From Ichthyobacterium seriolicida (GTDB lineage: Bacteria; Bacteroidota; Bacteroidia; Flavobacteriales; Ichthyobacteriaceae): a DNA stretch of 50,548 nucleotides. The position numbers and the translations under genes were made by a program. The notes under the pieces were generated by a model. The model did no database searches. It had not been told where the DNA came from and was given only the letters and a program-made list of their open reading frames with translations. The DNA is taken from contig NZ_AP014564.1 of NCBI RefSeq assembly GCF_002369955.1, forward strand, positions 839,245 to 889,792, read 5' to 3'. This document shows, piece after piece, positions 1 to 50,548 of this stretch. Position 1 is the first letter of the stretch, and each line of letters starts with the position of its first letter.

Positions 1-417
1 GAGTAGTCTTGCCTATGAAATGTTTTTATTACTGAAACAGAAGATAAAGAAAACAAGATTTGAAGTAGCAAAAAAATGGTTAATCAGTTCGATTAGAACC
101 TATCTTCTCAAGGTAGGAGCAACGATTAAAATTACCAAAAGGCGAATCTATTATCAGCTATCTAAATCTTTTGTTTACAAGGGTTTATTTCGGGAAATTA
201 TTACCCAGTAACGGTTGTTTATTTGTGAAATGAACAACCTTGGGATAGTTACGCCTTGTCGTTAAAAAACCATGTAAAAACACTAAAAAAGAGCATTGTC
301 ATCCTAAAAAAAGGTGCAAAAAAACGACAAAGAAGATGAGTTCTCTTCGATTAGTAAAAAAGTTAAGGAAAAAATATCACGTCTAATCTATTTTAGTATG
401 ACTATGAATAATGCGGG
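1..417 (+). mobile_element. IS1380-family element, 3' part (copy A)
   Basis: This is the right-hand end of an IS1380-like element whose left part lies outside the window. It carries the last codons of the transposase, about 200 bp of non-coding tail and a terminal repeat ending in GGG directly before TTAA (418-421). The same sequence in reverse complement forms 49324-50548, so the window begins and ends in two inverted copies. TTAA is the target site expected from the IS1380/piggyBac-like superfamily, and the MITEs at 30.6 and 33.9 kb share this end. The insertion cut an IS1595 transposase gene, of which only the 3' part remains to the right. Confidence 0.8.
2..211 (+). CDS. IS1380-family transposase, C-terminal part (cut by window edge)
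   Basis: Seventy codons of reading frame run from the left edge to a TAA stop. They match the C-terminus of the longer transposase at 49530-50548 without visible differences (shared segments SSLAYEMFLLLKQK and the ending FREIITQ). The DDE catalytic residues lie upstream of the window, so intactness cannot be judged. The first in-window ATG at position 20 is internal and is not a start. Confidence 0.8.
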   Translation, partial: SSLAYEMFLLLKQKIKKTRFEVAKKWLISSIRTYLLKVGATIKITKRRIYYQLSKSFVYKGLFREIITQ

Positions 418-419
418 TT

Positions 420-599
420 AATGGAATTGAGAATTTTTGGGGACTATGTAAAGTTCGATTATCCAGGTTTAGAGGAGTCCATAAGCACAAGTTTTATTAT
501 CATCTAAAAGAGTGTGAATTGAGGTTTAATTATCGAAATGAAAATTTGTATTTTTGTATGTTAAAATGGATAAGAAAAAATCCCCTTAAGTTGTCTTGA
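420..599 (+). pseudogene. IS1595-family transposase, C-terminal fragment
   Basis: The frame encodes NGIENFWGLCKVRLSRFRG followed by HKHKFYYHLKECELRFNYRNE, the conserved C-terminal block of IS1595-family transposases (ISXO2-like DDE domain, last catalytic Glu in the ENFW region). Everything upstream is missing because IS1380 inserted at TTAA 418-421. The apparent ATG at 411 belongs to the IS1380 end and is a chance in-frame start. The stop lies inside the IS1595 terminal sequence TTAAGTTGTCTTGAACC (584-600), which recurs at 36633 and 49133. Confidence 0.75.
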
Positions 600-699
600 A
601 CCAAAAAAAATATTAACCAAATTGGAATATTCTAGCAATAGTATACTCATAATAATGAATTAAGTCTTAACCTAAAAATCTGACTATAAGCGTTTTATC

Positions 700-830
700 T
701 TACTCAAAAACCATTTGCTTTAAAAGAGTTTAAATAAGGGATTTAATTGTCGCAATGAAATTTTATTACATTGGCCTGCTCAAATTGGTAAGAGAGCTTC
801 TCTCTTTGAAGTTGTTCTGAATTAAAAAAA
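700..830 (+). pseudogene. Decayed second IS1595 3' end
   Basis: A short reading frame near 750-822 (GFNCRNEILL followed by degenerate sequence) resembles RFNYRNENLY in the neighbouring IS1595 fragment. It ends in AAGTTGTTCTGAA, which resembles the IS1595 terminus. It is badly degraded and no longer codes for anything continuous. Nothing else is recognised between 600 and 900. Confidence 0.35.
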
Positions 831-900
831 TCACTGTAAAAAAATCTTTTTTTTATTCTCATTAAAAGGAAAGTAAAATGTAGCAGCTAAATACCAAGAA

Positions 901-936
901 TTAAAAAACCGCCTCATTTCATTAATGAGGCGGTTT
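901..936 (-). terminator. Intrinsic terminator of the acidic lipoprotein gene
   Basis: A perfect 13-bp stem (AAACCGCCTCATT / AATGAGGCGGTTT, loop of 5) lies 75 bp past the stop of the minus-strand lipoprotein gene. It is followed on the minus strand by a U tract. Related hairpins sit at 3681-3715 and 33800-33833, each beyond a lipoprotein gene. Confidence 0.75.
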
Positions 937-1010
937 CTTTTTATATGGATACTGTTTATCGACCTAATTATTAAGTTAATCTTCTAGATAGACTTAACAG
1001 TAGAATCTTA

Positions 1011-1571
1011 TTATTCTTTTTTGTTGTTTTCGTCTCCTGCTGCTTCATCTTCTTCTACTCCTGCTGCTTGATCTTCTTCATCTTCTCCTCCTTCTTCTAC
1101 TGCTGCTGCTTCTTCTCCTTCTTGGTCACCTTCTTCTTCTTGATTATCTTCTACTCTTTCTTCTGCTTCTTCTGCTTCTGCTGCTTCTTCGTTTTCTGCT
1201 TCTTCTGCTTCTTCGTTTTCTGCTTCTTCTGCTTCTTCTGCTTCTTCTGCTTCTTCGTTTTCTACTCCTTCTTCTGCTTCTGCTGCTTCTTCGTTTTCTA
1301 CTCCTTCTTCTGCTTCTTCTCCTTCTTCTTTGCTTTTACTTTCGTCTTCATTAACAGCACCCTCATCAACAGCACCCTCATCAGTAGCAGGTTGAGCTTC
1401 TTCTTCAGAAGGAGAATCAGTACTAGTTATGCCAGTCTTAGTAGACTGATCAATATCCGAATTGCTAATCTTAGATTCGTTTTCTTCCTTGCTAATTGCC
1501 TCTTTACCACAAGAGTAAAAAAAAGATATAAAAAAAATCCCTAAAATGATTTTACTCAAAAATGTTTTCAT
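1011..1571 (-). CDS. Acidic-repeat lipoprotein
   Basis: A 186-residue predicted lipoprotein. The N-terminus has a signal peptide with the lipobox FYSCGK (Cys at about 21), so it should be exported and lipidated. Residues from about 50 onward are low-complexity Glu/Ala/Gly/Asp, built from tandem EEA, EAEEAE and GVENEEA units and ending in KKE. No catalytic domain is visible. The DNA of the repeat is a GCTTCTTCT-like tract with periods that are multiples of three, so slippage changes length without breaking the frame. It is paralogous to the gene at 3763-4449, with an identical N-terminal block. Its function is unknown. An acidic surface protein that binds cations or host molecules is possible but is only a guess. 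Confidence 0.7.
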   Translation of the reverse strand: MKTFLSKIILGIFFISFFYSCGKEAISKEENESKISNSDIDQSTKTGITSTDSPSEEEAQPATDEGAVDEGAVNEDESKSKEEGEEAEEGVENEEAAEAEEGVENEEAEEAEEAEEAENEEAEEAENEEAAEAEEAEERVEDNQEEEGDQEGEEAAAVEEGGEDEEDQAAGVEEDEAAGDENNKKE

Positions 1572-1599
1572 AATTGTAATTTTTAAAAATTAAAAAAAA

Positions 1600-1616
1600 G
1601 TCATCTTATTGATGAC
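1600..1616 (-). promoter_or_regulatory. Leader hairpin with U tract (candidate attenuator)
   Basis: Read on the minus strand, GTCATC-AATAA-GATGAC is followed by eight T residues, only about 30 nt before the lipoprotein ATG. This is a small terminator-like hairpin inside the expected 5' leader. It is identical in the duplicated locus at 4478-4494. A near-consensus -7 element (TATTTTG) lies just upstream on the minus strand. Confidence 0.4.
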
Positions 1617-1910
1617 ACCGTATAATTTGCAAAATAGATATAATGATTTAAAAAATAAACTTGTGCTATAGCGATTTTTAAATGCCATGCAAACTTATAA
1701 AAAATATTTCGAATAAAATAGAGTATTACGTATTTTATTTAAAAAGAAATTTATCTAAAACTTTTTTCATTAAACAGTGTAATCTTTATTTCTCCCTTTG
1801 TTTATTGTAAAATAATAAATCAGCAAGCTCTTAATTGAGACTAGAGTCTTTAGAGATTGTGTATTTATTTTAATAATAGATTTTTAATCATCTATTTATC
1901 TCAATATAAT

Positions 1911-2066
1911 ATGAAATCAAAAATTTTACTTTTTTCTTTATTTGTTTTTCAAATAGCTTTATTTAACTCTTGTAGAAAAGATGGACAAATAAACGGGGAG
2001 TTATCAAATATCATGTTTATAACTTCTTTAAGGTTTGAAACTGATAACAGTGAAGATCTAGAATGA
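1911..2066 (+). CDS. Small lipoprotein, probably truncated (copy 1)
   Basis: The start at 1911 is preferred over 1857 because it gives a clean signal peptide, MKSKILLFSLFVFQIALFNS, followed by the lipoprotein Cys (SCRKDG). The mature part is only about 30 residues. After KDGQINGELSNIM it diverges from its copy at 4789 exactly where the segmental duplication ends. This 51-residue ORF is therefore likely the 5' part of a longer lipoprotein that lost its 3' end before the IS256 insertions downstream. It is transcribed divergently from the acidic lipoprotein. Confidence 0.5.
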   Translation: MKSKILLFSLFVFQIALFNSCRKDGQINGELSNIMFITSLRFETDNSEDLE

Positions 2067-2112
2067 GAAGATGTAAAAATCACTTTCGAGTTCTACTAAG
2101 GCATCTATGATT

Positions 2113-2327
2113 GACACTATCGCTTAAAGTGACACTATCCCTTAAAGTGTGTAAAGTTTATATTTAGGATAAAAAAAAACTAGATATTTAAAAAAAACAA
2201 TTAAAACTTTATACAAATGAAAAAAGAAGATTTATTAAAAGATGAATTCTTAAAGCAATTCAAAACAGGAGAAGATCTGCTATCATTTCTAAAAGATATT
2301 CAGAGACGAGGTATTGAAAAGATTCTA
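2113..2327 (+). repeat. Stacked truncated IS256 left ends
   Basis: Two truncated copies of the IS256 left end are stacked directly before the full element: 18 bp at 2113-2130 and 197 bp at 2131-2327. The longer one carries the transposase start codon and about 35 codons before it is cut. Each begins with GACACTATC followed by CTTAAAGTG-like sequence. The stack is consistent with repeated insertion or tandem recombination of the same element at one place. Confidence 0.8.
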
Positions 2328-3663
2328 GACACTATCCTGAAAAGTGTGTAAAGTTTATATTTAGGATAAAAAAAAACTAGATATTTAAAAAAACAATTAA
2401 AACTTTATACAAATGAAAAAAGAAGATTTATTAAAAGATGAATTCTTAAAGCAATTCAAAACAGGAGAAGATCTGCTATCATTTCTAAAAGACATTCAGA
2501 GACGAGGTATTGAAAAGATTCTAGAAGGGGAATTAGATTCACATTTGGATTATTCTAAATATGAGCAATCAAAGAATACAAATTTCCACAATGGCTATTC
2601 TACAAAAAATGTTAGGACATCATTAGGAGAGAGCAAAATTAAAGTTCCAAGAGATAGAGATTCCTCTTTTAATCCTATGTTAATCCCTAAACGCAAGAAT
2701 ATGGCAGAAGGATTAGAAAATATAATCATCAGTTTTTATGCCAAGGGGATGAGTAACTCAGACATAGAGGATCAAATACAAGAGTTATACAATTTTGATA
2801 TTTCTACATCTACCATATCCCGTATCACAGATAGAGTGACAAATGATATCATAGCCTGGCAAAATAGACCTCTAGAGCCTGTATATTTGATAGTTTGGAT
2901 GGATGATATAGTATTTAAAGTTAGGGAGAATTCCAAAGTGATCAACAAGAGTATGTACATCGCTATTGGCCTTGGTAGAGATAGGAAAAAAGAAGTATTA
3001 GGCTTATGGTTAGGGAAGAATGAATCCTCTGCCTTTTGGATGAACGTATTAACGGATTTAAAGGCTAGAGGAGTTGAGGATATACTTATCACAGCTACGG
3101 ATAATTTAAATGGCTTTACCCAAACTATAAAAAATGTATTTCCTGAATCCACAACACAAATATGTGTAGTACATCAAATCAGGAATTCAAGCAGATATGT
3201 AGTATGTAAGGATAAAAAGACGTTTTTTAATGACATGAAATCAATATACAATTCCCCTACTAAACAATCAGCTGAGGCTGCCCTAAATGACTTTGCAAAA
3301 ACATGGGAATCTAAGTATTCCTATGCTGTTAAAAGCTAGCGAGATAACTGGGAGAAATTGTCTGCTTTTTATGAGTTTCCCGTAGAAATCAGGAAAATTA
3401 TTTACACGACCAACTTGATTGAAAACCTCAATGGAAAAATCAGAAAATATACCAAAAACAAATTGTCATTCCCAACTGATGATGCTGTTATGAAATCTAC
3501 TTTTTTAGCCCTGAGGGAGGCTACAAAAAAATGGTCCAAACCCATACCAAATTGGGAAATAATCCTGAATCAATTTTTAACTATTTTTGACGAAAGAGTT
3601 CGACTATGAATAAAAACAAAAAAATATGTCATTTTTTATTTACACACTTTAAGGGGTAGTGTC
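2328..3663 (+). mobile_element. IS256-family insertion sequence, full length
   Basis: The element is 1336 bp, bounded by imperfect inverted repeats: GACACTATCCTGAAAAGTGT on the left, and on the right the reverse complement of GACACTACCCCTTAAAGTGT. One transposase frame runs through it with a single in-frame stop. No matching target duplication is seen, because the left flank is another truncated copy and the right flank is the second lipoprotein segment. Relics of the same element occur at 12820, 14607, 47743 and 49123. Confidence 0.85.
2413..3609 (+). pseudogene. IS256-family (mutator-type) transposase with in-frame amber stop
   Basis: The protein would be 398 residues, normal for IS256. 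The N-terminal region has GIEKILEGELDSHLDY and NFHNGYSTKNVRTSLGE. The DDE fold includes VWMDDIVFKVRE, TATDNLNGF (second Asp) and a C-terminal part with [17 protein letters not shown] (catalytic Glu). At 3337-3339 a TAG replaces what is probably a Trp codon (TGG) in SWRDNW. The frame continues uninterrupted to 3609, so a single point mutation has inactivated it unless the stop is suppressed. Both halves otherwise look intact, which suggests recent loss. Confidence 0.85.
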
Positions 3664-3680
3664 CGCTAAATACCAAAAAT

Positions 3681-3715
3681 TAAAAAGCCGTCTCATTAAT
3701 AAAATGAGACGGCTT
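3681..3715 (-). terminator. Intrinsic terminator of the second acidic lipoprotein
   Basis: The stem AAGCCGTCTCATT / AATGAGACGGCTT is followed on the minus strand by a T-rich tail. It lies just beyond the 3' end of the minus-strand gene at 3763. Compensatory changes relative to the copy at 906-936 (GC to GT/AC positions) keep the stem paired. Confidence 0.75.
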
Positions 3716-3762
3716 CTTTTTATATGGATGCTGTTTATCAGCCCAATTATTAAGCCAATCTT

Positions 3763-4449
3763 CTAGATAGACTGACCATCAGAATCTTCTTCTTTTTCTT
3801 CTTTTACATCGCCTTTTCCCACTATTTCTTCTTTGCTTTTATTTTCGTCTCTATTAACAGCATTCTCGTTATCTTCGTCTTCATTAACAACACTCTCATC
3901 AGCAGCAGGTTGAGCTTCTCCTCCTTCTACTTCTTTTTTTTCATCTTCTCCTCCTTCTCCTTGGTCACCTTCTTTTTCTTGGTTATCTTCTCCTCCTTCT
4001 CCTTGGTCACCTTCTTTTTCTTGGTTATCTTCTTCTCCTACTACTTTATCTTCTACTTCATCATCTTCTGCTGCTTCATCTTCTGCTGCTTCATCTTCTG
4101 CTGCTTCATCTTCTCCTGCTACTTTATCTTCTCCTTCTCCTTCTCCTTCTCCTTCTGCTACTTCTCCTTCTTCTTGGTCACCTTCTTTTACTTCTTCTCC
4201 TTCTTGGTCACCTTCTTCCTTGCTATTACTTTCGTCTTCATTATTAACAGCATTCTCATCTTCAGCAGGTTCGACTCCTTCTTCAGAAGAAGAATCGGTA
4301 CTAGTTACGTCAGTATCAGTAGGATTATCAGTATCCGAACTACTAATCTTAGATTCGTTTTTTTCCTTGCTAATTGCCTCTTTACCACAAGAGTAAGAAA
4401 AAGATATAAAAAAGATCCCTAAAATGATTTTACTCAAAAATGTTTTCAT
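3763..4449 (-). CDS. Acidic-repeat lipoprotein, paralogue
   Basis: A 228-residue lipoprotein with the same signal peptide and lipobox (SYSCGK) as the gene at 1011-1571. The body is Glu/Asp/Gly-rich and carries several repeat types: a 14-residue unit DNQEKEGDQGEGGE twice, a five-residue unit AAEDE three times, and a GE run. The 14-residue unit corresponds to a 42-bp direct repeat and the five-residue unit to a 15-bp repeat. All units are multiples of three. Compared with its paralogue the repeats differ in sequence and order, so the tract evolves faster than the rest. No domain is recognised. Likely a surface-exposed, size-variable lipoprotein. Confidence 0.7.
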   Translation of the reverse strand: MKTFLSKIILGIFFISFSYSCGKEAISKEKNESKISSSDTDNPTDTDVTSTDSSSEEGVEPAEDENAVNNEDESNSKEEGDQEGEEVKEGDQEEGEVAEGEGEGEGEDKVAGEDEAAEDEAAEDEAAEDDEVEDKVVGEEDNQEKEGDQGEGGEDNQEKEGDQGEGGEDEKKEVEGGEAQPAADESVVNEDEDNENAVNRDENKSKEEIVGKGDVKEEKEEDSDGQSI

Positions 4450-4477
4450 AATTGTAATTTTTAAAAATTAAAAAAAA

Positions 4478-4494
4478 GTCATCTTATTGATGAC
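4478..4494 (-). promoter_or_regulatory. Leader hairpin with U tract (second copy)
   Basis: This is the same GTCATC/GATGAC hairpin followed by a T run as at 1600-1616, in the 5' leader of the acidic lipoprotein. It is conserved between duplicates. Confidence 0.4.
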
Positions 4495-4788
4495 ACCGTA
4501 TAATTTGCAAAATAGATATAATGATTTAAAAAATAAACTTGTGCTATAGCGATTTTTAAATGCCATGCAAACTTATAAAAAATATTTCGAATAAAATAGA
4601 GTATTACGTATTTTATTTAAAAAGAAATTTATCTAAAACTTTTTTCATTAAACAGTGTAATCTTTATTTCTCCCTTTGTTTATTGTAAAATAATAAATCA
4701 GCAAGCTCTTAATTGAGACTAGAGTCTTTAGAGATTGTGTATTTATTTTAATAATAGATTTTTAATCATCTATTTATCTCAATATAAT

Positions 4789-4962
4789 ATGAAATCAAAA
4801 ATTTTACTTTTTTCTTTATTTGTTTTTCAAATAGCTTTATTTAACTCTTGTAGAAAAGATGGACAAATAAACGGGGAGTTATCAAATATCATGTCTATAA
4901 CTTCTTTAAGGTTTGAAACTGATAACATAATAAACTCCTTTGAATCCAGGTTAATTAAGTAA
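4789..4962 (+). CDS. Small lipoprotein (copy 2)
   Basis: This encodes 57 residues from an ATG that gives the same signal peptide and SCRKDG lipobox as the gene at 1911. The mature part reads KDGQINGELSNIMSITSLRFE and then a different tail ending in SRLIK. An IS982 end (4966-4982) lies four bases past the stop, so the 3' part of the ancestral gene was probably lost to mobile-element activity here as well. Whether the short product is made is unknown. Confidence 0.45.
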   Translation: MKSKILLFSLFVFQIALFNSCRKDGQINGELSNIMSITSLRFETDNIINSFESRLIK

Positions 4963-4965
4963 ATT

Positions 4966-4982
4966 ATTAATCGAACTCAGGT
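4966..4982 (+). repeat. Solo IS982-type terminal repeat
   Basis: ATTAATCGAACTCAGGT is identical to the right terminal repeat of the IS982 at 29585-30779 and of the MITE at 32376-32604. No partner left end is found nearby, so it is a relic. The stretch from here to 5074 holds nothing else recognised. Confidence 0.6.
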
Positions 4983-5074
4983 TTTCAGGTTCAGCAATGG
5001 AAAATCTATTCAGCAAGCATCCTACTAAATCCAACCCTTAGGAGGACGGACTGTAAATTAAATTCTGTCTGATA

Positions 5075-6880
5075 TCAATTTATATAATCTTTGTTGAAAA
5101 AGGTATAAACTCTGTTGGCCTTTACCTTGCCGAGAATTTGTTCCAATTCTACTAGAGATGAGTTTTTTATCTCCGATACAGATTTTAACTCTCTGAGTAG
5201 TTTCATCTTAGAATTTTGTCCTATTCCCTCTATCTGATCTAATTCGGATGAAATAGCTCTTTTGCTTCTGACATTTCTGTGATGTCTTAAGCTAAAACGA
5301 TGTGCTTCATTCCTCATTTGCTGTATTACCTTAAGAGTATCAGAGTTTTTGTTTAGATATAATGGTATTGGATCATTTGGGAAAAACAATTCTTCTAATC
5401 TCTTTGCTATCCCTATTACAGACACAGAATTATGTATATCTAATTTCTTCAAACTCTTTACAGCAGCGCTCACTTGTCCTTTGCCTCCGTCTATAACAAT
5501 TAGCTGAGGCATTTTGCTATCCTCGTGTAATAGTCTGCTATAGCGTCTGTATATTACCTCTTCCATAGAGGCAAAATCATCGGGGCCTAATACCGTCTTT
5601 ACATTGAAATGTCTGTAATCTTTTTTAGAAGGTTTAGCGTTTTTGAAAACTACACAGGCCGAAGTAGGACTATTGCCTTGTATATTAGAATTGTCGAAAC
5701 ATTCTATATGTATTGGCCTTTCACTTAATTTCAAATCCACTTTCATCTGTTCTAATATTCTGTTAGTATATCTATCTGGATCTACTATCTGTGTCTGTTT
5801 CAATTTTTCTTGCCTGAAATATCTAGCGTTTTTATAGGACAGATCCAAAACTTTTTTCTTATCCCCTAATTTAGGGACAGATATTTTTACATTATCATCA
5901 CCAATATTTATTGGAAAAGGAACTAGAATATCTCTGCTGTGAGAGTGTATTTTTTGTCTCATTTCTGTGATTCCAATCTCTAGGAGTTCTTTGTCAGATT
6001 CTTCTAATTGTTTTTTAATTTCTAAATTTTGAGAGTATGTTATAGTTCCGTTAGAGATTTTTATAAAATTTATGTAAGCGTAGTTACTATCTGAATAGAT
6101 CGTGTATACATCTATATTTTTTAGCTTAGGATTTACAATAGTAGATTTGACCTGATGGGTCTCTAAAAGATGTATTTTCTCTTTTATCTTTTGAGCTTTT
6201 TCAAATTCCATCTTTTTAGCATAATCTTTCATCATCAGCGTGAAATTTTTATGAGCTATGCTATAATTACCTCCTATTATATCCCTAATAATTTTTACAT
6301 TCTCAAAATAATCTTGATTTGTCTCTAATCCGCAACAGCCTCCATTGCAGTTATCAATGTGATATTCTAAGCAAAGTTTAAAACTTTTCTTTTCTATATT
6401 TTCTCTTGTAAGTTTGTGATTACAGGTTCTAAGGGGATATAAATCTCTGATTAAATCTAAAATATTTTTTGCCATTTTAACAGAAGAATACGGTCCGTAA
6501 TATTCACTTCCATCTTTTATCACTTTTCTAGTTATAAATATTCTTGGGAACTCTTCTTTTTTTATACATATCCAAGGATAGCTAGCATCGTCTTTTAGTT
6601 TTACATTGTATTTGGGTTGATATTTTTTTATCAGAGAATTTTCTAATAAAAGAGCATCTAATTCAGTTTCTACTACTATGTATTTTACATCTCGGATGTT
6701 TTTTATTAAGAGGAGTGTTTTTTTGTGATCGTGAGTTTTAGTGAAATAAGAACTCACCCTTTTCTTTATGTTTTTGGCCTTTCCTACGTAGAGCAATTCT
6801 TCTCTATTATTGAAAAATTGATATATACCCGAGAGGGCTGGTAGGGTTTTTATTATTATATCTATTTTCTCTGTGGCCAC
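5075..6880 (-). CDS. uvrC: UvrABC system protein C (excinuclease subunit)
   Basis: UvrC makes both incisions around a lesion in nucleotide excision repair, working with UvrA and UvrB. The 601-residue length is normal. The GIY-YIG nuclease for the 3' cut is at residues 18-50 (SGIYQFFN then LLYVGKAKNIKKR). A Cys cluster (NCNGGCCG) follows at about 180, and a UVR motif for UvrB contact (KKMEFEKAQKIKEKIHLLE) at about 220-240. The RNase H-like 5'-incision domain carries ECFDNSNIQG and VIDGGKGQ, and C-terminal helix-hairpin-helix motifs include IEGIGQNSK. It is the last gene of a minus-strand run after rho and a glycosyltransferase, 95 bp downstream of the latter. Confidence 0.97.
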   Translation of the reverse strand: MATEKIDIIIKTLPALSGIYQFFNNREELLYVGKAKNIKKRVSSYFTKTHDHKKTLLLIKNIRDVKYIVVETELDALLLENSLIKKYQPKYNVKLKDDASYPWICIKKEEFPRIFITRKVIKDGSEYYGPYSSVKMAKNILDLIRDLYPLRTCNHKLTRENIEKKSFKLCLEYHIDNCNGGCCGLETNQDYFENVKIIRDIIGGNYSIAHKNFTLMMKDYAKKMEFEKAQKIKEKIHLLETHQVKSTIVNPKLKNIDVYTIYSDSNYAYINFIKISNGTITYSQNLEIKKQLEESDKELLEIGITEMRQKIHSHSRDILVPFPINIGDDNVKISVPKLGDKKKVLDLSYKNARYFRQEKLKQTQIVDPDRYTNRILEQMKVDLKLSERPIHIECFDNSNIQGNSPTSACVVFKNAKPSKKDYRHFNVKTVLGPDDFASMEEVIYRRYSRLLHEDSKMPQLIVIDGGKGQVSAAVKSLKKLDIHNSVSVIGIAKRLEELFFPNDPIPLYLNKNSDTLKVIQQMRNEAHRFSLRHHRNVRSKRAISSELDQIEGIGQNSKMKLLRELKSVSEIKNSSLVELEQILGKVKANRVYTFFNKDYIN

Positions 6881-6975
6881 ATTCTCAGTAAATAAAGCTA
6901 TTTGAAATACTCAAAATATGTTAAAAATAGTTTTTTTTAAAAAAAATAATTCACTTTTTGTCAACGAGATAAATA

Positions 6976-7944
6976 TTATTCAATATTTATTTGGGTTAAG
7001 ATATTTGGGGTGTTTTTCGTCTTGTTGTTCATCAGCATTAATTCCGCTATAAATCCAGTTAGAAATAACATAGAACCCAATATCATACTAGTTAAGGAAA
7101 TATAAAACCAAGGATCGTTTACAACTAAAATTGTAGGAGCTCCATGGTATATGGAACAAAGCTTTGAAGCGCCTATATAAAAAGCTCCTAAGAATCCTAT
7201 AAAAAACATCAATACTCCAAAGGTCCCGAAGAAGTGCATAGGCCTTTTACCAAATTTGTGTAGCACCCATAGGGATACTAAATCTAAAAATCCATTAATA
7301 AATCTACTTGCGCCAAACTTAGTCTTTCCGTATTTCCTGGCTTGATGTTTTACTTCTTTTTCAGTTATCCTATCAAAACCTTGTAGCTTAGACAATACTG
7401 GAATGTATCTATGCATTTCTCCGTATACGTCTATGCTCTTTATGACTTCTGATTTATAGGCCTTTATTCCACAGTTAAAATCGTGAAGTTTTATGCCTGA
7501 ATACAGCCTGGCAGCCCAATTAAACACTTTGCTTGGAAGAGTTTTTGTCAGAGGATCTTTTCTGTTTTTTTTCCATCCAGAAACTATATGGTATTCTCCT
7601 TCCATTACTGTTTTATATAGGTTGTAAATCTCTTCTGGATTGTCTTGTAAATCGGCATCCATAGTGATTACTACATGGCCTTTGGCTTTGGCAAAGCCCA
7701 CATTTAGAGCCTGAGACTTGCCTTGGTTGAATCTAAAACGAATACCTTTGACCTCTGTGTCTTTTTTTGAAAGACTTTCTATAATATCCCAAGAATCATC
7801 TTTGCTGCCATCATCTATGAAAATTATCTCATAAGTCAACTCATGACTTCCCATAGATTCTTTAATCCAATAGTAAAGTTCTGATATAGACTCTCTTTCA
7901 TTTAGAAGAGGTATAACTATGGATATATCTATATCTCTTTCCAT
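6976..7944 (-). CDS. GT2-family glycosyltransferase, DPM1/GtrB-like membrane type
   Basis: A 322-residue enzyme. The GT-A domain starts with ISIVIPLLNERESI and contains IIFIDDGSKDDSW and the metal-binding DADLQD. Two hydrophobic segments at the C-terminus (around 230-260 and 275-305) anchor it in the inner membrane. Proteins of this class usually move a sugar from a nucleotide donor to polyprenyl phosphate, feeding lipid or O-antigen modification. Donor and acceptor cannot be read from the sequence. It starts 17 bp after the rho stop, so it probably shares its transcript. Confidence 0.85.
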   Translation of the reverse strand: MERDIDISIVIPLLNERESISELYYWIKESMGSHELTYEIIFIDDGSKDDSWDIIESLSKKDTEVKGIRFRFNQGKSQALNVGFAKAKGHVVITMDADLQDNPEEIYNLYKTVMEGEYHIVSGWKKNRKDPLTKTLPSKVFNWAARLYSGIKLHDFNCGIKAYKSEVIKSIDVYGEMHRYIPVLSKLQGFDRITEKEVKHQARKYGKTKFGASRFINGFLDLVSLWVLHKFGKRPMHFFGTFGVLMFFIGFLGAFYIGASKLCSIYHGAPTILVVNDPWFYISLTSMILGSMLFLTGFIAELMLMNNKTKNTPNILTQINIE

Positions 7945-7961
7945 TAATATATATGGATATT

Positions 7962-9542
7962 CTAGTCGTCGTTCATGGAATTCATGAACTCTTGATTGTC
8001 TTTAGATTTTTCGATCTTGTCTTTTAATGACTCCATAGCCTCTAGAGGATTCATATCGTTTAGGTATTTTCTTAAAATCCACATTCTCTGTAGAGTTTGT
8101 TTATCTAGTAGTAGATCGTCTCTTCGAGTTCCAGAAGATATTAGGTCTATGGCCGGATATATTCTTCTATTAGCTATTTTCCTATCCAATTGTAATTCCA
8201 TATTACCAGTTCCCTTGAATTCTTCAAAGATTACTTCATCCATTTTAGAGCCTGTATCTACAAGGGCTGTAGCTATAATAGATAATGAGCCTCCACCTTC
8301 TATATTTCTAGCAGCTCCAAATATTCCCTTAGGTTTATGCAAGGCCTTAGAATCTACACCACCAGAGAGAATTTTTCCAGAAGCTGGAGAGACCACGTTA
8401 TAAGCCCTAGCCAGTCGGGTTATAGAGTCGAGTAATATAACCACGTCATGCTTACATTCTACCATTCTCTTTGCCTTTTCTAGTACTATATTTGCTATTT
8501 TTACGTGTAGTTCAGCTGACTCATCAAATGTAGATGCTATCACTTCTGCATTTACACTTCTTTTCATATCGGTGACCTCTTCAGGTCTTTCATCTATGAG
8601 TAAAACTATTTGATATACTTCGGGGTGATTCTCAGCTATAGTATTAGCTATTTCTTTTAAAAGTATGGTTTTCCCTGTTTTAGGCTGTGCTACAATCATG
8701 GCTCTTTGTCCTTTCCCTATAGGAGAAAACATATCTATAATTCTTGTAGCAGTAGTACTTTTCTTTCCATCTAGGTTCAACTTCTCCTCTGGGAAAAGGG
8801 GAACCAAATGTTTAAAAGCTATCCTGTCTCTCACGGCATTAGGATCGCAACCATTTATCTCATTGACCTTTATAAGAGGAAAATATTTCTCTCCCTTTTT
8901 TGGAGGTCTTATAGTTCCTGTAACAGTATCTCCTGTTTTTAATCCAAATAACCTGATTTGAGACACCGATACATATACATCATCTGGAGAGTTTAAATAG
9001 TTGTAATCCGAAGAGCGTAAAAATCCATATCCACCCTCTTGCATAATCTCCAAAACTCCCTCTGTTGTCAGAGTTCCTGGGAATTCATATTCGCTTTCGC
9101 CCTTGTTATTTTTAGGATTGTATCTGCTTCTTTTTTGAGGATATCTAGATGTCTCTTGTCTGTGGTTCGTATCTATTTCCCGATCGACAGTATTCTTGCT
9201 TTCTGTTACAGTATCAGTCTCATCTGTTTTAGAGTCAGAATTATTATCTACTCTAGATTCTGAGTGATTTTTGTTTTCTATTCTCACACGGGGATTATTT
9301 TTTCTTTTTACGACAGTATGGTTATCATCTAGATTATTGTGACTTTCATTTGTATGATTTGGTTTTTCTGTCTTGATTTTTTCTAGTTTTAAATCAGAAC
9401 TATTTGCCTCTGATTGAAAATCCAATATGGAATAAATAATATCTTGTTTGTTCTTTTTAGAATATTTATTTAAACCTATTTTTTTTGCAATAGCCTGCAA
9501 TTCTGGAAGAGTCAACACCTCCAAGTCTTGTTTGTTAAACAT
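7962..9542 (-). CDS. rho: Transcription termination factor Rho
   Basis: This is the hexameric RNA helicase that ends transcripts. At 526 residues it is longer than the E. coli protein because of a polar Asn/Asp/Ser/Lys-rich insert at about 45-150, typical of Bacteroidota Rho. The Rho N-terminal SAP-like helix ([15 protein letters not shown]) is at 10-24 and the cold-shock RNA-binding domain at 155-215 ([16 protein letters not shown]). The ATPase domain has Walker A PKTGKT near 287-292, Walker B ([16 protein letters not shown]) and the Q loop region (LSGGVD). The start follows an AT-rich divergent region shared with the DUF3810 gene. Confidence 0.97.
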
Positions 9543-9619
9543 ATTTAGCTAAAATTATCGTACCGTATTTAAATTCACCCAGCATGAGTAGTTTAGTAGA
9601 AAACTAAACCATTTATATA

Positions 9620-9627
9620 TACTTTTG
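9620..9627 (+). promoter_or_regulatory. Candidate Bacteroidota -7 element (DUF3810 gene)
   Basis: TACTTTTG matches TAnnTTTG and lies 59 bp before the ATG at 9686, in the divergent interval with rho. No convincing -33 TTG is seen. Confidence 0.4.
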
Positions 9628-9685
9628 CGTTCTGTTAGATTTTGGTAGCAAGAAAAAGACGCGCTACTCAGACAACAATACGCAA

Positions 9686-10765
9686 ATGTATAATATTATT
9701 TTATATAAAAAATATTATTTTCTCGCTATATCCCTGTTATTAGTGCACATCATGGGGTATTTCGACTGGTGGATATCATTTTATAGCCTGAGAGTATTCC
9801 CTTTTGTTTCGGAGGTTTTAAGGATATTGTTTTTTTACATACCCTTTTCAGTTGGCGATCTGTTGGTTTTATCTCTTGTAATTTACTTGTCGTACTTATC
9901 GTTGATGTTGTTAGCGATGTTCTTAACTCGTAAGAGTGGAAAGGAAAAGCTCTTGTATAGATTATCTTTAACTCTGACTATTTGTTATGTCTCGTTCTAT
10001 GTGTTATTCGGATTTAATTACAAAAAATCATTCTTAGGCCAAGGCCCCAAATATTCAAATGAGGATTTGATAAATCTCTGTCAATATCTATTAGACAAAA
10101 CCGTTGAAATGCGAAGTGGAATAGAACAAGATACTCAGGGAGTGAGTGTATGTTCATCAGACATACCTGAATTATTTTCAATGGCTGAAGATAACTTTAG
10201 AATTTTAGGTGAAGTAAATTCTATATTCGATTACAAATATCAAAGTATTAAGCCTATTCTGATTCCAGAATTACACAGTTACTTAGGCAACTTGGGATAT
10301 TACAATCCATTTACTGCAGAGGCTAATGTAAATACCGAAATTCCAATACAGAAATTACCTTTTGTAATTTGTCATGAAAAAGCACATCAGATAGGGATCG
10401 CTTCAGAGAGTCAAGCAAATTTTATAGGATTTAAGGCGAGTGTAGCATCTGATAATATTTTCTTTAGATATTCAGGATACCTATGCGCTCTGATATATTC
10501 TATTTCAGATTTAAAAAGAAGAGATAGAGATGAATTCGATCTTTTATATAAAAATTTAGAGCCTGGAGTGAAAAGGGACATTCAACACATAAATAATTAC
10601 TTCTCTAAGTATTCAAAAAGTATATTTTCAGTGATATCTAGAAAAATTTACGATTGGTTCTTAAAGTTTAACAGCCAAAAAGAGGGGATCGAGAGTTATA
10701 ATGGAGTGGTAGCCCTTTTGATAACAGATATGAAACAAGACGTGAGTATATTACAAAGATTATGA
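9686..10765 (+). CDS. DUF3810-family membrane protein with zincin motif
   Basis: A 359-residue protein with hydrophobic segments in the first about 115 residues, then a soluble domain. The soluble domain has HEKAH at residues 230-234, fitting the HExxH zinc-peptidase motif, followed by GIASESQANF, which can provide the third ligand. This matches the DUF3810 family found in Bacteroidota. A membrane metallopeptidase role is inferred from the motif; no substrate is known. The stop overlaps the next gene by four bases (ATGA), so the two are translationally coupled. Confidence 0.8.
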   Translation: MYNIILYKKYYFLAISLLLVHIMGYFDWWISFYSLRVFPFVSEVLRILFFYIPFSVGDLLVLSLVIYLSYLSLMLLAMFLTRKSGKEKLLYRLSLTLTICYVSFYVLFGFNYKKSFLGQGPKYSNEDLINLCQYLLDKTVEMRSGIEQDTQGVSVCSSDIPELFSMAEDNFRILGEVNSIFDYKYQSIKPILIPELHSYLGNLGYYNPFTAEANVNTEIPIQKLPFVICHEKAHQIGIASESQANFIGFKASVASDNIFFRYSGYLCALIYSISDLKRRDRDEFDLLYKNLEPGVKRDIQHINNYFSKYSKSIFSVISRKIYDWFLKFNSQKEGIESYNGVVALLITDMKQDVSILQRL

Positions 10766-11667
10766 GAGTACATTTTATAGGGATAGATGAAAATATTATA
10801 TGTGATTTAGCCATAGCCTTAAAAAGAGAGGGAATAGGAGTTACTGGTTCTACCGACTCTTATGATGAACTTTCAGAGTCTGTTTCATCTAGTTTAGAAA
10901 AAGAAGGAATCCTTTCGGATATCCATAATTTCAACAAAAATAATATCTCAAAGGAGATAGATTACTTAGTCTTAGCCACAGATATTAAAAGTGATAACAT
11001 AGAAGTCGAACAAGCCAATATTTTAAATATCAATACATACTCCTATTGTGATTTCATATATGAATATTCTAAAAACAAAACTCGTATTGTAATAGCTGGC
11101 TCTTCTCAAAGAGCTAATATCATATCTATGATTCTACATGTTTTACAGTATAATGATATAGAAATCGATTATGTATTATCAAAGGGAGTTAAAGCAAATG
11201 TATCTCTAACTTCACACAATAATTTTATACTTATAGAAGGTGATGAGTATTTGTCGTATAATAATTCTTCCAGTATCAATGCTTATAAGCCTAATATAAC
11301 TCTTTTGAGTTCCATAAATTGGGAGTATAGTGATACCTTTAAATCTTTGGAGGATTACCTAGAGCGATTTAAAGCACTTATAGATAGTATAACATATGGC
11401 GGTTGTGTAGTTTATAATAGTCAAGATAATCTGGTGAGCGGTATATGTGAATCATCTACTAACTTCATAAAAAAATTTCCATATAGAGTTCCAGAATTTT
11501 CATTTAAAAAAGGCAATTATTATATAAATACCTTCGAAGGTGAAGTGCCTTTAGGGATAAAAGATGAATTTGATTTACTAAATATAGAAGCTTCTAGGCT
11601 GATATCTAATCAGATAGGAATAAACGACAGTGACTTTTATGAAGCCATTATATATTTTACAGTTTAA
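10762..11667 (+). CDS. Degenerate Mpl-like Mur ligase (truncated, P-loop lost)
   Basis: The 301-residue product aligns in pattern with UDP-N-acetylmuramate tripeptide ligase (Mpl)/MurC-type proteins: the N-terminal fold MRVHFIGI..., the middle-domain landmarks SMILHVLQYNDIEIDYV, FILIEGDEYLS, YKPNITLLSSINWEYSD and NQIGINDSDFYEAI. Two things are wrong for an active enzyme. The ATP-binding loop, normally GxHGKTT, reads AGSSQRANIISM with no Gly-Lys-Thr. The frame also stops about 150 residues early, so the C-terminal ligase domain is absent. The frame is otherwise open, without further stops. It is either a decaying recycling enzyme or a repurposed UMP-binding protein. It is coupled to the DUF3810 gene by ATGA overlap. 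Confidence 0.7.
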   Translation: MRVHFIGIDENIICDLAIALKREGIGVTGSTDSYDELSESVSSSLEKEGILSDIHNFNKNNISKEIDYLVLATDIKSDNIEVEQANILNINTYSYCDFIYEYSKNKTRIVIAGSSQRANIISMILHVLQYNDIEIDYVLSKGVKANVSLTSHNNFILIEGDEYLSYNNSSSINAYKPNITLLSSINWEYSDTFKSLEDYLERFKALIDSITYGGCVVYNSQDNLVSGICESSTNFIKKFPYRVPEFSFKKGNYYINTFEGEVPLGIKDEFDLLNIEASRLISNQIGINDSDFYEAIIYFTV

Positions 11668-11826
11668 AAGTAATTGAACTTACTTTAAACGAAATTTAAA
11701 TTTTTTATTTTAATCATTATGTAACTTTTTACATACCACTATCGTATATTGGGTAGTGAGTGACTAAGGGTTAAATCCAAATAAATATCCTCGGCGTCAG
11801 ACTGAGGAGAGTAATAAAAAAAAATA

Positions 11827-12690
11827 ATGAGACAACTAAAAATTACAAAACAGGTAACCAATAGAGAGACAGCCTCTCTAGATAAGTACCTACAAGAAAT
11901 AGGAAGGGTGAGTTTAATCACTGCTGAGGAAGAAGTAGAGTTAGCACAAAGAATAAGGGCTGGAGATGAGGCAGCTTTAGTAAAGCTAGTAAATGCTAAT
12001 TTGCGTTTTGGGGTTTCAGTTGCTAAACAATATCAAAATCAAGGACTATCTCTGCCAGATTTGATTAATGAAGGTAACTTGGGACTTATAAAAGCTGCTA
12101 GGAGGTTTGATGAAACTAGAGGCTTTAAATTTATCTCTTATGCCGTGTGGTGGATTAGACAATCCATATTACAAGCACTAGCAGAGCAATCTAGAATTGT
12201 TAGACTTCCTCTAAACAAGATAGGTTCTTTAAACAAGATAAATAAAACTTATGCTGCCCTAGAGCAGCAACACGAGAGAAAACCATCTGTAAGAGAAATA
12301 AGTCTGATCTTAGACATACCAGAAGAAGATGTAGAAGCATCTATGCGTAATGCTGGGAAACACGCATCGTTAGATGCGCCTCTAGTAGAGGGAGAAGATT
12401 CTACCTTATACGACGTGTTAGGTTCAAATGAATCTCCTCTTCCAGATAATGAATTGTTATACGAATCGTTAAAAATAGAGATTAAAAGAGCTCTATCTAC
12501 TCTTACAGATAGAGAGGCTAGCGTAATAGAATATTATTTTGGACTCAACGGGGAACATCCTATGACCTTAGAAGAAATCGGAGAAATACTAGAATTGACG
12601 AAAGAAAGAGTCAGACAGATAAAAGAAAAAGGAATAAGGAAATTAAAACACGTATCTAGAAGTAGAATATTAAAAAGCTATTTAGGGTAG
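11827..12690 (+). CDS. rpoD: Primary RNA polymerase sigma factor (RpoD/SigA)
   Basis: A 287-residue sigma-70 factor without region 1.1, the usual size of the Bacteroidota housekeeping sigma. Region 1.2 is at [17 protein letters not shown] and region 2 includes [28 protein letters not shown] and [15 protein letters not shown] (-10 recognition and melting). Region 3 is around [14 protein letters not shown]. Region 4 has [15 protein letters not shown] and the helix-turn-helix [21 protein letters not shown]. The preceding intergenic region is about 160 bp. A long imperfect hairpin follows the stop. Confidence 0.96.
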
Positions 12691-12717
12691 TTTTAAAACA
12701 AAACAACAAAAAGCGCA

Positions 12718-12762
12718 AAGTGGTTCAAGGCAACCTCAAAGAGGTTTTTCTTGGATCCACTT
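12718..12762 (+). terminator. Long imperfect hairpin after the sigma gene
   Basis: AAGTGG..AAGG..AACCTC pairs imperfectly with GAGGTT..CTTGG..CCACTT around an AAA loop, 28 bp past the sigma stop. It lacks a long U tract after the outer stem, but TTTTT lies within the 3' arm, so a shorter inner hairpin could terminate transcription. It is also the last native sequence before the foreign islet. Confidence 0.5.
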
Positions 12763-12812
12763 CAAGCAAATAAGAATACCTATTTTCATTACAAAATGAA
12801 TAATGTAAGGGT

Positions 12813-12953
12813 TTATACGAATATAAACTTTACACACTTTTCACGATAGTGTCTGTTGTTAATAGTGTTGCTTAAAAAGTGTGGGTGCCCTTCGTTACCA
12901 AACAATTCTATAGATGCTTCCTCTAATTTGGCTTCTGTAAATTTTGTACTCAT
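12813..12953 (-). pseudogene. hsdR: Type I restriction endonuclease HsdR, N-terminal fragment
   Basis: The frame begins at an ATG at 12953, 14 bp after the reverse-transcriptase stop, and reads MSTKFTEAKLEEASIELFG then NEGHPHFLSNTI. The FTEAKLEEAxIELxxNEGxPH block is the characteristic start of many type I R subunits. After about 36 codons it runs into an IS256-like end (12820-12853) and a chance stop, so all nuclease and motor domains are gone. The intact start and the close spacing show that the RT gene was once expressed just upstream of hsdR in the same operon. Confidence 0.7.
12820..12853 (-). repeat. IS256-like terminal relic bounding the hsdR fragment
   Basis: Read on the minus strand, GACACTATCGTGAAAAGTGT and the following GTAAAGTTTATATT match the left end of the IS256 at 2328. 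Only about 34 bp remain. The tip faces the RT islet. Just left of it, near 12795-12815, a degenerate sequence recalls the IS1380 end but is too decayed to call. Confidence 0.7.
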
Positions 12954-12967
12954 TTTATCCTAATTAT

Positions 12968-14506
12968 TTATGATAACATTTTATCGTAAGACCCCAGTTG
13001 TTCAGTTTCATATTTTGAGAAGCTGATATCTAATTTGTTCACTTTTTCATCATTTACAATTTTGGTTTTATCTACAATTACTTTGAAATCATTGTTTAGC
13101 CAATCTGACTGCCATAATATTGTATCATTATTAGTTACCTTTTTGCATAGGTTACTATTGTAGGTTGTATCTACATCGATTTTGAGTGTTAACCTTTGCA
13201 ACCAAACATTTAGGTAGTTTGTATTAGGAAGCTGACTGAACTTGTTTTTGATTTTTGAGATTATTTCCTTGCGTTCATTTTCATTTTCAATTTTGACAAT
13301 CAAAAAGCTAATAGAGCCTGTTACTAAAGGGTATAAACGAGGATTGCTGTATGCTAAATTTATTAAGATACTTATCAAAACTTCTGGATTTTGAATCTCT
13401 TTAATTACCTTTTTATCTTCATATTGTTCTTTGGGTTCTTCACGTTTTTGTAGCCAATCTAAAAAGAGTTTTACTTCCTTATAAAGTGTACCAGAATTAG
13501 GGAATTTTTGACCTAAAACATAAAGCTGTAATAACCATTTTTGTATGTTTTCAGTCTTACGCTTGTTATAAATCCAATGGATTTTATCTTGTTTTAAAGC
13601 TCCCAAAACTAAATCGTTGTTATCAATTGTTTTTTGGCTATTAACCTTGAAATTTAATTCTGATAAAACCTCTGATAATTCTTTAGCTATAAGCGAAGCG
13701 TTTTGAGGATTTGCAGTAAAAATTCTATAATCGTCACGGTATCTTATGATTTTGTAATCTGTGATGTTCTTATCAATCAATTTTTCCGTCAATTGTAAGT
13801 CTGCATAACCTAATACCATTTCAGCTATAAAATCCATTAAGACTGAACCTTGAGGTATTCCATTGGTTTGACCATTAGACATATCCTGAATGCGCCAATC
13901 AATAATATTACCTATAAAATCTTTATTTTTTCTATTCTCAGTTTTTTTAGCTTTTTCTTTGGTATGTAACGCCCAAACTATGCTATGTGTGTAAAGGGAA
14001 CCATAACAGTCTGCAATATCTAAATGTAGAACGTGATTAAATTCTAAAGCTAATGTTATAGAACGTTGCTCAACTTTGTTCCACCATTCGTAGATTTGAT
14101 TTTCTTTTGCTGATTTATCTTCAGTATTTAAAACAGGAATACTATGGCATTCAATTTTAGGGTTTTGTGCATAGCCTTTAAAACAGTCTGTAATGGTAGT
14201 CCAATGGTTTTCTTGAGTAATGCTATGAATAAGATTAACATAAATAGCAGGATGAATTATTTCAAATGGTCGCCAAGCAAATTTTCCGTCTTTATTGTGT
14301 AGAATCTTATAGTTTACACCTTCTGTATCTCTTACCTTTTGAGCTGATTTTATTTCCTTTAATTCTCTTCCAGACAATTTCTTGTCAAGAGTATTTAGCA
14401 TCTCTTGAAAGGTTATATAATCTGGTAATTCTACAGAAAAATATTTACTCTCTTCAAGAAAGTAAGCCTTAGCTTCTGTATGGTCTAAATCTAAAACTGT
14501 TTTCAT
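12968..14506 (-). CDS. Reverse transcriptase of the UG/DRT (defence-associated) class
   Basis: A 512-residue intact protein with an RT palm/fingers domain. Motif A is HLDIADCYGS with the catalytic Asp at 163, motif B NGIPQGSVLMDF at 215-226, and the active site YRDD at 256-259 (D258 and D259). Motif D/E-like sequence follows (LNFKVNSQKT). The residue between Tyr and the Asp pair is Arg, unlike the Ala of group II intron and most retron enzymes. There is no maturase or X domain and no HNH. The C-terminal 200 residues are helical, with repeat-like segments (LISILINLAYSNPRLYPLV), as in AbiK/AbiA-like and other unknown-group RTs linked to phage defence. No msr/msd-type structure was recognised next to it. 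It overlaps an upstream frame by ATGA and precedes hsdR by 14 bp. The exact UG subgroup cannot be assigned by eye. Confidence 0.8.
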   Translation of the reverse strand: MKTVLDLDHTEAKAYFLEESKYFSVELPDYITFQEMLNTLDKKLSGRELKEIKSAQKVRDTEGVNYKILHNKDGKFAWRPFEIIHPAIYVNLIHSITQENHWTTITDCFKGYAQNPKIECHSIPVLNTEDKSAKENQIYEWWNKVEQRSITLALEFNHVLHLDIADCYGSLYTHSIVWALHTKEKAKKTENRKNKDFIGNIIDWRIQDMSNGQTNGIPQGSVLMDFIAEMVLGYADLQLTEKLIDKNITDYKIIRYRDDYRIFTANPQNASLIAKELSEVLSELNFKVNSQKTIDNNDLVLGALKQDKIHWIYNKRKTENIQKWLLQLYVLGQKFPNSGTLYKEVKLFLDWLQKREEPKEQYEDKKVIKEIQNPEVLISILINLAYSNPRLYPLVTGSISFLIVKIENENERKEIISKIKNKFSQLPNTNYLNVWLQRLTLKIDVDTTYNSNLCKKVTNNDTILWQSDWLNNDFKVIVDKTKIVNDEKVNKLDISFSKYETEQLGSYDKMLS

Positions 14507-14606
14507 ATAGTTGCATTTTCAAGTTCTGTATTTACTACAACACCTCTCATTAATACTCGACAAATGGGTTTTGTACTGGCTTTTAATTGCTCATTGATAC
14601 GTTTGC
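14503..14606 (-). pseudogene. 3' end of an unidentified gene coupled to the RT
   Basis: A frame without its start runs into the RT gene. Its final residues are INEQLKASTKPICRVLMRG then VVVNTELENATI, with TGA overlapping the RT start as ATGA. Such an overlap is typical of a co-translated operon gene. The 5' part is lost at the IS256-like end at 14607. The family is not recognised. HsdS would be expected from the position between the modification and restriction genes, but the residues seen do not prove it. Confidence 0.5.
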
Positions 14607-14636
14607 ATAAACTTTACACACTTTAAGGGATAGTGT
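14607..14636 (-). repeat. IS256-like terminal relic on the ligA side of the islet
   Basis: On the minus strand, ACACTATCCCTTAAAGTGTG and the following TAAAGTTTAT match the IS256 left end over about 30 bp. It is in the same orientation as the relic at 12820-12853, so the RT islet is bounded by two directly repeated ends rather than an inverted pair. Confidence 0.7.
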
Positions 14637-14720
14637 ATTTATTTATGTACGTCTTGTGTGGCTAGAAACTGGGTTTAACTTTTAATAATGTCTGGTTTTT
14701 AACTCAATTTATTAATCATT

Positions 14721-16724
14721 TTAGCTTAACATCTCCAAAAAGTCGTATTCACTTATTATAGGAATATTTAGCTCGTTGGCTTTTTGCAGTTTTGCAGTTC
14801 CCATATTTTTTCCCCCTATTATAAAAGAAGTATTTTTAGATATAGCTGAAGTGTTTTTTCCGCCATTTTGTTCTATCATATTTTTTATTTCTGTTCGTTG
14901 AAGTTTTTCGAAAACACCTGAAATCACAAAACTTTTACCTCCTAATACATTAGTATCTAATTCAATAGGGTTCAATTCACTTTTCATTTGTATGCCGTAT
15001 TCTTTTAAACTATTTATCAGAGCACAATTCTTCAAATCACTGAAATAGTTTAGAATGCTAATAGCTATCTTATCTCCTACATCGTCTACTTCTATCAAAT
15101 CTTCAAAGGTCGTTTTTGATAAAGTGTCTATATCTCCATATTGTATAGCGATTTTTTTAGCTAATGTCTCACCTACATGTCTTATGCCAAGAGCATACAG
15201 AACTCTATGGAATGGAACTTCTTTAGATTTTGAGATTCCGTTTATGATGTTCTGTGCGGATTTTTGTGCTATCCTCTCCAGATTGATTATATCTTCTTCT
15301 TTCAAGGCGTATAAATCAGCTATATCTCTTATAATATTTTTTTCAAAAAACAGATCTATAGTTTCACTTCCCAAACCATCTATATTCATGGCTTTTCTGC
15401 TTATAAAATGTTCTATCTTGCCTTTTATCTGAGGAGGACAATAATCTGAATTAACACAGTAATGCTGACTTTCATTCTCTCCTCTAACCAAAAGGGAATC
15501 ACATTGAGGACAACTTTTTATAAAAATGGTAGGAGTCGAATCAACGTGTCTCTTAGAAGTATCCACACTGACTATTTTAGGTATTATTTCTCCTCCTTTT
15601 TCTATACAGACTGTATCTCCTTGTCTTATATCCATTTTACTTATAAAATCTGCATTGTAAATGGAAGCCCTTTTTACAATCGTATCGGCTAGGATGACAG
15701 GTTCTAAGTTAGCCACAGGGGTTATGGCTCCTGTTCTGCCTACTTGATAATCTATGCTTTTTAGCAAGGTGATTGCTTGTTCAGATTGAAATTTATAAGA
15801 TATAGCCCAACGAGGAGATTTAGCCGTAAATCCTAATTCTTCTTGATGGTTGTAATCATTTACCTTTATGACTATTCCATCTGTGTTGAAATTCAAGTCT
15901 TTGCGCTTTTGATCCCAATATTTCACAAAGTCATAAACCTCATCTATATTATTTGCTAGTTTAGAAGTATCTGGCAATTCAAATCCCCATTCAACGATTT
16001 TTTGCAATCCTATGTAGTGTTTGTCAAAAGTCAGACCTTCACCTAAAACATGGTATACAAAACATATTAAAGGTCTTTTTGCCACCTCCTTACTGTCGTG
16101 TAGTTTTAGAGTGCCAGAAGCGGCATTTCTAGCATTTATAAAAGGTTCTAAATCATTATTTATACGATGCTCATTTAGTTTTTTAAATCCATCTTTACTC
16201 ATTAAGATCTCACCTCTAACTTCTAGATCTTCAGGAAAATCACCTTTTAATTCAAGAGGAATAGAATTTATGGTTTTGACATTGTCTGTAATATCATCTC
16301 CCTGAACGCCATCTCCTCTGGTTATAGCTTTGTATAATTTGCCTCCTCTATATAAAATACTTACGGCAACTCCATCGTATTTTAACTCACATACATATTC
16401 CAAATCATTTTCTATAACTTTCTTTACTCTAATATCGAATTGTTCTAGCTCTTCTTTAGAGTAGGTATTTGACAAAGAGTACATCTTTCTTTGATGAACT
16501 ACAGTTTTAAATTTTTTGTTTACACTTCCTCCTATTCTCTTTGTGGGGGAGTTGACATCTTGAAATTGAGGATATTCTTTTTCTAATTCTTGAAGTTCTT
16601 CTAGTAATTTATCAAATTCGTAATCTGAGATAACTGGAGAGTCTAAGTCGTAATAGTAATGGTTATGCTCTAATAGCTTTGAAGATAATTCTCTTATCCT
16701 TTTTTCAACACTGGTTATATTCAT
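14721..16724 (-). CDS. ligA: NAD-dependent DNA ligase LigA
   Basis: The enzyme seals nicks in replication and repair using NAD. The product is 667 residues from MNITSVEKRIRELSSKL. The longer frame starting at 16790 is rejected because a good -7 element lies at 16752-16759, between the two starts. Visible parts are the Ia domain with YYDLDSPVISDYEFDKLL and the adenylation site CELKYDGVAVS (Lys nucleophile). These are followed by the OB fold, a Cys4 zinc finger (CPQCDSLLV...CVNSDYC), helix-hairpin-helix motifs and a C-terminal BRCT domain (LGGKSFVISGVFE to IISEYDFLEML). Confidence 0.96.
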   Translation of the reverse strand: MNITSVEKRIRELSSKLLEHNHYYYDLDSPVISDYEFDKLLEELQELEKEYPQFQDVNSPTKRIGGSVNKKFKTVVHQRKMYSLSNTYSKEELEQFDIRVKKVIENDLEYVCELKYDGVAVSILYRGGKLYKAITRGDGVQGDDITDNVKTINSIPLELKGDFPEDLEVRGEILMSKDGFKKLNEHRINNDLEPFINARNAASGTLKLHDSKEVAKRPLICFVYHVLGEGLTFDKHYIGLQKIVEWGFELPDTSKLANNIDEVYDFVKYWDQKRKDLNFNTDGIVIKVNDYNHQEELGFTAKSPRWAISYKFQSEQAITLLKSIDYQVGRTGAITPVANLEPVILADTIVKRASIYNADFISKMDIRQGDTVCIEKGGEIIPKIVSVDTSKRHVDSTPTIFIKSCPQCDSLLVRGENESQHYCVNSDYCPPQIKGKIEHFISRKAMNIDGLGSETIDLFFEKNIIRDIADLYALKEEDIINLERIAQKSAQNIINGISKSKEVPFHRVLYALGIRHVGETLAKKIAIQYGDIDTLSKTTFEDLIEVDDVGDKIAISILNYFSDLKNCALINSLKEYGIQMKSELNPIELDTNVLGGKSFVISGVFEKLQRTEIKNMIEQNGGKNTSAISKNTSFIIGGKNMGTAKLQKANELNIPIISEYDFLEMLS

Positions 16725-16751
16725 ATATTTACTGGCTTTTCTCTTATGTGG

Positions 16752-16759
16752 CAAAGGTA
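16752..16759 (-). promoter_or_regulatory. -7 element of ligA
   Basis: TACCTTTG on the minus strand fits TAnnTTTG and lies 27 bp before the chosen ligA start. It argues against the upstream ATG. Confidence 0.5.
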
Positions 16760-16813
16760 ATGAAGATTGTTTCCAAGAATGTATTCCCAAAATAAAAAAG
16801 TAGTTAAAAGTTT

Positions 16814-17644
16814 ATGAAGTTCAATCTTAAACTCTTGTTTGGTTTAAGCCGCGCCGCAAGGAAAATATTGGACTTTTGGATATATAAAAATTTCCATGTA
16901 TCTCTATCATCTACCTCTTTGTGTGCCTTGACTCTCAAAGAATTTTCTGGCTCTTATGATCTGTATATTTTGGTTTTTGTATTTTTTTCTACACTTCTAT
17001 CTTATAGATTGTCCAGTTTAGATTTAATAAAGAATTACAAACACTTAAAATCTATATCTAGAACGGATATATTTATTTTAGTCCTTTCTCTTGTTATATG
17101 TCTGGTTGTATTCTTCGAGTTAAAGGCAGATAGCATCTGTGTATTATTTCCTTTTGCAGTTTTATCATTATTGTATTCAGCTCCTTACAGAGGCAATAGG
17201 ATAAGAGAAATTCCATTTGTGAAAATATTTTTGATATCCGCATCATGGACAGTGGCTACAGTTGTATTTCCATTTGTAGAATTAGGAATAAGGATAAATT
17301 TTATCTATCTATTACAGATATTTTTATTTGTATTTGCCATAACTATACCCTTTGATATAAGAGATCTAAAACTAGATGATGCTTCTATGAAAACCATTCC
17401 TCAAGTAGTAGGTAAATGCCGAGCTGTACTAATTTCTATTATCGCCATTGTGATATCTATTTGGCTTTTTATATATCAAAATATAATAAGCGCTGATCTA
17501 TTGACTATTGTAAATGTTATTTTAGTATACGTATTGGGTTGTGTGCTGATATATTTTTCCCCTAGAAATAGAGGGAGATATTATTTCTCTTTTTTTATAG
17601 AAGGGTTGACTATTTTAATGTTTTTATCACATATCTCTGTATAA
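16814..17644 (+). CDS. UbiA-like polytopic membrane protein
   Basis: A 276-residue protein with about eight hydrophobic segments. PFDIRDLKLDD at about 177-187 resembles the second Asp-rich motif of UbiA prenyltransferases, followed by KTIPQVVGK, as in that family. The first Asp-rich motif (NDxxD) is not evident: the matching region reads SYRLSSLDLIKN. The protein may therefore be a diverged or inactive relative. Conserved Bacteroidota proteins of this kind lack an assigned substrate. It is divergent from ligA and 34 bp upstream of surE. Confidence 0.65.
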   Translation: MKFNLKLLFGLSRAARKILDFWIYKNFHVSLSSTSLCALTLKEFSGSYDLYILVFVFFSTLLSYRLSSLDLIKNYKHLKSISRTDIFILVLSLVICLVVFFELKADSICVLFPFAVLSLLYSAPYRGNRIREIPFVKIFLISASWTVATVVFPFVELGIRINFIYLLQIFLFVFAITIPFDIRDLKLDDASMKTIPQVVGKCRAVLISIIAIVISIWLFIYQNIISADLLTIVNVILVYVLGCVLIYFSPRNRGRYYFSFFIEGLTILMFLSHISV

Positions 17645-17678
17645 AGAAGTATTTTTGTTTGCCCAAAAACTAAATAAT

Positions 17679-18497
17679 ATGCAAGAAGATACCCCCCTTA
17701 TATTAGTTACAAATGACGATGGTATAACTGCTCCTGGAATACGAAACTTAATATCTATTATGAATGAAATAGGTCAGGTTGTAGTCGTGGCTCCTGACAA
17801 ACCCCAATCAGGCACATCGCATTCTGTTACTGTGAGAGATATTTTACGAATAAGAAAACAGAATGTTCCGAATAATTCTCATATAGAGTACAGTTGTTCT
17901 GGCACTCCAGCCGACTGCGTTAAAATAGCTAAAAATGAAATTTTAGACAGAAAGCCCGATTTATGTGTTTCAGGTATAAATCACGGTTCTAATGCGGCTA
18001 TAAATGTCATCTATTCTGGCACCATGTCTGCGGCTATAGAGGCGGGGATAGAGGGGATGCCTTCTATAGGTTTTTCTCTTATGGACAAAGACTGGAATGC
18101 TGATTTCAAACCTCTGGAAGAATACATAAGAATGATTACAAAGACTGTTTTAAAACAAGGGATTCCCAGTGGAACAGTATTAAATGTGAATTTCCCTAAA
18201 ATAGATAATATAAAAGGCGTCAGGGTATGCAGGCAATGCAAAGGTAGTTGGAAAGAAGTATTTGAAAGAAGAGTAAATCCAGCTGGAGACACTTATTATT
18301 GGTTAGATGGGGAATTTGTAAACTGGGAGAACACCGATAATCAAGATACAGATATATCGCTGTTAGACTCTGGATACGCTACAGTAGTTCCTGTCAAGTT
18401 TGATATGACTGACTACAATGCCATTCCAAAATTAGATTTTTTAAACATAAATTCTGAGAGTAGCGTAAACCCTGAGAATATTATGCATATGTCTTAA
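17679..18497 (+). CDS. surE: 5'/3'-nucleotidase SurE
   Basis: A metal-dependent nucleoside monophosphate phosphatase (stationary-phase survival protein). The start at 17679 (MQEDTPLILVTNDDG) is chosen over 17655 because it places the metal-binding NDDG near residue 10, as in the family. Other conserved pieces are VVVVAPDKPQSGTSHSVT, YSCSGTPADCVKIA, the active-site block CVSGINHGSNAAINVIYSGT, and SAAIEAGIEGMPSIGFSL. The length of 272 residues is normal. Confidence 0.94.
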   Translation: MQEDTPLILVTNDDGITAPGIRNLISIMNEIGQVVVVAPDKPQSGTSHSVTVRDILRIRKQNVPNNSHIEYSCSGTPADCVKIAKNEILDRKPDLCVSGINHGSNAAINVIYSGTMSAAIEAGIEGMPSIGFSLMDKDWNADFKPLEEYIRMITKTVLKQGIPSGTVLNVNFPKIDNIKGVRVCRQCKGSWKEVFERRVNPAGDTYYWLDGEFVNWENTDNQDTDISLLDSGYATVVPVKFDMTDYNAIPKLDFLNINSESSVNPENIMHMS

Positions 18498-18586
18498 TTA
18501 AAAATTTATTATTTTTGACCCCAATCGAAGTAACCTCTAGCGATAGCCGTACATGTTGCTCGATGGTATAAAATAAAAAATAAAAA

Positions 18587-18946
18587 ATGGATTTATTAAA
18601 ATACGTACAGGATTCTTACGTAAAGGAGAATGAGATACCTAATTTTTCTTCAGGAGACACTATAACTGTAACTTACGAAATCAAAGAAGGTGTTAAGACA
18701 CGTACTCAGTCTTTCAAAGGAGTTGTGTTACAGAGAAGAGGTAGTGGCACTACCGAGACATTTACTATTAGAAAGATGTCTGGAGCTGTAGGTGTAGAGA
18801 GGATATTCCCTATAAACCTGCCTTCTATAAAGAGTATTGAGCTTAATAAAAGAGGTCTTGTTAGAAGAGCTAGAATTTTCTATCTGAGGGAATTAACAGG
18901 TAAAAAAGCTAGAATAAAAGAGGATAAAAGAAAACCTAAAGCTTAA
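18587..18946 (+). CDS. rplS: 50S ribosomal protein L19
   Basis: The product is 119 residues with the L19 core: FSSGDTITVTYEIKEGVKTR near the N-terminus, FKGVVLQRRGSG, ETFTIRKMSGAVGVERIFP, and the basic tail KRGLVRRARIFYLRE. It binds 23S rRNA at the subunit interface. It stands alone here rather than with trmD/rimM, and is followed by a clear terminator. Confidence 0.97.
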   Translation: MDLLKYVQDSYVKENEIPNFSSGDTITVTYEIKEGVKTRTQSFKGVVLQRRGSGTTETFTIRKMSGAVGVERIFPINLPSIKSIELNKRGLVRRARIFYLRELTGKKARIKEDKRKPKA

Positions 18947-18990
18947 AAAAAGAATATCCTAATACTCAAAACATAAGTTTATAAAAAGAT

Positions 18991-19024
18991 AAAGCATCCT
19001 AAAAATATTTGGGGTGCTTTTTTT
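18991..19024 (+). terminator. Intrinsic terminator of rplS
   Basis: AAAGCATCC pairs with GGGGTGCTTT across an AT loop and is followed by T residues. It lies 45 bp past rplS and just ahead of the mutase gene. Confidence 0.75.
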
Positions 19025-19035
19025 AATTACACCAT

Positions 19036-20427
19036 ATGGCACTTTTAAAATCTATCTCTGGAATCAGAGGAACTATAGGGGGAAAGGTTGGGGAAAATTT
19101 AACACCATTAGATGTAGTAAAATTTGTTTCGGCATATGGAACACTTTTAAAAAAAGACAATCCCAATAAAAGATTAAAGGTAAATATAGGTAGAGATTCT
19201 AGAGTCTCTGGAGAGATGATAAGGCAATTGGTAGTCTCTACTCTCCAGGCTTTTGGTATAGATATAGTAGATTTGGGATTAGCTAGCACTCCTACAGTTG
19301 AAATATCTGTTTCTATAGAACGTTCTCAAGGAGGTATTATAATCACAGCTAGTCATAATGAGAAAGAATGGAATGCTTTAAAATTCTTAAATGAAAAAGG
19401 GGAATTCTTGACTTCAAAAGAGAGTGAAGCCCTTTTAGAGTTAGCCCAACGAGACGATTTTGTATTTTCTACAATAGAGGATTTAGGAACATATAGAAAG
19501 GACGACACTTATTCTCAAAAGCATTTGGATGGAATCTTAAAACTTCCTTTGGTAAATACAGAAGTGATAACCCAAGCCAATTATAAAGTTGTGGTAGATG
19601 GCATTAATTCTGTAGGAGGTATTATAGTTCCAGATCTTTTGAGGTTATTGGGAGTGAGCGATATAATAAAATTAAACTGTGATCCTACAGGTCTTTTTTC
19701 ACATAATCCCGAACCGCTAGAAAAAAATTTAGAAGAGGTTTCTAAAAGGGTGGTAGAAGAGAAAGCTGATTTAGGTATAGTTGTAGATCCTGATGTAGAT
19801 AGATTAGTCTTCTTTAATGAGAACGGTTCTATATTCGGAGAAGAGTATACTCTAGTGGCTGTTGCGGATTTTGTCTTGTCTAAGACAAGAGGGGCTGTCG
19901 TATCTAACTTATCTTCTTCAAGGGCTTTAAGTGATATAAGTAAAATATACAATTGTGATTATTATAGCAGTGCCGTTGGAGAGGTAAATGTCGTAGAAAA
20001 GATGAAAGAGACAAAGGCTGTAATAGGAGGGGAGGGTAATGGAGGCGTAATATATCCAGCTTATCACTATGGAAGAGATGCTCTAGTTGGAATAGCTCTT
20101 TTTTTAACACATCTAGCTAGTAAAAATCAGAGTATGACTGCCCTTAAAAACACCTATCCAAAGTATGCTATGATCAAAGATAAGATAGAATTATCGCCAG
20201 ATCTGAATATAGATGAGGTTATGGGTTATTTAAAAAATAAATATTCCTCAGAGAAAATAACCGATATAGACGGAGTTAAAATAGATTTTTCAAAGTCATG
20301 GGTTCATCTGAGAAAATCAAATACTGAGCCCATAGTACGAATATATGCAGAGGCTGTAAATCAATCCCAAGCAGATGAATTGGTAAAGAAAATAATCGGA
20401 GATATTAAATCGTATGCATATATCTAA
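19036..20427 (+). CDS. glmM: Phosphoglucosamine mutase (phosphohexomutase family)
   Basis: A 463-residue alpha-D-phosphohexomutase. The catalytic phosphoserine is in ITASHNEKEWNALK (near residue 104), the metal site is DPDVDRLVF, the sugar-specificity loop GEGNGGVIYP and the phosphate-binding loop RKSNTEPIVRIYAE. GlmM makes glucosamine-1-phosphate for UDP-GlcNAc and hence peptidoglycan and LPS. The GEGNGG loop and the short C-terminus favour GlmM over a phosphomannomutase, though mixed specificity occurs in Bacteroidota. It starts 12 bp after the rplS terminator. Confidence 0.85.
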   Translation: MALLKSISGIRGTIGGKVGENLTPLDVVKFVSAYGTLLKKDNPNKRLKVNIGRDSRVSGEMIRQLVVSTLQAFGIDIVDLGLASTPTVEISVSIERSQGGIIITASHNEKEWNALKFLNEKGEFLTSKESEALLELAQRDDFVFSTIEDLGTYRKDDTYSQKHLDGILKLPLVNTEVITQANYKVVVDGINSVGGIIVPDLLRLLGVSDIIKLNCDPTGLFSHNPEPLEKNLEEVSKRVVEEKADLGIVVDPDVDRLVFFNENGSIFGEEYTLVAVADFVLSKTRGAVVSNLSSSRALSDISKIYNCDYYSSAVGEVNVVEKMKETKAVIGGEGNGGVIYPAYHYGRDALVGIALFLTHLASKNQSMTALKNTYPKYAMIKDKIELSPDLNIDEVMGYLKNKYSSEKITDIDGVKIDFSKSWVHLRKSNTEPIVRIYAEAVNQSQADELVKKIIGDIKSYAYI

Positions 20428-20525
20428 ATATTGTTTATTCTGTTTTTGCAGGATTTTAGCAGTGTCAATATAGTTCGTATTATTTCATACCTTTACGCTT
20501 TCTTAATCTTTAAAAACTCATTCCT

Positions 20526-20822
20526 ATGTTAAAAAACAATACTAAAAAATTCTTGTGTGCAATTTGTATTACACTTTTAAGTTCTTGTTATTCTCATACC
20601 ATGATACATGGTAAAGGGCCCCAAAAAGGAATAGATACACATATAACAAATCATTATTTAATGGGTGGTTTGGTCCCTATTCATGTGCCTAATCCGTATG
20701 ATAAAATATCGGATACTGAAAAAGATTTTTCTATAAATATTCAAGTGAGCTTTGTAGATTTTTTAGTACGTGCTTTGACAGTAGGTTTTTATACCCCAAC
20801 AACTACAACGATTACAAAATAA
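20526..20822 (+). CDS. Bor-family lipoprotein
   Basis: A 98-residue lipoprotein with signal peptide and lipobox LLSSCYSH. The body, with GPQKGIDTHITNHYLMGGLVPIHVPNPYD and a C-terminal hydrophobic stretch FLVRALTVGFYTPTTTTI, resembles Bor/Iss proteins, small outer-membrane lipoproteins first known from phage lambda and linked to serum resistance in E. coli. The assignment rests on the lipobox, the NHYxxxGLVP-like core and the size. It is flanked by housekeeping genes with no phage genes nearby. Confidence 0.6.
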   Translation: MLKNNTKKFLCAICITLLSSCYSHTMIHGKGPQKGIDTHITNHYLMGGLVPIHVPNPYDKISDTEKDFSINIQVSFVDFLVRALTVGFYTPTTTTITK

Positions 20823-20899
20823 TTAATGGGTCAAAAAACTCTTTTAAGTTATCTTAATCTTATGAGGTTAAAAAAGATTTAATTCCCTTTGTTTTTTTA

Positions 20900-20907
20900 T
20901 AAATTTG
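20900..20907 (+). promoter_or_regulatory. -7 element of the bacilliredoxin gene
   Basis: TAAATTTG, an exact TAnnTTTG match, is 35 bp before the ATG at 20943. Confidence 0.5.
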
Positions 20908-20942
20908 CGCAGATTTTTACTTTCATCTAAACTAAAAATAAT

Positions 20943-21356
20943 ATGTATCCAAAGGATTTGTATGAGCCTATGAAGTACGATTTGGTAAAACATGGTTTTG
21001 AAGATCTTAAAACTTCTGAAGAAGTAGAGAAATTTATGAGTAAAGAGGGGCTCAGTATACTAATTGTAAATTCAGTTTGTGGTTGTGCTGCAGCTAATGC
21101 TAGGCCAGCTGTCAAAAATTCTTTAAATAGTGTAAACAGACCTAAAAATCTAGGAACTGTTTTTGCTGGGGTCGACAGAGAGGCTGTCGATATGGCTAGA
21201 AAATATATGTTGCCATTCCCTGCTTCTTCACCATCTATAGCAATTTTCAAAGATGGGAAATTGGTTCATATGATAGAAAGACACAATATAGAAGGTAGAG
21301 AGATGGAAGATATAACATCTGATATAGTTTCTGTGTACGATAAAAACTCTTTTTGA
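20943..21356 (+). CDS. BrxA/BrxB-family bacilliredoxin
   Basis: A 137-residue thioredoxin-fold protein of the YphP/YqiW (DUF1094) family. The signature CGC active site is seen in NSVCGCAAANARPAV (around residues 45-50). Family members remove bacillithiol from protein thiols. Many Bacteroidota make bacillithiol, but no bacillithiol synthesis gene lies in this window, so that link is inferred. Other family blocks are FAGVDREAVDMARKYM and PFPASSPSIAIFKDGKLVHMIERH. It has its own promoter-like element. Confidence 0.9.
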   Translation: MYPKDLYEPMKYDLVKHGFEDLKTSEEVEKFMSKEGLSILIVNSVCGCAAANARPAVKNSLNSVNRPKNLGTVFAGVDREAVDMARKYMLPFPASSPSIAIFKDGKLVHMIERHNIEGREMEDITSDIVSVYDKNSF

Positions 21357-21424
21357 GATAAAATTATTCACATAGTGGTTTAATAATTTTTTATATTTAA
21401 TTGTAGTTTTTGCAAAAAAGGAAT

Positions 21425-21432
21425 TAAATTTG
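21425..21432 (+). promoter_or_regulatory. -7 element before tRNA-Phe
   Basis: TAAATTTG fits the consensus and lies 68 bp before the tRNA. A small hairpin with a T run sits between them. Confidence 0.45.
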
Positions 21433-21434
21433 CA

Positions 21435-21462
21435 CACCTCAAACGATGAGGTGCATTTTTTT
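21435..21462 (+). terminator. Hairpin with T run between the brxA-like gene and tRNA-Phe
   Basis: CACCTC-AAACGAT-GAGGTG followed by seven T residues. It could terminate the upstream gene. It could also end a very short RNA started at the promoter directly before it. Confidence 0.55.
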
Positions 21463-21500
21463 GCTTTTTAATTTTATTAGGAAGTTTTGATTATTGCTTA

Positions 21501-21573
<73 letters not shown>

Positions 21574-21690
21574 CTTTTACTTTTCTCTTTACGCTGAGAC
21601 GAGATTTTGTTCTTCAATAGGAAGATAATTATAATAACCCTTTTAATTCTCGTTAAGCTTTTTTCTAAGTTCTCTATAGAACAAGCAGTA

Positions 21691-22800
21691 TTATATTTTA
21701 GACTCGAAAAATTTCCCTGGTGAGCTAGTTATTAATCCCTTTAACTCCAAATTAAACATGATGTCTAGGATTATATGAGATGGTTTTTTAGATAGTATTA
21801 CTATTTGGTCTATTTGCAATTTTCCTTTGCTTTGTAGCAAGGATATAATATCCTCTTCATCTTTATTCAAAGATATCTCAGTAGGTTTTATTTGAGTGTT
21901 ATCATTTGTGTAACAATCCCAGTTTAGATGTTTTTCCATATCCTCATATGAATAGAATATATTAGCCTTATTCTTAGATATAAGCCAGTTGCAACCTTGA
22001 CTGTATAAATCTGTGCTTCTGCCTGGGACAGCAAATACTTCTCTATTGTAAGAATTAGATAAGTCTGCTGTTATAATAGCGCCTCCTTTAAGAGGCGATT
22101 CCACTACTACTATTCCTTCGCTAATGCCTGCTATTATTCTGTTTCTTTTAGGGAAATTTTCTCTTTTAGGAGAAGTATAGAAAGGAAATTCTGTAATTAG
22201 TAATCCTTTTTCGGCTATTTCCATTGCTTCCTTGTAATGTGCTTTAGGATATATTTCATTTAACCCATGACCTAGAATAGCCACGGCTAGTAAATTGTTA
22301 TTTAAAGTTTGCTCATGTGCACATATGTCTACGCCATAGGCCATTCCACTTACTATTACTAGGTCTTGTCGTTTTATGTCTCCTATGATTTTTTTGCAAA
22401 AATCTCTTCCGTAAGAAGTCATTTTTCTAGTGCCTACAACACTCAGTATTTTCTTTTTGTTTATGTCAATATTTCCTTTTGTAAATAATAAAACAGGAGC
22501 ATCGTGACAGTGTCTCAGATTCTTAGGGTATCTCTTGTCTGAGATAGTCCATATGTCAATGTTCTTTTTGAGAGATATCTCTATTTCTTTTTCTGCTTTT
22601 ACTAAAGAATCTTTACTTTGGCGGGTCAAAGAGTATATAGCTCTTTTGTTTATATTGGGAATCTTGTACAAGTATTCTTTATTTTCTGAAAATACTTCAG
22701 ATGCACTTCCACAGGCTTCTATTAGTTTTCTAGCTGTGATATCACCTATGTCTTTAGAGAATTTTAAAGCTAGGGTATAGAGAGTTTCATTATTTGCCAC
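21691..22800 (-). CDS. dprA: DNA-processing protein DprA
   Basis: DprA loads RecA on incoming single strands in natural transformation. The 369 residues contain an N-terminal helix-hairpin-helix region and the Rossmann DprA/Smf domain: VVGTRKMTSYGRDF, VSGMAYGVDICAH, AVAILGHGLNEIYP, PKRNRIIAGISEG and GGAIITADLSNSYNREVFAVPG. A C-terminal winged-helix-like domain (DEEDIISLLQSKGKLQIDQI) follows. The gene is intact, so a route for taking up the foreign pieces seen elsewhere is at least conceivable. No other competence gene is visible here. Confidence 0.95.
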   Translation of the reverse strand: MANNETLYTLALKFSKDIGDITARKLIEACGSASEVFSENKEYLYKIPNINKRAIYSLTRQSKDSLVKAEKEIEISLKKNIDIWTISDKRYPKNLRHCHDAPVLLFTKGNIDINKKKILSVVGTRKMTSYGRDFCKKIIGDIKRQDLVIVSGMAYGVDICAHEQTLNNNLLAVAILGHGLNEIYPKAHYKEAMEIAEKGLLITEFPFYTSPKRENFPKRNRIIAGISEGIVVVESPLKGGAIITADLSNSYNREVFAVPGRSTDLYSQGCNWLISKNKANIFYSYEDMEKHLNWDCYTNDNTQIKPTEISLNKDEEDIISLLQSKGKLQIDQIVILSKKPSHIILDIMFNLELKGLITSSPGKFFESKI

Positions 22801-22881
22801 TTTAAAAGATGTTATGATAAAAAACAGATTCTACAATCCGCAATTTATTAAAAAATACTTCCTAAGGGGCAGAGGGGTATT

Positions 22882-23310
22882 TTATTTTTTTATATCCCCA
22901 TCTATATTATTCAGGCTCTTGTTAGAAGTGTCTTTTGATTTATGAGTGTCGCTCATAGTGCAAGTAGAATTGAAGATTGCGCCTTTTTCTATGGCTATTT
23001 TAGGTGTTTTTACATCTCCAGTTATATTGGCTGTAGGTTTTATATATAAAAAGTCTGATATTATCAGATTGCCTTCTACTTTCCCTTCTATGCTAGCTTC
23101 ATTAGAATTGATATTTCCTTTTATAGAGCCTGATTCGCCTAAAATTACTTTTCCCTCACAGGATATATCTCCTATTATGCTTCCATCTACACGGATATTA
23201 GATAAAGAAACTATACTTCCTTTTATGGTAGTAGTTTCACTAATTTTATCCACTTTGTTTTCCATATCTATTACCTTTTTCTTAGTTTTTTCTTCTTTAT
23301 TTAAGAACAT
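22882..23310 (-). CDS. Bactofilin
   Basis: A 142-residue polymer-forming cytoskeletal protein. The beta-helix repeats begin at TTIKGSIVSLSNIRVDGSI and run through GDISCEGKVILGESGSIKGNI, GKVEGNLIISDFLYI and ANITGDVKTPKIAIEKGAIFN. Basic and polar tails lie on both sides. Bactofilins shape or organise the envelope. A -7 element (23370-23377, minus) precedes it. Confidence 0.9.
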   Translation of the reverse strand: MFLNKEEKTKKKVIDMENKVDKISETTTIKGSIVSLSNIRVDGSIIGDISCEGKVILGESGSIKGNINSNEASIEGKVEGNLIISDFLYIKPTANITGDVKTPKIAIEKGAIFNSTCTMSDTHKSKDTSNKSLNNIDGDIKK

Positions 23311-23369
23311 TGCTTTTTTACATTTCTATTGTTAAATAGCCAAGATTACCCTGATTTTATATAGGCGAG

Positions 23370-23377
23370 CAAATATA
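23370..23377 (-). promoter_or_regulatory. -7 element of the bactofilin gene
   Basis: TATATTTG on the minus strand, 60 bp before the ATG. Confidence 0.45.
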
Positions 23378-23601
23378 AATCTTTATTTCAAGGAGCATTG
23401 CATAAAGTTTATCTGACATATAATTGCGTGTGTTTAGATAAAGTTTTCATGAACCCCTGAGTTAGAACAATCTCCAAAAAAAAACATGTTGCCATTGGCT
23501 TTGAGTTAAAATAATTCTAGTGTTTGTAGCGACTTATTTGACTCAATTTTACCAATTGAATTCAGATTGTGATTTAAAATTTTTTAAATGAACAATTTTT
23601 C

Positions 23602-23609
23602 TAAATTTG
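23602..23609 (+). promoter_or_regulatory. -7 element of the pyrophosphatase gene
   Basis: TAAATTTG, 24 bp before the ATG at 23634. The 190 bp upstream, to the bactofilin promoter, hold no recognised feature. Confidence 0.5.
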
Positions 23610-23633
23610 CAGACTTTCCAAAGTTAATTAATA

Positions 23634-25877
23634 ATGAAACTGACTTTTATTTACTTAATCCCTCTCATGGGAATTTTAGGTTTGTTTGTTATGACTATCA
23701 AGTCATTGTGGGTGAATAAGCAAGATGAGGGAGATAAGGATATGGCTGAATTAGCAAAGTACATAGCCGATGGTGCTTTAACATTTTTAAAAGCAGAATG
23801 GAAGATATTGAGTTATTTCGTATTTGTGTCTTCTTTGTTATTAGCTTATTCTGGTTCCTTAGTAGAGGAATCACATCCTTCTATAGCTATATCTTTTATC
23901 ATAGGTGCTGTATTTTCAGCTTTTTCAGGTTATTTGGGTATGCGTGTCGCTACTAAGGCTAATGTTAGAACAGCACAGGCTGCTAAGACATCTTTGGTTA
24001 AAGCCTTCAAAGTTTCATTCACAGGTGGTTCAGTTATGGGTTTAGGCGTTGCCAGTCTTGCTGTTATAGGTATGGGGAGTTTATTTATAGTCCTTTTGAG
24101 CATTTTTGTTCCTGAGAGTGCCATAGCAACGAGTATAGAGATGAAGACTGCTATTGAGATTCTAGCTGGTTTTTCTCTAGGAGCTGAATCAATAGCCCTT
24201 TTCGCTCGTGTAGGAGGGGGTATTTACACTAAGGCCGCCGATGTGGGGGCTGACTTAGTAGGTAAGGTGGAAGCTGGAATTCCAGAGGATGATCCCAGAA
24301 ATCCTGCGACTATAGCCGATAATGTGGGGGATAATGTGGGTGACGTTGCAGGTATGGGAGCGGATTTATTCGGATCTTATGTAGCGACTATACTAGCTAC
24401 TATGGTATTAGGTCAAGAAATAAGTGTGTTAGATAATTTTCAAGGTATGTCTCCTATATTGTTGCCAATGTTGATAGCGGGTGTAGGGCTTTTGTGTTCT
24501 ATAGTGGGCATGTTGTTTGTAAGCATAAAAAAGGAACAAGGCGATGTTCAAAAAGCTCTCAACATAGGTAATTGGATTTCAATTTTATTGACTGTTATAG
24601 GCTCTTATTTTTTAGTCTGTTACATATTGCCAGATAAACTTTCTCTTAGATCTTATGAATTTACATCTATGGGAGTTTTTTGGGCAATTGTAATCGGTTC
24701 TATTGTGGGCGCTCTTATGAGTTGGATTACTGAATATTACACAGTTATTGGTAAAAGACCTGTTAATTCTATTGTTCAACAATCCTCTACAGGTCATGCT
24801 ACAAATATAATAGGAGGTCTTTCTGTAGGTATGGAATCTACGGTCATTCCTATTATAATTCTATCTGTTGGGATTACCTCGTCGTATTATTTTGCTGGCT
24901 TGTATGGTGTGGCTATAGCTGCTACTGGAATGATGTCTACTACTGCCATGCAGTTAGCCATAGATGCTTTTGGCCCTATAGCTGATAATGCTGGAGGTAT
25001 AGCTCAAATGAGTGGTTTGCCTAAAGAAGTTAGAGATAGGACAGATATATTAGATTCTGTAGGAAATACTACGGCTGCTACAGGTAAGGGGTTTGCCATA
25101 GCTTCTGCGGCTTTGACAGCTTTGGCATTATTTGCAGCTTTTGTAGGAATGGCTGGTATAGACAGTATAGATATATATAAGGCTCCTGTATTAGCAGCGT
25201 TATTCATAGGGGCTATGATTCCATTTATTTTTTCTTCTTTATCTATAGCCGCTGTAGGTAGAGCTGCTATGGATATGGTAAATGAGGTTCGTAGACAGTT
25301 TAAAGAAATACCTGGGATAATGGAGGGTAAAGCCATGCCAGAATACGATAAATGTGTAGATATTTCTACTAAGGCTTCTTTGAGGGAGATGGTTTTTCCT
25401 GGGGCAATAGCTTTATTAGTTCCCGTATTAGTTGGTTTTGGACTAAACGGATTTTTTAAGGATGTTTCTTCAGCTGAAATATTAGGAGGTTTATTAGCAG
25501 GAGTTACAGTCTCTGGAGTGCTTATGGGCATATTTCAGAATAATTCGGGTGGAGCTTGGGATAATGCTAAGAAATCTTTTGAAAAGGGAGTTGAGATAAA
25601 TGGAAAGATGGAATACAAGGGGTCAGAGGCGCATTCGGCCTCTATTACTGGAGATACTGTTGGAGATCCTTTTAAGGATACTTCAGGTCCATCTATGAAT
25701 ATTCTGATTAAATTAATGTCTATAGTATCTTTGATTATAGCGCCACATATAGGAGTTATCTCTAATGAAGATTGTGAGAGTAGTAAAAGAAACAGAGGTG
25801 GTTGTAAACAAACTATAGAACTGAATGCTCAAAAGGTTACAGGATGTTGTAAAAAAATGTCACCAAAGCATGGGTAA
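23634..25877 (+). CDS. hppA: Membrane-bound ion-translocating pyrophosphatase
   Basis: A 747-residue polytopic enzyme that couples pyrophosphate hydrolysis to H+ and/or Na+ export. The catalytic signature is unmistakable: GGGIYTKAADVGADLVGKVE, then EDDPRNPATIADNVGDNVGD and VAGMGADLFGSY. Near residue 480 the sequence reads GNTTAATGKGFA. Alanine at the position where K+-independent enzymes have Lys places it in the K+-dependent group. Glu in FSLGAESIALFARVGGG is a feature of Na+-pumping members, so Na+ transport is likely though not proven. After the last membrane segment there is an extra tail of about 35 residues rich in Cys (EDCESSK, GGCKQ, GCCKKM), which is unusual. Confidence 0.95.
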   Translation: MKLTFIYLIPLMGILGLFVMTIKSLWVNKQDEGDKDMAELAKYIADGALTFLKAEWKILSYFVFVSSLLLAYSGSLVEESHPSIAISFIIGAVFSAFSGYLGMRVATKANVRTAQAAKTSLVKAFKVSFTGGSVMGLGVASLAVIGMGSLFIVLLSIFVPESAIATSIEMKTAIEILAGFSLGAESIALFARVGGGIYTKAADVGADLVGKVEAGIPEDDPRNPATIADNVGDNVGDVAGMGADLFGSYVATILATMVLGQEISVLDNFQGMSPILLPMLIAGVGLLCSIVGMLFVSIKKEQGDVQKALNIGNWISILLTVIGSYFLVCYILPDKLSLRSYEFTSMGVFWAIVIGSIVGALMSWITEYYTVIGKRPVNSIVQQSSTGHATNIIGGLSVGMESTVIPIIILSVGITSSYYFAGLYGVAIAATGMMSTTAMQLAIDAFGPIADNAGGIAQMSGLPKEVRDRTDILDSVGNTTAATGKGFAIASAALTALALFAAFVGMAGIDSIDIYKAPVLAALFIGAMIPFIFSSLSIAAVGRAAMDMVNEVRRQFKEIPGIMEGKAMPEYDKCVDISTKASLREMVFPGAIALLVPVLVGFGLNGFFKDVSSAEILGGLLAGVTVSGVLMGIFQNNSGGAWDNAKKSFEKGVEINGKMEYKGSEAHSASITGDTVGDPFKDTSGPSMNILIKLMSIVSLIIAPHIGVISNEDCESSKRNRGGCKQTIELNAQKVTGCCKKMSPKHG

Positions 25878-25917
25878 TATTTTTATAAAAAAAATCTGTT
25901 ATTGAAAATAAAAGTAT

Positions 25918-25925
25918 TAGATTTG
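25918..25925 (+). promoter_or_regulatory. -7 element of the TPR lipoprotein gene
   Basis: TAGATTTG, a TAnnTTTG match, 68 bp before the ATG. Confidence 0.4.
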
Positions 25926-25993
25926 CCGCTTCTAGCTACTTTTTAGCTATTAAAATTGTAATAAATAAAATTAAATTATCAAAGAAAACATCT

Positions 25994-27754
25994 ATGAAAA
26001 GAGTCAATTTTAAGTTCCTTTTTGCTACATTTCTTGTTTCTATGTCTCTTCTTTACACCAGTTGTGCTAGTTTAGATCATCTTGGCAAAGATTTTTATTC
26101 AGTGACCCCAGATCCATTAGAAGTTCATGGAGGAAAGGTTAAGTTAAACGTAACGGGTAAGTTTCCGTCTGAAGTCTTTAATAAGGACGTTATGATTACC
26201 TTAACTCCTGTTTTAAAGTATGAGGGCGGAGAGGTAAAGTATGAGCCTGTATCTTACCAAGGAGAGGAATATCCAGGTAATGAAGATGTAGTCCCTTATT
26301 CTACTGGAAAGGAAATCACATATTCTGAAGAGATAGAATATACTTCTGCTATGGAGTCATCTTCTGTAGAAGTAAGAGTTGAGGCTAGTAAGGGCGGTAA
26401 AGTCGTAAAAAATGATTTTAAGCCTATAGATTTGGCTAAGGGTGTTATAACGACTTCTCTTTTAGTAGATAATTATCCTAAGGCGTTACTGGCTCTTAGT
26501 AATTTCAAAAGGATAACAGAGCACTCTTTAGAATTCAAGGTTCATTTTCCTGTTAATTCTTCTGTTATAAAGAAAGGAGAATACAATTCAAGTGATTATA
26601 AAGCATTTATTAGTTTCCTTAACAAGGCTGCAAAGGATGCCGAAAAGCTTAAAATAATGTCTATAGAGGTATCTGCTTATGCTTCTCCTGAGGGAGAACA
26701 GACCCTTAACAAAGACTTGTCTGCAGATAGAGGTAAGTCTACTGTTTCTCTTATAAATAAGGCCGTAAATAAATATAAAATAGTTGGTATAGATCAGTTA
26801 TTAACTTATGTGGCTAATGGTGCTGATTGGGATGGGTTAAATAGATTGTTAGAGGAGACTCCTATAAAGGATAAGGAAGTGATAAAAAGATCATTAGACG
26901 AAACTCCTTTGTTAGAAAATAAGGAGAAAACTTTATCTAGCTTGGCAAACACATATTTAGAATTGAAAAATAAAGTTCTTCCAGCTTTAAGAAGAGCCAA
27001 TGTGGTGGTTAAATATAATTTGGTTGGGAAGTCGGATGAGCAGATGTTAGAAATGTCTAAAGATGCTGATGGTTTAGCTGCGTTGAGTGAATCTGAAATT
27101 ATGTATGTCGCTAGTGATTTACTTTCTGATTCTAATGAGAAATTAGAAATGTACAAGAAGGCAGAGACCTTGTTCCCTAATAGCAGTGCTATAAAGAATA
27201 ATATTGCAGTAACCTTATTGCGTAAAGATCAGGTTGATATGGCTAGCGATAAATTGGAGAGCATAAAAAATATAGAAGATTATGTCAAATTTAATAAACT
27301 CGCTATAGATATGATAAGATCTTCTTTTGAGGAGAGAGAGAATTCTAAGGATGATTCTGGTTCTAAGGATAGTGATTTAATAACTGCATTTTCCGAGTTA
27401 GGTTTCCCAGAGATTAGTTATAACTTAGGTATATTGTATATAAAAATTGGTGATTACCAGAAGGCTGTTGAGAAATTAACTGGGTTCCCTTCATTTAACT
27501 TAGCCTTATCTAAGGTTTTAAGTGGTGATTATCAAGCAGCTATAAATGTCATGGAAGGCGGTCAGATTCAACAAACGCCTAAGGTTTTGTATTTAAAGGC
27601 TATAGCAGCTGCTAGGTTAGGCAAAAATGAAGATGCTAAAACTTATATAAAAGAGGCTATTGATAAGGATCCTTTGTTGTCTGAAAAGGCTAAAAAGGAT
27701 TTAGAGTTCAGGGATGTATACAGTACTACTGAAAGTGAAGTTGTTTCTCAGTAG
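25994..27754 (+). CDS. Lipoprotein with OmpA-like region and TPR repeats
   Basis: A 586-residue lipoprotein (lipobox LYTSCAS at about 24). The middle, near 210-250, reads IEVSAYASPEGEQTLNKDLS followed by ADRGKSTVSLI, which recalls OmpA/MotB-type peptidoglycan-binding domains (the SxxRAxxV helix). The C-terminal half contains TPR-like repeats (EMYKKAETLFPNSSAIKNNI, PEISYNLGILYIKIGDYQKA, LYLKAIAAARLGKNEDA). It is probably anchored in the outer membrane and tied to the cell wall. Similar proteins are common in Bacteroidota, but no specific name is justified. A strong hairpin terminator follows. Confidence 0.75.
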   Translation: MKRVNFKFLFATFLVSMSLLYTSCASLDHLGKDFYSVTPDPLEVHGGKVKLNVTGKFPSEVFNKDVMITLTPVLKYEGGEVKYEPVSYQGEEYPGNEDVVPYSTGKEITYSEEIEYTSAMESSSVEVRVEASKGGKVVKNDFKPIDLAKGVITTSLLVDNYPKALLALSNFKRITEHSLEFKVHFPVNSSVIKKGEYNSSDYKAFISFLNKAAKDAEKLKIMSIEVSAYASPEGEQTLNKDLSADRGKSTVSLINKAVNKYKIVGIDQLLTYVANGADWDGLNRLLEETPIKDKEVIKRSLDETPLLENKEKTLSSLANTYLELKNKVLPALRRANVVVKYNLVGKSDEQMLEMSKDADGLAALSESEIMYVASDLLSDSNEKLEMYKKAETLFPNSSAIKNNIAVTLLRKDQVDMASDKLESIKNIEDYVKFNKLAIDMIRSSFEERENSKDDSGSKDSDLITAFSELGFPEISYNLGILYIKIGDYQKAVEKLTGFPSFNLALSKVLSGDYQAAINVMEGGQIQQTPKVLYLKAIAAARLGKNEDAKTYIKEAIDKDPLLSEKAKKDLEFRDVYSTTESEVVSQ

Positions 27755-27804
27755 GGAAATAAAAACTTCTGAAATATTGAAATAGTTTTATTGATCCGTT
27801 AAAC

Positions 27805-27846
27805 AAAATATGCAGCTAAATTATTTTTGGCTGCGTATTTTGTTTT
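27805..27846 (+). terminator. Intrinsic terminator after the TPR lipoprotein
   Basis: AAAATATGCAGC pairs with GCTGCGTATTTT over an AT-rich loop and is followed by TGTTTT. It lies 50 bp past the stop and 24 bp before tadA. Confidence 0.7.
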
Positions 27847-27870
27847 ACTTATTTAAGTAATTCTCTCTAT

Positions 27871-28314
27871 ATGAATATTCTTACAGATGAATATTTTATG
27901 GGTATAGCCATACAAGAAGCTAAAAAGGCTCTATATAGGGATGAAGTTCCAGTAGGTGCTGTTGTCGTCTTAGATAACAATATTATTGCAAGAGGTCGTA
28001 ATATGACTGAGATGTTAAACGATGTAACAGCTCATGCAGAGATTCAGGCTATTACTAGTGCAGCTAATAGTATAGGTTCAAAATATCTAACAGACTGTAT
28101 TATTTATACAACTTTAGAACCTTGTTTAATGTGTGCTGGCGCTCTATATCTGAGCAAGATAAAAAAATTAATATACTCTGCACGAGATAAACAAAGGGGA
28201 TACCACAGCAAGTACAATATACAATTACATCCAAATACAGAAGTAGAGCACGGTATTTTTGAAGAGATATCAGAAAAGATTATAACTGATTTTTTTAAAA
28301 ATAAGAGAGTATAG
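27871..28314 (+). CDS. tadA: tRNA-specific adenosine deaminase
   Basis: This enzyme converts A34 of tRNA-Arg to inosine. The 147 residues carry the zinc-binding deaminase motifs HAEIQAI (His plus catalytic Glu, near residue 54) and PCLMCAGAL (two Cys, near 88), with EVPVGAVVV near the start. All are as in TadA. The length is normal. Confidence 0.93.
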   Translation: MNILTDEYFMGIAIQEAKKALYRDEVPVGAVVVLDNNIIARGRNMTEMLNDVTAHAEIQAITSAANSIGSKYLTDCIIYTTLEPCLMCAGALYLSKIKKLIYSARDKQRGYHSKYNIQLHPNTEVEHGIFEEISEKIITDFFKNKRV

Positions 28315-28400
28315 AATAGTTCTATGTACAATAAATCTTATATAATGGATTAGGCCATTTTAGTTTATTTATTTTTTGATTGTAAACAGTTATTTCTAAC

Positions 28401-28408
28401 TATATTTG
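28401..28408 (+). promoter_or_regulatory. -7 element of tRNA-Leu
   Basis: TATATTTG, 49 bp before the tRNA. Confidence 0.5.
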
Positions 28409-28457
28409 CCGAGTATTTTTCCTCTGATTTATACAGAGGTTATTTCTTTTCGATTAG

Positions 28458-28539
28458 CGGGCGTGATGGAATTGGTAGACATGCTAGACTTAGGATCTAG
28501 TGCTTCACGGCGTGAGAGTTCGAGTCTCTCCGCCCGCAC
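28458..28539 (+). tRNA. tRNA-Leu (TAG)
   Basis: The acceptor arms GCGGGCG and CGCCCGC pair perfectly. The D arm is ATGGAATTGGTAGACAT-like, as in class II tRNAs. The anticodon loop ACTTAGGA gives TAG. A variable arm (TGCTTCACGGCGT) and the T arm GAGAG-TTCGAGT-CTCTC complete it. Its 3' third is overlapped on the other strand by the end of the CPBP gene. Confidence 0.95.
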
Positions 28540-29389
28540 CCATTTTTGGTTTAGCTTTTTTATCTATCAATTTAGGGAGATATATCATTAAGGTGAATAG
28601 CCCTAAAAACCCTATTATCCACATAGACCAGTGTGGTGTTTGTTCTTGTAATTCAGTTTCAAATAAGTAATACATTAGGATAGATAATGTATTGTTTATA
28701 AAGTGTATGAGTATACACAATGATAGGTTGTCACTATAAACGTATATATATCCCAATATGCATCCTGAAAAAAGTATCGGCAAAAATGCTTCTATATTTA
28801 GATGTAATAATGAAAACATAAAACTACTGATGAATATAGAAAGAGATACTCCCATATATTTTCTCAAATATGTCAAAACTATTCCTCTAAAAAATAGTTC
28901 TTCTCCTACCGAGGGTATGATTGCTATAACTAGGATATTTGATAATAAGTGATAAATGCCGCTAGGATGCAATATCAGCTTCATAATATTTTTAGATTCT
29001 GTTGCAAGATCGTGTAAAAATGATAGATCATTCGGTATAGGCATCTGTTTATTTAAGAATTCTAAGAATGAATTGCTCAATGCCATAAAAATCACTATTA
29101 AAAAACAATATGATAAAAGTGACCATTTGATTTTGTGTAATTTAAAAAATCTCAGTTTAGATTTTTTTCTAAGGTGAATATATAGTAGAGGAGGAATTAT
29201 AAATATCCCTATAGAATTACAGGCTTGTAATACTTTTATACATATTACATCATTCTTATCAAAGGATATATGTCCGTGATATAAAAATATTATAATGTAA
29301 CCTATACAGGAGAATAGTATCCAAGAAATAAGTAGGATAACGACAAACTTAAATACTTCTTTATTAAAAAGCCTAAATAAGTAATTCAC
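28505..29389 (-). CDS. CPBP-family intramembrane glutamic endopeptidase
   Basis: A 294-residue polytopic protein. Family motifs are EELFFRGIVLTYL (catalytic Glu pair and Arg, near 165), FMFSLLHLN (His) and HFINNT (second His). Family members include CAAX proteases and bacteriocin-immunity proteins; the substrate here is unknown. The last dozen residues (GAGGETRTLTP) are translated from the antisense strand of tRNA-Leu, so the native stop has probably been lost and the tail is junk. It is the last native gene before the mobile zone at 29.6 kb. Confidence 0.88.
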   Translation of the reverse strand: MNYLFRLFNKEVFKFVVILLISWILFSCIGYIIIFLYHGHISFDKNDVICIKVLQACNSIGIFIIPPLLYIHLRKKSKLRFFKLHKIKWSLLSYCFLIVIFMALSNSFLEFLNKQMPIPNDLSFLHDLATESKNIMKLILHPSGIYHLLSNILVIAIIPSVGEELFFRGIVLTYLRKYMGVSLSIFISSFMFSLLHLNIEAFLPILFSGCILGYIYVYSDNLSLCILIHFINNTLSILMYYLFETELQEQTPHWSMWIIGFLGLFTLMIYLPKLIDKKAKPKMGAGGETRTLTP

Positions 29390-29609
29390 AATTCTATTTG
29401 CAGTATTTTAATAAAACTACTTTGACCGATAAAATTTTAGTAAAAATATATATTTTAGATTCTATTTGTGTACAGGGTTTAGTCATAGAATTTATATTTG
29501 TTTAATCAATTGCATTATGTAGTCTAATTCAGAAATGTTTTTAAAACTCACTTTCGTTTTTTAGTGGCTTTAGTTTCTCTGTAAACCTGAGTTCGATTAA
29601 TAAACCAAA

Positions 29610-30473
29610 TTAAGACGGGCATTGCCGACGATTGGGTATTTGATAGAGGTTTTTTTTAGGCGAAAAGCTGTAAGCGATAAGTCCAGAAATGATATTGGAC
29701 AGAAAATTAGCAAAACTTCTATGTCTAGAATACTCTATCTGACAAATATTTTTAAGCTGATCATTGATGGTTTCTATGATTGATCTCTTTCCGAGTAATA
29801 GTTTATCAATCATTGGCATGAGGGCATTTTTCATGTTATTTTTAACTGAGGTAATCAATTCTACGCCTTTTTCAAAGAGATTTTTTCTTAAATCTTTGCT
29901 TATATCCTTTGTCACCAAAGAGTTTACCAAATATTTTAGTCAAAAAAACGCTCGTTTTTTAATGGCGTTCTATCATTCTTCATTAGCTCTTGTGATGCAA
30001 AAATTTAGTATTTCTCTTCGGTCGTTTGTGACGATATGAAGTTTAAATCCATAAAACCAGCCTATCGTTGATTTTCCTATATTAGCAATGCCTTTGAATA
30101 CCTTATTTCTAACACGAATCGGAGTGGAATCTACGAACGAAATACCAGTACATTTTCCTAAACAGAATGTCTTTAAAAACAAGGTAAGAGGTAATAAATT
30201 TTGTTGCATTAATTCTACAAATCTGGTGTATGATACGATTTTAGGGAATTCTTTAGTCATGTGTTTTTGTAAATAATTCAAATAAAAATACTTGAAATTT
30301 CTCATGCTACTGTGTTGAAAAATAATCATTATGGTTATTATTTCGCTAGAGCTCATTCCACATGGGCGTTTTGATTTATTCCCCAAAAGTGCTTTATCAA
30401 TAACTTGAGAATATTTTTTACAGAATTCATCAACTAAACAAAATATTTCTGTGATTTTCGAGCAAGTTATCAT
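29610..30473 (-). pseudogene. IS982-family transposase, multiply frameshifted
   Basis: The N-terminal part is intact for 166 codons, including [20 protein letters not shown] (first catalytic Asp) and [20 protein letters not shown], a hallmark of IS982. Near 29975 the frame is lost. [13 protein letters not shown] lies in a second frame and [12 protein letters not shown] in a third. The original frame resumes at about 29930 with [20 protein letters not shown] and the catalytic Glu region [18 protein letters not shown]. At least two indels and stops make it non-functional. Confidence 0.88.
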
Positions 30474-30566
30474 GCCTGTTTTTTTTAGAATTAAAATGTT
30501 GAATTTTAGAGCGTTAAATTACTCTAATTCCATTGTTTTTATTTAATTACCCTAAGTGATTATTAA

Positions 30567-30763
30567 CCCAGATTATTCACGGTTATATTTCAATGTTGGG
30601 TATAAGTGTTAATTTTAAAGGGCTTTAACCAAAAACAACCATTTTATATAAAGCCCAAAAGTCAGGAATTGAAGTACATTATTTAATCTGAATTAGATCA
30701 GAAATACTTAGTAAAACAATATTTTTAACTTGAAAAAATCATATGACTATGAATAATCCAGGG
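30567..30763 (+). mobile_element. MITE-A copy 1 (IS1380-type ends, TTAA target)
   Basis: A 197-bp non-coding element flanked by TTAA at 30563-30566 and 30764-30767. Its ends, CCCAGATTATTCACGG and the complement of ATGACTATGAATAATCC, correspond to the IS1380 end CCCGCATTATTCATAGTCAT. It inserted in the terminal repeat of IS982, which reads ATTAATCG when intact (compare 48235). From 30784 to 31059 nothing is recognised beyond two copies of CCTACAAGGG (near 30962 and 31013). Confidence 0.85.
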
Positions 30764-31059
30764 TTAATCGAACTCAGGTTGTAAAGCTCTAAATTTCTCA
30801 TTTGACAAATCAGGATTTCCCATAGTTAAATGAGCTCTTTATTCTGATGCTCTATTTAGTTTTCATCCCAAATATATTTTTCTCTCACTGAGAGCAATAA
30901 ATTGTTCTTCTAATTGGAGTGTTTGTCAATTAAACTCATATTTAAGTTTTTTATTTAAAAACCTACAAGGGTAGCTTTAAGTTTTGTATCTTAGCCGCTA
31001 ATTAAGTAGATTCCTACAAGGGAAAAAATAGTATTGGGATTATAACATTAACAAAAGAT

Positions 31060-32244
31060 ATGAACTTAAATTTTAACAGATTCCTTTTGGGAATATTTTT
31101 TATCACTGCGGTATATTCTTGCAATAAGAAATCTAAAAAAATAGAAAAACGTGACAAGAACAACTCTATTACTAGTTTTAAACTAGAGGCATTAAAAAAC
31201 CCTAATATAATGGGCAGATCTGATATAGAAGCGCAAATAGTTAATTCCCCTATGGGATCATCGATTTATCTAATCTTATTGCCTAGTGGTGTTGCTACAC
31301 CCCCTAGTTTTATGAATAGTATCACCACTCAAGCTAGTACTTCTAGTGCTAGTGGCGTTGGTAGCGCTGGGGGGACTGGAGTTACTAGCATAACAGAGCC
31401 TACTATTCCTGCTATCAATACAGAAGATGTGCTTAATGTTCTCAAGGCTAATAGTTTTACTCCTACGATTGTTGTTTCACCTAAGGCTAAGATATCCCCT
31501 GATACTGGAGTGCCTCAAGCTCTATCTAAAATTGTTTTAGCAAAAGGGGATAATAAATATCCTAATCTAGAACGGTCGGGTGTAGAGTATACAGTTACAG
31601 CTGAGAGTGAGGATGTTGATACTTTTAGAGTTATTGCTTTGCCAGCTTTTAATATTGTCATACCATTTAAAACTAAAATCTCTACTTCTGCTAATAGCGA
31701 GAATATTGAAAATACTGTTACTGCTCCCGCTTCTTTAGGTGGTGCTGGTGGTGTCGGTGGTACTGGTGGTACTGGTGGTGGTGTTGGTGGTACTGGTGGT
31801 GGTGCTGGTGGTGGTGCTGGTGGTGGTGCTGGTGGTGTTGGTACTGGTACTGGTGCTGGTGCTGGTGCTGGTGCTGGTGCTGGTGCTGGTGCTGGTGCTG
31901 GTGCTGGTGCTGGTGTCACTACTACTATTCCTCAGATAGATGTTTTTTCAACAAGTGTTGATAATCTTAACGAGATTATAGAATTTGGCTCTCTAGATAA
32001 AGCTGTTTTAAAAACTAGTGTTGGCGAATCTGTGACTTTAAATGGTATAACTGTAGAAACCGTTAGTCCTCTATCTTTTCCAGGTGTGACAATTAGTAAA
32101 TTTCCAACTAGTGCTACTTTCACAAAGAAAGGAAGTAGTGGACAAGACGCTCGCACTTATGAGGCAGATCTTCCAATCTCTTATACGATAAGTTCAAAAA
32201 AGTTCACAAGAACTTATAGGGCAATTATATACAAAAAAACATAG
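31060..32244 (+). CDS. Gly/Ala-repeat lipoprotein with Bacteroidota adhesin-like domains
   Basis: A 394-residue lipoprotein (lipobox VYSCNKK at about 21). Residues 130-190 form a beta-rich segment of the DUF5018-like type common in Bacteroidota surface proteins: VSPKAKISPDTGVPQ then SGVEYTVTAESEDVDTFRV. A Gly-rich tract follows (GGAGG, GGTGG, then GAGAGA repeats, roughly 227-286). A C-terminal part with FPGVTISKFPTSATF and YRAIIYKKT is shared with the frameshifted paralogue at 32904. The GA repeats come from ten exact GGTGCT units. It is likely surface exposed; its ligand is unknown. Confidence 0.75.
   Translation: MNLNFNRFLLGIFFITAVYSCNKKSKKIEKRDKNNSITSFKLEALKNPNIMGRSDIEAQIVNSPMGSSIYLILLPSGVATPPSFMNSITTQASTSSASGVGSAGGTGVTSITEPTIPAINTEDVLNVLKANSFTPTIVVSPKAKISPDTGVPQALSKIVLAKGDNKYPNLERSGVEYTVTAESEDVDTFRVIALPAFNIVIPFKTKISTSANSENIENTVTAPASLGGAGGVGGTGGTGGGVGGTGGGAGGGAGGGAGGVGTGTGAGAGAGAGAGAGAGAGAGAGVTTTIPQIDVFSTSVDNLNEIIEFGSLDKAVLKTSVGESVTLNGITVETVSPLSFPGVTISKFPTSATFTKKGSSGQDARTYEADLPISYTISSKKFTRTYRAIIYKKT
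31852..31911 (+). repeat. (GGTGCT)x10 hexanucleotide repeat inside the lipoprotein gene
   Basis: Ten perfect tandem GGTGCT units code for alternating Gly-Ala. They are preceded by a longer, less regular GGTGGT/GGTACT tract from about 31739. The period is a multiple of three, so copy-number change alters length without changing frame. Confidence 0.95.
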
Positions 32245-32375
32245 TTAAGAGGGTTTTAGCTTTTTTCAATCTTTGATTATTTAGCGTGTTCTATTTATTA
32301 GAATGCGCTTTTAGTTTAATTCGCAGGGGTGTTTTTTATGTCCCTGTTTTTTTTAGCCTATCTCAAAAACTTGAT

Positions 32376-32604
32376 ACCTGAGTTCGATTAATAATTTGCT
32401 TACTTAAAACAGCCGAAAGCCTTGAATTAACTGGGATTAAAGAGACTCGTATTTGTAATAAATTGAATGTTTTTTGCGCGAAAATTGTTAATTTTCTATT
32501 AAATCGTCTCATAAACACACAAAAGAGCCAAAAACTAAAGGGGTGTTTCCTTAAATCCGAATAAAACCAAAGGATTCAAACGTCTTTATTAATCGAACTC
32601 AGGT
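32376..32604. mobile_element. MITE-B (IS982-type ends)
   Basis: A 229-bp element with perfect terminal repeats ACCTGAGTTCGATTAAT / ATTAATCGAACTCAGGT, identical to those of the IS982 at 29585. The 5-bp target duplication TTGAT is at 32371-32375 and 32605-32609. The interior has no frame. The flanks (32245-32375 and 32610-32903) hold no gene; they separate the two lipoproteins. Confidence 0.88.
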
Positions 32605-32903
32605 TTGATGTGTTTTACTTACTTAACGCTAAAAGCAGCGTATAAAAAAACGGCTATAAGCCTATATAAATCAAGCGTTAGTGTAAATTAATAATGATTA
32701 AATTATTTTCTTAAAAATGGTTGTTTCCTTTAAAATTTAGTTTGTAAGCTTGCAATCAGTTTTTCGAAAAAGATAGAGGTCTGCATATAATAAAATTTTG
32801 TTTAAAATTATTTTAGCAACTTCGTTTGGGTTGTTTTTTGTGATTCTGATTTATGGTTGAGCGATATTTGTCGTTTGTAATTAGCTTTTAAAATAAAATA
32901 AAT

Positions 32904-33735
32904 ATGAACTTAAAGTTTAATAAAATCCTTTTAGGTATGATTTTTGTGGGAACTATGTTATCTTGTGACAAGAAAGATAAAGTAGAAAGGAGTGACAAGA
33001 ATCAGATTACTTCTGTCAAATTAGAGAAAACCCTTAATGCTTCTCTAGGAATAAAAGGAACAGAATTAGCAGCAAAAGAAATTACTGCTGGAACTAATAA
33101 GTATTATATCGCTTTATTAGCTAATGGAGCTACAATAGATAATACTACTAAGGTTAAGCCTACAATAGCTATCTCTGATAAAGCTACAATAGATCCTAAA
33201 AATAAAATAGAGCAAACTCTTGGAGTTGTCAAGCCAAGTGCTGCAAGTCCTGACCTATCCCAATCAGGTGTAGAATATACAGTTACAGCTGAAGATGGTA
33301 CTAGTAAAAGTAAGTACAGAATTATTGCTTTAAAAGCTCCTAAGGGTGTTAACGCAACTCTAGCTAGTACTAAAGCGCCTGCAGAGGGCAATACTGCTAT
33401 CGATGCAGATGTTGATGCTACAGCAGTAAGTAATAGCGATGAAACAATAACCTTCGGGGGGTGAAGATGGGTTGTTAAAAGCAGATACTTCAAGTCCAGT
33501 AACTTTAAAATTAACTATAGCTACTACCGCAGGAGATATTCCTGCTTCATTTGGCATTACTCTTGAAGCATTTAAAACTGAGGGATATGTATTTACAGCA
33601 GATAGCCAGAATGCTAATAAGTATACAGCTACTATCCCTTTTGTATACAAAAAAGGCAGTATTGTCTTGTTTACAAGAAATTATACTGCTACTATATATA
33701 AAAAAGCAGCCCAAGCTAACGGCAACGGCCAGTAA
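32904..33735 (+). pseudogene. Lipoprotein paralogue with a frameshift at a G tract
   Basis: The first frame encodes a lipoprotein (lipobox MLSCDKK) with the same layout as the 31060 gene: ISDKATIDPKNKIEQTLG, then SGVEYTVTAEDGTSKSKYRI. It stops at 33462-33464 just after GGGGGG (33456-33461). With five G the frame reads ITFGGEDGLLKADTSSPVTL and continues to 33735, ending in a C-terminal domain (YTATIPFVYKKGSI, NYTATIYKK) homologous to the paralogue. One base thus separates an approximately 277-residue protein from a 186-residue truncation. It may be a pseudogene, a phase-variable gene or a read error in the homopolymer. Confidence 0.75.
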
Positions 33736-33799
33736 TACTAGTTAGTCTAAGTAAGTAATATTGAGATAGATTTTATATCAAAGTATTTCAATAAGAAGG

Positions 33800-33833
33800 A
33801 AGCCGTCTCATTAATGAAATGAGGCGGTTTTTT
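33800..33833 (+). terminator. Intrinsic terminator after the lipoprotein paralogue
   Basis: CCGTCTCATT pairs with AATGAGGCGG (one G-T pair) and is followed by six T. The stem and its downstream flank are the reverse complement of the repeat before the acidic lipoprotein at 870-936, so terminator plus flank is a shared dispersed cassette. Confidence 0.8.
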
Positions 33834-33873
33834 AATTTTTGGTATTTAGAGCTACATTTTAGTTTCTTTTTAA

Positions 33874-34083
33874 CCCGAATTGTTCATAGTTATATGAATT
33901 TCTCAAGTTAAAAATATTGTTTTACTCAGTATTTCTGAGTAATTATCAATCTAATTCAGATTATAAATAATGTACTTTAATACTCCACTTTTGGGCTTTA
34001 TGTAAAATGGTTGTTTTTGGTTAAAGCCTTTTAAAATTAACACTTATACCCAATATTAGAAATATAACCGTGAATAATCCGAG
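33874..34083 (-). mobile_element. MITE-A copy 2, inverted
   Basis: A 210-bp element flanked by TTAA (33870-33873 and 34084-34087). Its sequence is the reverse complement of copy 1 at 30567-30763 with scattered differences (shared stretch TATAAAGCCCAAAAGT in the copy 1 sense). The two copies therefore bracket the lipoprotein pair as inverted repeats 3.1 kb apart. Confidence 0.85.
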
Positions 34084-34087
34084 TTAA

Positions 34088-34421
34088 CAAGTCTTCATCT
34101 GCCAATAACAAGACCACTTGTTTGAAAATATCTTTAAAAATGGTCTTGAGTTTTTTACTATGCAAGCGAACAATGGTATTGTGATCTACTACCTATTGAG
34201 CTGAAAGTCACATATAAATGATGTTTTCACGCATTGCCTTGTCAATTTTTCTTGAAGAATAGGTATTATCCATGTAGGCATAATACCATTACTTTGAGCA
34301 TCATCTGTTCAATCACGCCATTGGCAACTTGCGCAGGATGATCTGCAGGAATCAATTCTTAGATACTAGGTGGAAAAAGCCAATTTTGTCGTTGGTTGTA
34401 GTTCCTGAAATTTGTATTCAT
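34088..34421 (-). pseudogene. IS1182-family transposase, decayed 5' portion
   Basis: Read from an ATG at 34421: MNTNFRNYNQRQNWLFPPSI, a stop, then ELIPADHPAQVANGVIEQMML, the typical N-terminus of IS1182-family transposases. After a gap and frame change, MDNTYSSRKIDKAMRENIIYM and VDHNTIVRF then KQVVLLLADEDL follow. There are several stops and shifts, and the 3' part is missing where MITE-A sits. Confidence 0.75.
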
Positions 34422-34484
34422 ACTATTTGATTATCAATCAGTTAGTGAGATAAACTAACAGATAAAAAAAACTACACTTTTAAA

Positions 34485-34516
34485 CAAAAAAAGCTGCCTC
34501 GGTTTTGAGACAGCTT
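34485..34516 (-). terminator. Intrinsic terminator of prfA-pyrF
   Basis: AAGCTGTCTC pairs with GAGGCAGCTT (one mismatch) on the minus strand, followed by seven or eight T. It lies 22 bp past the pyrF stop. A T run on the other side makes it look bidirectional. Confidence 0.75.
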
Positions 34517-34537
34517 CGTTTTTTTTCAGAACTAACT

Positions 34538-35368
34538 TTATTTATATAGACTAATTTTTATCTGTTCTCCCATCTGAAAACTAAGATTTAAAGCTTTAGC
34601 CCTGGCTGAGGCAGCGAAGTTCTTAGTTCTATCGCTGTATAAAATACCACGTGAAGAGTTTATGAGCAGACCAATATCGCTATTAATCCCATATTTGCAA
34701 ACTTGGGATAAATCTCCACCTTGCTCACCTATTCCAGGTATTAAGAGAAAGTCATCAGGAACGATACTTCTTATATCAGAGATATATTCAGCTTTCGTAG
34801 CTCCAACTACAAACATCATATTTCCATGGACATCCCATTTTTTAGCAGTCTCCAAAACCCTTTTGTACAACTCTTGAGAATTATCCAAAATCTTGGTCTG
34901 AAAATCATAAGCTCCACAATTAGAAGTCAACACTAAAATTATAGTGGTTTTATCTCTATAGGATAAAAAAGGACTTACAGAGTCTTCCCCCATATATGGA
35001 CTTACTGTAATTGCATCAAAATTGAAATATTCAAAAAAAGTTTTAGCATACATTTTAGAAGTATTGCCTATATCTCCTCTTTTTGCATCTGCTATTGTAA
35101 ATACTTCTGGATAATGAGTGTTTAGATAATCCATAGTCTTCTTTAAAGACTCTAATCCACTTATACCTTCCGCTTCATAGAAAGCTATATTTGGCTTATA
35201 AGCCACAGCAAACTCATGAGTAGAATCTATTATCTGTTTGTTAAAAGCAAAAATAGGATCGTCTAATTCTAAGAGATGAGGTGGAATCTTAGATAAATCC
35301 GTATCTAAACCCACACACAAGAAGGATTTCTTCTTTTTAATTTGCTCTACTAAGAGTTTTGGAGTCAT
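34538..35368 (-). CDS. pyrF: Orotidine 5'-phosphate decarboxylase (type 2)
   Basis: The last step of UMP synthesis. At 276 residues it is the longer type 2 enzyme of Bacteroidota and mycobacteria. Motifs: LCVGLDTDLSKIP at the start, VAYKPNIAFYEAEG, the catalytic IADAKRGDIGNTS (Lys and Asp), VSPYMGEDSVSPFL, FLLIPGIGEQGGD and NSSRGILY. It follows prfA by six bases and is probably cotranscribed. pyrE, the preceding step, is 4 kb away. Confidence 0.95.
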   Translation of the reverse strand: MTPKLLVEQIKKKKSFLCVGLDTDLSKIPPHLLELDDPIFAFNKQIIDSTHEFAVAYKPNIAFYEAEGISGLESLKKTMDYLNTHYPEVFTIADAKRGDIGNTSKMYAKTFFEYFNFDAITVSPYMGEDSVSPFLSYRDKTTIILVLTSNCGAYDFQTKILDNSQELYKRVLETAKKWDVHGNMMFVVGATKAEYISDIRSIVPDDFLLIPGIGEQGGDLSQVCKYGINSDIGLLINSSRGILYSDRTKNFAASARAKALNLSFQMGEQIKISLYK

Positions 35369-35374
35369 TTTTTA

Positions 35375-36454
35375 TCAACCTAAAAAGTCTTCGTCTTCTT
35401 TTAGCTTTTCCATGTTTTCTGCTATTTTCAACGATTCTGAAAATTTTTCTATATCTCCGTTAATCACATCTTGAAGGTTGTATACAGTCAGTCCTATTCT
35501 ATGATCCGTAACCCTTCCTTGTGGATAGTTATAAGTCCTTATTTTAGCAGAGCGGTCTCCAGAGACCACCATAGATTTTCTCCTTTTAGAATCTTCTTCA
35601 TTCTTTTTCTGTAGCTCCATTTCGTATATTCTAGAACGCAATACATTCAAAGCCTTATCAAAATTCTTAAGTTGAGATTTTTGATCTTGGCACTGAGCCA
35701 CTATTCCAGTTGGAATATGGGTAAGCCTCACGGCAGAATAAGTCGTGTTGACAGACTGTCCTCCAGGACCTGAAGAACAGTATAAATCCTTTCGGATATC
35801 TTTCATGTTTATCTCTACATCGAATTCTTCTGCTTCGGGAAATACCATCACCGTAGCGGCAGAAGTGTGAATTCTACCTTGTGTTTCAGTTTGAGGAACC
35901 CTTTGAACCCTGTGAACTCCTGCTTCAAATTTCATGGTGCCATAAACGTTTTCTCCAGAAATACTAAATACTATTTCTTTAAAACCACCCATAGTGCCTT
36001 CACTGAAGTCTATTAGTTCTGTCTTCCAATTCTTAGTCTCAGCGTGTTTTATGTACATTCTATACAGATCTCCTGCAAATATAGCAGCCTCATCTCCACC
36101 TGTTCCTCCTCTTATCTCTACCATAGCATTTTTAGAGTCTTCCTCATCTTTTGGAATCATGAGAATTTTTATCTCTTCTTCCATAAGAGATACGTTTTTA
36201 TTTAACTCATCCAATTCCTCCTTTGCTAACTCCACTAACTCTTGATCCGTTCCTTCAGAGATAATCTGCTTTGCCTCATCTAAAGACTTTAACAAGGCCT
36301 TGTATTCATTGGCTGCCTCTACCAGTTTAGATAATTCCTTATACTCTTTATTTAGCTTTATATATCTCCTAGAATCTGTGATTACAGAAGGTTGAATGAT
36401 CAGATCTGAAATTTCATCAAATCTATTTTGTATGGAGTTTAATTTATCTAACAC
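35375..36454 (-). CDS. prfA: Peptide chain release factor 1
   Basis: Reads UAA and UAG stop codons and releases the peptide. The 359-residue length is right. The codon-recognition tripeptide region is [15 protein letters not shown] (PxT form, as in RF1 rather than the SPF of RF2). The GGQ catalytic loop is in [18 protein letters not shown]. The N-terminal coiled domain and the C-terminal [14 protein letters not shown] are present. There is no programmed frameshift, consistent with RF1. A -7 element lies 30 bp upstream. Confidence 0.96.
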
Positions 36455-36483
36455 TGAGTTTGTTAATTTTTATTAGGCCTTGG

Positions 36484-36491
36484 CAAAATTA
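36484..36491 (-). promoter_or_regulatory. -7 element of prfA-pyrF
   Basis: TAATTTTG on the minus strand fits TAnnTTTG, 30 bp from the prfA ATG. Confidence 0.45.
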
Positions 36492-36545
36492 ATTTAAAAA
36501 AATGTCATGAAAATAGGCGTGAGTATTTTGACTTGAATTCCTGCT

Positions 36546-36649
36546 AACCTGAGTTTGATTAATTACTTGGAAATACTCGATAAAAACGATAGATTTAACC
36601 TGAAAAAATCGCATGACTATGAATACTCAGGGTTAAGTTGTCTTGAACC
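36546..36649. repeat. Fused relics of IS982, MITE-A and IS1595 ends
   Basis: Three element ends in a row: ACCTGAGTTTGATTAAT (IS982 end, one change), the right part of MITE-A up to GAATACTCAGGG (36560-36632), then TTAAGTTGTCTTGAACC (IS1595 end). The MITE boundary falls at the TTAA that belongs to the IS1595 terminus. All are fragments. Confidence 0.7.
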
Positions 36650-36697
36650 TTATTTTATAAGGATAAAATGTCATTGATAAAGAGAAATAGATATAAT

Positions 36698-38038
36698 TTA
36701 AAATCTTAATCTTTGTGTCATATTTCTATTTTGTTGTTCTAGTTCGTAGTTTTCCTGGACTATTATGATTTCTTGCTCATCAAATATATTGCCAGATCTC
36801 CAAGTTTCCAAAGCGATGTCCCAAATCTCTTTATAGCTGTTTCCTCTCTTAATAATGTATTCTGTTTCATTTAAATGGTTTTTGACCATATCAAAGACAA
36901 ATTCTATAGGTAGAGAGGTGTTTTCTTTTCCATATATCCATATCTCTTGATCTATTCTTTTAACGATTGTAGAGGGAGGGCCAAATACTATATATAACAT
37001 ACCTCTATCTGTTTTCCACCCTTCTTTTGTGTTAGAAAATTTGCGGTTGACATATTCTACTCTATTGTAGTAAGTCATTATTAGCTTTCGTGCTGTCTGT
37101 GCTTTCCCATTAGATATGTTTAACCAATATTTTTCAGCTGAAGATTTAGAATTTTCACTTGCTAAGATTTCTTCTATCTCTTCTTTTTGGAGTATGTAGA
37201 TTAAAGGGAGAGCTATATTTTCTTTTCTAGCTATTAAGGGATAGCCTTCATATGATTTTAAAACAGAAGTTGCCGATAACATAGTAGTGTCTCTTTGTAA
37301 GTGGTAAAGACCTATTTTTTCAAAAGTTAACATGCTGTCTGAAAAAACAGTATTTACAGTGTCCCTTTCCATGTTAATAGAGACCGTATCTATGTGATAA
37401 GGCGGTGTAGATACTCTTTGATCTATAGGATAAGAACTGATAAATATTTTTTCTCTAGAATTTGGTGTTTTAATTTTAATTTTTTCAGCAGTTATAAAGT
37501 TATCAAAACAGATATTTTCTAAACTATCTAGAATCATAAAATTTTCTTTAGAGTTTTTATCCGTCTTATCTACATGAAGTGTTATTTTGTTAGTGTAATT
37601 CCTGTTATTGTCTTCCAAAGAAATTGTAAATAAATAATCCTTTCCACGATCTATATTCAAGTCTAGATGTCCACTTATATAGGTATTTGGATTTATCTTC
37701 TTTTTTGATTTAGACAAGTCTATTGTCTTTTCGTGTTTAACAATATCAATATTGTCAATTAGAGATATTTGTATTTTCAGGCTGGCACTTGATTTGTAAT
37801 TTTTTTTATTCGCTTCTTTTTTATACAAAAACATTCCATTCCACACTTTGTAATAGAGCCTGCTCTCAGTATTTGAAATGTGAAATACTTTATATTTCGG
37901 TTCTGTAGTTATATTTTTTTTTCTACTGTTAAAAGTATTTTCAATCTTAGTATTTATCTTATCCAGATAAGGATTAGCACTATTGCAACTGCACAATTGT
38001 AGAAAAACTATTAAACACAATAATCTATACATAATCAT
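36698..38038 (-). CDS. GWxTD-domain lipoprotein
   Basis: A 446-residue lipoprotein (lipobox QLCSCNS at about 19). The C-terminal quarter has KYWLNISNGKAQTARKLIMT, then KEGWKTDRGMLYIVFGPPST, which is the GWxTD domain of Bacteroidota and related phyla. Upstream is a beta-rich region. The family's function is not established; it is found in outer-membrane-associated proteins. The downstream 45 bp hold no terminator that I can see. The gene starts 28 bp after the phosphodiesterase stop. Confidence 0.85.
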   Translation of the reverse strand: MIMYRLLCLIVFLQLCSCNSANPYLDKINTKIENTFNSRKKNITTEPKYKVFHISNTESRLYYKVWNGMFLYKKEANKKNYKSSASLKIQISLIDNIDIVKHEKTIDLSKSKKKINPNTYISGHLDLNIDRGKDYLFTISLEDNNRNYTNKITLHVDKTDKNSKENFMILDSLENICFDNFITAEKIKIKTPNSREKIFISSYPIDQRVSTPPYHIDTVSINMERDTVNTVFSDSMLTFEKIGLYHLQRDTTMLSATSVLKSYEGYPLIARKENIALPLIYILQKEEIEEILASENSKSSAEKYWLNISNGKAQTARKLIMTYYNRVEYVNRKFSNTKEGWKTDRGMLYIVFGPPSTIVKRIDQEIWIYGKENTSLPIEFVFDMVKNHLNETEYIIKRGNSYKEIWDIALETWRSGNIFDEQEIIIVQENYELEQQNRNMTQRLRF

Positions 38039-38066
38039 TTATTTTGGCACCTAAAGAGGTACGCAT

Positions 38067-38597
38067 TCATACGTCTCTAGGTATTTCTATCACTTGTAAT
38101 TTTTGTATATCATCTCCATCTATTATAAAACTCAGCATAGTTCTAACTCTGTGAAATCCAACTTTTCCTATGGCTCCTGGATTCATGTGTAAAAGATCTA
38201 ATTTTTTATCGTGCATTACCTTAAGAATATGAGAGTGTCCACATATAAATAATTTAGGAGGATTATTATTTATCTCATCTCGTATGCTGCTGTGATATCT
38301 ATTTGGGTATCCTCCAATATGAGTTATCCACACACTTATTTTTTCACAAAAAAATCTGTTATGCAAAGGGAATTCTCTTCGTATTATATGATCGTCTATA
38401 TTGCCAAATACTCCTCTAATAGGTTTTATATTTTTCAGTTGATCAGTTACTTTTATATCTCCAATATCACCAGCGTGCCAAATTTCATCAGACATTTTAG
38501 CATATTTTATAACAGTGTTGTCTATATGGCCGTGAGTATCTGATAACAATAGAATTTTTTTCAATTTTTCTGGTGTAAATTTTTTATGGTATTCCAA
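38067..38597 (-). CDS. YfcE/MJ0936-type metallophosphoesterase
   Basis: A 176-residue calcineurin-like phosphoesterase. Metal-binding motifs in order: ILLLSDTHGH, EIWHAGDIGD, GVFGNIDDH (GNxD), WITHIGG and FICGHSHILKV. This is the YfcE-type phosphodiesterase layout. The physiological substrate is unknown. Confidence 0.88.
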   Translation of the reverse strand: MEYHKKFTPEKLKKILLLSDTHGHIDNTVIKYAKMSDEIWHAGDIGDIKVTDQLKNIKPIRGVFGNIDDHIIRREFPLHNRFFCEKISVWITHIGGYPNRYHSSIRDEINNNPPKLFICGHSHILKVMHDKKLDLLHMNPGAIGKVGFHRVRTMLSFIIDGDDIQKLQVIEIPRDV

Positions 38598-38728
38598 AAA
38601 TTGGACATTCCAAAATTAAACAATTCAAAATTTATTCCTCATGAGAAGCAATGTCAATTTTTATGTTTTTTTTTTAATTATTTTTGGGCCTCCGATTATA
38701 AATCATATAACCTTCTCATAATATTCCA

Positions 38729-39364
38729 ATGTCATTGAATGATGAAATCGCTCTAAAAACTGCAGATTTGCTCTTAGATTCCAAAGCGGTGAAGATATCT
38801 ACCCAACAGCTTTTCACCTTTAGTAAAATGGATATAAAATCACCTATGTATTGTGATAATAGACTTATACTGTCAGATGTAAATTCTAGAGAACAAATAA
38901 AGAGATTCATCGTAGAGGTAGTAAAAGAAAAATTCACAAATATAGATATTATAGCTGGAGTAGCTACAGGTGCCATAGCTATGGGGGTTTTGGTAGCCCA
39001 AGAATTGGGCTTGCCTTTTGTGTATGTACGCTCTGAACAAAAAAAACACGGGACAAAAAATCAAATAGAAGGTTCTCTCCCTAAAGGTGCAAGAGTATTA
39101 GTCGTAGAAGATCTTATAAGCAGTGGAACTAGTAGTTTAAATGCCGTTAGGGCTTTGAAGGATGTCGGTTCTAAAGTATTAGGTGTAATGGCCGTATTCT
39201 CTTATGGCTTTAAGATATCAAAAGATAATTTTTCTGCTGAAAACTGTGAATTACTAACTCTAACAAATTGCGATATTGTATTGAAAAGAGCCATACAGAA
39301 AAAATATATAATAGGTGAAGATATAGAAAAGATAAAAAAATGGAAAGACTCTTGTAGTAAATGA
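38729..39364 (+). CDS. pyrE: Orotate phosphoribosyltransferase
   Basis: Transfers phosphoribose to orotate in pyrimidine synthesis. The product is 211 residues. The PRPP loop is ARVLVVEDLISSGTSSLNAV. The flexible catalytic loop region is YVRSEQKKHGTKNQIEGSLPKG, and IAGVATGAIAMGVLVAQELG precedes it. The frame and ATG are clear. It is divergent from the phosphodiesterase. Confidence 0.95.
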   Translation: MSLNDEIALKTADLLLDSKAVKISTQQLFTFSKMDIKSPMYCDNRLILSDVNSREQIKRFIVEVVKEKFTNIDIIAGVATGAIAMGVLVAQELGLPFVYVRSEQKKHGTKNQIEGSLPKGARVLVVEDLISSGTSSLNAVRALKDVGSKVLGVMAVFSYGFKISKDNFSAENCELLTLTNCDIVLKRAIQKKYIIGEDIEKIKKWKDSCSK

Positions 39365-39392
39365 AATTTCAACTTTATAAGTGTGAAATGGT

Positions 39393-41978
39393 ATGAGAAT
39401 AAAGCCGATTATAATTTTATCAATCCTGCTGATTTTAGGTTGTAGCAAAGATGACATTTCTCTTATAGATTTTGTACCTACCAATAGTGCTCTAATATTA
39501 GATAGCTCAGATATTAATAATACTTATGATAAATTAAAAGAATCCAAGTTCTTTAAAAGATTAGATAGTGTTGAGCATAAGAAAAATATACTTTCAAAGT
39601 ATGATTATGCTATTTCGTTTTTAGAGGAATTTCAACATTATACAAAATCTAAGAAATCTATTATGTCTATTATAGATGTAGGCCCTTTAGCATATAGCTA
39701 TCTATTTATTTTAAAGGCACAAAACATAGCTTATCAAGACTTGGTCAATTACCTCAAAAAAAAAGGAAAAGTAAGCAGTATTATCTACGATGGAATAAAA
39801 GTTTTGAATCTGACTTTAAAGGATGATAGTGTTTTTTACTTTACCATAAAAGATAATGTATTGTTTTTTACCGATGAGAAAATCATTGTAGAAGACGCCA
39901 TAAAAAACCTTAATTCACCTCTTAATGTAATAGACAATCCCAATTTTAGAAAGATATACAAAACCGCAAATCCAAATAGTGAATGCAATATTTATGTCAA
40001 TTATAAGTATGTCTCTCGTATTTTAAAATGCATTTTTCCAAAGTTCGATCAAGAATTAGAACACTTTGCAGACTGGACAGGATTAGATCTAAATATAGAT
40101 GACCTAAAAATCACTATGTCTGGATTGACCCGCGGCAGTGATTCTATTCCTATGTTTATAAATATCTTGAGAGATACAGACCCTGCTGAAATAATTATAG
40201 ATAAAAATTTTCCATCAAACACTTCTCATGCCTGGGTATTACGTATAGGAAAATTAAATTTATTTCAAAAGAAATACAGTAATTATTTAGAGTTACAGGG
40301 CAAGCATAATTACATAAAAAAAGCGGGCGATGCATATCCTTTTGAACCGTATGAAATTTTTCACAAATGGTTTGAAGGCCAAATAGCAGGAGTGTATACT
40401 AACTCAAAGAATAAAGATTCGGCAGGAGATATGATAGCCTTTGTATCTTCAAGTAATAATGAAAAAGCTTTAGAAGAATTAAGTTCTATAACTGACAAAA
40501 ATATTATAGAATACAGAGGAGAAAAAATATACATGTTTAAATATGAGAATATATTAAAACACGTGTTTGGAAACTTATACAGTTCTTTGAAAAACCCCTA
40601 TTTCATTTATCTAGACGATTCAATCGTTTTCTCTGACAATGTGTATCATATAAAAAATGTGATTGACAATAGTCTACAGAAAAATTCTCTTGGATATAGT
40701 AAGCAGTATATGGAGTTTAAAAACGATCTATTGAAATATTCTAATATGTTGTTTATAACTAAGAATATAAATATATCTAACAATGTAGATTATAATCTAT
40801 CTAAGGAGTATAAAAATATATTTAGAGAGTGGAGCGCAGATAGGTTTAATAATTTTAAATACTGTTTTGTACAGGCTTCTGCCGAGGACAAGAATTTTTT
40901 TACAAATGTGGTTTTTAATTATTCTAAAAAGAGAGAAAATGAAATCAACCAACTCTGGAGTGTTAAACTAGATAACACTACCTCTTTTGCTCCTCAGTTG
41001 TTTGTAAATCACTACACTAAGAAAAAAGAGATATTCATACAAGACGACATGAATACTATTTACCTCATAAGTAATTCAGGGAAAATACTTTGGAAAAAAA
41101 ATATAAAGAGTCCTATAATAGGAAATATCAGTGTAGTCGACATTTACAAGAACAATAAATATCAAATGGTCTTTAACACTGCTGATAAGCTTTATATAGT
41201 AGATAGGGAAGGTAATTATTTAGATAATTTTCCCATAAAAATTCCTAGCACTACACATGGGGTTTCCGTTTTTGATTACGATAAAAACAGGGATTATCGC
41301 TTTGTCATTGCTTCGATGAAAGATTTATATATGTATGATAAAGAGGGCAATAAAGTCAAGGGATTTAATTTTAAAGGAGGAAAAACAGATATATCTATGT
41401 CACCGACTTTTTTTAGAATAAAAGGCAAAGACTACATAGTGGTCACTAAAAAATCTGGAGGGATAAACATATTAAATAGAAGGGGAGAAGATAGGGTTAA
41501 AATCTCTGGAGAATATCCACTGTCTAACAATCCTGTATTTTGGAATCATGATCATTGGAATATAACGTTAAATACAGGAGAACTGTTGATGTTTGACACT
41601 TCAGGCAGGACACAAAAGGAAAAGTTACAAACTTTAGATAACAATCATAAAACTCAAAATTTATCTAAGGGACTTTTAATATCTAATGGAAATAAAATAT
41701 ACTTCAATAAAGGGGGCAGACCTCTTGAATATACAATAGATGGATCTGTGGATCATCTCAAAGCATTTGAAATAGGAAATAGTACATACATATCTTTTCT
41801 GAATGTAAATAACAATTCAGTTTATTTATTAGATGGAGACACTAATCTTATAAAAGGATTCCCTCTGTACTGTAATTTGCCAGTTATTTTAGATGATATG
41901 GATAATAGTGGAATATTAAACCTCATTACGACTACTAAAAAAGGAGTAATATCTAATTATGTAGTACATAATAAGTAA
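39393..41978 (+). CDS. Large lipoprotein with beta-propeller-like C-terminus
   Basis: The product is 861 residues with lipobox LILGCSKDD (Cys at about 17). The N-terminal 480 residues resemble DUF3352-like periplasmic domains (VPTNSALILDSSD; KNVIDNSLQKNSLGYSKQYM). From about 525 on, beta-propeller-like repeats appear: NTIYLISNSGKILWKKNIKS, KLYIVDREGNYLDNFPIKI, DLYMYDKEGNKVKGFNF. These PQQ/WD-like repeats lack enzyme cofactor motifs that I can see. The protein is probably a periplasmic or outer-membrane scaffold. Its end is three bases from the converging ribB gene, with no room for a separate terminator. Confidence 0.65.
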   Translation: MRIKPIIILSILLILGCSKDDISLIDFVPTNSALILDSSDINNTYDKLKESKFFKRLDSVEHKKNILSKYDYAISFLEEFQHYTKSKKSIMSIIDVGPLAYSYLFILKAQNIAYQDLVNYLKKKGKVSSIIYDGIKVLNLTLKDDSVFYFTIKDNVLFFTDEKIIVEDAIKNLNSPLNVIDNPNFRKIYKTANPNSECNIYVNYKYVSRILKCIFPKFDQELEHFADWTGLDLNIDDLKITMSGLTRGSDSIPMFINILRDTDPAEIIIDKNFPSNTSHAWVLRIGKLNLFQKKYSNYLELQGKHNYIKKAGDAYPFEPYEIFHKWFEGQIAGVYTNSKNKDSAGDMIAFVSSSNNEKALEELSSITDKNIIEYRGEKIYMFKYENILKHVFGNLYSSLKNPYFIYLDDSIVFSDNVYHIKNVIDNSLQKNSLGYSKQYMEFKNDLLKYSNMLFITKNINISNNVDYNLSKEYKNIFREWSADRFNNFKYCFVQASAEDKNFFTNVVFNYSKKRENEINQLWSVKLDNTTSFAPQLFVNHYTKKKEIFIQDDMNTIYLISNSGKILWKKNIKSPIIGNISVVDIYKNNKYQMVFNTADKLYIVDREGNYLDNFPIKIPSTTHGVSVFDYDKNRDYRFVIASMKDLYMYDKEGNKVKGFNFKGGKTDISMSPTFFRIKGKDYIVVTKKSGGINILNRRGEDRVKISGEYPLSNNPVFWNHDHWNITLNTGELLMFDTSGRTQKEKLQTLDNNHKTQNLSKGLLISNGNKIYFNKGGRPLEYTIDGSVDHLKAFEIGNSTYISFLNVNNNSVYLLDGDTNLIKGFPLYCNLPVILDDMDNSGILNLITTTKKGVISNYVVHNK

Positions 41979-41981
41979 TAT

Positions 41982-43097
41982 TTAGTACTCTACATTTTCT
42001 ACTATTTCTATTCCATAACCTATCAAGCCCACTTTTTTAGTTGTTTTTTTAGTCGCTTTTTTGGTTAATATTTTTATCTTGCTCAGACCTATGCTGTGTA
42101 TTATTTGGGCACCTATCCCAAAATCTTTTTCATCTTCTTTTAAGAGATCTATCTCATCGTTTTTTAAGGCATTTATCTTGTTATTTATAGAGATAGTATC
42201 TTCAGTTTGATTTATATAAATAAAGACTCCTTTCCCTTGATCTTCTATTTTTTTAAAGGCCCTATCTATTTGGGACATGTCTGAATCAGATGATTTTATC
42301 AAGGTTAAAAAATCGTTGTTTATAGCAGAATATACTTTCACCAATACCGTTTCATCTTCTGTCCACGTCCCCTTTATAAAGGCAAAGTGGATCTTTTCAT
42401 TAGTAGTCTGCTGAAAGACTAAGAGCTTAAATTTTCCGTATTTGATAGATATATCAAAGCTGTCTAATTGTTCTATTAAGGAATCATGTTTCATCCTGTA
42501 TGCGACTAAATCCTCTATAGATATTATTTTTAGATCAAATTTTTTTGCGATATCGAACAGATCTGGCAATCGGGCCATACTTCCATCGTCGTTCATTATT
42601 TCTACTAAAACTCCAGCGGGCGTCAGCCCTGCTAGTTTGGCTAAATCTACTGCTGCCTCTGTATGACCTGTTCTCCTGAGAACGCCCCCTTTCTTAGCTC
42701 TTAGAGGAAATATATGTCCTGGCCTGATCAAGTCTTCACTTTTAGTGTTTATATCTACTAGAGATTTTATGGTTTTGGAACGATCAGAAGCTGATATTCC
42801 CGTAGTGCAACCATCTCCGGCCTTATCTACAGAAACAGTAAAAGCCGTCTCTTTAGGGTCTGTATTTTTTCCTACCATCAAATGAAGGTCTAATTCTGCA
42901 CATCGTTCTTCTAATAGTGGAGTGCATATAAGTCCCCTGCCGTGTTTTGACATAAAGTTTACCATTTCAGGAGTCGCCATATCTGCTGCAGCTACAAAAT
43001 CCCCTTCATTCTCTCTATTTTCATCATCTACAACTATGATTATCTTTCCTTGTTTTATGTCTTCTATCGCCTCTTCTATACTATCTAGTTTATGCAT
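41982..43097 (-). CDS. ribB: 3,4-dihydroxy-2-butanone-4-phosphate synthase with degenerate GTP cyclohydrolase II domain
   Basis: Riboflavin pathway. The first 200 residues are a full RibB: DDENRENEGDFVAAAD, TPLLEERCAELDLHLM, DRSKTIKSLVD, and RPGHIFPLRAKKGGVLRRTG followed by HTEAAVDLAKLAGL. The rest has the length of RibA, but the zinc-ligand block (normally CLTGDxxxSxRCDC) is absent and the domain contains no Cys at all in that place. Only DHBP synthase activity is expected. Such one-armed fusions are frequent in Flavobacteria. The ATG overlaps lptF/G by 8 bp. Confidence 0.9.
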   Translation of the reverse strand: MHKLDSIEEAIEDIKQGKIIIVVDDENRENEGDFVAAADMATPEMVNFMSKHGRGLICTPLLEERCAELDLHLMVGKNTDPKETAFTVSVDKAGDGCTTGISASDRSKTIKSLVDINTKSEDLIRPGHIFPLRAKKGGVLRRTGHTEAAVDLAKLAGLTPAGVLVEIMNDDGSMARLPDLFDIAKKFDLKIISIEDLVAYRMKHDSLIEQLDSFDISIKYGKFKLLVFQQTTNEKIHFAFIKGTWTEDETVLVKVYSAINNDFLTLIKSSDSDMSQIDRAFKKIEDQGKGVFIYINQTEDTISINNKINALKNDEIDLLKEDEKDFGIGAQIIHSIGLSKIKILTKKATKKTTKKVGLIGYGIEIVENVEY

Positions 43098-44589
43098 TGT
43101 TTTTTTTGTTTTTAGTATACCTAATTAATTTTCTAAAAGGGTTGATATACACCTCGATATTAAATAACTTAGAATCGTTTGTAGCTTTTCTAGTCAACCA
43201 TATTCCAAAAGGTAATAGAAACATCGATGGATACCACACAGCTAAAAATGGAGATAATTTTAATTCTTCCCCCATATGTTGTCCAGATCTAGACATTACG
43301 TAGTTGAGTAGAAATATCACAATACCTATTACTACGGGAGCTCCCATGCCGCCTCTCCTAATAATTGCACCTAGAGGCGCTCCTATGAAAAACAACACCA
43401 GACAATTAAAAGACAAAGCGTATTTCTTATGTATTTCTATCTCGTATTTTGCCAGTGTGGTCTTTCGATATTTAGCCATCTCCAGTTCCCTTTTTATATC
43501 CTCATATTTGCGTCTTATGTTATCTATACCAGTTTGAATTAAATACGTCTGATCTGAGTTTGCTATTCTGCTTTGTAAGCTGTCTAAAGATTTGAAAGTG
43601 CTGTTTTTAGGCCATACATTCAAAAAACTAGTCTCATCTATACTCGCTATATCGATATTATCTATTTCACTTGAATTACTTCTGATACTGTGTATTTGAT
43701 TGTAGTTACGAGTACTAACATCTTGTATTTGCTTTCTGCTTTCGAGTTTAACAGTGTCCATCCTGTCGTAGATTTGAGAGATATTTAACATAGAATACTC
43801 CTTAGAGGATATTTCCGAATTTAAGTCGGTGTTTTTAAGCGGAGATAGATCTACGTATAGTATATTTTCTTCGAATTTAGCTTTAGTGAAAGGCCTATTC
43901 TTACGCCCTTGTTCTGAATCTACTTTTACGTTTTCATAAATATATCCGTCTTCTAAAGAGAATATCAATGTATTAGTATCATCATCTATTTTCATTTCTC
44001 CTCGACTAGCAGTTATAATTCTTTTGTATTTTATTCCATTAGAATAATCATATATAATGACATCTTTTAGCATATTGCCATTTTCCCCATATTTTTTCGA
44101 TACTCGAATATTGAATCCTTCCACCAAGTTGTTAAACACATTGGGCTTTATGTTTAAAGCTGGCTTTACTCTAGAGATATTCCAGTATAAATTTTTAGAC
44201 TTATAACTGGAGTAGGGAATGGTGTAATTATAAAATAAAAATGCTCCACAACTGACCAGTAATATAAATATCATTAAAGGACGAATAATCCTATACAGAG
44301 ACAGTCCTGCCGATTTCATAGCTGCTAGTTCGAATGATTCTCCAATTTTACCCAGTGTCATTATAGATGTCAATAATATGGCCAAGGGCAGCATATCGGG
44401 AATCAAACTGGGAATGAAATACAAAACCATTTGTAATATGACAGAAACTTCTAATCCTTTCCCTACGAACTCATCTATATACAGATAGAAAAAACGCATC
44501 AGAAATACGAAGAGAGTTATGAGAAATATGGTGACAAAAATCGTTATGAATTTCTTTAATATAAATATGTCTAACTTTTTCACTGTCAA
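43090..44589 (-). CDS. LptF/LptG-family LPS export permease
   Basis: A 499-residue permease of the YjgP/YjgQ family, the inner-membrane part of the Lpt machine that extracts LPS. There are three N-terminal membrane helices (KKLDIFILKKFITIFVTIFL at the start), LPLAILLTSIMTLGKIGE, then a large periplasmic beta-jellyroll insert. Three C-terminal helices follow (FNCLVLFFIGAPLGAIIRRG is the family motif). The insert of roughly 240 residues carries long polar stretches. It overlaps lolA by 4 bp and ribB by 8 bp. Confidence 0.9.
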   Translation of the reverse strand: MTVKKLDIFILKKFITIFVTIFLITLFVFLMRFFYLYIDEFVGKGLEVSVILQMVLYFIPSLIPDMLPLAILLTSIMTLGKIGESFELAAMKSAGLSLYRIIRPLMIFILLVSCGAFLFYNYTIPYSSYKSKNLYWNISRVKPALNIKPNVFNNLVEGFNIRVSKKYGENGNMLKDVIIYDYSNGIKYKRIITASRGEMKIDDDTNTLIFSLEDGYIYENVKVDSEQGRKNRPFTKAKFEENILYVDLSPLKNTDLNSEISSKEYSMLNISQIYDRMDTVKLESRKQIQDVSTRNYNQIHSIRSNSSEIDNIDIASIDETSFLNVWPKNSTFKSLDSLQSRIANSDQTYLIQTGIDNIRRKYEDIKRELEMAKYRKTTLAKYEIEIHKKYALSFNCLVLFFIGAPLGAIIRRGGMGAPVVIGIVIFLLNYVMSRSGQHMGEELKLSPFLAVWYPSMFLLPFGIWLTRKATNDSKLFNIEVYINPFRKLIRYTKNKKNNA

Positions 44590-45221
44590 TCAATTCTGTT
44601 TATAAAGTAATCTTTATATTTTTTTTCATCAAAAGAAAAAGTGTCTTTACCTAATTCAGTATTTGTCTCGAATTTAGTAATCTCTATTGTTGTTTTAGAT
44701 TTATTTTTATTTATCTGAATAATCTTATACGGGATAATTTTTTCTTTTTCTATAGCTAATAATATGTAATCTATTTCTTTGTTGATATCTTTTTTAGGTG
44801 TTAGCTTTATGTATTGTAACAATCGTTTTTGAACTTTCTGCACAATATCCATTTCTGTTTCAAATCCCTTTTTGTAAAGGGTAAATATATTTACAGGGTT
44901 GATAGAGCTATTGTCATGGGAGTGATTAGATATGTTTATCTCTTTTTCGGAGTCCATAATCTGATATACTTTTTTTCCATCAAAAAGTTGTATGCTCTCC
45001 ATAAAGTTTAGTAAGTATTTGTTCTGCTTTAGTATTATCGTACCTTCTGATTCAAACTTTTCAAAATTCTCAGATATGTGCTGTATACGAAAATTTAGAG
45101 TGATATTTTCAAAGGACTCTATGTTTTTAGATACTCCATCTAATAATTCTTTTGCTCGAGATGATCTTTTTTGTGCAAATACTAAATGTGTAAACAACAA
45201 TAAGTAGCAGAAAAAACGCAT
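44586..45221 (-). CDS. lolA: LolA-like outer-membrane lipoprotein carrier
   Basis: A periplasmic carrier of lipoproteins. The start at 45221 (MRFFCYLLLFTHLVFAQ, a clean signal peptide) is preferred to 45263, which would overlap ftsK by 35 bp. The body shows SKNIESFENITLNFRIQHIS, EGTIILKQNKYLLNF, IQLFDGKKVYQIM and a LolA-like beta-barrel pattern. Family placement agrees with the neighbours ftsK and the Lpt permease, a recurrent Bacteroidota cluster. Confidence 0.82.
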   Translation of the reverse strand: MRFFCYLLLFTHLVFAQKRSSRAKELLDGVSKNIESFENITLNFRIQHISENFEKFESEGTIILKQNKYLLNFMESIQLFDGKKVYQIMDSEKEINISNHSHDNSSINPVNIFTLYKKGFETEMDIVQKVQKRLLQYIKLTPKKDINKEIDYILLAIEKEKIIPYKIIQINKNKSKTTIEITKFETNTELGKDTFSFDEKKYKDYFINRID

Positions 45222-45228
45222 ATTTATT

Positions 45229-47574
45229 CTATATGAATTTTTCATCTTTTTTTTTGCTATCATTCAAAATGATTTCTAGAGAGTTTATATCTGTTATGAG
45301 AACCTGTCTGGATTTACTTCCTTCAAATGGCCCTATAATTCCCGAAGCTTCTAGCTGATCTATGATCCTTCCAGCTCTATTATATCCCAATTTCAATTTT
45401 CTCTGTAAAAAAGATGTTGATCCCTGTTGGTTTATAACCACTAATCTAGCTGCTTCTTCAAATTTACTATCTCTATCATCTAGGTCTATGTCTCCTTTTG
45501 TGTTTTCTTCTTCTCCTTCATATTCTGGAAGCATCATAGGTTTTGGATATGCTCTCTGGCTGCCTATAAATTCAGTTAGGTCTTCCACTTCTGAAGTATC
45601 TATAAAAGCACATTGCAGACGCACTATTTCACTTCCTGAGGAATACAACATATCTCCTTTCCCTATCAATTGATCTGCTCCTCCTATGTCTAATATTGTC
45701 CTAGAATCTATTTTAGATGTAACTCTAAAGGCTATACGAGCTGGAAAATTGGCTTTTATAATACCCGTGATGACATTTACAGACGGTCGTTGAGTAGCTA
45801 TTATAAGATGTATACCTATGGCTCTTGCCAATTGTGCTAAACGAGCAATAGGTGTTTCTACCTCTTTTCCGGCTGTCATGATCAAATCAGAAAACTCATC
45901 TATTACCAAAACTATATATGGAAGATAATGATGTCCATTTTCGGGATTTAATCTTCTCTGTAAGAATTTTTCGTTGTACTCTTTTATATTACGCACCATG
46001 GCATCTTTGAGCAACTCGTAACGACTATCCATCTCTATACAAAGAGAGTTAAGAGTATATATAACCTTTGTCGTATCTGTTATGATAGCATCTTCAGAAT
46101 TTGGCAGTTTAGCTAAAAAGTGCCTTTCTATCTTATTGAAAAGAGTCAGCTCTACTTTTTTTGGATCCACTAAAACGAACTTAACTTCTGAGGGGTGTTT
46201 CTTGTACAACAAAGAAGTTAAAATAGCGTTTAACCCTACAGACTTACCCTGTCCTGTAGCTCCTGCCATGAGCAAATGTGGCATCTTAGCCAGATCTACT
46301 ATAAAGGTTTCATTAGAGATTGTCTTGCCTATAGCGCATGGCAATTCCATGGGAGTATTCTGAAATTTTTTGGAAGCCAATATAGATCTCATAGACACTA
46401 TAGTAGGTTCGCTATTAGGCACTTCTATACCTATGGTTCCCTTGCCTGGAATAGGAGCTATAATACGAATTCCCAAAGCTGATAAGCCTAATGCTATATC
46501 GTCTTCTAAGCTTCTTATTTTAGAAATTTTCACTCCTGGCGCAGGGACTATTTCATAAAGTGTTATAGTAGGACCTATGGTAGCCTTTATTTTAGAGATA
46601 TCTATTTTATAATCTCCTAGGGTCTTTACAATTTTATTTTTGTTCTCTTCTAATTCTAATTCGTTTACAGATATGTCTTCGTTTTCGTAAGACCTCAAGA
46701 GGTCTAAGCCCGGAAATTTATAATCGCTTAGTTCTAAATGAGGATCATATTTGCCTAATCTTTGAACTATTTTTTCGGCAATGTCTTCTGGTTCTTCTTC
46801 TCTAAGAACAGTTATTTCCATCTCATCACTTGTCATATGGGTTTTGACAGAGTCTGACGACTTATCCCCATCTATTTCTATTTGATCATTTTCATCTGTT
46901 TTAACAATAGATAAATTTATATGTTCAGAATCTTCTCCTAATGGAGATTCTATTGTATACTCATTTTCTATAAAATCATTTTTTTTATTTGTTTTTTCTT
47001 TAGAAAAATGAGGATTGTCTTTTTTTGATTTTCTGTCCTTTTTTGCGAAAGGATTAAACCTTATTTTAGATGAAAAAGAAAAATTTAAGATAATATATAC
47101 ACAAGCGTAGAAAATCAAAAATAATACTACACCGATATTTCCCAACATAGAAGTCATATACTCGGCCAGAGCATAACCTATTCTTCCCCCTAAGACAGGA
47201 ATAGATGGCATTAAAAATCCAAAGCTGAGCGATATCCAAAAAGATAGTATGATAGTTCTAAATAGAGTCTTTAAAAGAGGAGCTATTTTTTTCTTAAACA
47301 ACCACCATACTCCCAAAATGAACATCAAGTAAGGCAATAGAAAAGCAGATATGCCAAAAGAGTTATAAACGAAAATATGCGCTATATAAACGCCCACTTT
47401 TCCTAAGAAATTCTTGACTTTCACATTGGAATTCCAAAGGTCTATTATCTGACTCTGATCTTCTTTCCAAAAGATAAAATACGATATTAGAGACAGAGCA
47501 AAAAACAGACTGAAAAGTATTAAAAATAGACCTGCTATGGCTTTACTTTTCTCATTTCTTATCTGCTGAAACAT
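45229..47574 (-). CDS. ftsK: DNA translocase FtsK/SpoIIIE
   Basis: This motor moves chromosome dimers at the septum. The product is 781 residues. Four membrane helices fill the first about 180 residues, followed by a polar linker. The FtsK alpha/beta motor contains KISKIRSLEDDIALGLSALG, Walker A GATGQGKSVGLNA, Walker B VLVIDEFSDLIMT, and HLIIATQRPSVNVITG. The C-terminal gamma winged helix (SFLQRKLKLGYNRAGRIIDQLE) recognises KOPS-like sequences. A promoter lies 23 bp upstream of the ATG. The downstream genes overlap, so all four form one operon. Confidence 0.96.
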   Translation of the reverse strand: MFQQIRNEKSKAIAGLFLILFSLFFALSLISYFIFWKEDQSQIIDLWNSNVKVKNFLGKVGVYIAHIFVYNSFGISAFLLPYLMFILGVWWLFKKKIAPLLKTLFRTIILSFWISLSFGFLMPSIPVLGGRIGYALAEYMTSMLGNIGVVLFLIFYACVYIILNFSFSSKIRFNPFAKKDRKSKKDNPHFSKEKTNKKNDFIENEYTIESPLGEDSEHINLSIVKTDENDQIEIDGDKSSDSVKTHMTSDEMEITVLREEEPEDIAEKIVQRLGKYDPHLELSDYKFPGLDLLRSYENEDISVNELELEENKNKIVKTLGDYKIDISKIKATIGPTITLYEIVPAPGVKISKIRSLEDDIALGLSALGIRIIAPIPGKGTIGIEVPNSEPTIVSMRSILASKKFQNTPMELPCAIGKTISNETFIVDLAKMPHLLMAGATGQGKSVGLNAILTSLLYKKHPSEVKFVLVDPKKVELTLFNKIERHFLAKLPNSEDAIITDTTKVIYTLNSLCIEMDSRYELLKDAMVRNIKEYNEKFLQRRLNPENGHHYLPYIVLVIDEFSDLIMTAGKEVETPIARLAQLARAIGIHLIIATQRPSVNVITGIIKANFPARIAFRVTSKIDSRTILDIGGADQLIGKGDMLYSSGSEIVRLQCAFIDTSEVEDLTEFIGSQRAYPKPMMLPEYEGEEENTKGDIDLDDRDSKFEEAARLVVINQQGSTSFLQRKLKLGYNRAGRIIDQLEASGIIGPFEGSKSRQVLITDINSLEIILNDSKKKDEKFI

Positions 47575-47596
47575 ATTGTGTTATAATTTGTTGAGG

Positions 47597-47604
47597 CAAA
47601 TGTA
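47597..47604 (-). promoter_or_regulatory. -7 element of the ftsK operon
   Basis: TACATTTG on the minus strand, a TAnnTTTG match just upstream of ftsK. Confidence 0.5.
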
Positions 47605-47742
47605 CTTAAATTTATATGGTAGAGTATAGAGGTTAATGTTATCTAAAGGGATGAGATAATTTAAAACCTTAGTTGGACTTAATATTTGATTAAAAATAAA
47701 TGGTTTATAAATACTATAAAATGCTGAAAATTGACATTATCC

Positions 47743-48439
47743 GACACTATTCTGAAAAATTTGTAAAATTTATATTTAGGATAGAAAAATCTAGACATTT
47801 TAAAAAAACAATTAAAACTTTATACAAATGAAAAAAAGAAGATTTATTAAAAGATGAATTCTTAAAACAATTCAAAACAGGAGAAGATCTGATGTCATTT
47901 CTAAAAGAAATTCAGAGACGTGGGATTGAAAAGATTCTAGAAGGGGAATTAGGTTCACATTTGGATTATTCTAAATATGAGCAATCAAACAATACAAATT
48001 TCCACAATGGCTATTATACAGAGAATGTTAGGGCATCATTAGGAGAGAGCAAGACTAAAGTTCCAAGAGATAGAGATTTTTCTTTTAATCCTAACAGAAT
48101 TCATCAATTAGACAAAATATTTCTGTGATTTTGGAGCAAGTTATCATGCCTGTTTTTTTTAGAATTAAAACGTTGAATTTTAGAGCGTTAGATTACTCTA
48201 AATCCATTAATTATTTAATTACCCTAAGTGATTATTAATCGAACTCAGGTAACTAATGATAGTGTTATGAAGTCTACTTTTTAGTTCTGAGGAAGGTTAC
48301 AAAAAAATGCCCCAAACCCATACCAAATTGGGGAATAATCCTGAATCAATTTTTAACTATTTTTTACAAAAGAGTTTGACTATGAATAAAAACAAAAAAA
48401 TATGTCATTTTTTATTTACACATTTTAAGAGATAGTGTC
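47743..48439 (+). pseudogene. IS256 relic with nested IS982 fragment
   Basis: The left end GACACTATTCTGAAAAATTT and the right end (complement of GACACTATCTCTTAAAATGT) bound a shortened IS256. The transposase starts at 47828, but an extra A in the run after ATG shifts the frame. The N-terminal sequence GIEKILEGELGSHLDY is then readable to about 48094, where IS982 sequence (48095-48250) replaces the middle. The last about 100 bp of the gene follow (KPIPNWGIIL-like). Confidence 0.82.
48095..48250 (-). mobile_element. IS982 fragment inside the IS256 relic
   Basis: This is the promoter-side end of IS982, nearly identical to 30421-30567. It carries the first about 18 transposase codons ([17 protein letters not shown]) and the complete terminal repeat ATTAATCGAACTCAGGT. 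It shows the intact form of the repeat that MITE-A interrupted in the 29.6-kb copy. Confidence 0.8.
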
Positions 48440-48608
48440 ACCAAAAATTAAAAAAAACGTCTCATCTCATTAATGATATAGCGTCTTTTTTTTTTTGAAA
48501 TAAGGTTTATATTATTTCAGAGGCTTTTATCAAATATTCGTATTAAGCCAATCTTAAGGTCTAAATTAGTTTGTAAGATTTTTTTATCACATTATGATAT
48601 AAAATATA

Positions 48609-48616
48609 TAAATTTG
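48609..48616 (+). promoter_or_regulatory. -7 element of the tRNA-Gly/tRNA-Leu pair
   Basis: TAAATTTG, 35 bp before tRNA-Gly. The 165 bp before it contain a decayed version of the lipoprotein terminator cassette (48444-48490) and nothing else recognised. Confidence 0.5.
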
Positions 48617-48650
48617 CATCTCTCTTTTTAGAAGAGTATACTTTTATATT

Positions 48651-48723
<73 letters not shown>

Positions 48724-48736
48724 CAATTTTTTTAAT

Positions 48737-48821
48737 GCTCGGGTGGTGGAATTGGTAGACACGTTGGACTTAAAATCCAATGATCATTATGATCGTGCGG
48801 GTTCAAGTCCCGCCCCGAGTA
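48737..48821 (+). tRNA. tRNA-Leu (TAA)
   Basis: A class II tRNA: acceptor GCTCGGG/CCCGAGT, anticodon arm TTGGA-CTTAAAA-TCCAA with anticodon TAA, long variable arm TGATCATTATGATCG, and T arm GCGGG-TTCAAGT-CCCGC. Confidence 0.95.
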
Positions 48822-48914
48822 CATTTAACTGGTTAATCTAGTGATAATCAGCTAGTTACAAAAGCAAGAGGAAAAGAAAAAAGCGTATTTATTTTTTTTA
48901 AAAAAAGTTTTTTT

Positions 48915-49081
48915 TCATAGGGTTATAGGCTTCTTTTTTGAAGTGAAGTATCTAAAATTAGTTTTATTTTCTCCTGCCTTTTCTTCTGATCCTAAGACAC
49001 CCATTTTTCCACTAGTTATCTTTTCAGGTTTTATGATTAGATCGTCGTAATTCTTAACCACGCTAGGGGTGTTATCATCAC
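48915..49081 (-). pseudogene. 3' fragment of an unrecognised (lipo)protein gene
   Basis: An open minus-strand stretch without a start codon reads CDDNTPSVVKNYDDLIIK, then PEKITSGKMGVLGSEEKAG and ending NFRYFTSKKKPITL. The codon pattern looks like coding sequence, and a leading RSCDD could be a lipobox remnant, with a stop just upstream. No family is recognised. The rest of 48822-49320 holds only the chimeric IS end at 49123. Confidence 0.35.
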
Positions 49082-49122
49082 AGGAGCGCAAGTATTAAAA
49101 AGTAGATGCGCACTGTAACCAG

Positions 49123-49150
49123 GACACTATCCCTTAAGTTGTCTTGAACC
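49123..49150 (+). repeat. Chimeric IS256/IS1595 end
   Basis: GACACTATCCCTTAA (IS256 left tip) runs straight into TTAAGTTGTCTTGAACC (IS1595 terminus). The two share CCCTTAA at the junction. Confidence 0.7.
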
Positions 49151-49323
49151 TTAATCTATGATCTCGTTCTAGTTTTTCAAGCATGAAAAAATATCCATCA
49201 GAGCTAATTTCTGATGATGAAAAAGTTAACTCAATAGAAGTTTTTCTTCTATAAAATAATATGCTTTTACTCCTCATTTTTGAGTTTATCTAAAGTGTGT
49301 CTTTTTGGACTTTAACACCTTAA

Positions 49324-50548
49324 CCCGCATTATTCATAGTCATACTAAAATAGATTAGACGTGATATTTTTTCCTTAACTTTTTTACTAATCGAAGAGAA
49401 CTCATCTTCTTTGTCGTTTTTTTGCACCTTTTTTTAGGATGACAATGCTCTTTTTTAGTGTTTTTACATGGTTTTTTAACGACAAGGCGTAACTATCCCA
49501 AGGTTGTTCATTTCACAAATAAACAACCGTTACTGGGTAATAATTTCCCGAAATAAACCCTTGTAAACAAAAGATTTAGATAGCTGATAATAGATTCGCC
49601 TTTTGGTAATTTTAATCGTTGCTCCTACCTTGAGAAGATAGGTTCTAATCGAACTGATTAACCATTTTTTTGCTACTTCAAATCTTGTTTTCTTTATCTT
49701 CTGTTTCAGTAATAAAAACATTTCATAGGCAAGACTACTCATCATAAGTCGAAAAAAATTAGCAAGAAAACTATGATTTGACAAACGATCAGAAAAACAC
49801 ATATTTTTAACTTCTTTTATTCTATTTTCACTTGAATCACCTCTTTTCACATAAAAGTCAAAGTAAATTTCTCTAGCATCCTTTTGGGGAAGATTACTAG
49901 AAAAATGCCTTATGTTCATCCCTAATCCTGTACTCTCAACTTTAGAATAGCACTGTTGAGGCTTGTGCCAACTCTTGGCTTTGTACGTAAAACTCATAAA
50001 ATGTTGGTGCTTCTCTCCCTGATCTAAATACATTTTTTTTACAGCATTTTTTGACCAAGATACCTTTCTTTTTAAAACTTCATTGCTCGCTATGCCTGTC
50101 ACATATAGTAAATCAAAATCATCTACTAATTGGTAAAAAGGAGCGCAACTAAAGCCGCTATCACTTCTAATAATTATTTCCATCTCTGGGTGACTCTCAC
50201 GTATTTTGATAATTATTCGCTTTAAAATACTCACATACCATTTATTAGAATGACTATTTCCTGGGCGGAGTACAGGAAGGATAATCTGTCCTGTTTTTCC
50301 ATCATGAAAAAATAGTTCATTGTACATGAATTGACTATAATAACCGTTAAACATTGACAATTGTTGACTGCCATGAGTTGGATCATCAGTTGAATCTACG
50401 TCAATAACTATTCTCTTACGATCAGATAAACTTGAAACATATTTGTATAACCACGCATCACAAAACTTAAAAACAGCTTGTTTGTCAAAGCTATTCTCAA
50501 ATCTTGATATAGTAGGTTGAGAAGCCAAATCACCTTGAAGAACATCTT
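49324..50548 (-). mobile_element. IS1380-family element (copy B, cut by window edge)
   Basis: Begins with CCCGCATTATTCATAGTCAT right after TTAA (49320-49323) and runs to the right edge of the window. It is the reverse complement of positions 1-417 in the shared part, so the window is bracketed by inverted IS1380 copies. Only one end and about 1.2 kb are visible. Confidence 0.88.
49530..50548 (-). CDS. IS1380-family DDE transposase (5' end outside the window)
   Basis: 339 codons are visible and the frame is still open at the right edge (GDLASQPTISRFEN lies upstream of the first in-window ATG at 50528). DDE residues: IVIDVDSTDDPTHGSQQ (first Asp), IIIRSDSGFSCAPFY (second Asp), SSENRIKEVKNM (Glu). 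NGYYSQFMYNELFFHDGKTG is typical of the family. No stop or shift is seen, so this copy may be active. It could also act on the MITE-A copies that share its ends. Confidence 0.9.
   Translation of the reverse strand, partial: DVLQGDLASQPTISRFENSFDKQAVFKFCDAWLYKYVSSLSDRKRIVIDVDSTDDPTHGSQQLSMFNGYYSQFMYNELFFHDGKTGQIILPVLRPGNSHSNKWYVSILKRIIIKIRESHPEMEIIIRSDSGFSCAPFYQLVDDFDLLYVTGIASNEVLKRKVSWSKNAVKKMYLDQGEKHQHFMSFTYKAKSWHKPQQCYSKVESTGLGMNIRHFSSNLPQKDAREIYFDFYVKRGDSSENRIKEVKNMCFSDRLSNHSFLANFFRLMMSSLAYEMFLLLKQKIKKTRFEVAKKWLISSIRTYLLKVGATIKITKRRIYYQLSKSFVYKGLFREIITQ

Follow-up and report, generated by a model that had tools for sequence, protein, structure and literature searches.

Within the window analyzed here (the whole stretch of 50,548 nucleotides from Ichthyobacterium seriolicida), we found an intact minus-strand gene for an AbiP2-family reverse transcriptase (RT)-like polymerase of 512 amino acids (positions 12968 to 14506), lying between the two remaining ends of a type I restriction operon. 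On its upstream side, a 3′ stub of hsdS (14503 to 14604, minus strand; 33 codons plus a TGA stop) runs into the RT gene, and on its downstream side, a 33-codon 5′ stub of hsdR (12855 to 12953, minus strand) follows after a spacer of 14 bp (12954 to 12967). Beyond each stub stands an IS256-family end. The flanks of the whole segment are ligA and a sigma-factor gene (the ligA-rpoD interval), with no defense genes. The original prediction had described a complete 512-residue RT with a YRDD motif (which we place at residues 256 to 259) and a 14-bp spacing between the RT stop and the hsdR start, and it was accurate on both counts; the hsdS stub and the IS ends beside both stubs were absent from it.

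The same prediction had placed the RT in an unknown group, an assignment that we replace with AbiP2. In a PADLOC profile search, residues 1 to 504 matched AbiP2 (E = 1.8e-187, 622 bits), with RT_UG14 as the second-best family (177 bits, 1e-52), and the best relative of solved structure by sequence was Abi-P2 (PDB 7r08; E = 4e-84, about 33 to 35% identity). A structural model built from 29 aligned relatives (pLDDT 89.7) has the Abi-type fold of RT palm, fingers, and C-terminal helical domain; its alignment with 7r08 gave a Z score of 38.1 over 466 residues at 2.5 Å, and the next matches were DRT6 (Z 24.9), DRT4 (23.5), UG15 (21.5), and AbiK (20.6). DRT6, DRT4, AbiK, and AbiA share with the window RT an RT-like palm and fingers plus a helical domain, but they differ in scoring a Z of 25 or less, versus 38 for Abi-P2, at 11 to 21% identity. 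Identities as a group II intron, retron, or DGR were rejected, their profile and fold matches being much weaker. Profile and modeled fold thus indicate a new member of the AbiP2 family. The window RT resembles Abi-P2 of the Escherichia coli P2-like prophage in full-length sequence and fold, in its priming tyrosine, YRDD motif, and helical C-terminal domain, and in having no extra effector domain. Unlike Abi-P2, it has a Bacteroidota-type host and sits between hsdS and hsdR stubs rather than in a prophage hotspot.

Abi-P2 is reported to be a trimer that synthesizes untemplated DNA; its Y61F mutation abolishes synthesis, whereas Y46F is tolerated (PMC9508834). Because the residue numbers of that report fit the chain numbering of 7r08 (an offset of 31), Tyr61 corresponds to Y30 of the window RT and Tyr46 to Y15. 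In an alignment of homologues, Y30, which aligns with residue 61 of the 7r08 chain, was invariant in 70 of 70, as were D163 and the YRDD motif, and Y15 varied (phenylalanine in 47 and tyrosine in 18 of the 70). The conservation of Y30 agrees with a protein-priming mechanism for what is, as far as sequence can tell, a predicted polymerase activity.

The hsdR stub, MSTKFTEAKLEEASIELFGNEGHPHFLSNTINN (12953 to 12855), had been taken for a genuine hsdR start, and our searches bear this out. It is 58 to 64% identical to the N termini of HsdR proteins of 1,048 to 1,085 amino acids from genomes of the window's own order (one further match lay in an incomplete frame). The five best alignments score 88 to 110 under BLOSUM62, whereas none of 200 shuffles exceeded 51. 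The top matching open reading frame carries the Pfam domains HSDR_N, SWI2_SNF2, and T1RH-like_C, the HsdR N terminus of one intact operon of the same order (L140) is identical to the stub at 18 of 28 positions, and most of the plasmid matches are annotated as type I restriction endonucleases. The cutoff after about 36 codons that was originally proposed needs correction: hsdR ends at codon 33, and the IS256-family end begins at codon 34. The hsdS stub, KRINEQLKASTKPICRVLMRGVV, aligns with the C terminus of the Pfam Methylase_S protein (HsdS) in L140 with a score of 96 (20 shuffles gave 49 or less), and its TGA overlaps the RT start as ATGA, an overlap of 4 nucleotides. A hmmscan of both stubs against Pfam and PADLOC returned nothing relevant (one chance Pfam match, E = 0.03); the stubs are too short for this method, and their identification was therefore made by pairwise and genome searches.

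A pattern scan revealed that both stubs stop at the same 30- to 31-bp repeat, GACACTATCnnnnAAAGTGTGTAAAGTTTAT, present in direct orientation with its copies 1784 bp apart. The first copy, the IS256-family left-end inverted repeat TACACTATCCCTTAAAGTGTGTAAAGTTTAT (14607 to 14637, minus strand), abuts the hsdS stub with its outer end toward ligA; the second, GACACTATCGTGAAAAGTGTGTAAAGTTTAT (12823 to 12853, minus strand), lies where hsdR stops and is oriented like the first. This left end is identical to that preceding MKKEDLLKDEFLKQFKTGE transposase starts, and the genome contains its 18-bp core 11 times without mismatch, in most cases ahead of an IS256-family transposase start. Since both stubs end at this repeat, the truncations are IS-associated on both sides, and an hsdM-hsdS-RT-hsdR operon has been trimmed from its two ends. 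A composite transposon was ruled out, as the two copies are both left ends and point the same way, and we saw no transposase body and no obvious target duplication for the IS pair around the RT segment. Elsewhere in the window there are further IS256-family left ends at 2131 to 2160, 2328 to 2357, and 47743 to 47772, the first two standing in tandem 197 bp apart, and a transposase frame (2413 to 3339) that is broken by a TAG codon. Genome-wide, there are 35 transposase_mut (IS256-family) matches, nearly all of them fragments, and an element of this family apparently multiplied across the genome before falling into decay.

No intact set of hsdM, hsdS, and hsdR stands at the locus, which retains just two 33-codon stubs, and when the 1.92-Mb genome was searched with HsdR and HsdM of a sister operon, nothing else closely related to the wrecked operon turned up. 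The best matches, at 33% (HsdR) and 43% (HsdM), were to the R and M subunits of another type I operon; apart from three other type I operons, whose subunits were recovered, these searches gave only a fourth, weaker match to HsdM. Three intact type I restriction-modification (RM) operons of three classes are present (G000:C1 at about 10.6 to 16.8 kb, 753 to 760 kb, and 1758 to 1764 kb; L112, L111, and L113). The statement that the RT outlived its partner genes holds for the open frame alone.

The neighborhoods of RT homologues, which the original prediction had proposed as a check on the order hsdM-hsdS-RT-hsdR, contain that order intact, and together with the flanking stubs they uphold the claim that before the truncation the RT was part of a type I restriction operon. 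Neither of the two outcomes that the prediction had named as refuting it was seen. In the nearest relative, from Flavobacterium lacisediminis (L018/L201; 69% identical), the operon is intact and reads hsdM-hsdS-RT-AbiJ-like-ThsA-ThsB-other genes-AbiE pair-hsdR, with about 9 kb of defense cargo, including a TIR-like gene, between hsdS and hsdR (L201, 2360 to 17307; the AbiE pair was named from its sequence and from an annotated AbiEii-hsdR pair). We collected 74 homologue loci by protein similarity alone, spanning Bacteroidetes, Planctomycetes, Kiritimatiellae, Proteobacteria, Nitrospirae, Latescibacteria, and others. At 19 of them, the RT belonged to a type I operon and came after hsdS (directly at 15, a few genes on at 4); 16 of these 19 also had hsdR farther downstream in the same orientation. 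Where hsdS was directly upstream (in L020 as an HsdM-HsdS fusion), the RT overlapped it at 9 of the 15 loci. For 67 RTs, 1 kb or more of upstream sequence was available, and 15 of them directly followed hsdS; of 328 other gene pairs sharing a strand at the same loci, 5 had hsdS as the upstream member (Fisher P = 5e-9, a value that treats as independent loci that are related). Most AbiP2 homologues have no RM neighbor, and in a random sample of Bacteroidota, where nine other genomes had an AbiP2 match, one of the seven loci inspected adjoins hsdR (one of the seven being cut off on its upstream side). On the AbiP2 tree, the slot label requires 12 changes, at least 7 of them forced by well-supported branches, compared with 17.7 in shuffles; entry into or exit from the slot by AbiP2 RTs is repeated, yet not random.

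The gap between hsdS and hsdR is a general slot for defense cargo. In eight HsdR relatives, it was empty in two and filled in the others with varied genes, among them an OLD-like ATPase with a GmrSD_N protein and an AAA_13 ATPase with RhuM; the latter pair occurs in L140 (1 to 7493), which reads hsdM-hsdS-AAA_13-RhuM-hsdR, the AAA_13 protein (PDC-S06) showing weak similarity to PrrC (E = 3e-12). Given that the same gap holds many unrelated defense genes, the RT is best regarded as one of several interchangeable cargos. The cargo-bearing type I operons of the window's order (L136, L140, L142, L143, and L201) have the HsdM/HsdS/HsdR lineage and the slot in common with our locus, but they are intact and carry other cargo, whereas the window keeps only its RT cargo and the two stubs.

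We consider it probable that the gene specifies an autonomous AbiP2 effector that was formerly carried as cargo in an hsdM-hsdS-RT-hsdR operon and was orphaned by the IS256-associated loss of its partners. The RT would have ridden in the hsdS-hsdR gap, coexpressed with hsdS by way of the start/stop overlap, until IS256-family insertions and the deletions that followed stripped the operon of hsdM and of hsdS except for its 3′ stub upstream, and left only the first codons of hsdR downstream; the RT would now persist as an intact single-gene module independent of restriction. The polymerase itself would need no RNA template: one of its own tyrosines, Y30, would prime DNA synthesis, and the product would be untemplated single-stranded DNA attached to the RT; upon phage infection, it would halt either the cell or the phage. 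Against this reading, it does not explain the two direct left ends step by step, and the RT frame could be intact because it is too young for decay.

It is also conceivable, if rather unlikely, that the operon promoter was lost with the truncation and that the RT is a silent relic, unexpressed and decaying. Scans upstream of the RT for sigma-70 promoters, and of about 290 bp there for the Bacteroidota-type pattern (TTTG, then TAnnTTTG), found nothing above chance, both neighbors of the gene are stubs, and most genomic IS256 copies are broken, so that IS wreckage is plentiful here. (An Rfam search around the RT likewise found no known noncoding RNA family; one sub-threshold match to a nematode snoRNA is a chance match.) On the other hand, all 512 codons are open and all invariant residues are kept. 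The gene for NAD-dependent DNA ligase, ligA (14721 to 16790, minus strand; its BRCT-like C terminus was read directly), precedes the RT by 214 bp in the same orientation, no terminator-like site was found in the interval, and the RT may be transcribed by read-through from ligA. Substitutions relative to L018 at codon positions 1, 2, and 3 number 122, 65, and 271, a strong third-position bias that speaks for past constraint, mostly from before the truncation; synonymous sites in this comparison are saturated, and dN/dS cannot date selection to after it. A further account, in which the 1.8 kb enclosed by the IS ends arrived in the ligA-rpoD interval in one piece, by recombination or transposition via the 30-bp ends, and is not the remainder of an operon once located there, would fit a segment that is bounded by direct copies of one IS end and flanked by ligA and a sigma-factor gene instead of defense genes. 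We regard it as very improbable: two left ends in direct orientation do not make a pair that can transpose, no target duplication was seen, and the genome has no second copy.

A different kind of alternative, in line with the original suggestion of a joint system in which the RT may act when restriction fails, takes the anticodon nuclease PrrC as its model. PrrC resides within the EcoprrI type IC operon, and inhibition of the enzyme by T4 Stp sets PrrC free (PMC12707154, PMC3874165); a general coupling of immunity to suicide has been hypothesized (PMC3506569), which lends this alternative some support. By analogy, the Hsd complex would have kept the RT latent and a phage block of restriction would have freed it, so that the orphan would be either inactive or constitutively on. 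The RT occupies an operon position comparable to that of PrrC, between hsdS and hsdR (stubs here, intact in relatives), its start overlaps the hsdS stop at many loci, and L140, which has the closest HsdS C terminus, holds its weakly PrrC-like protein in the very same slot. Such guarding is nonetheless unlikely, in our judgment. The slot is promiscuous, the RTs that occupy it are scattered over the AbiP2 tree, a single one of the inspected Bacteroidota loci adjoins hsdR, and most AbiP2 RTs do without an RM partner. An E. coli prophage Abi-P2 confers resistance to phage T5 (PMC11077055). Moreover, an RT silenced by Hsd should have been counterselected once Hsd was lost, yet the frame is intact, a mild argument against obligatory silencing. 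The likeness to EcoprrI also has its limits, since the window RT is a predicted protein-primed DNA polymerase rather than an anticodon nuclease and its partners are gone.

Extending the PrrC model to all AbiP2 polymerases of the hsdS-hsdR slot would make them a joint system in which Hsd silences, and anti-restriction frees, protein-primed synthesis, the orphan then being an Hsd-independent escapee. We think this decidedly unlikely as it stands. Type I operons that harbor an embedded effector are, in principle, already known. In the literature that we covered, we found no description of AbiP2 in this slot, and we make no claim of priority. The recurrent, start/stop-coupled position of the RT in type I operons of many phyla offers a concrete hypothesis for how Abi polymerases sense infection, namely, that anti-restriction is what is sensed. 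For this hypothesis, the natural hsdM-hsdS-RT-hsdR operons provide test material and the orphan RT a matched control, a polymerase of this kind from which evolution has already taken the partners away. Under the preferred reading of an orphaned autonomous effector, the locus shows how cargo can outlast its carrier operon.

Associations of AbiP2 RTs with other enzymes and elements were also seen. Some lie directly beside type IIG (Eco57I/MmeI-like) enzymes, at L053, L069, L077, and L087 and at the lactobacillus plasmid loci L202 and L204, and type IIG enzymes are thus a second kind of RM partner for these RTs. The window RT was matched in 94 Enterococcus plasmid records, and at L205, on an Enterococcus faecium plasmid with a vanA cluster, an AbiP2-like RT gene has IS30 transposase genes on both sides.
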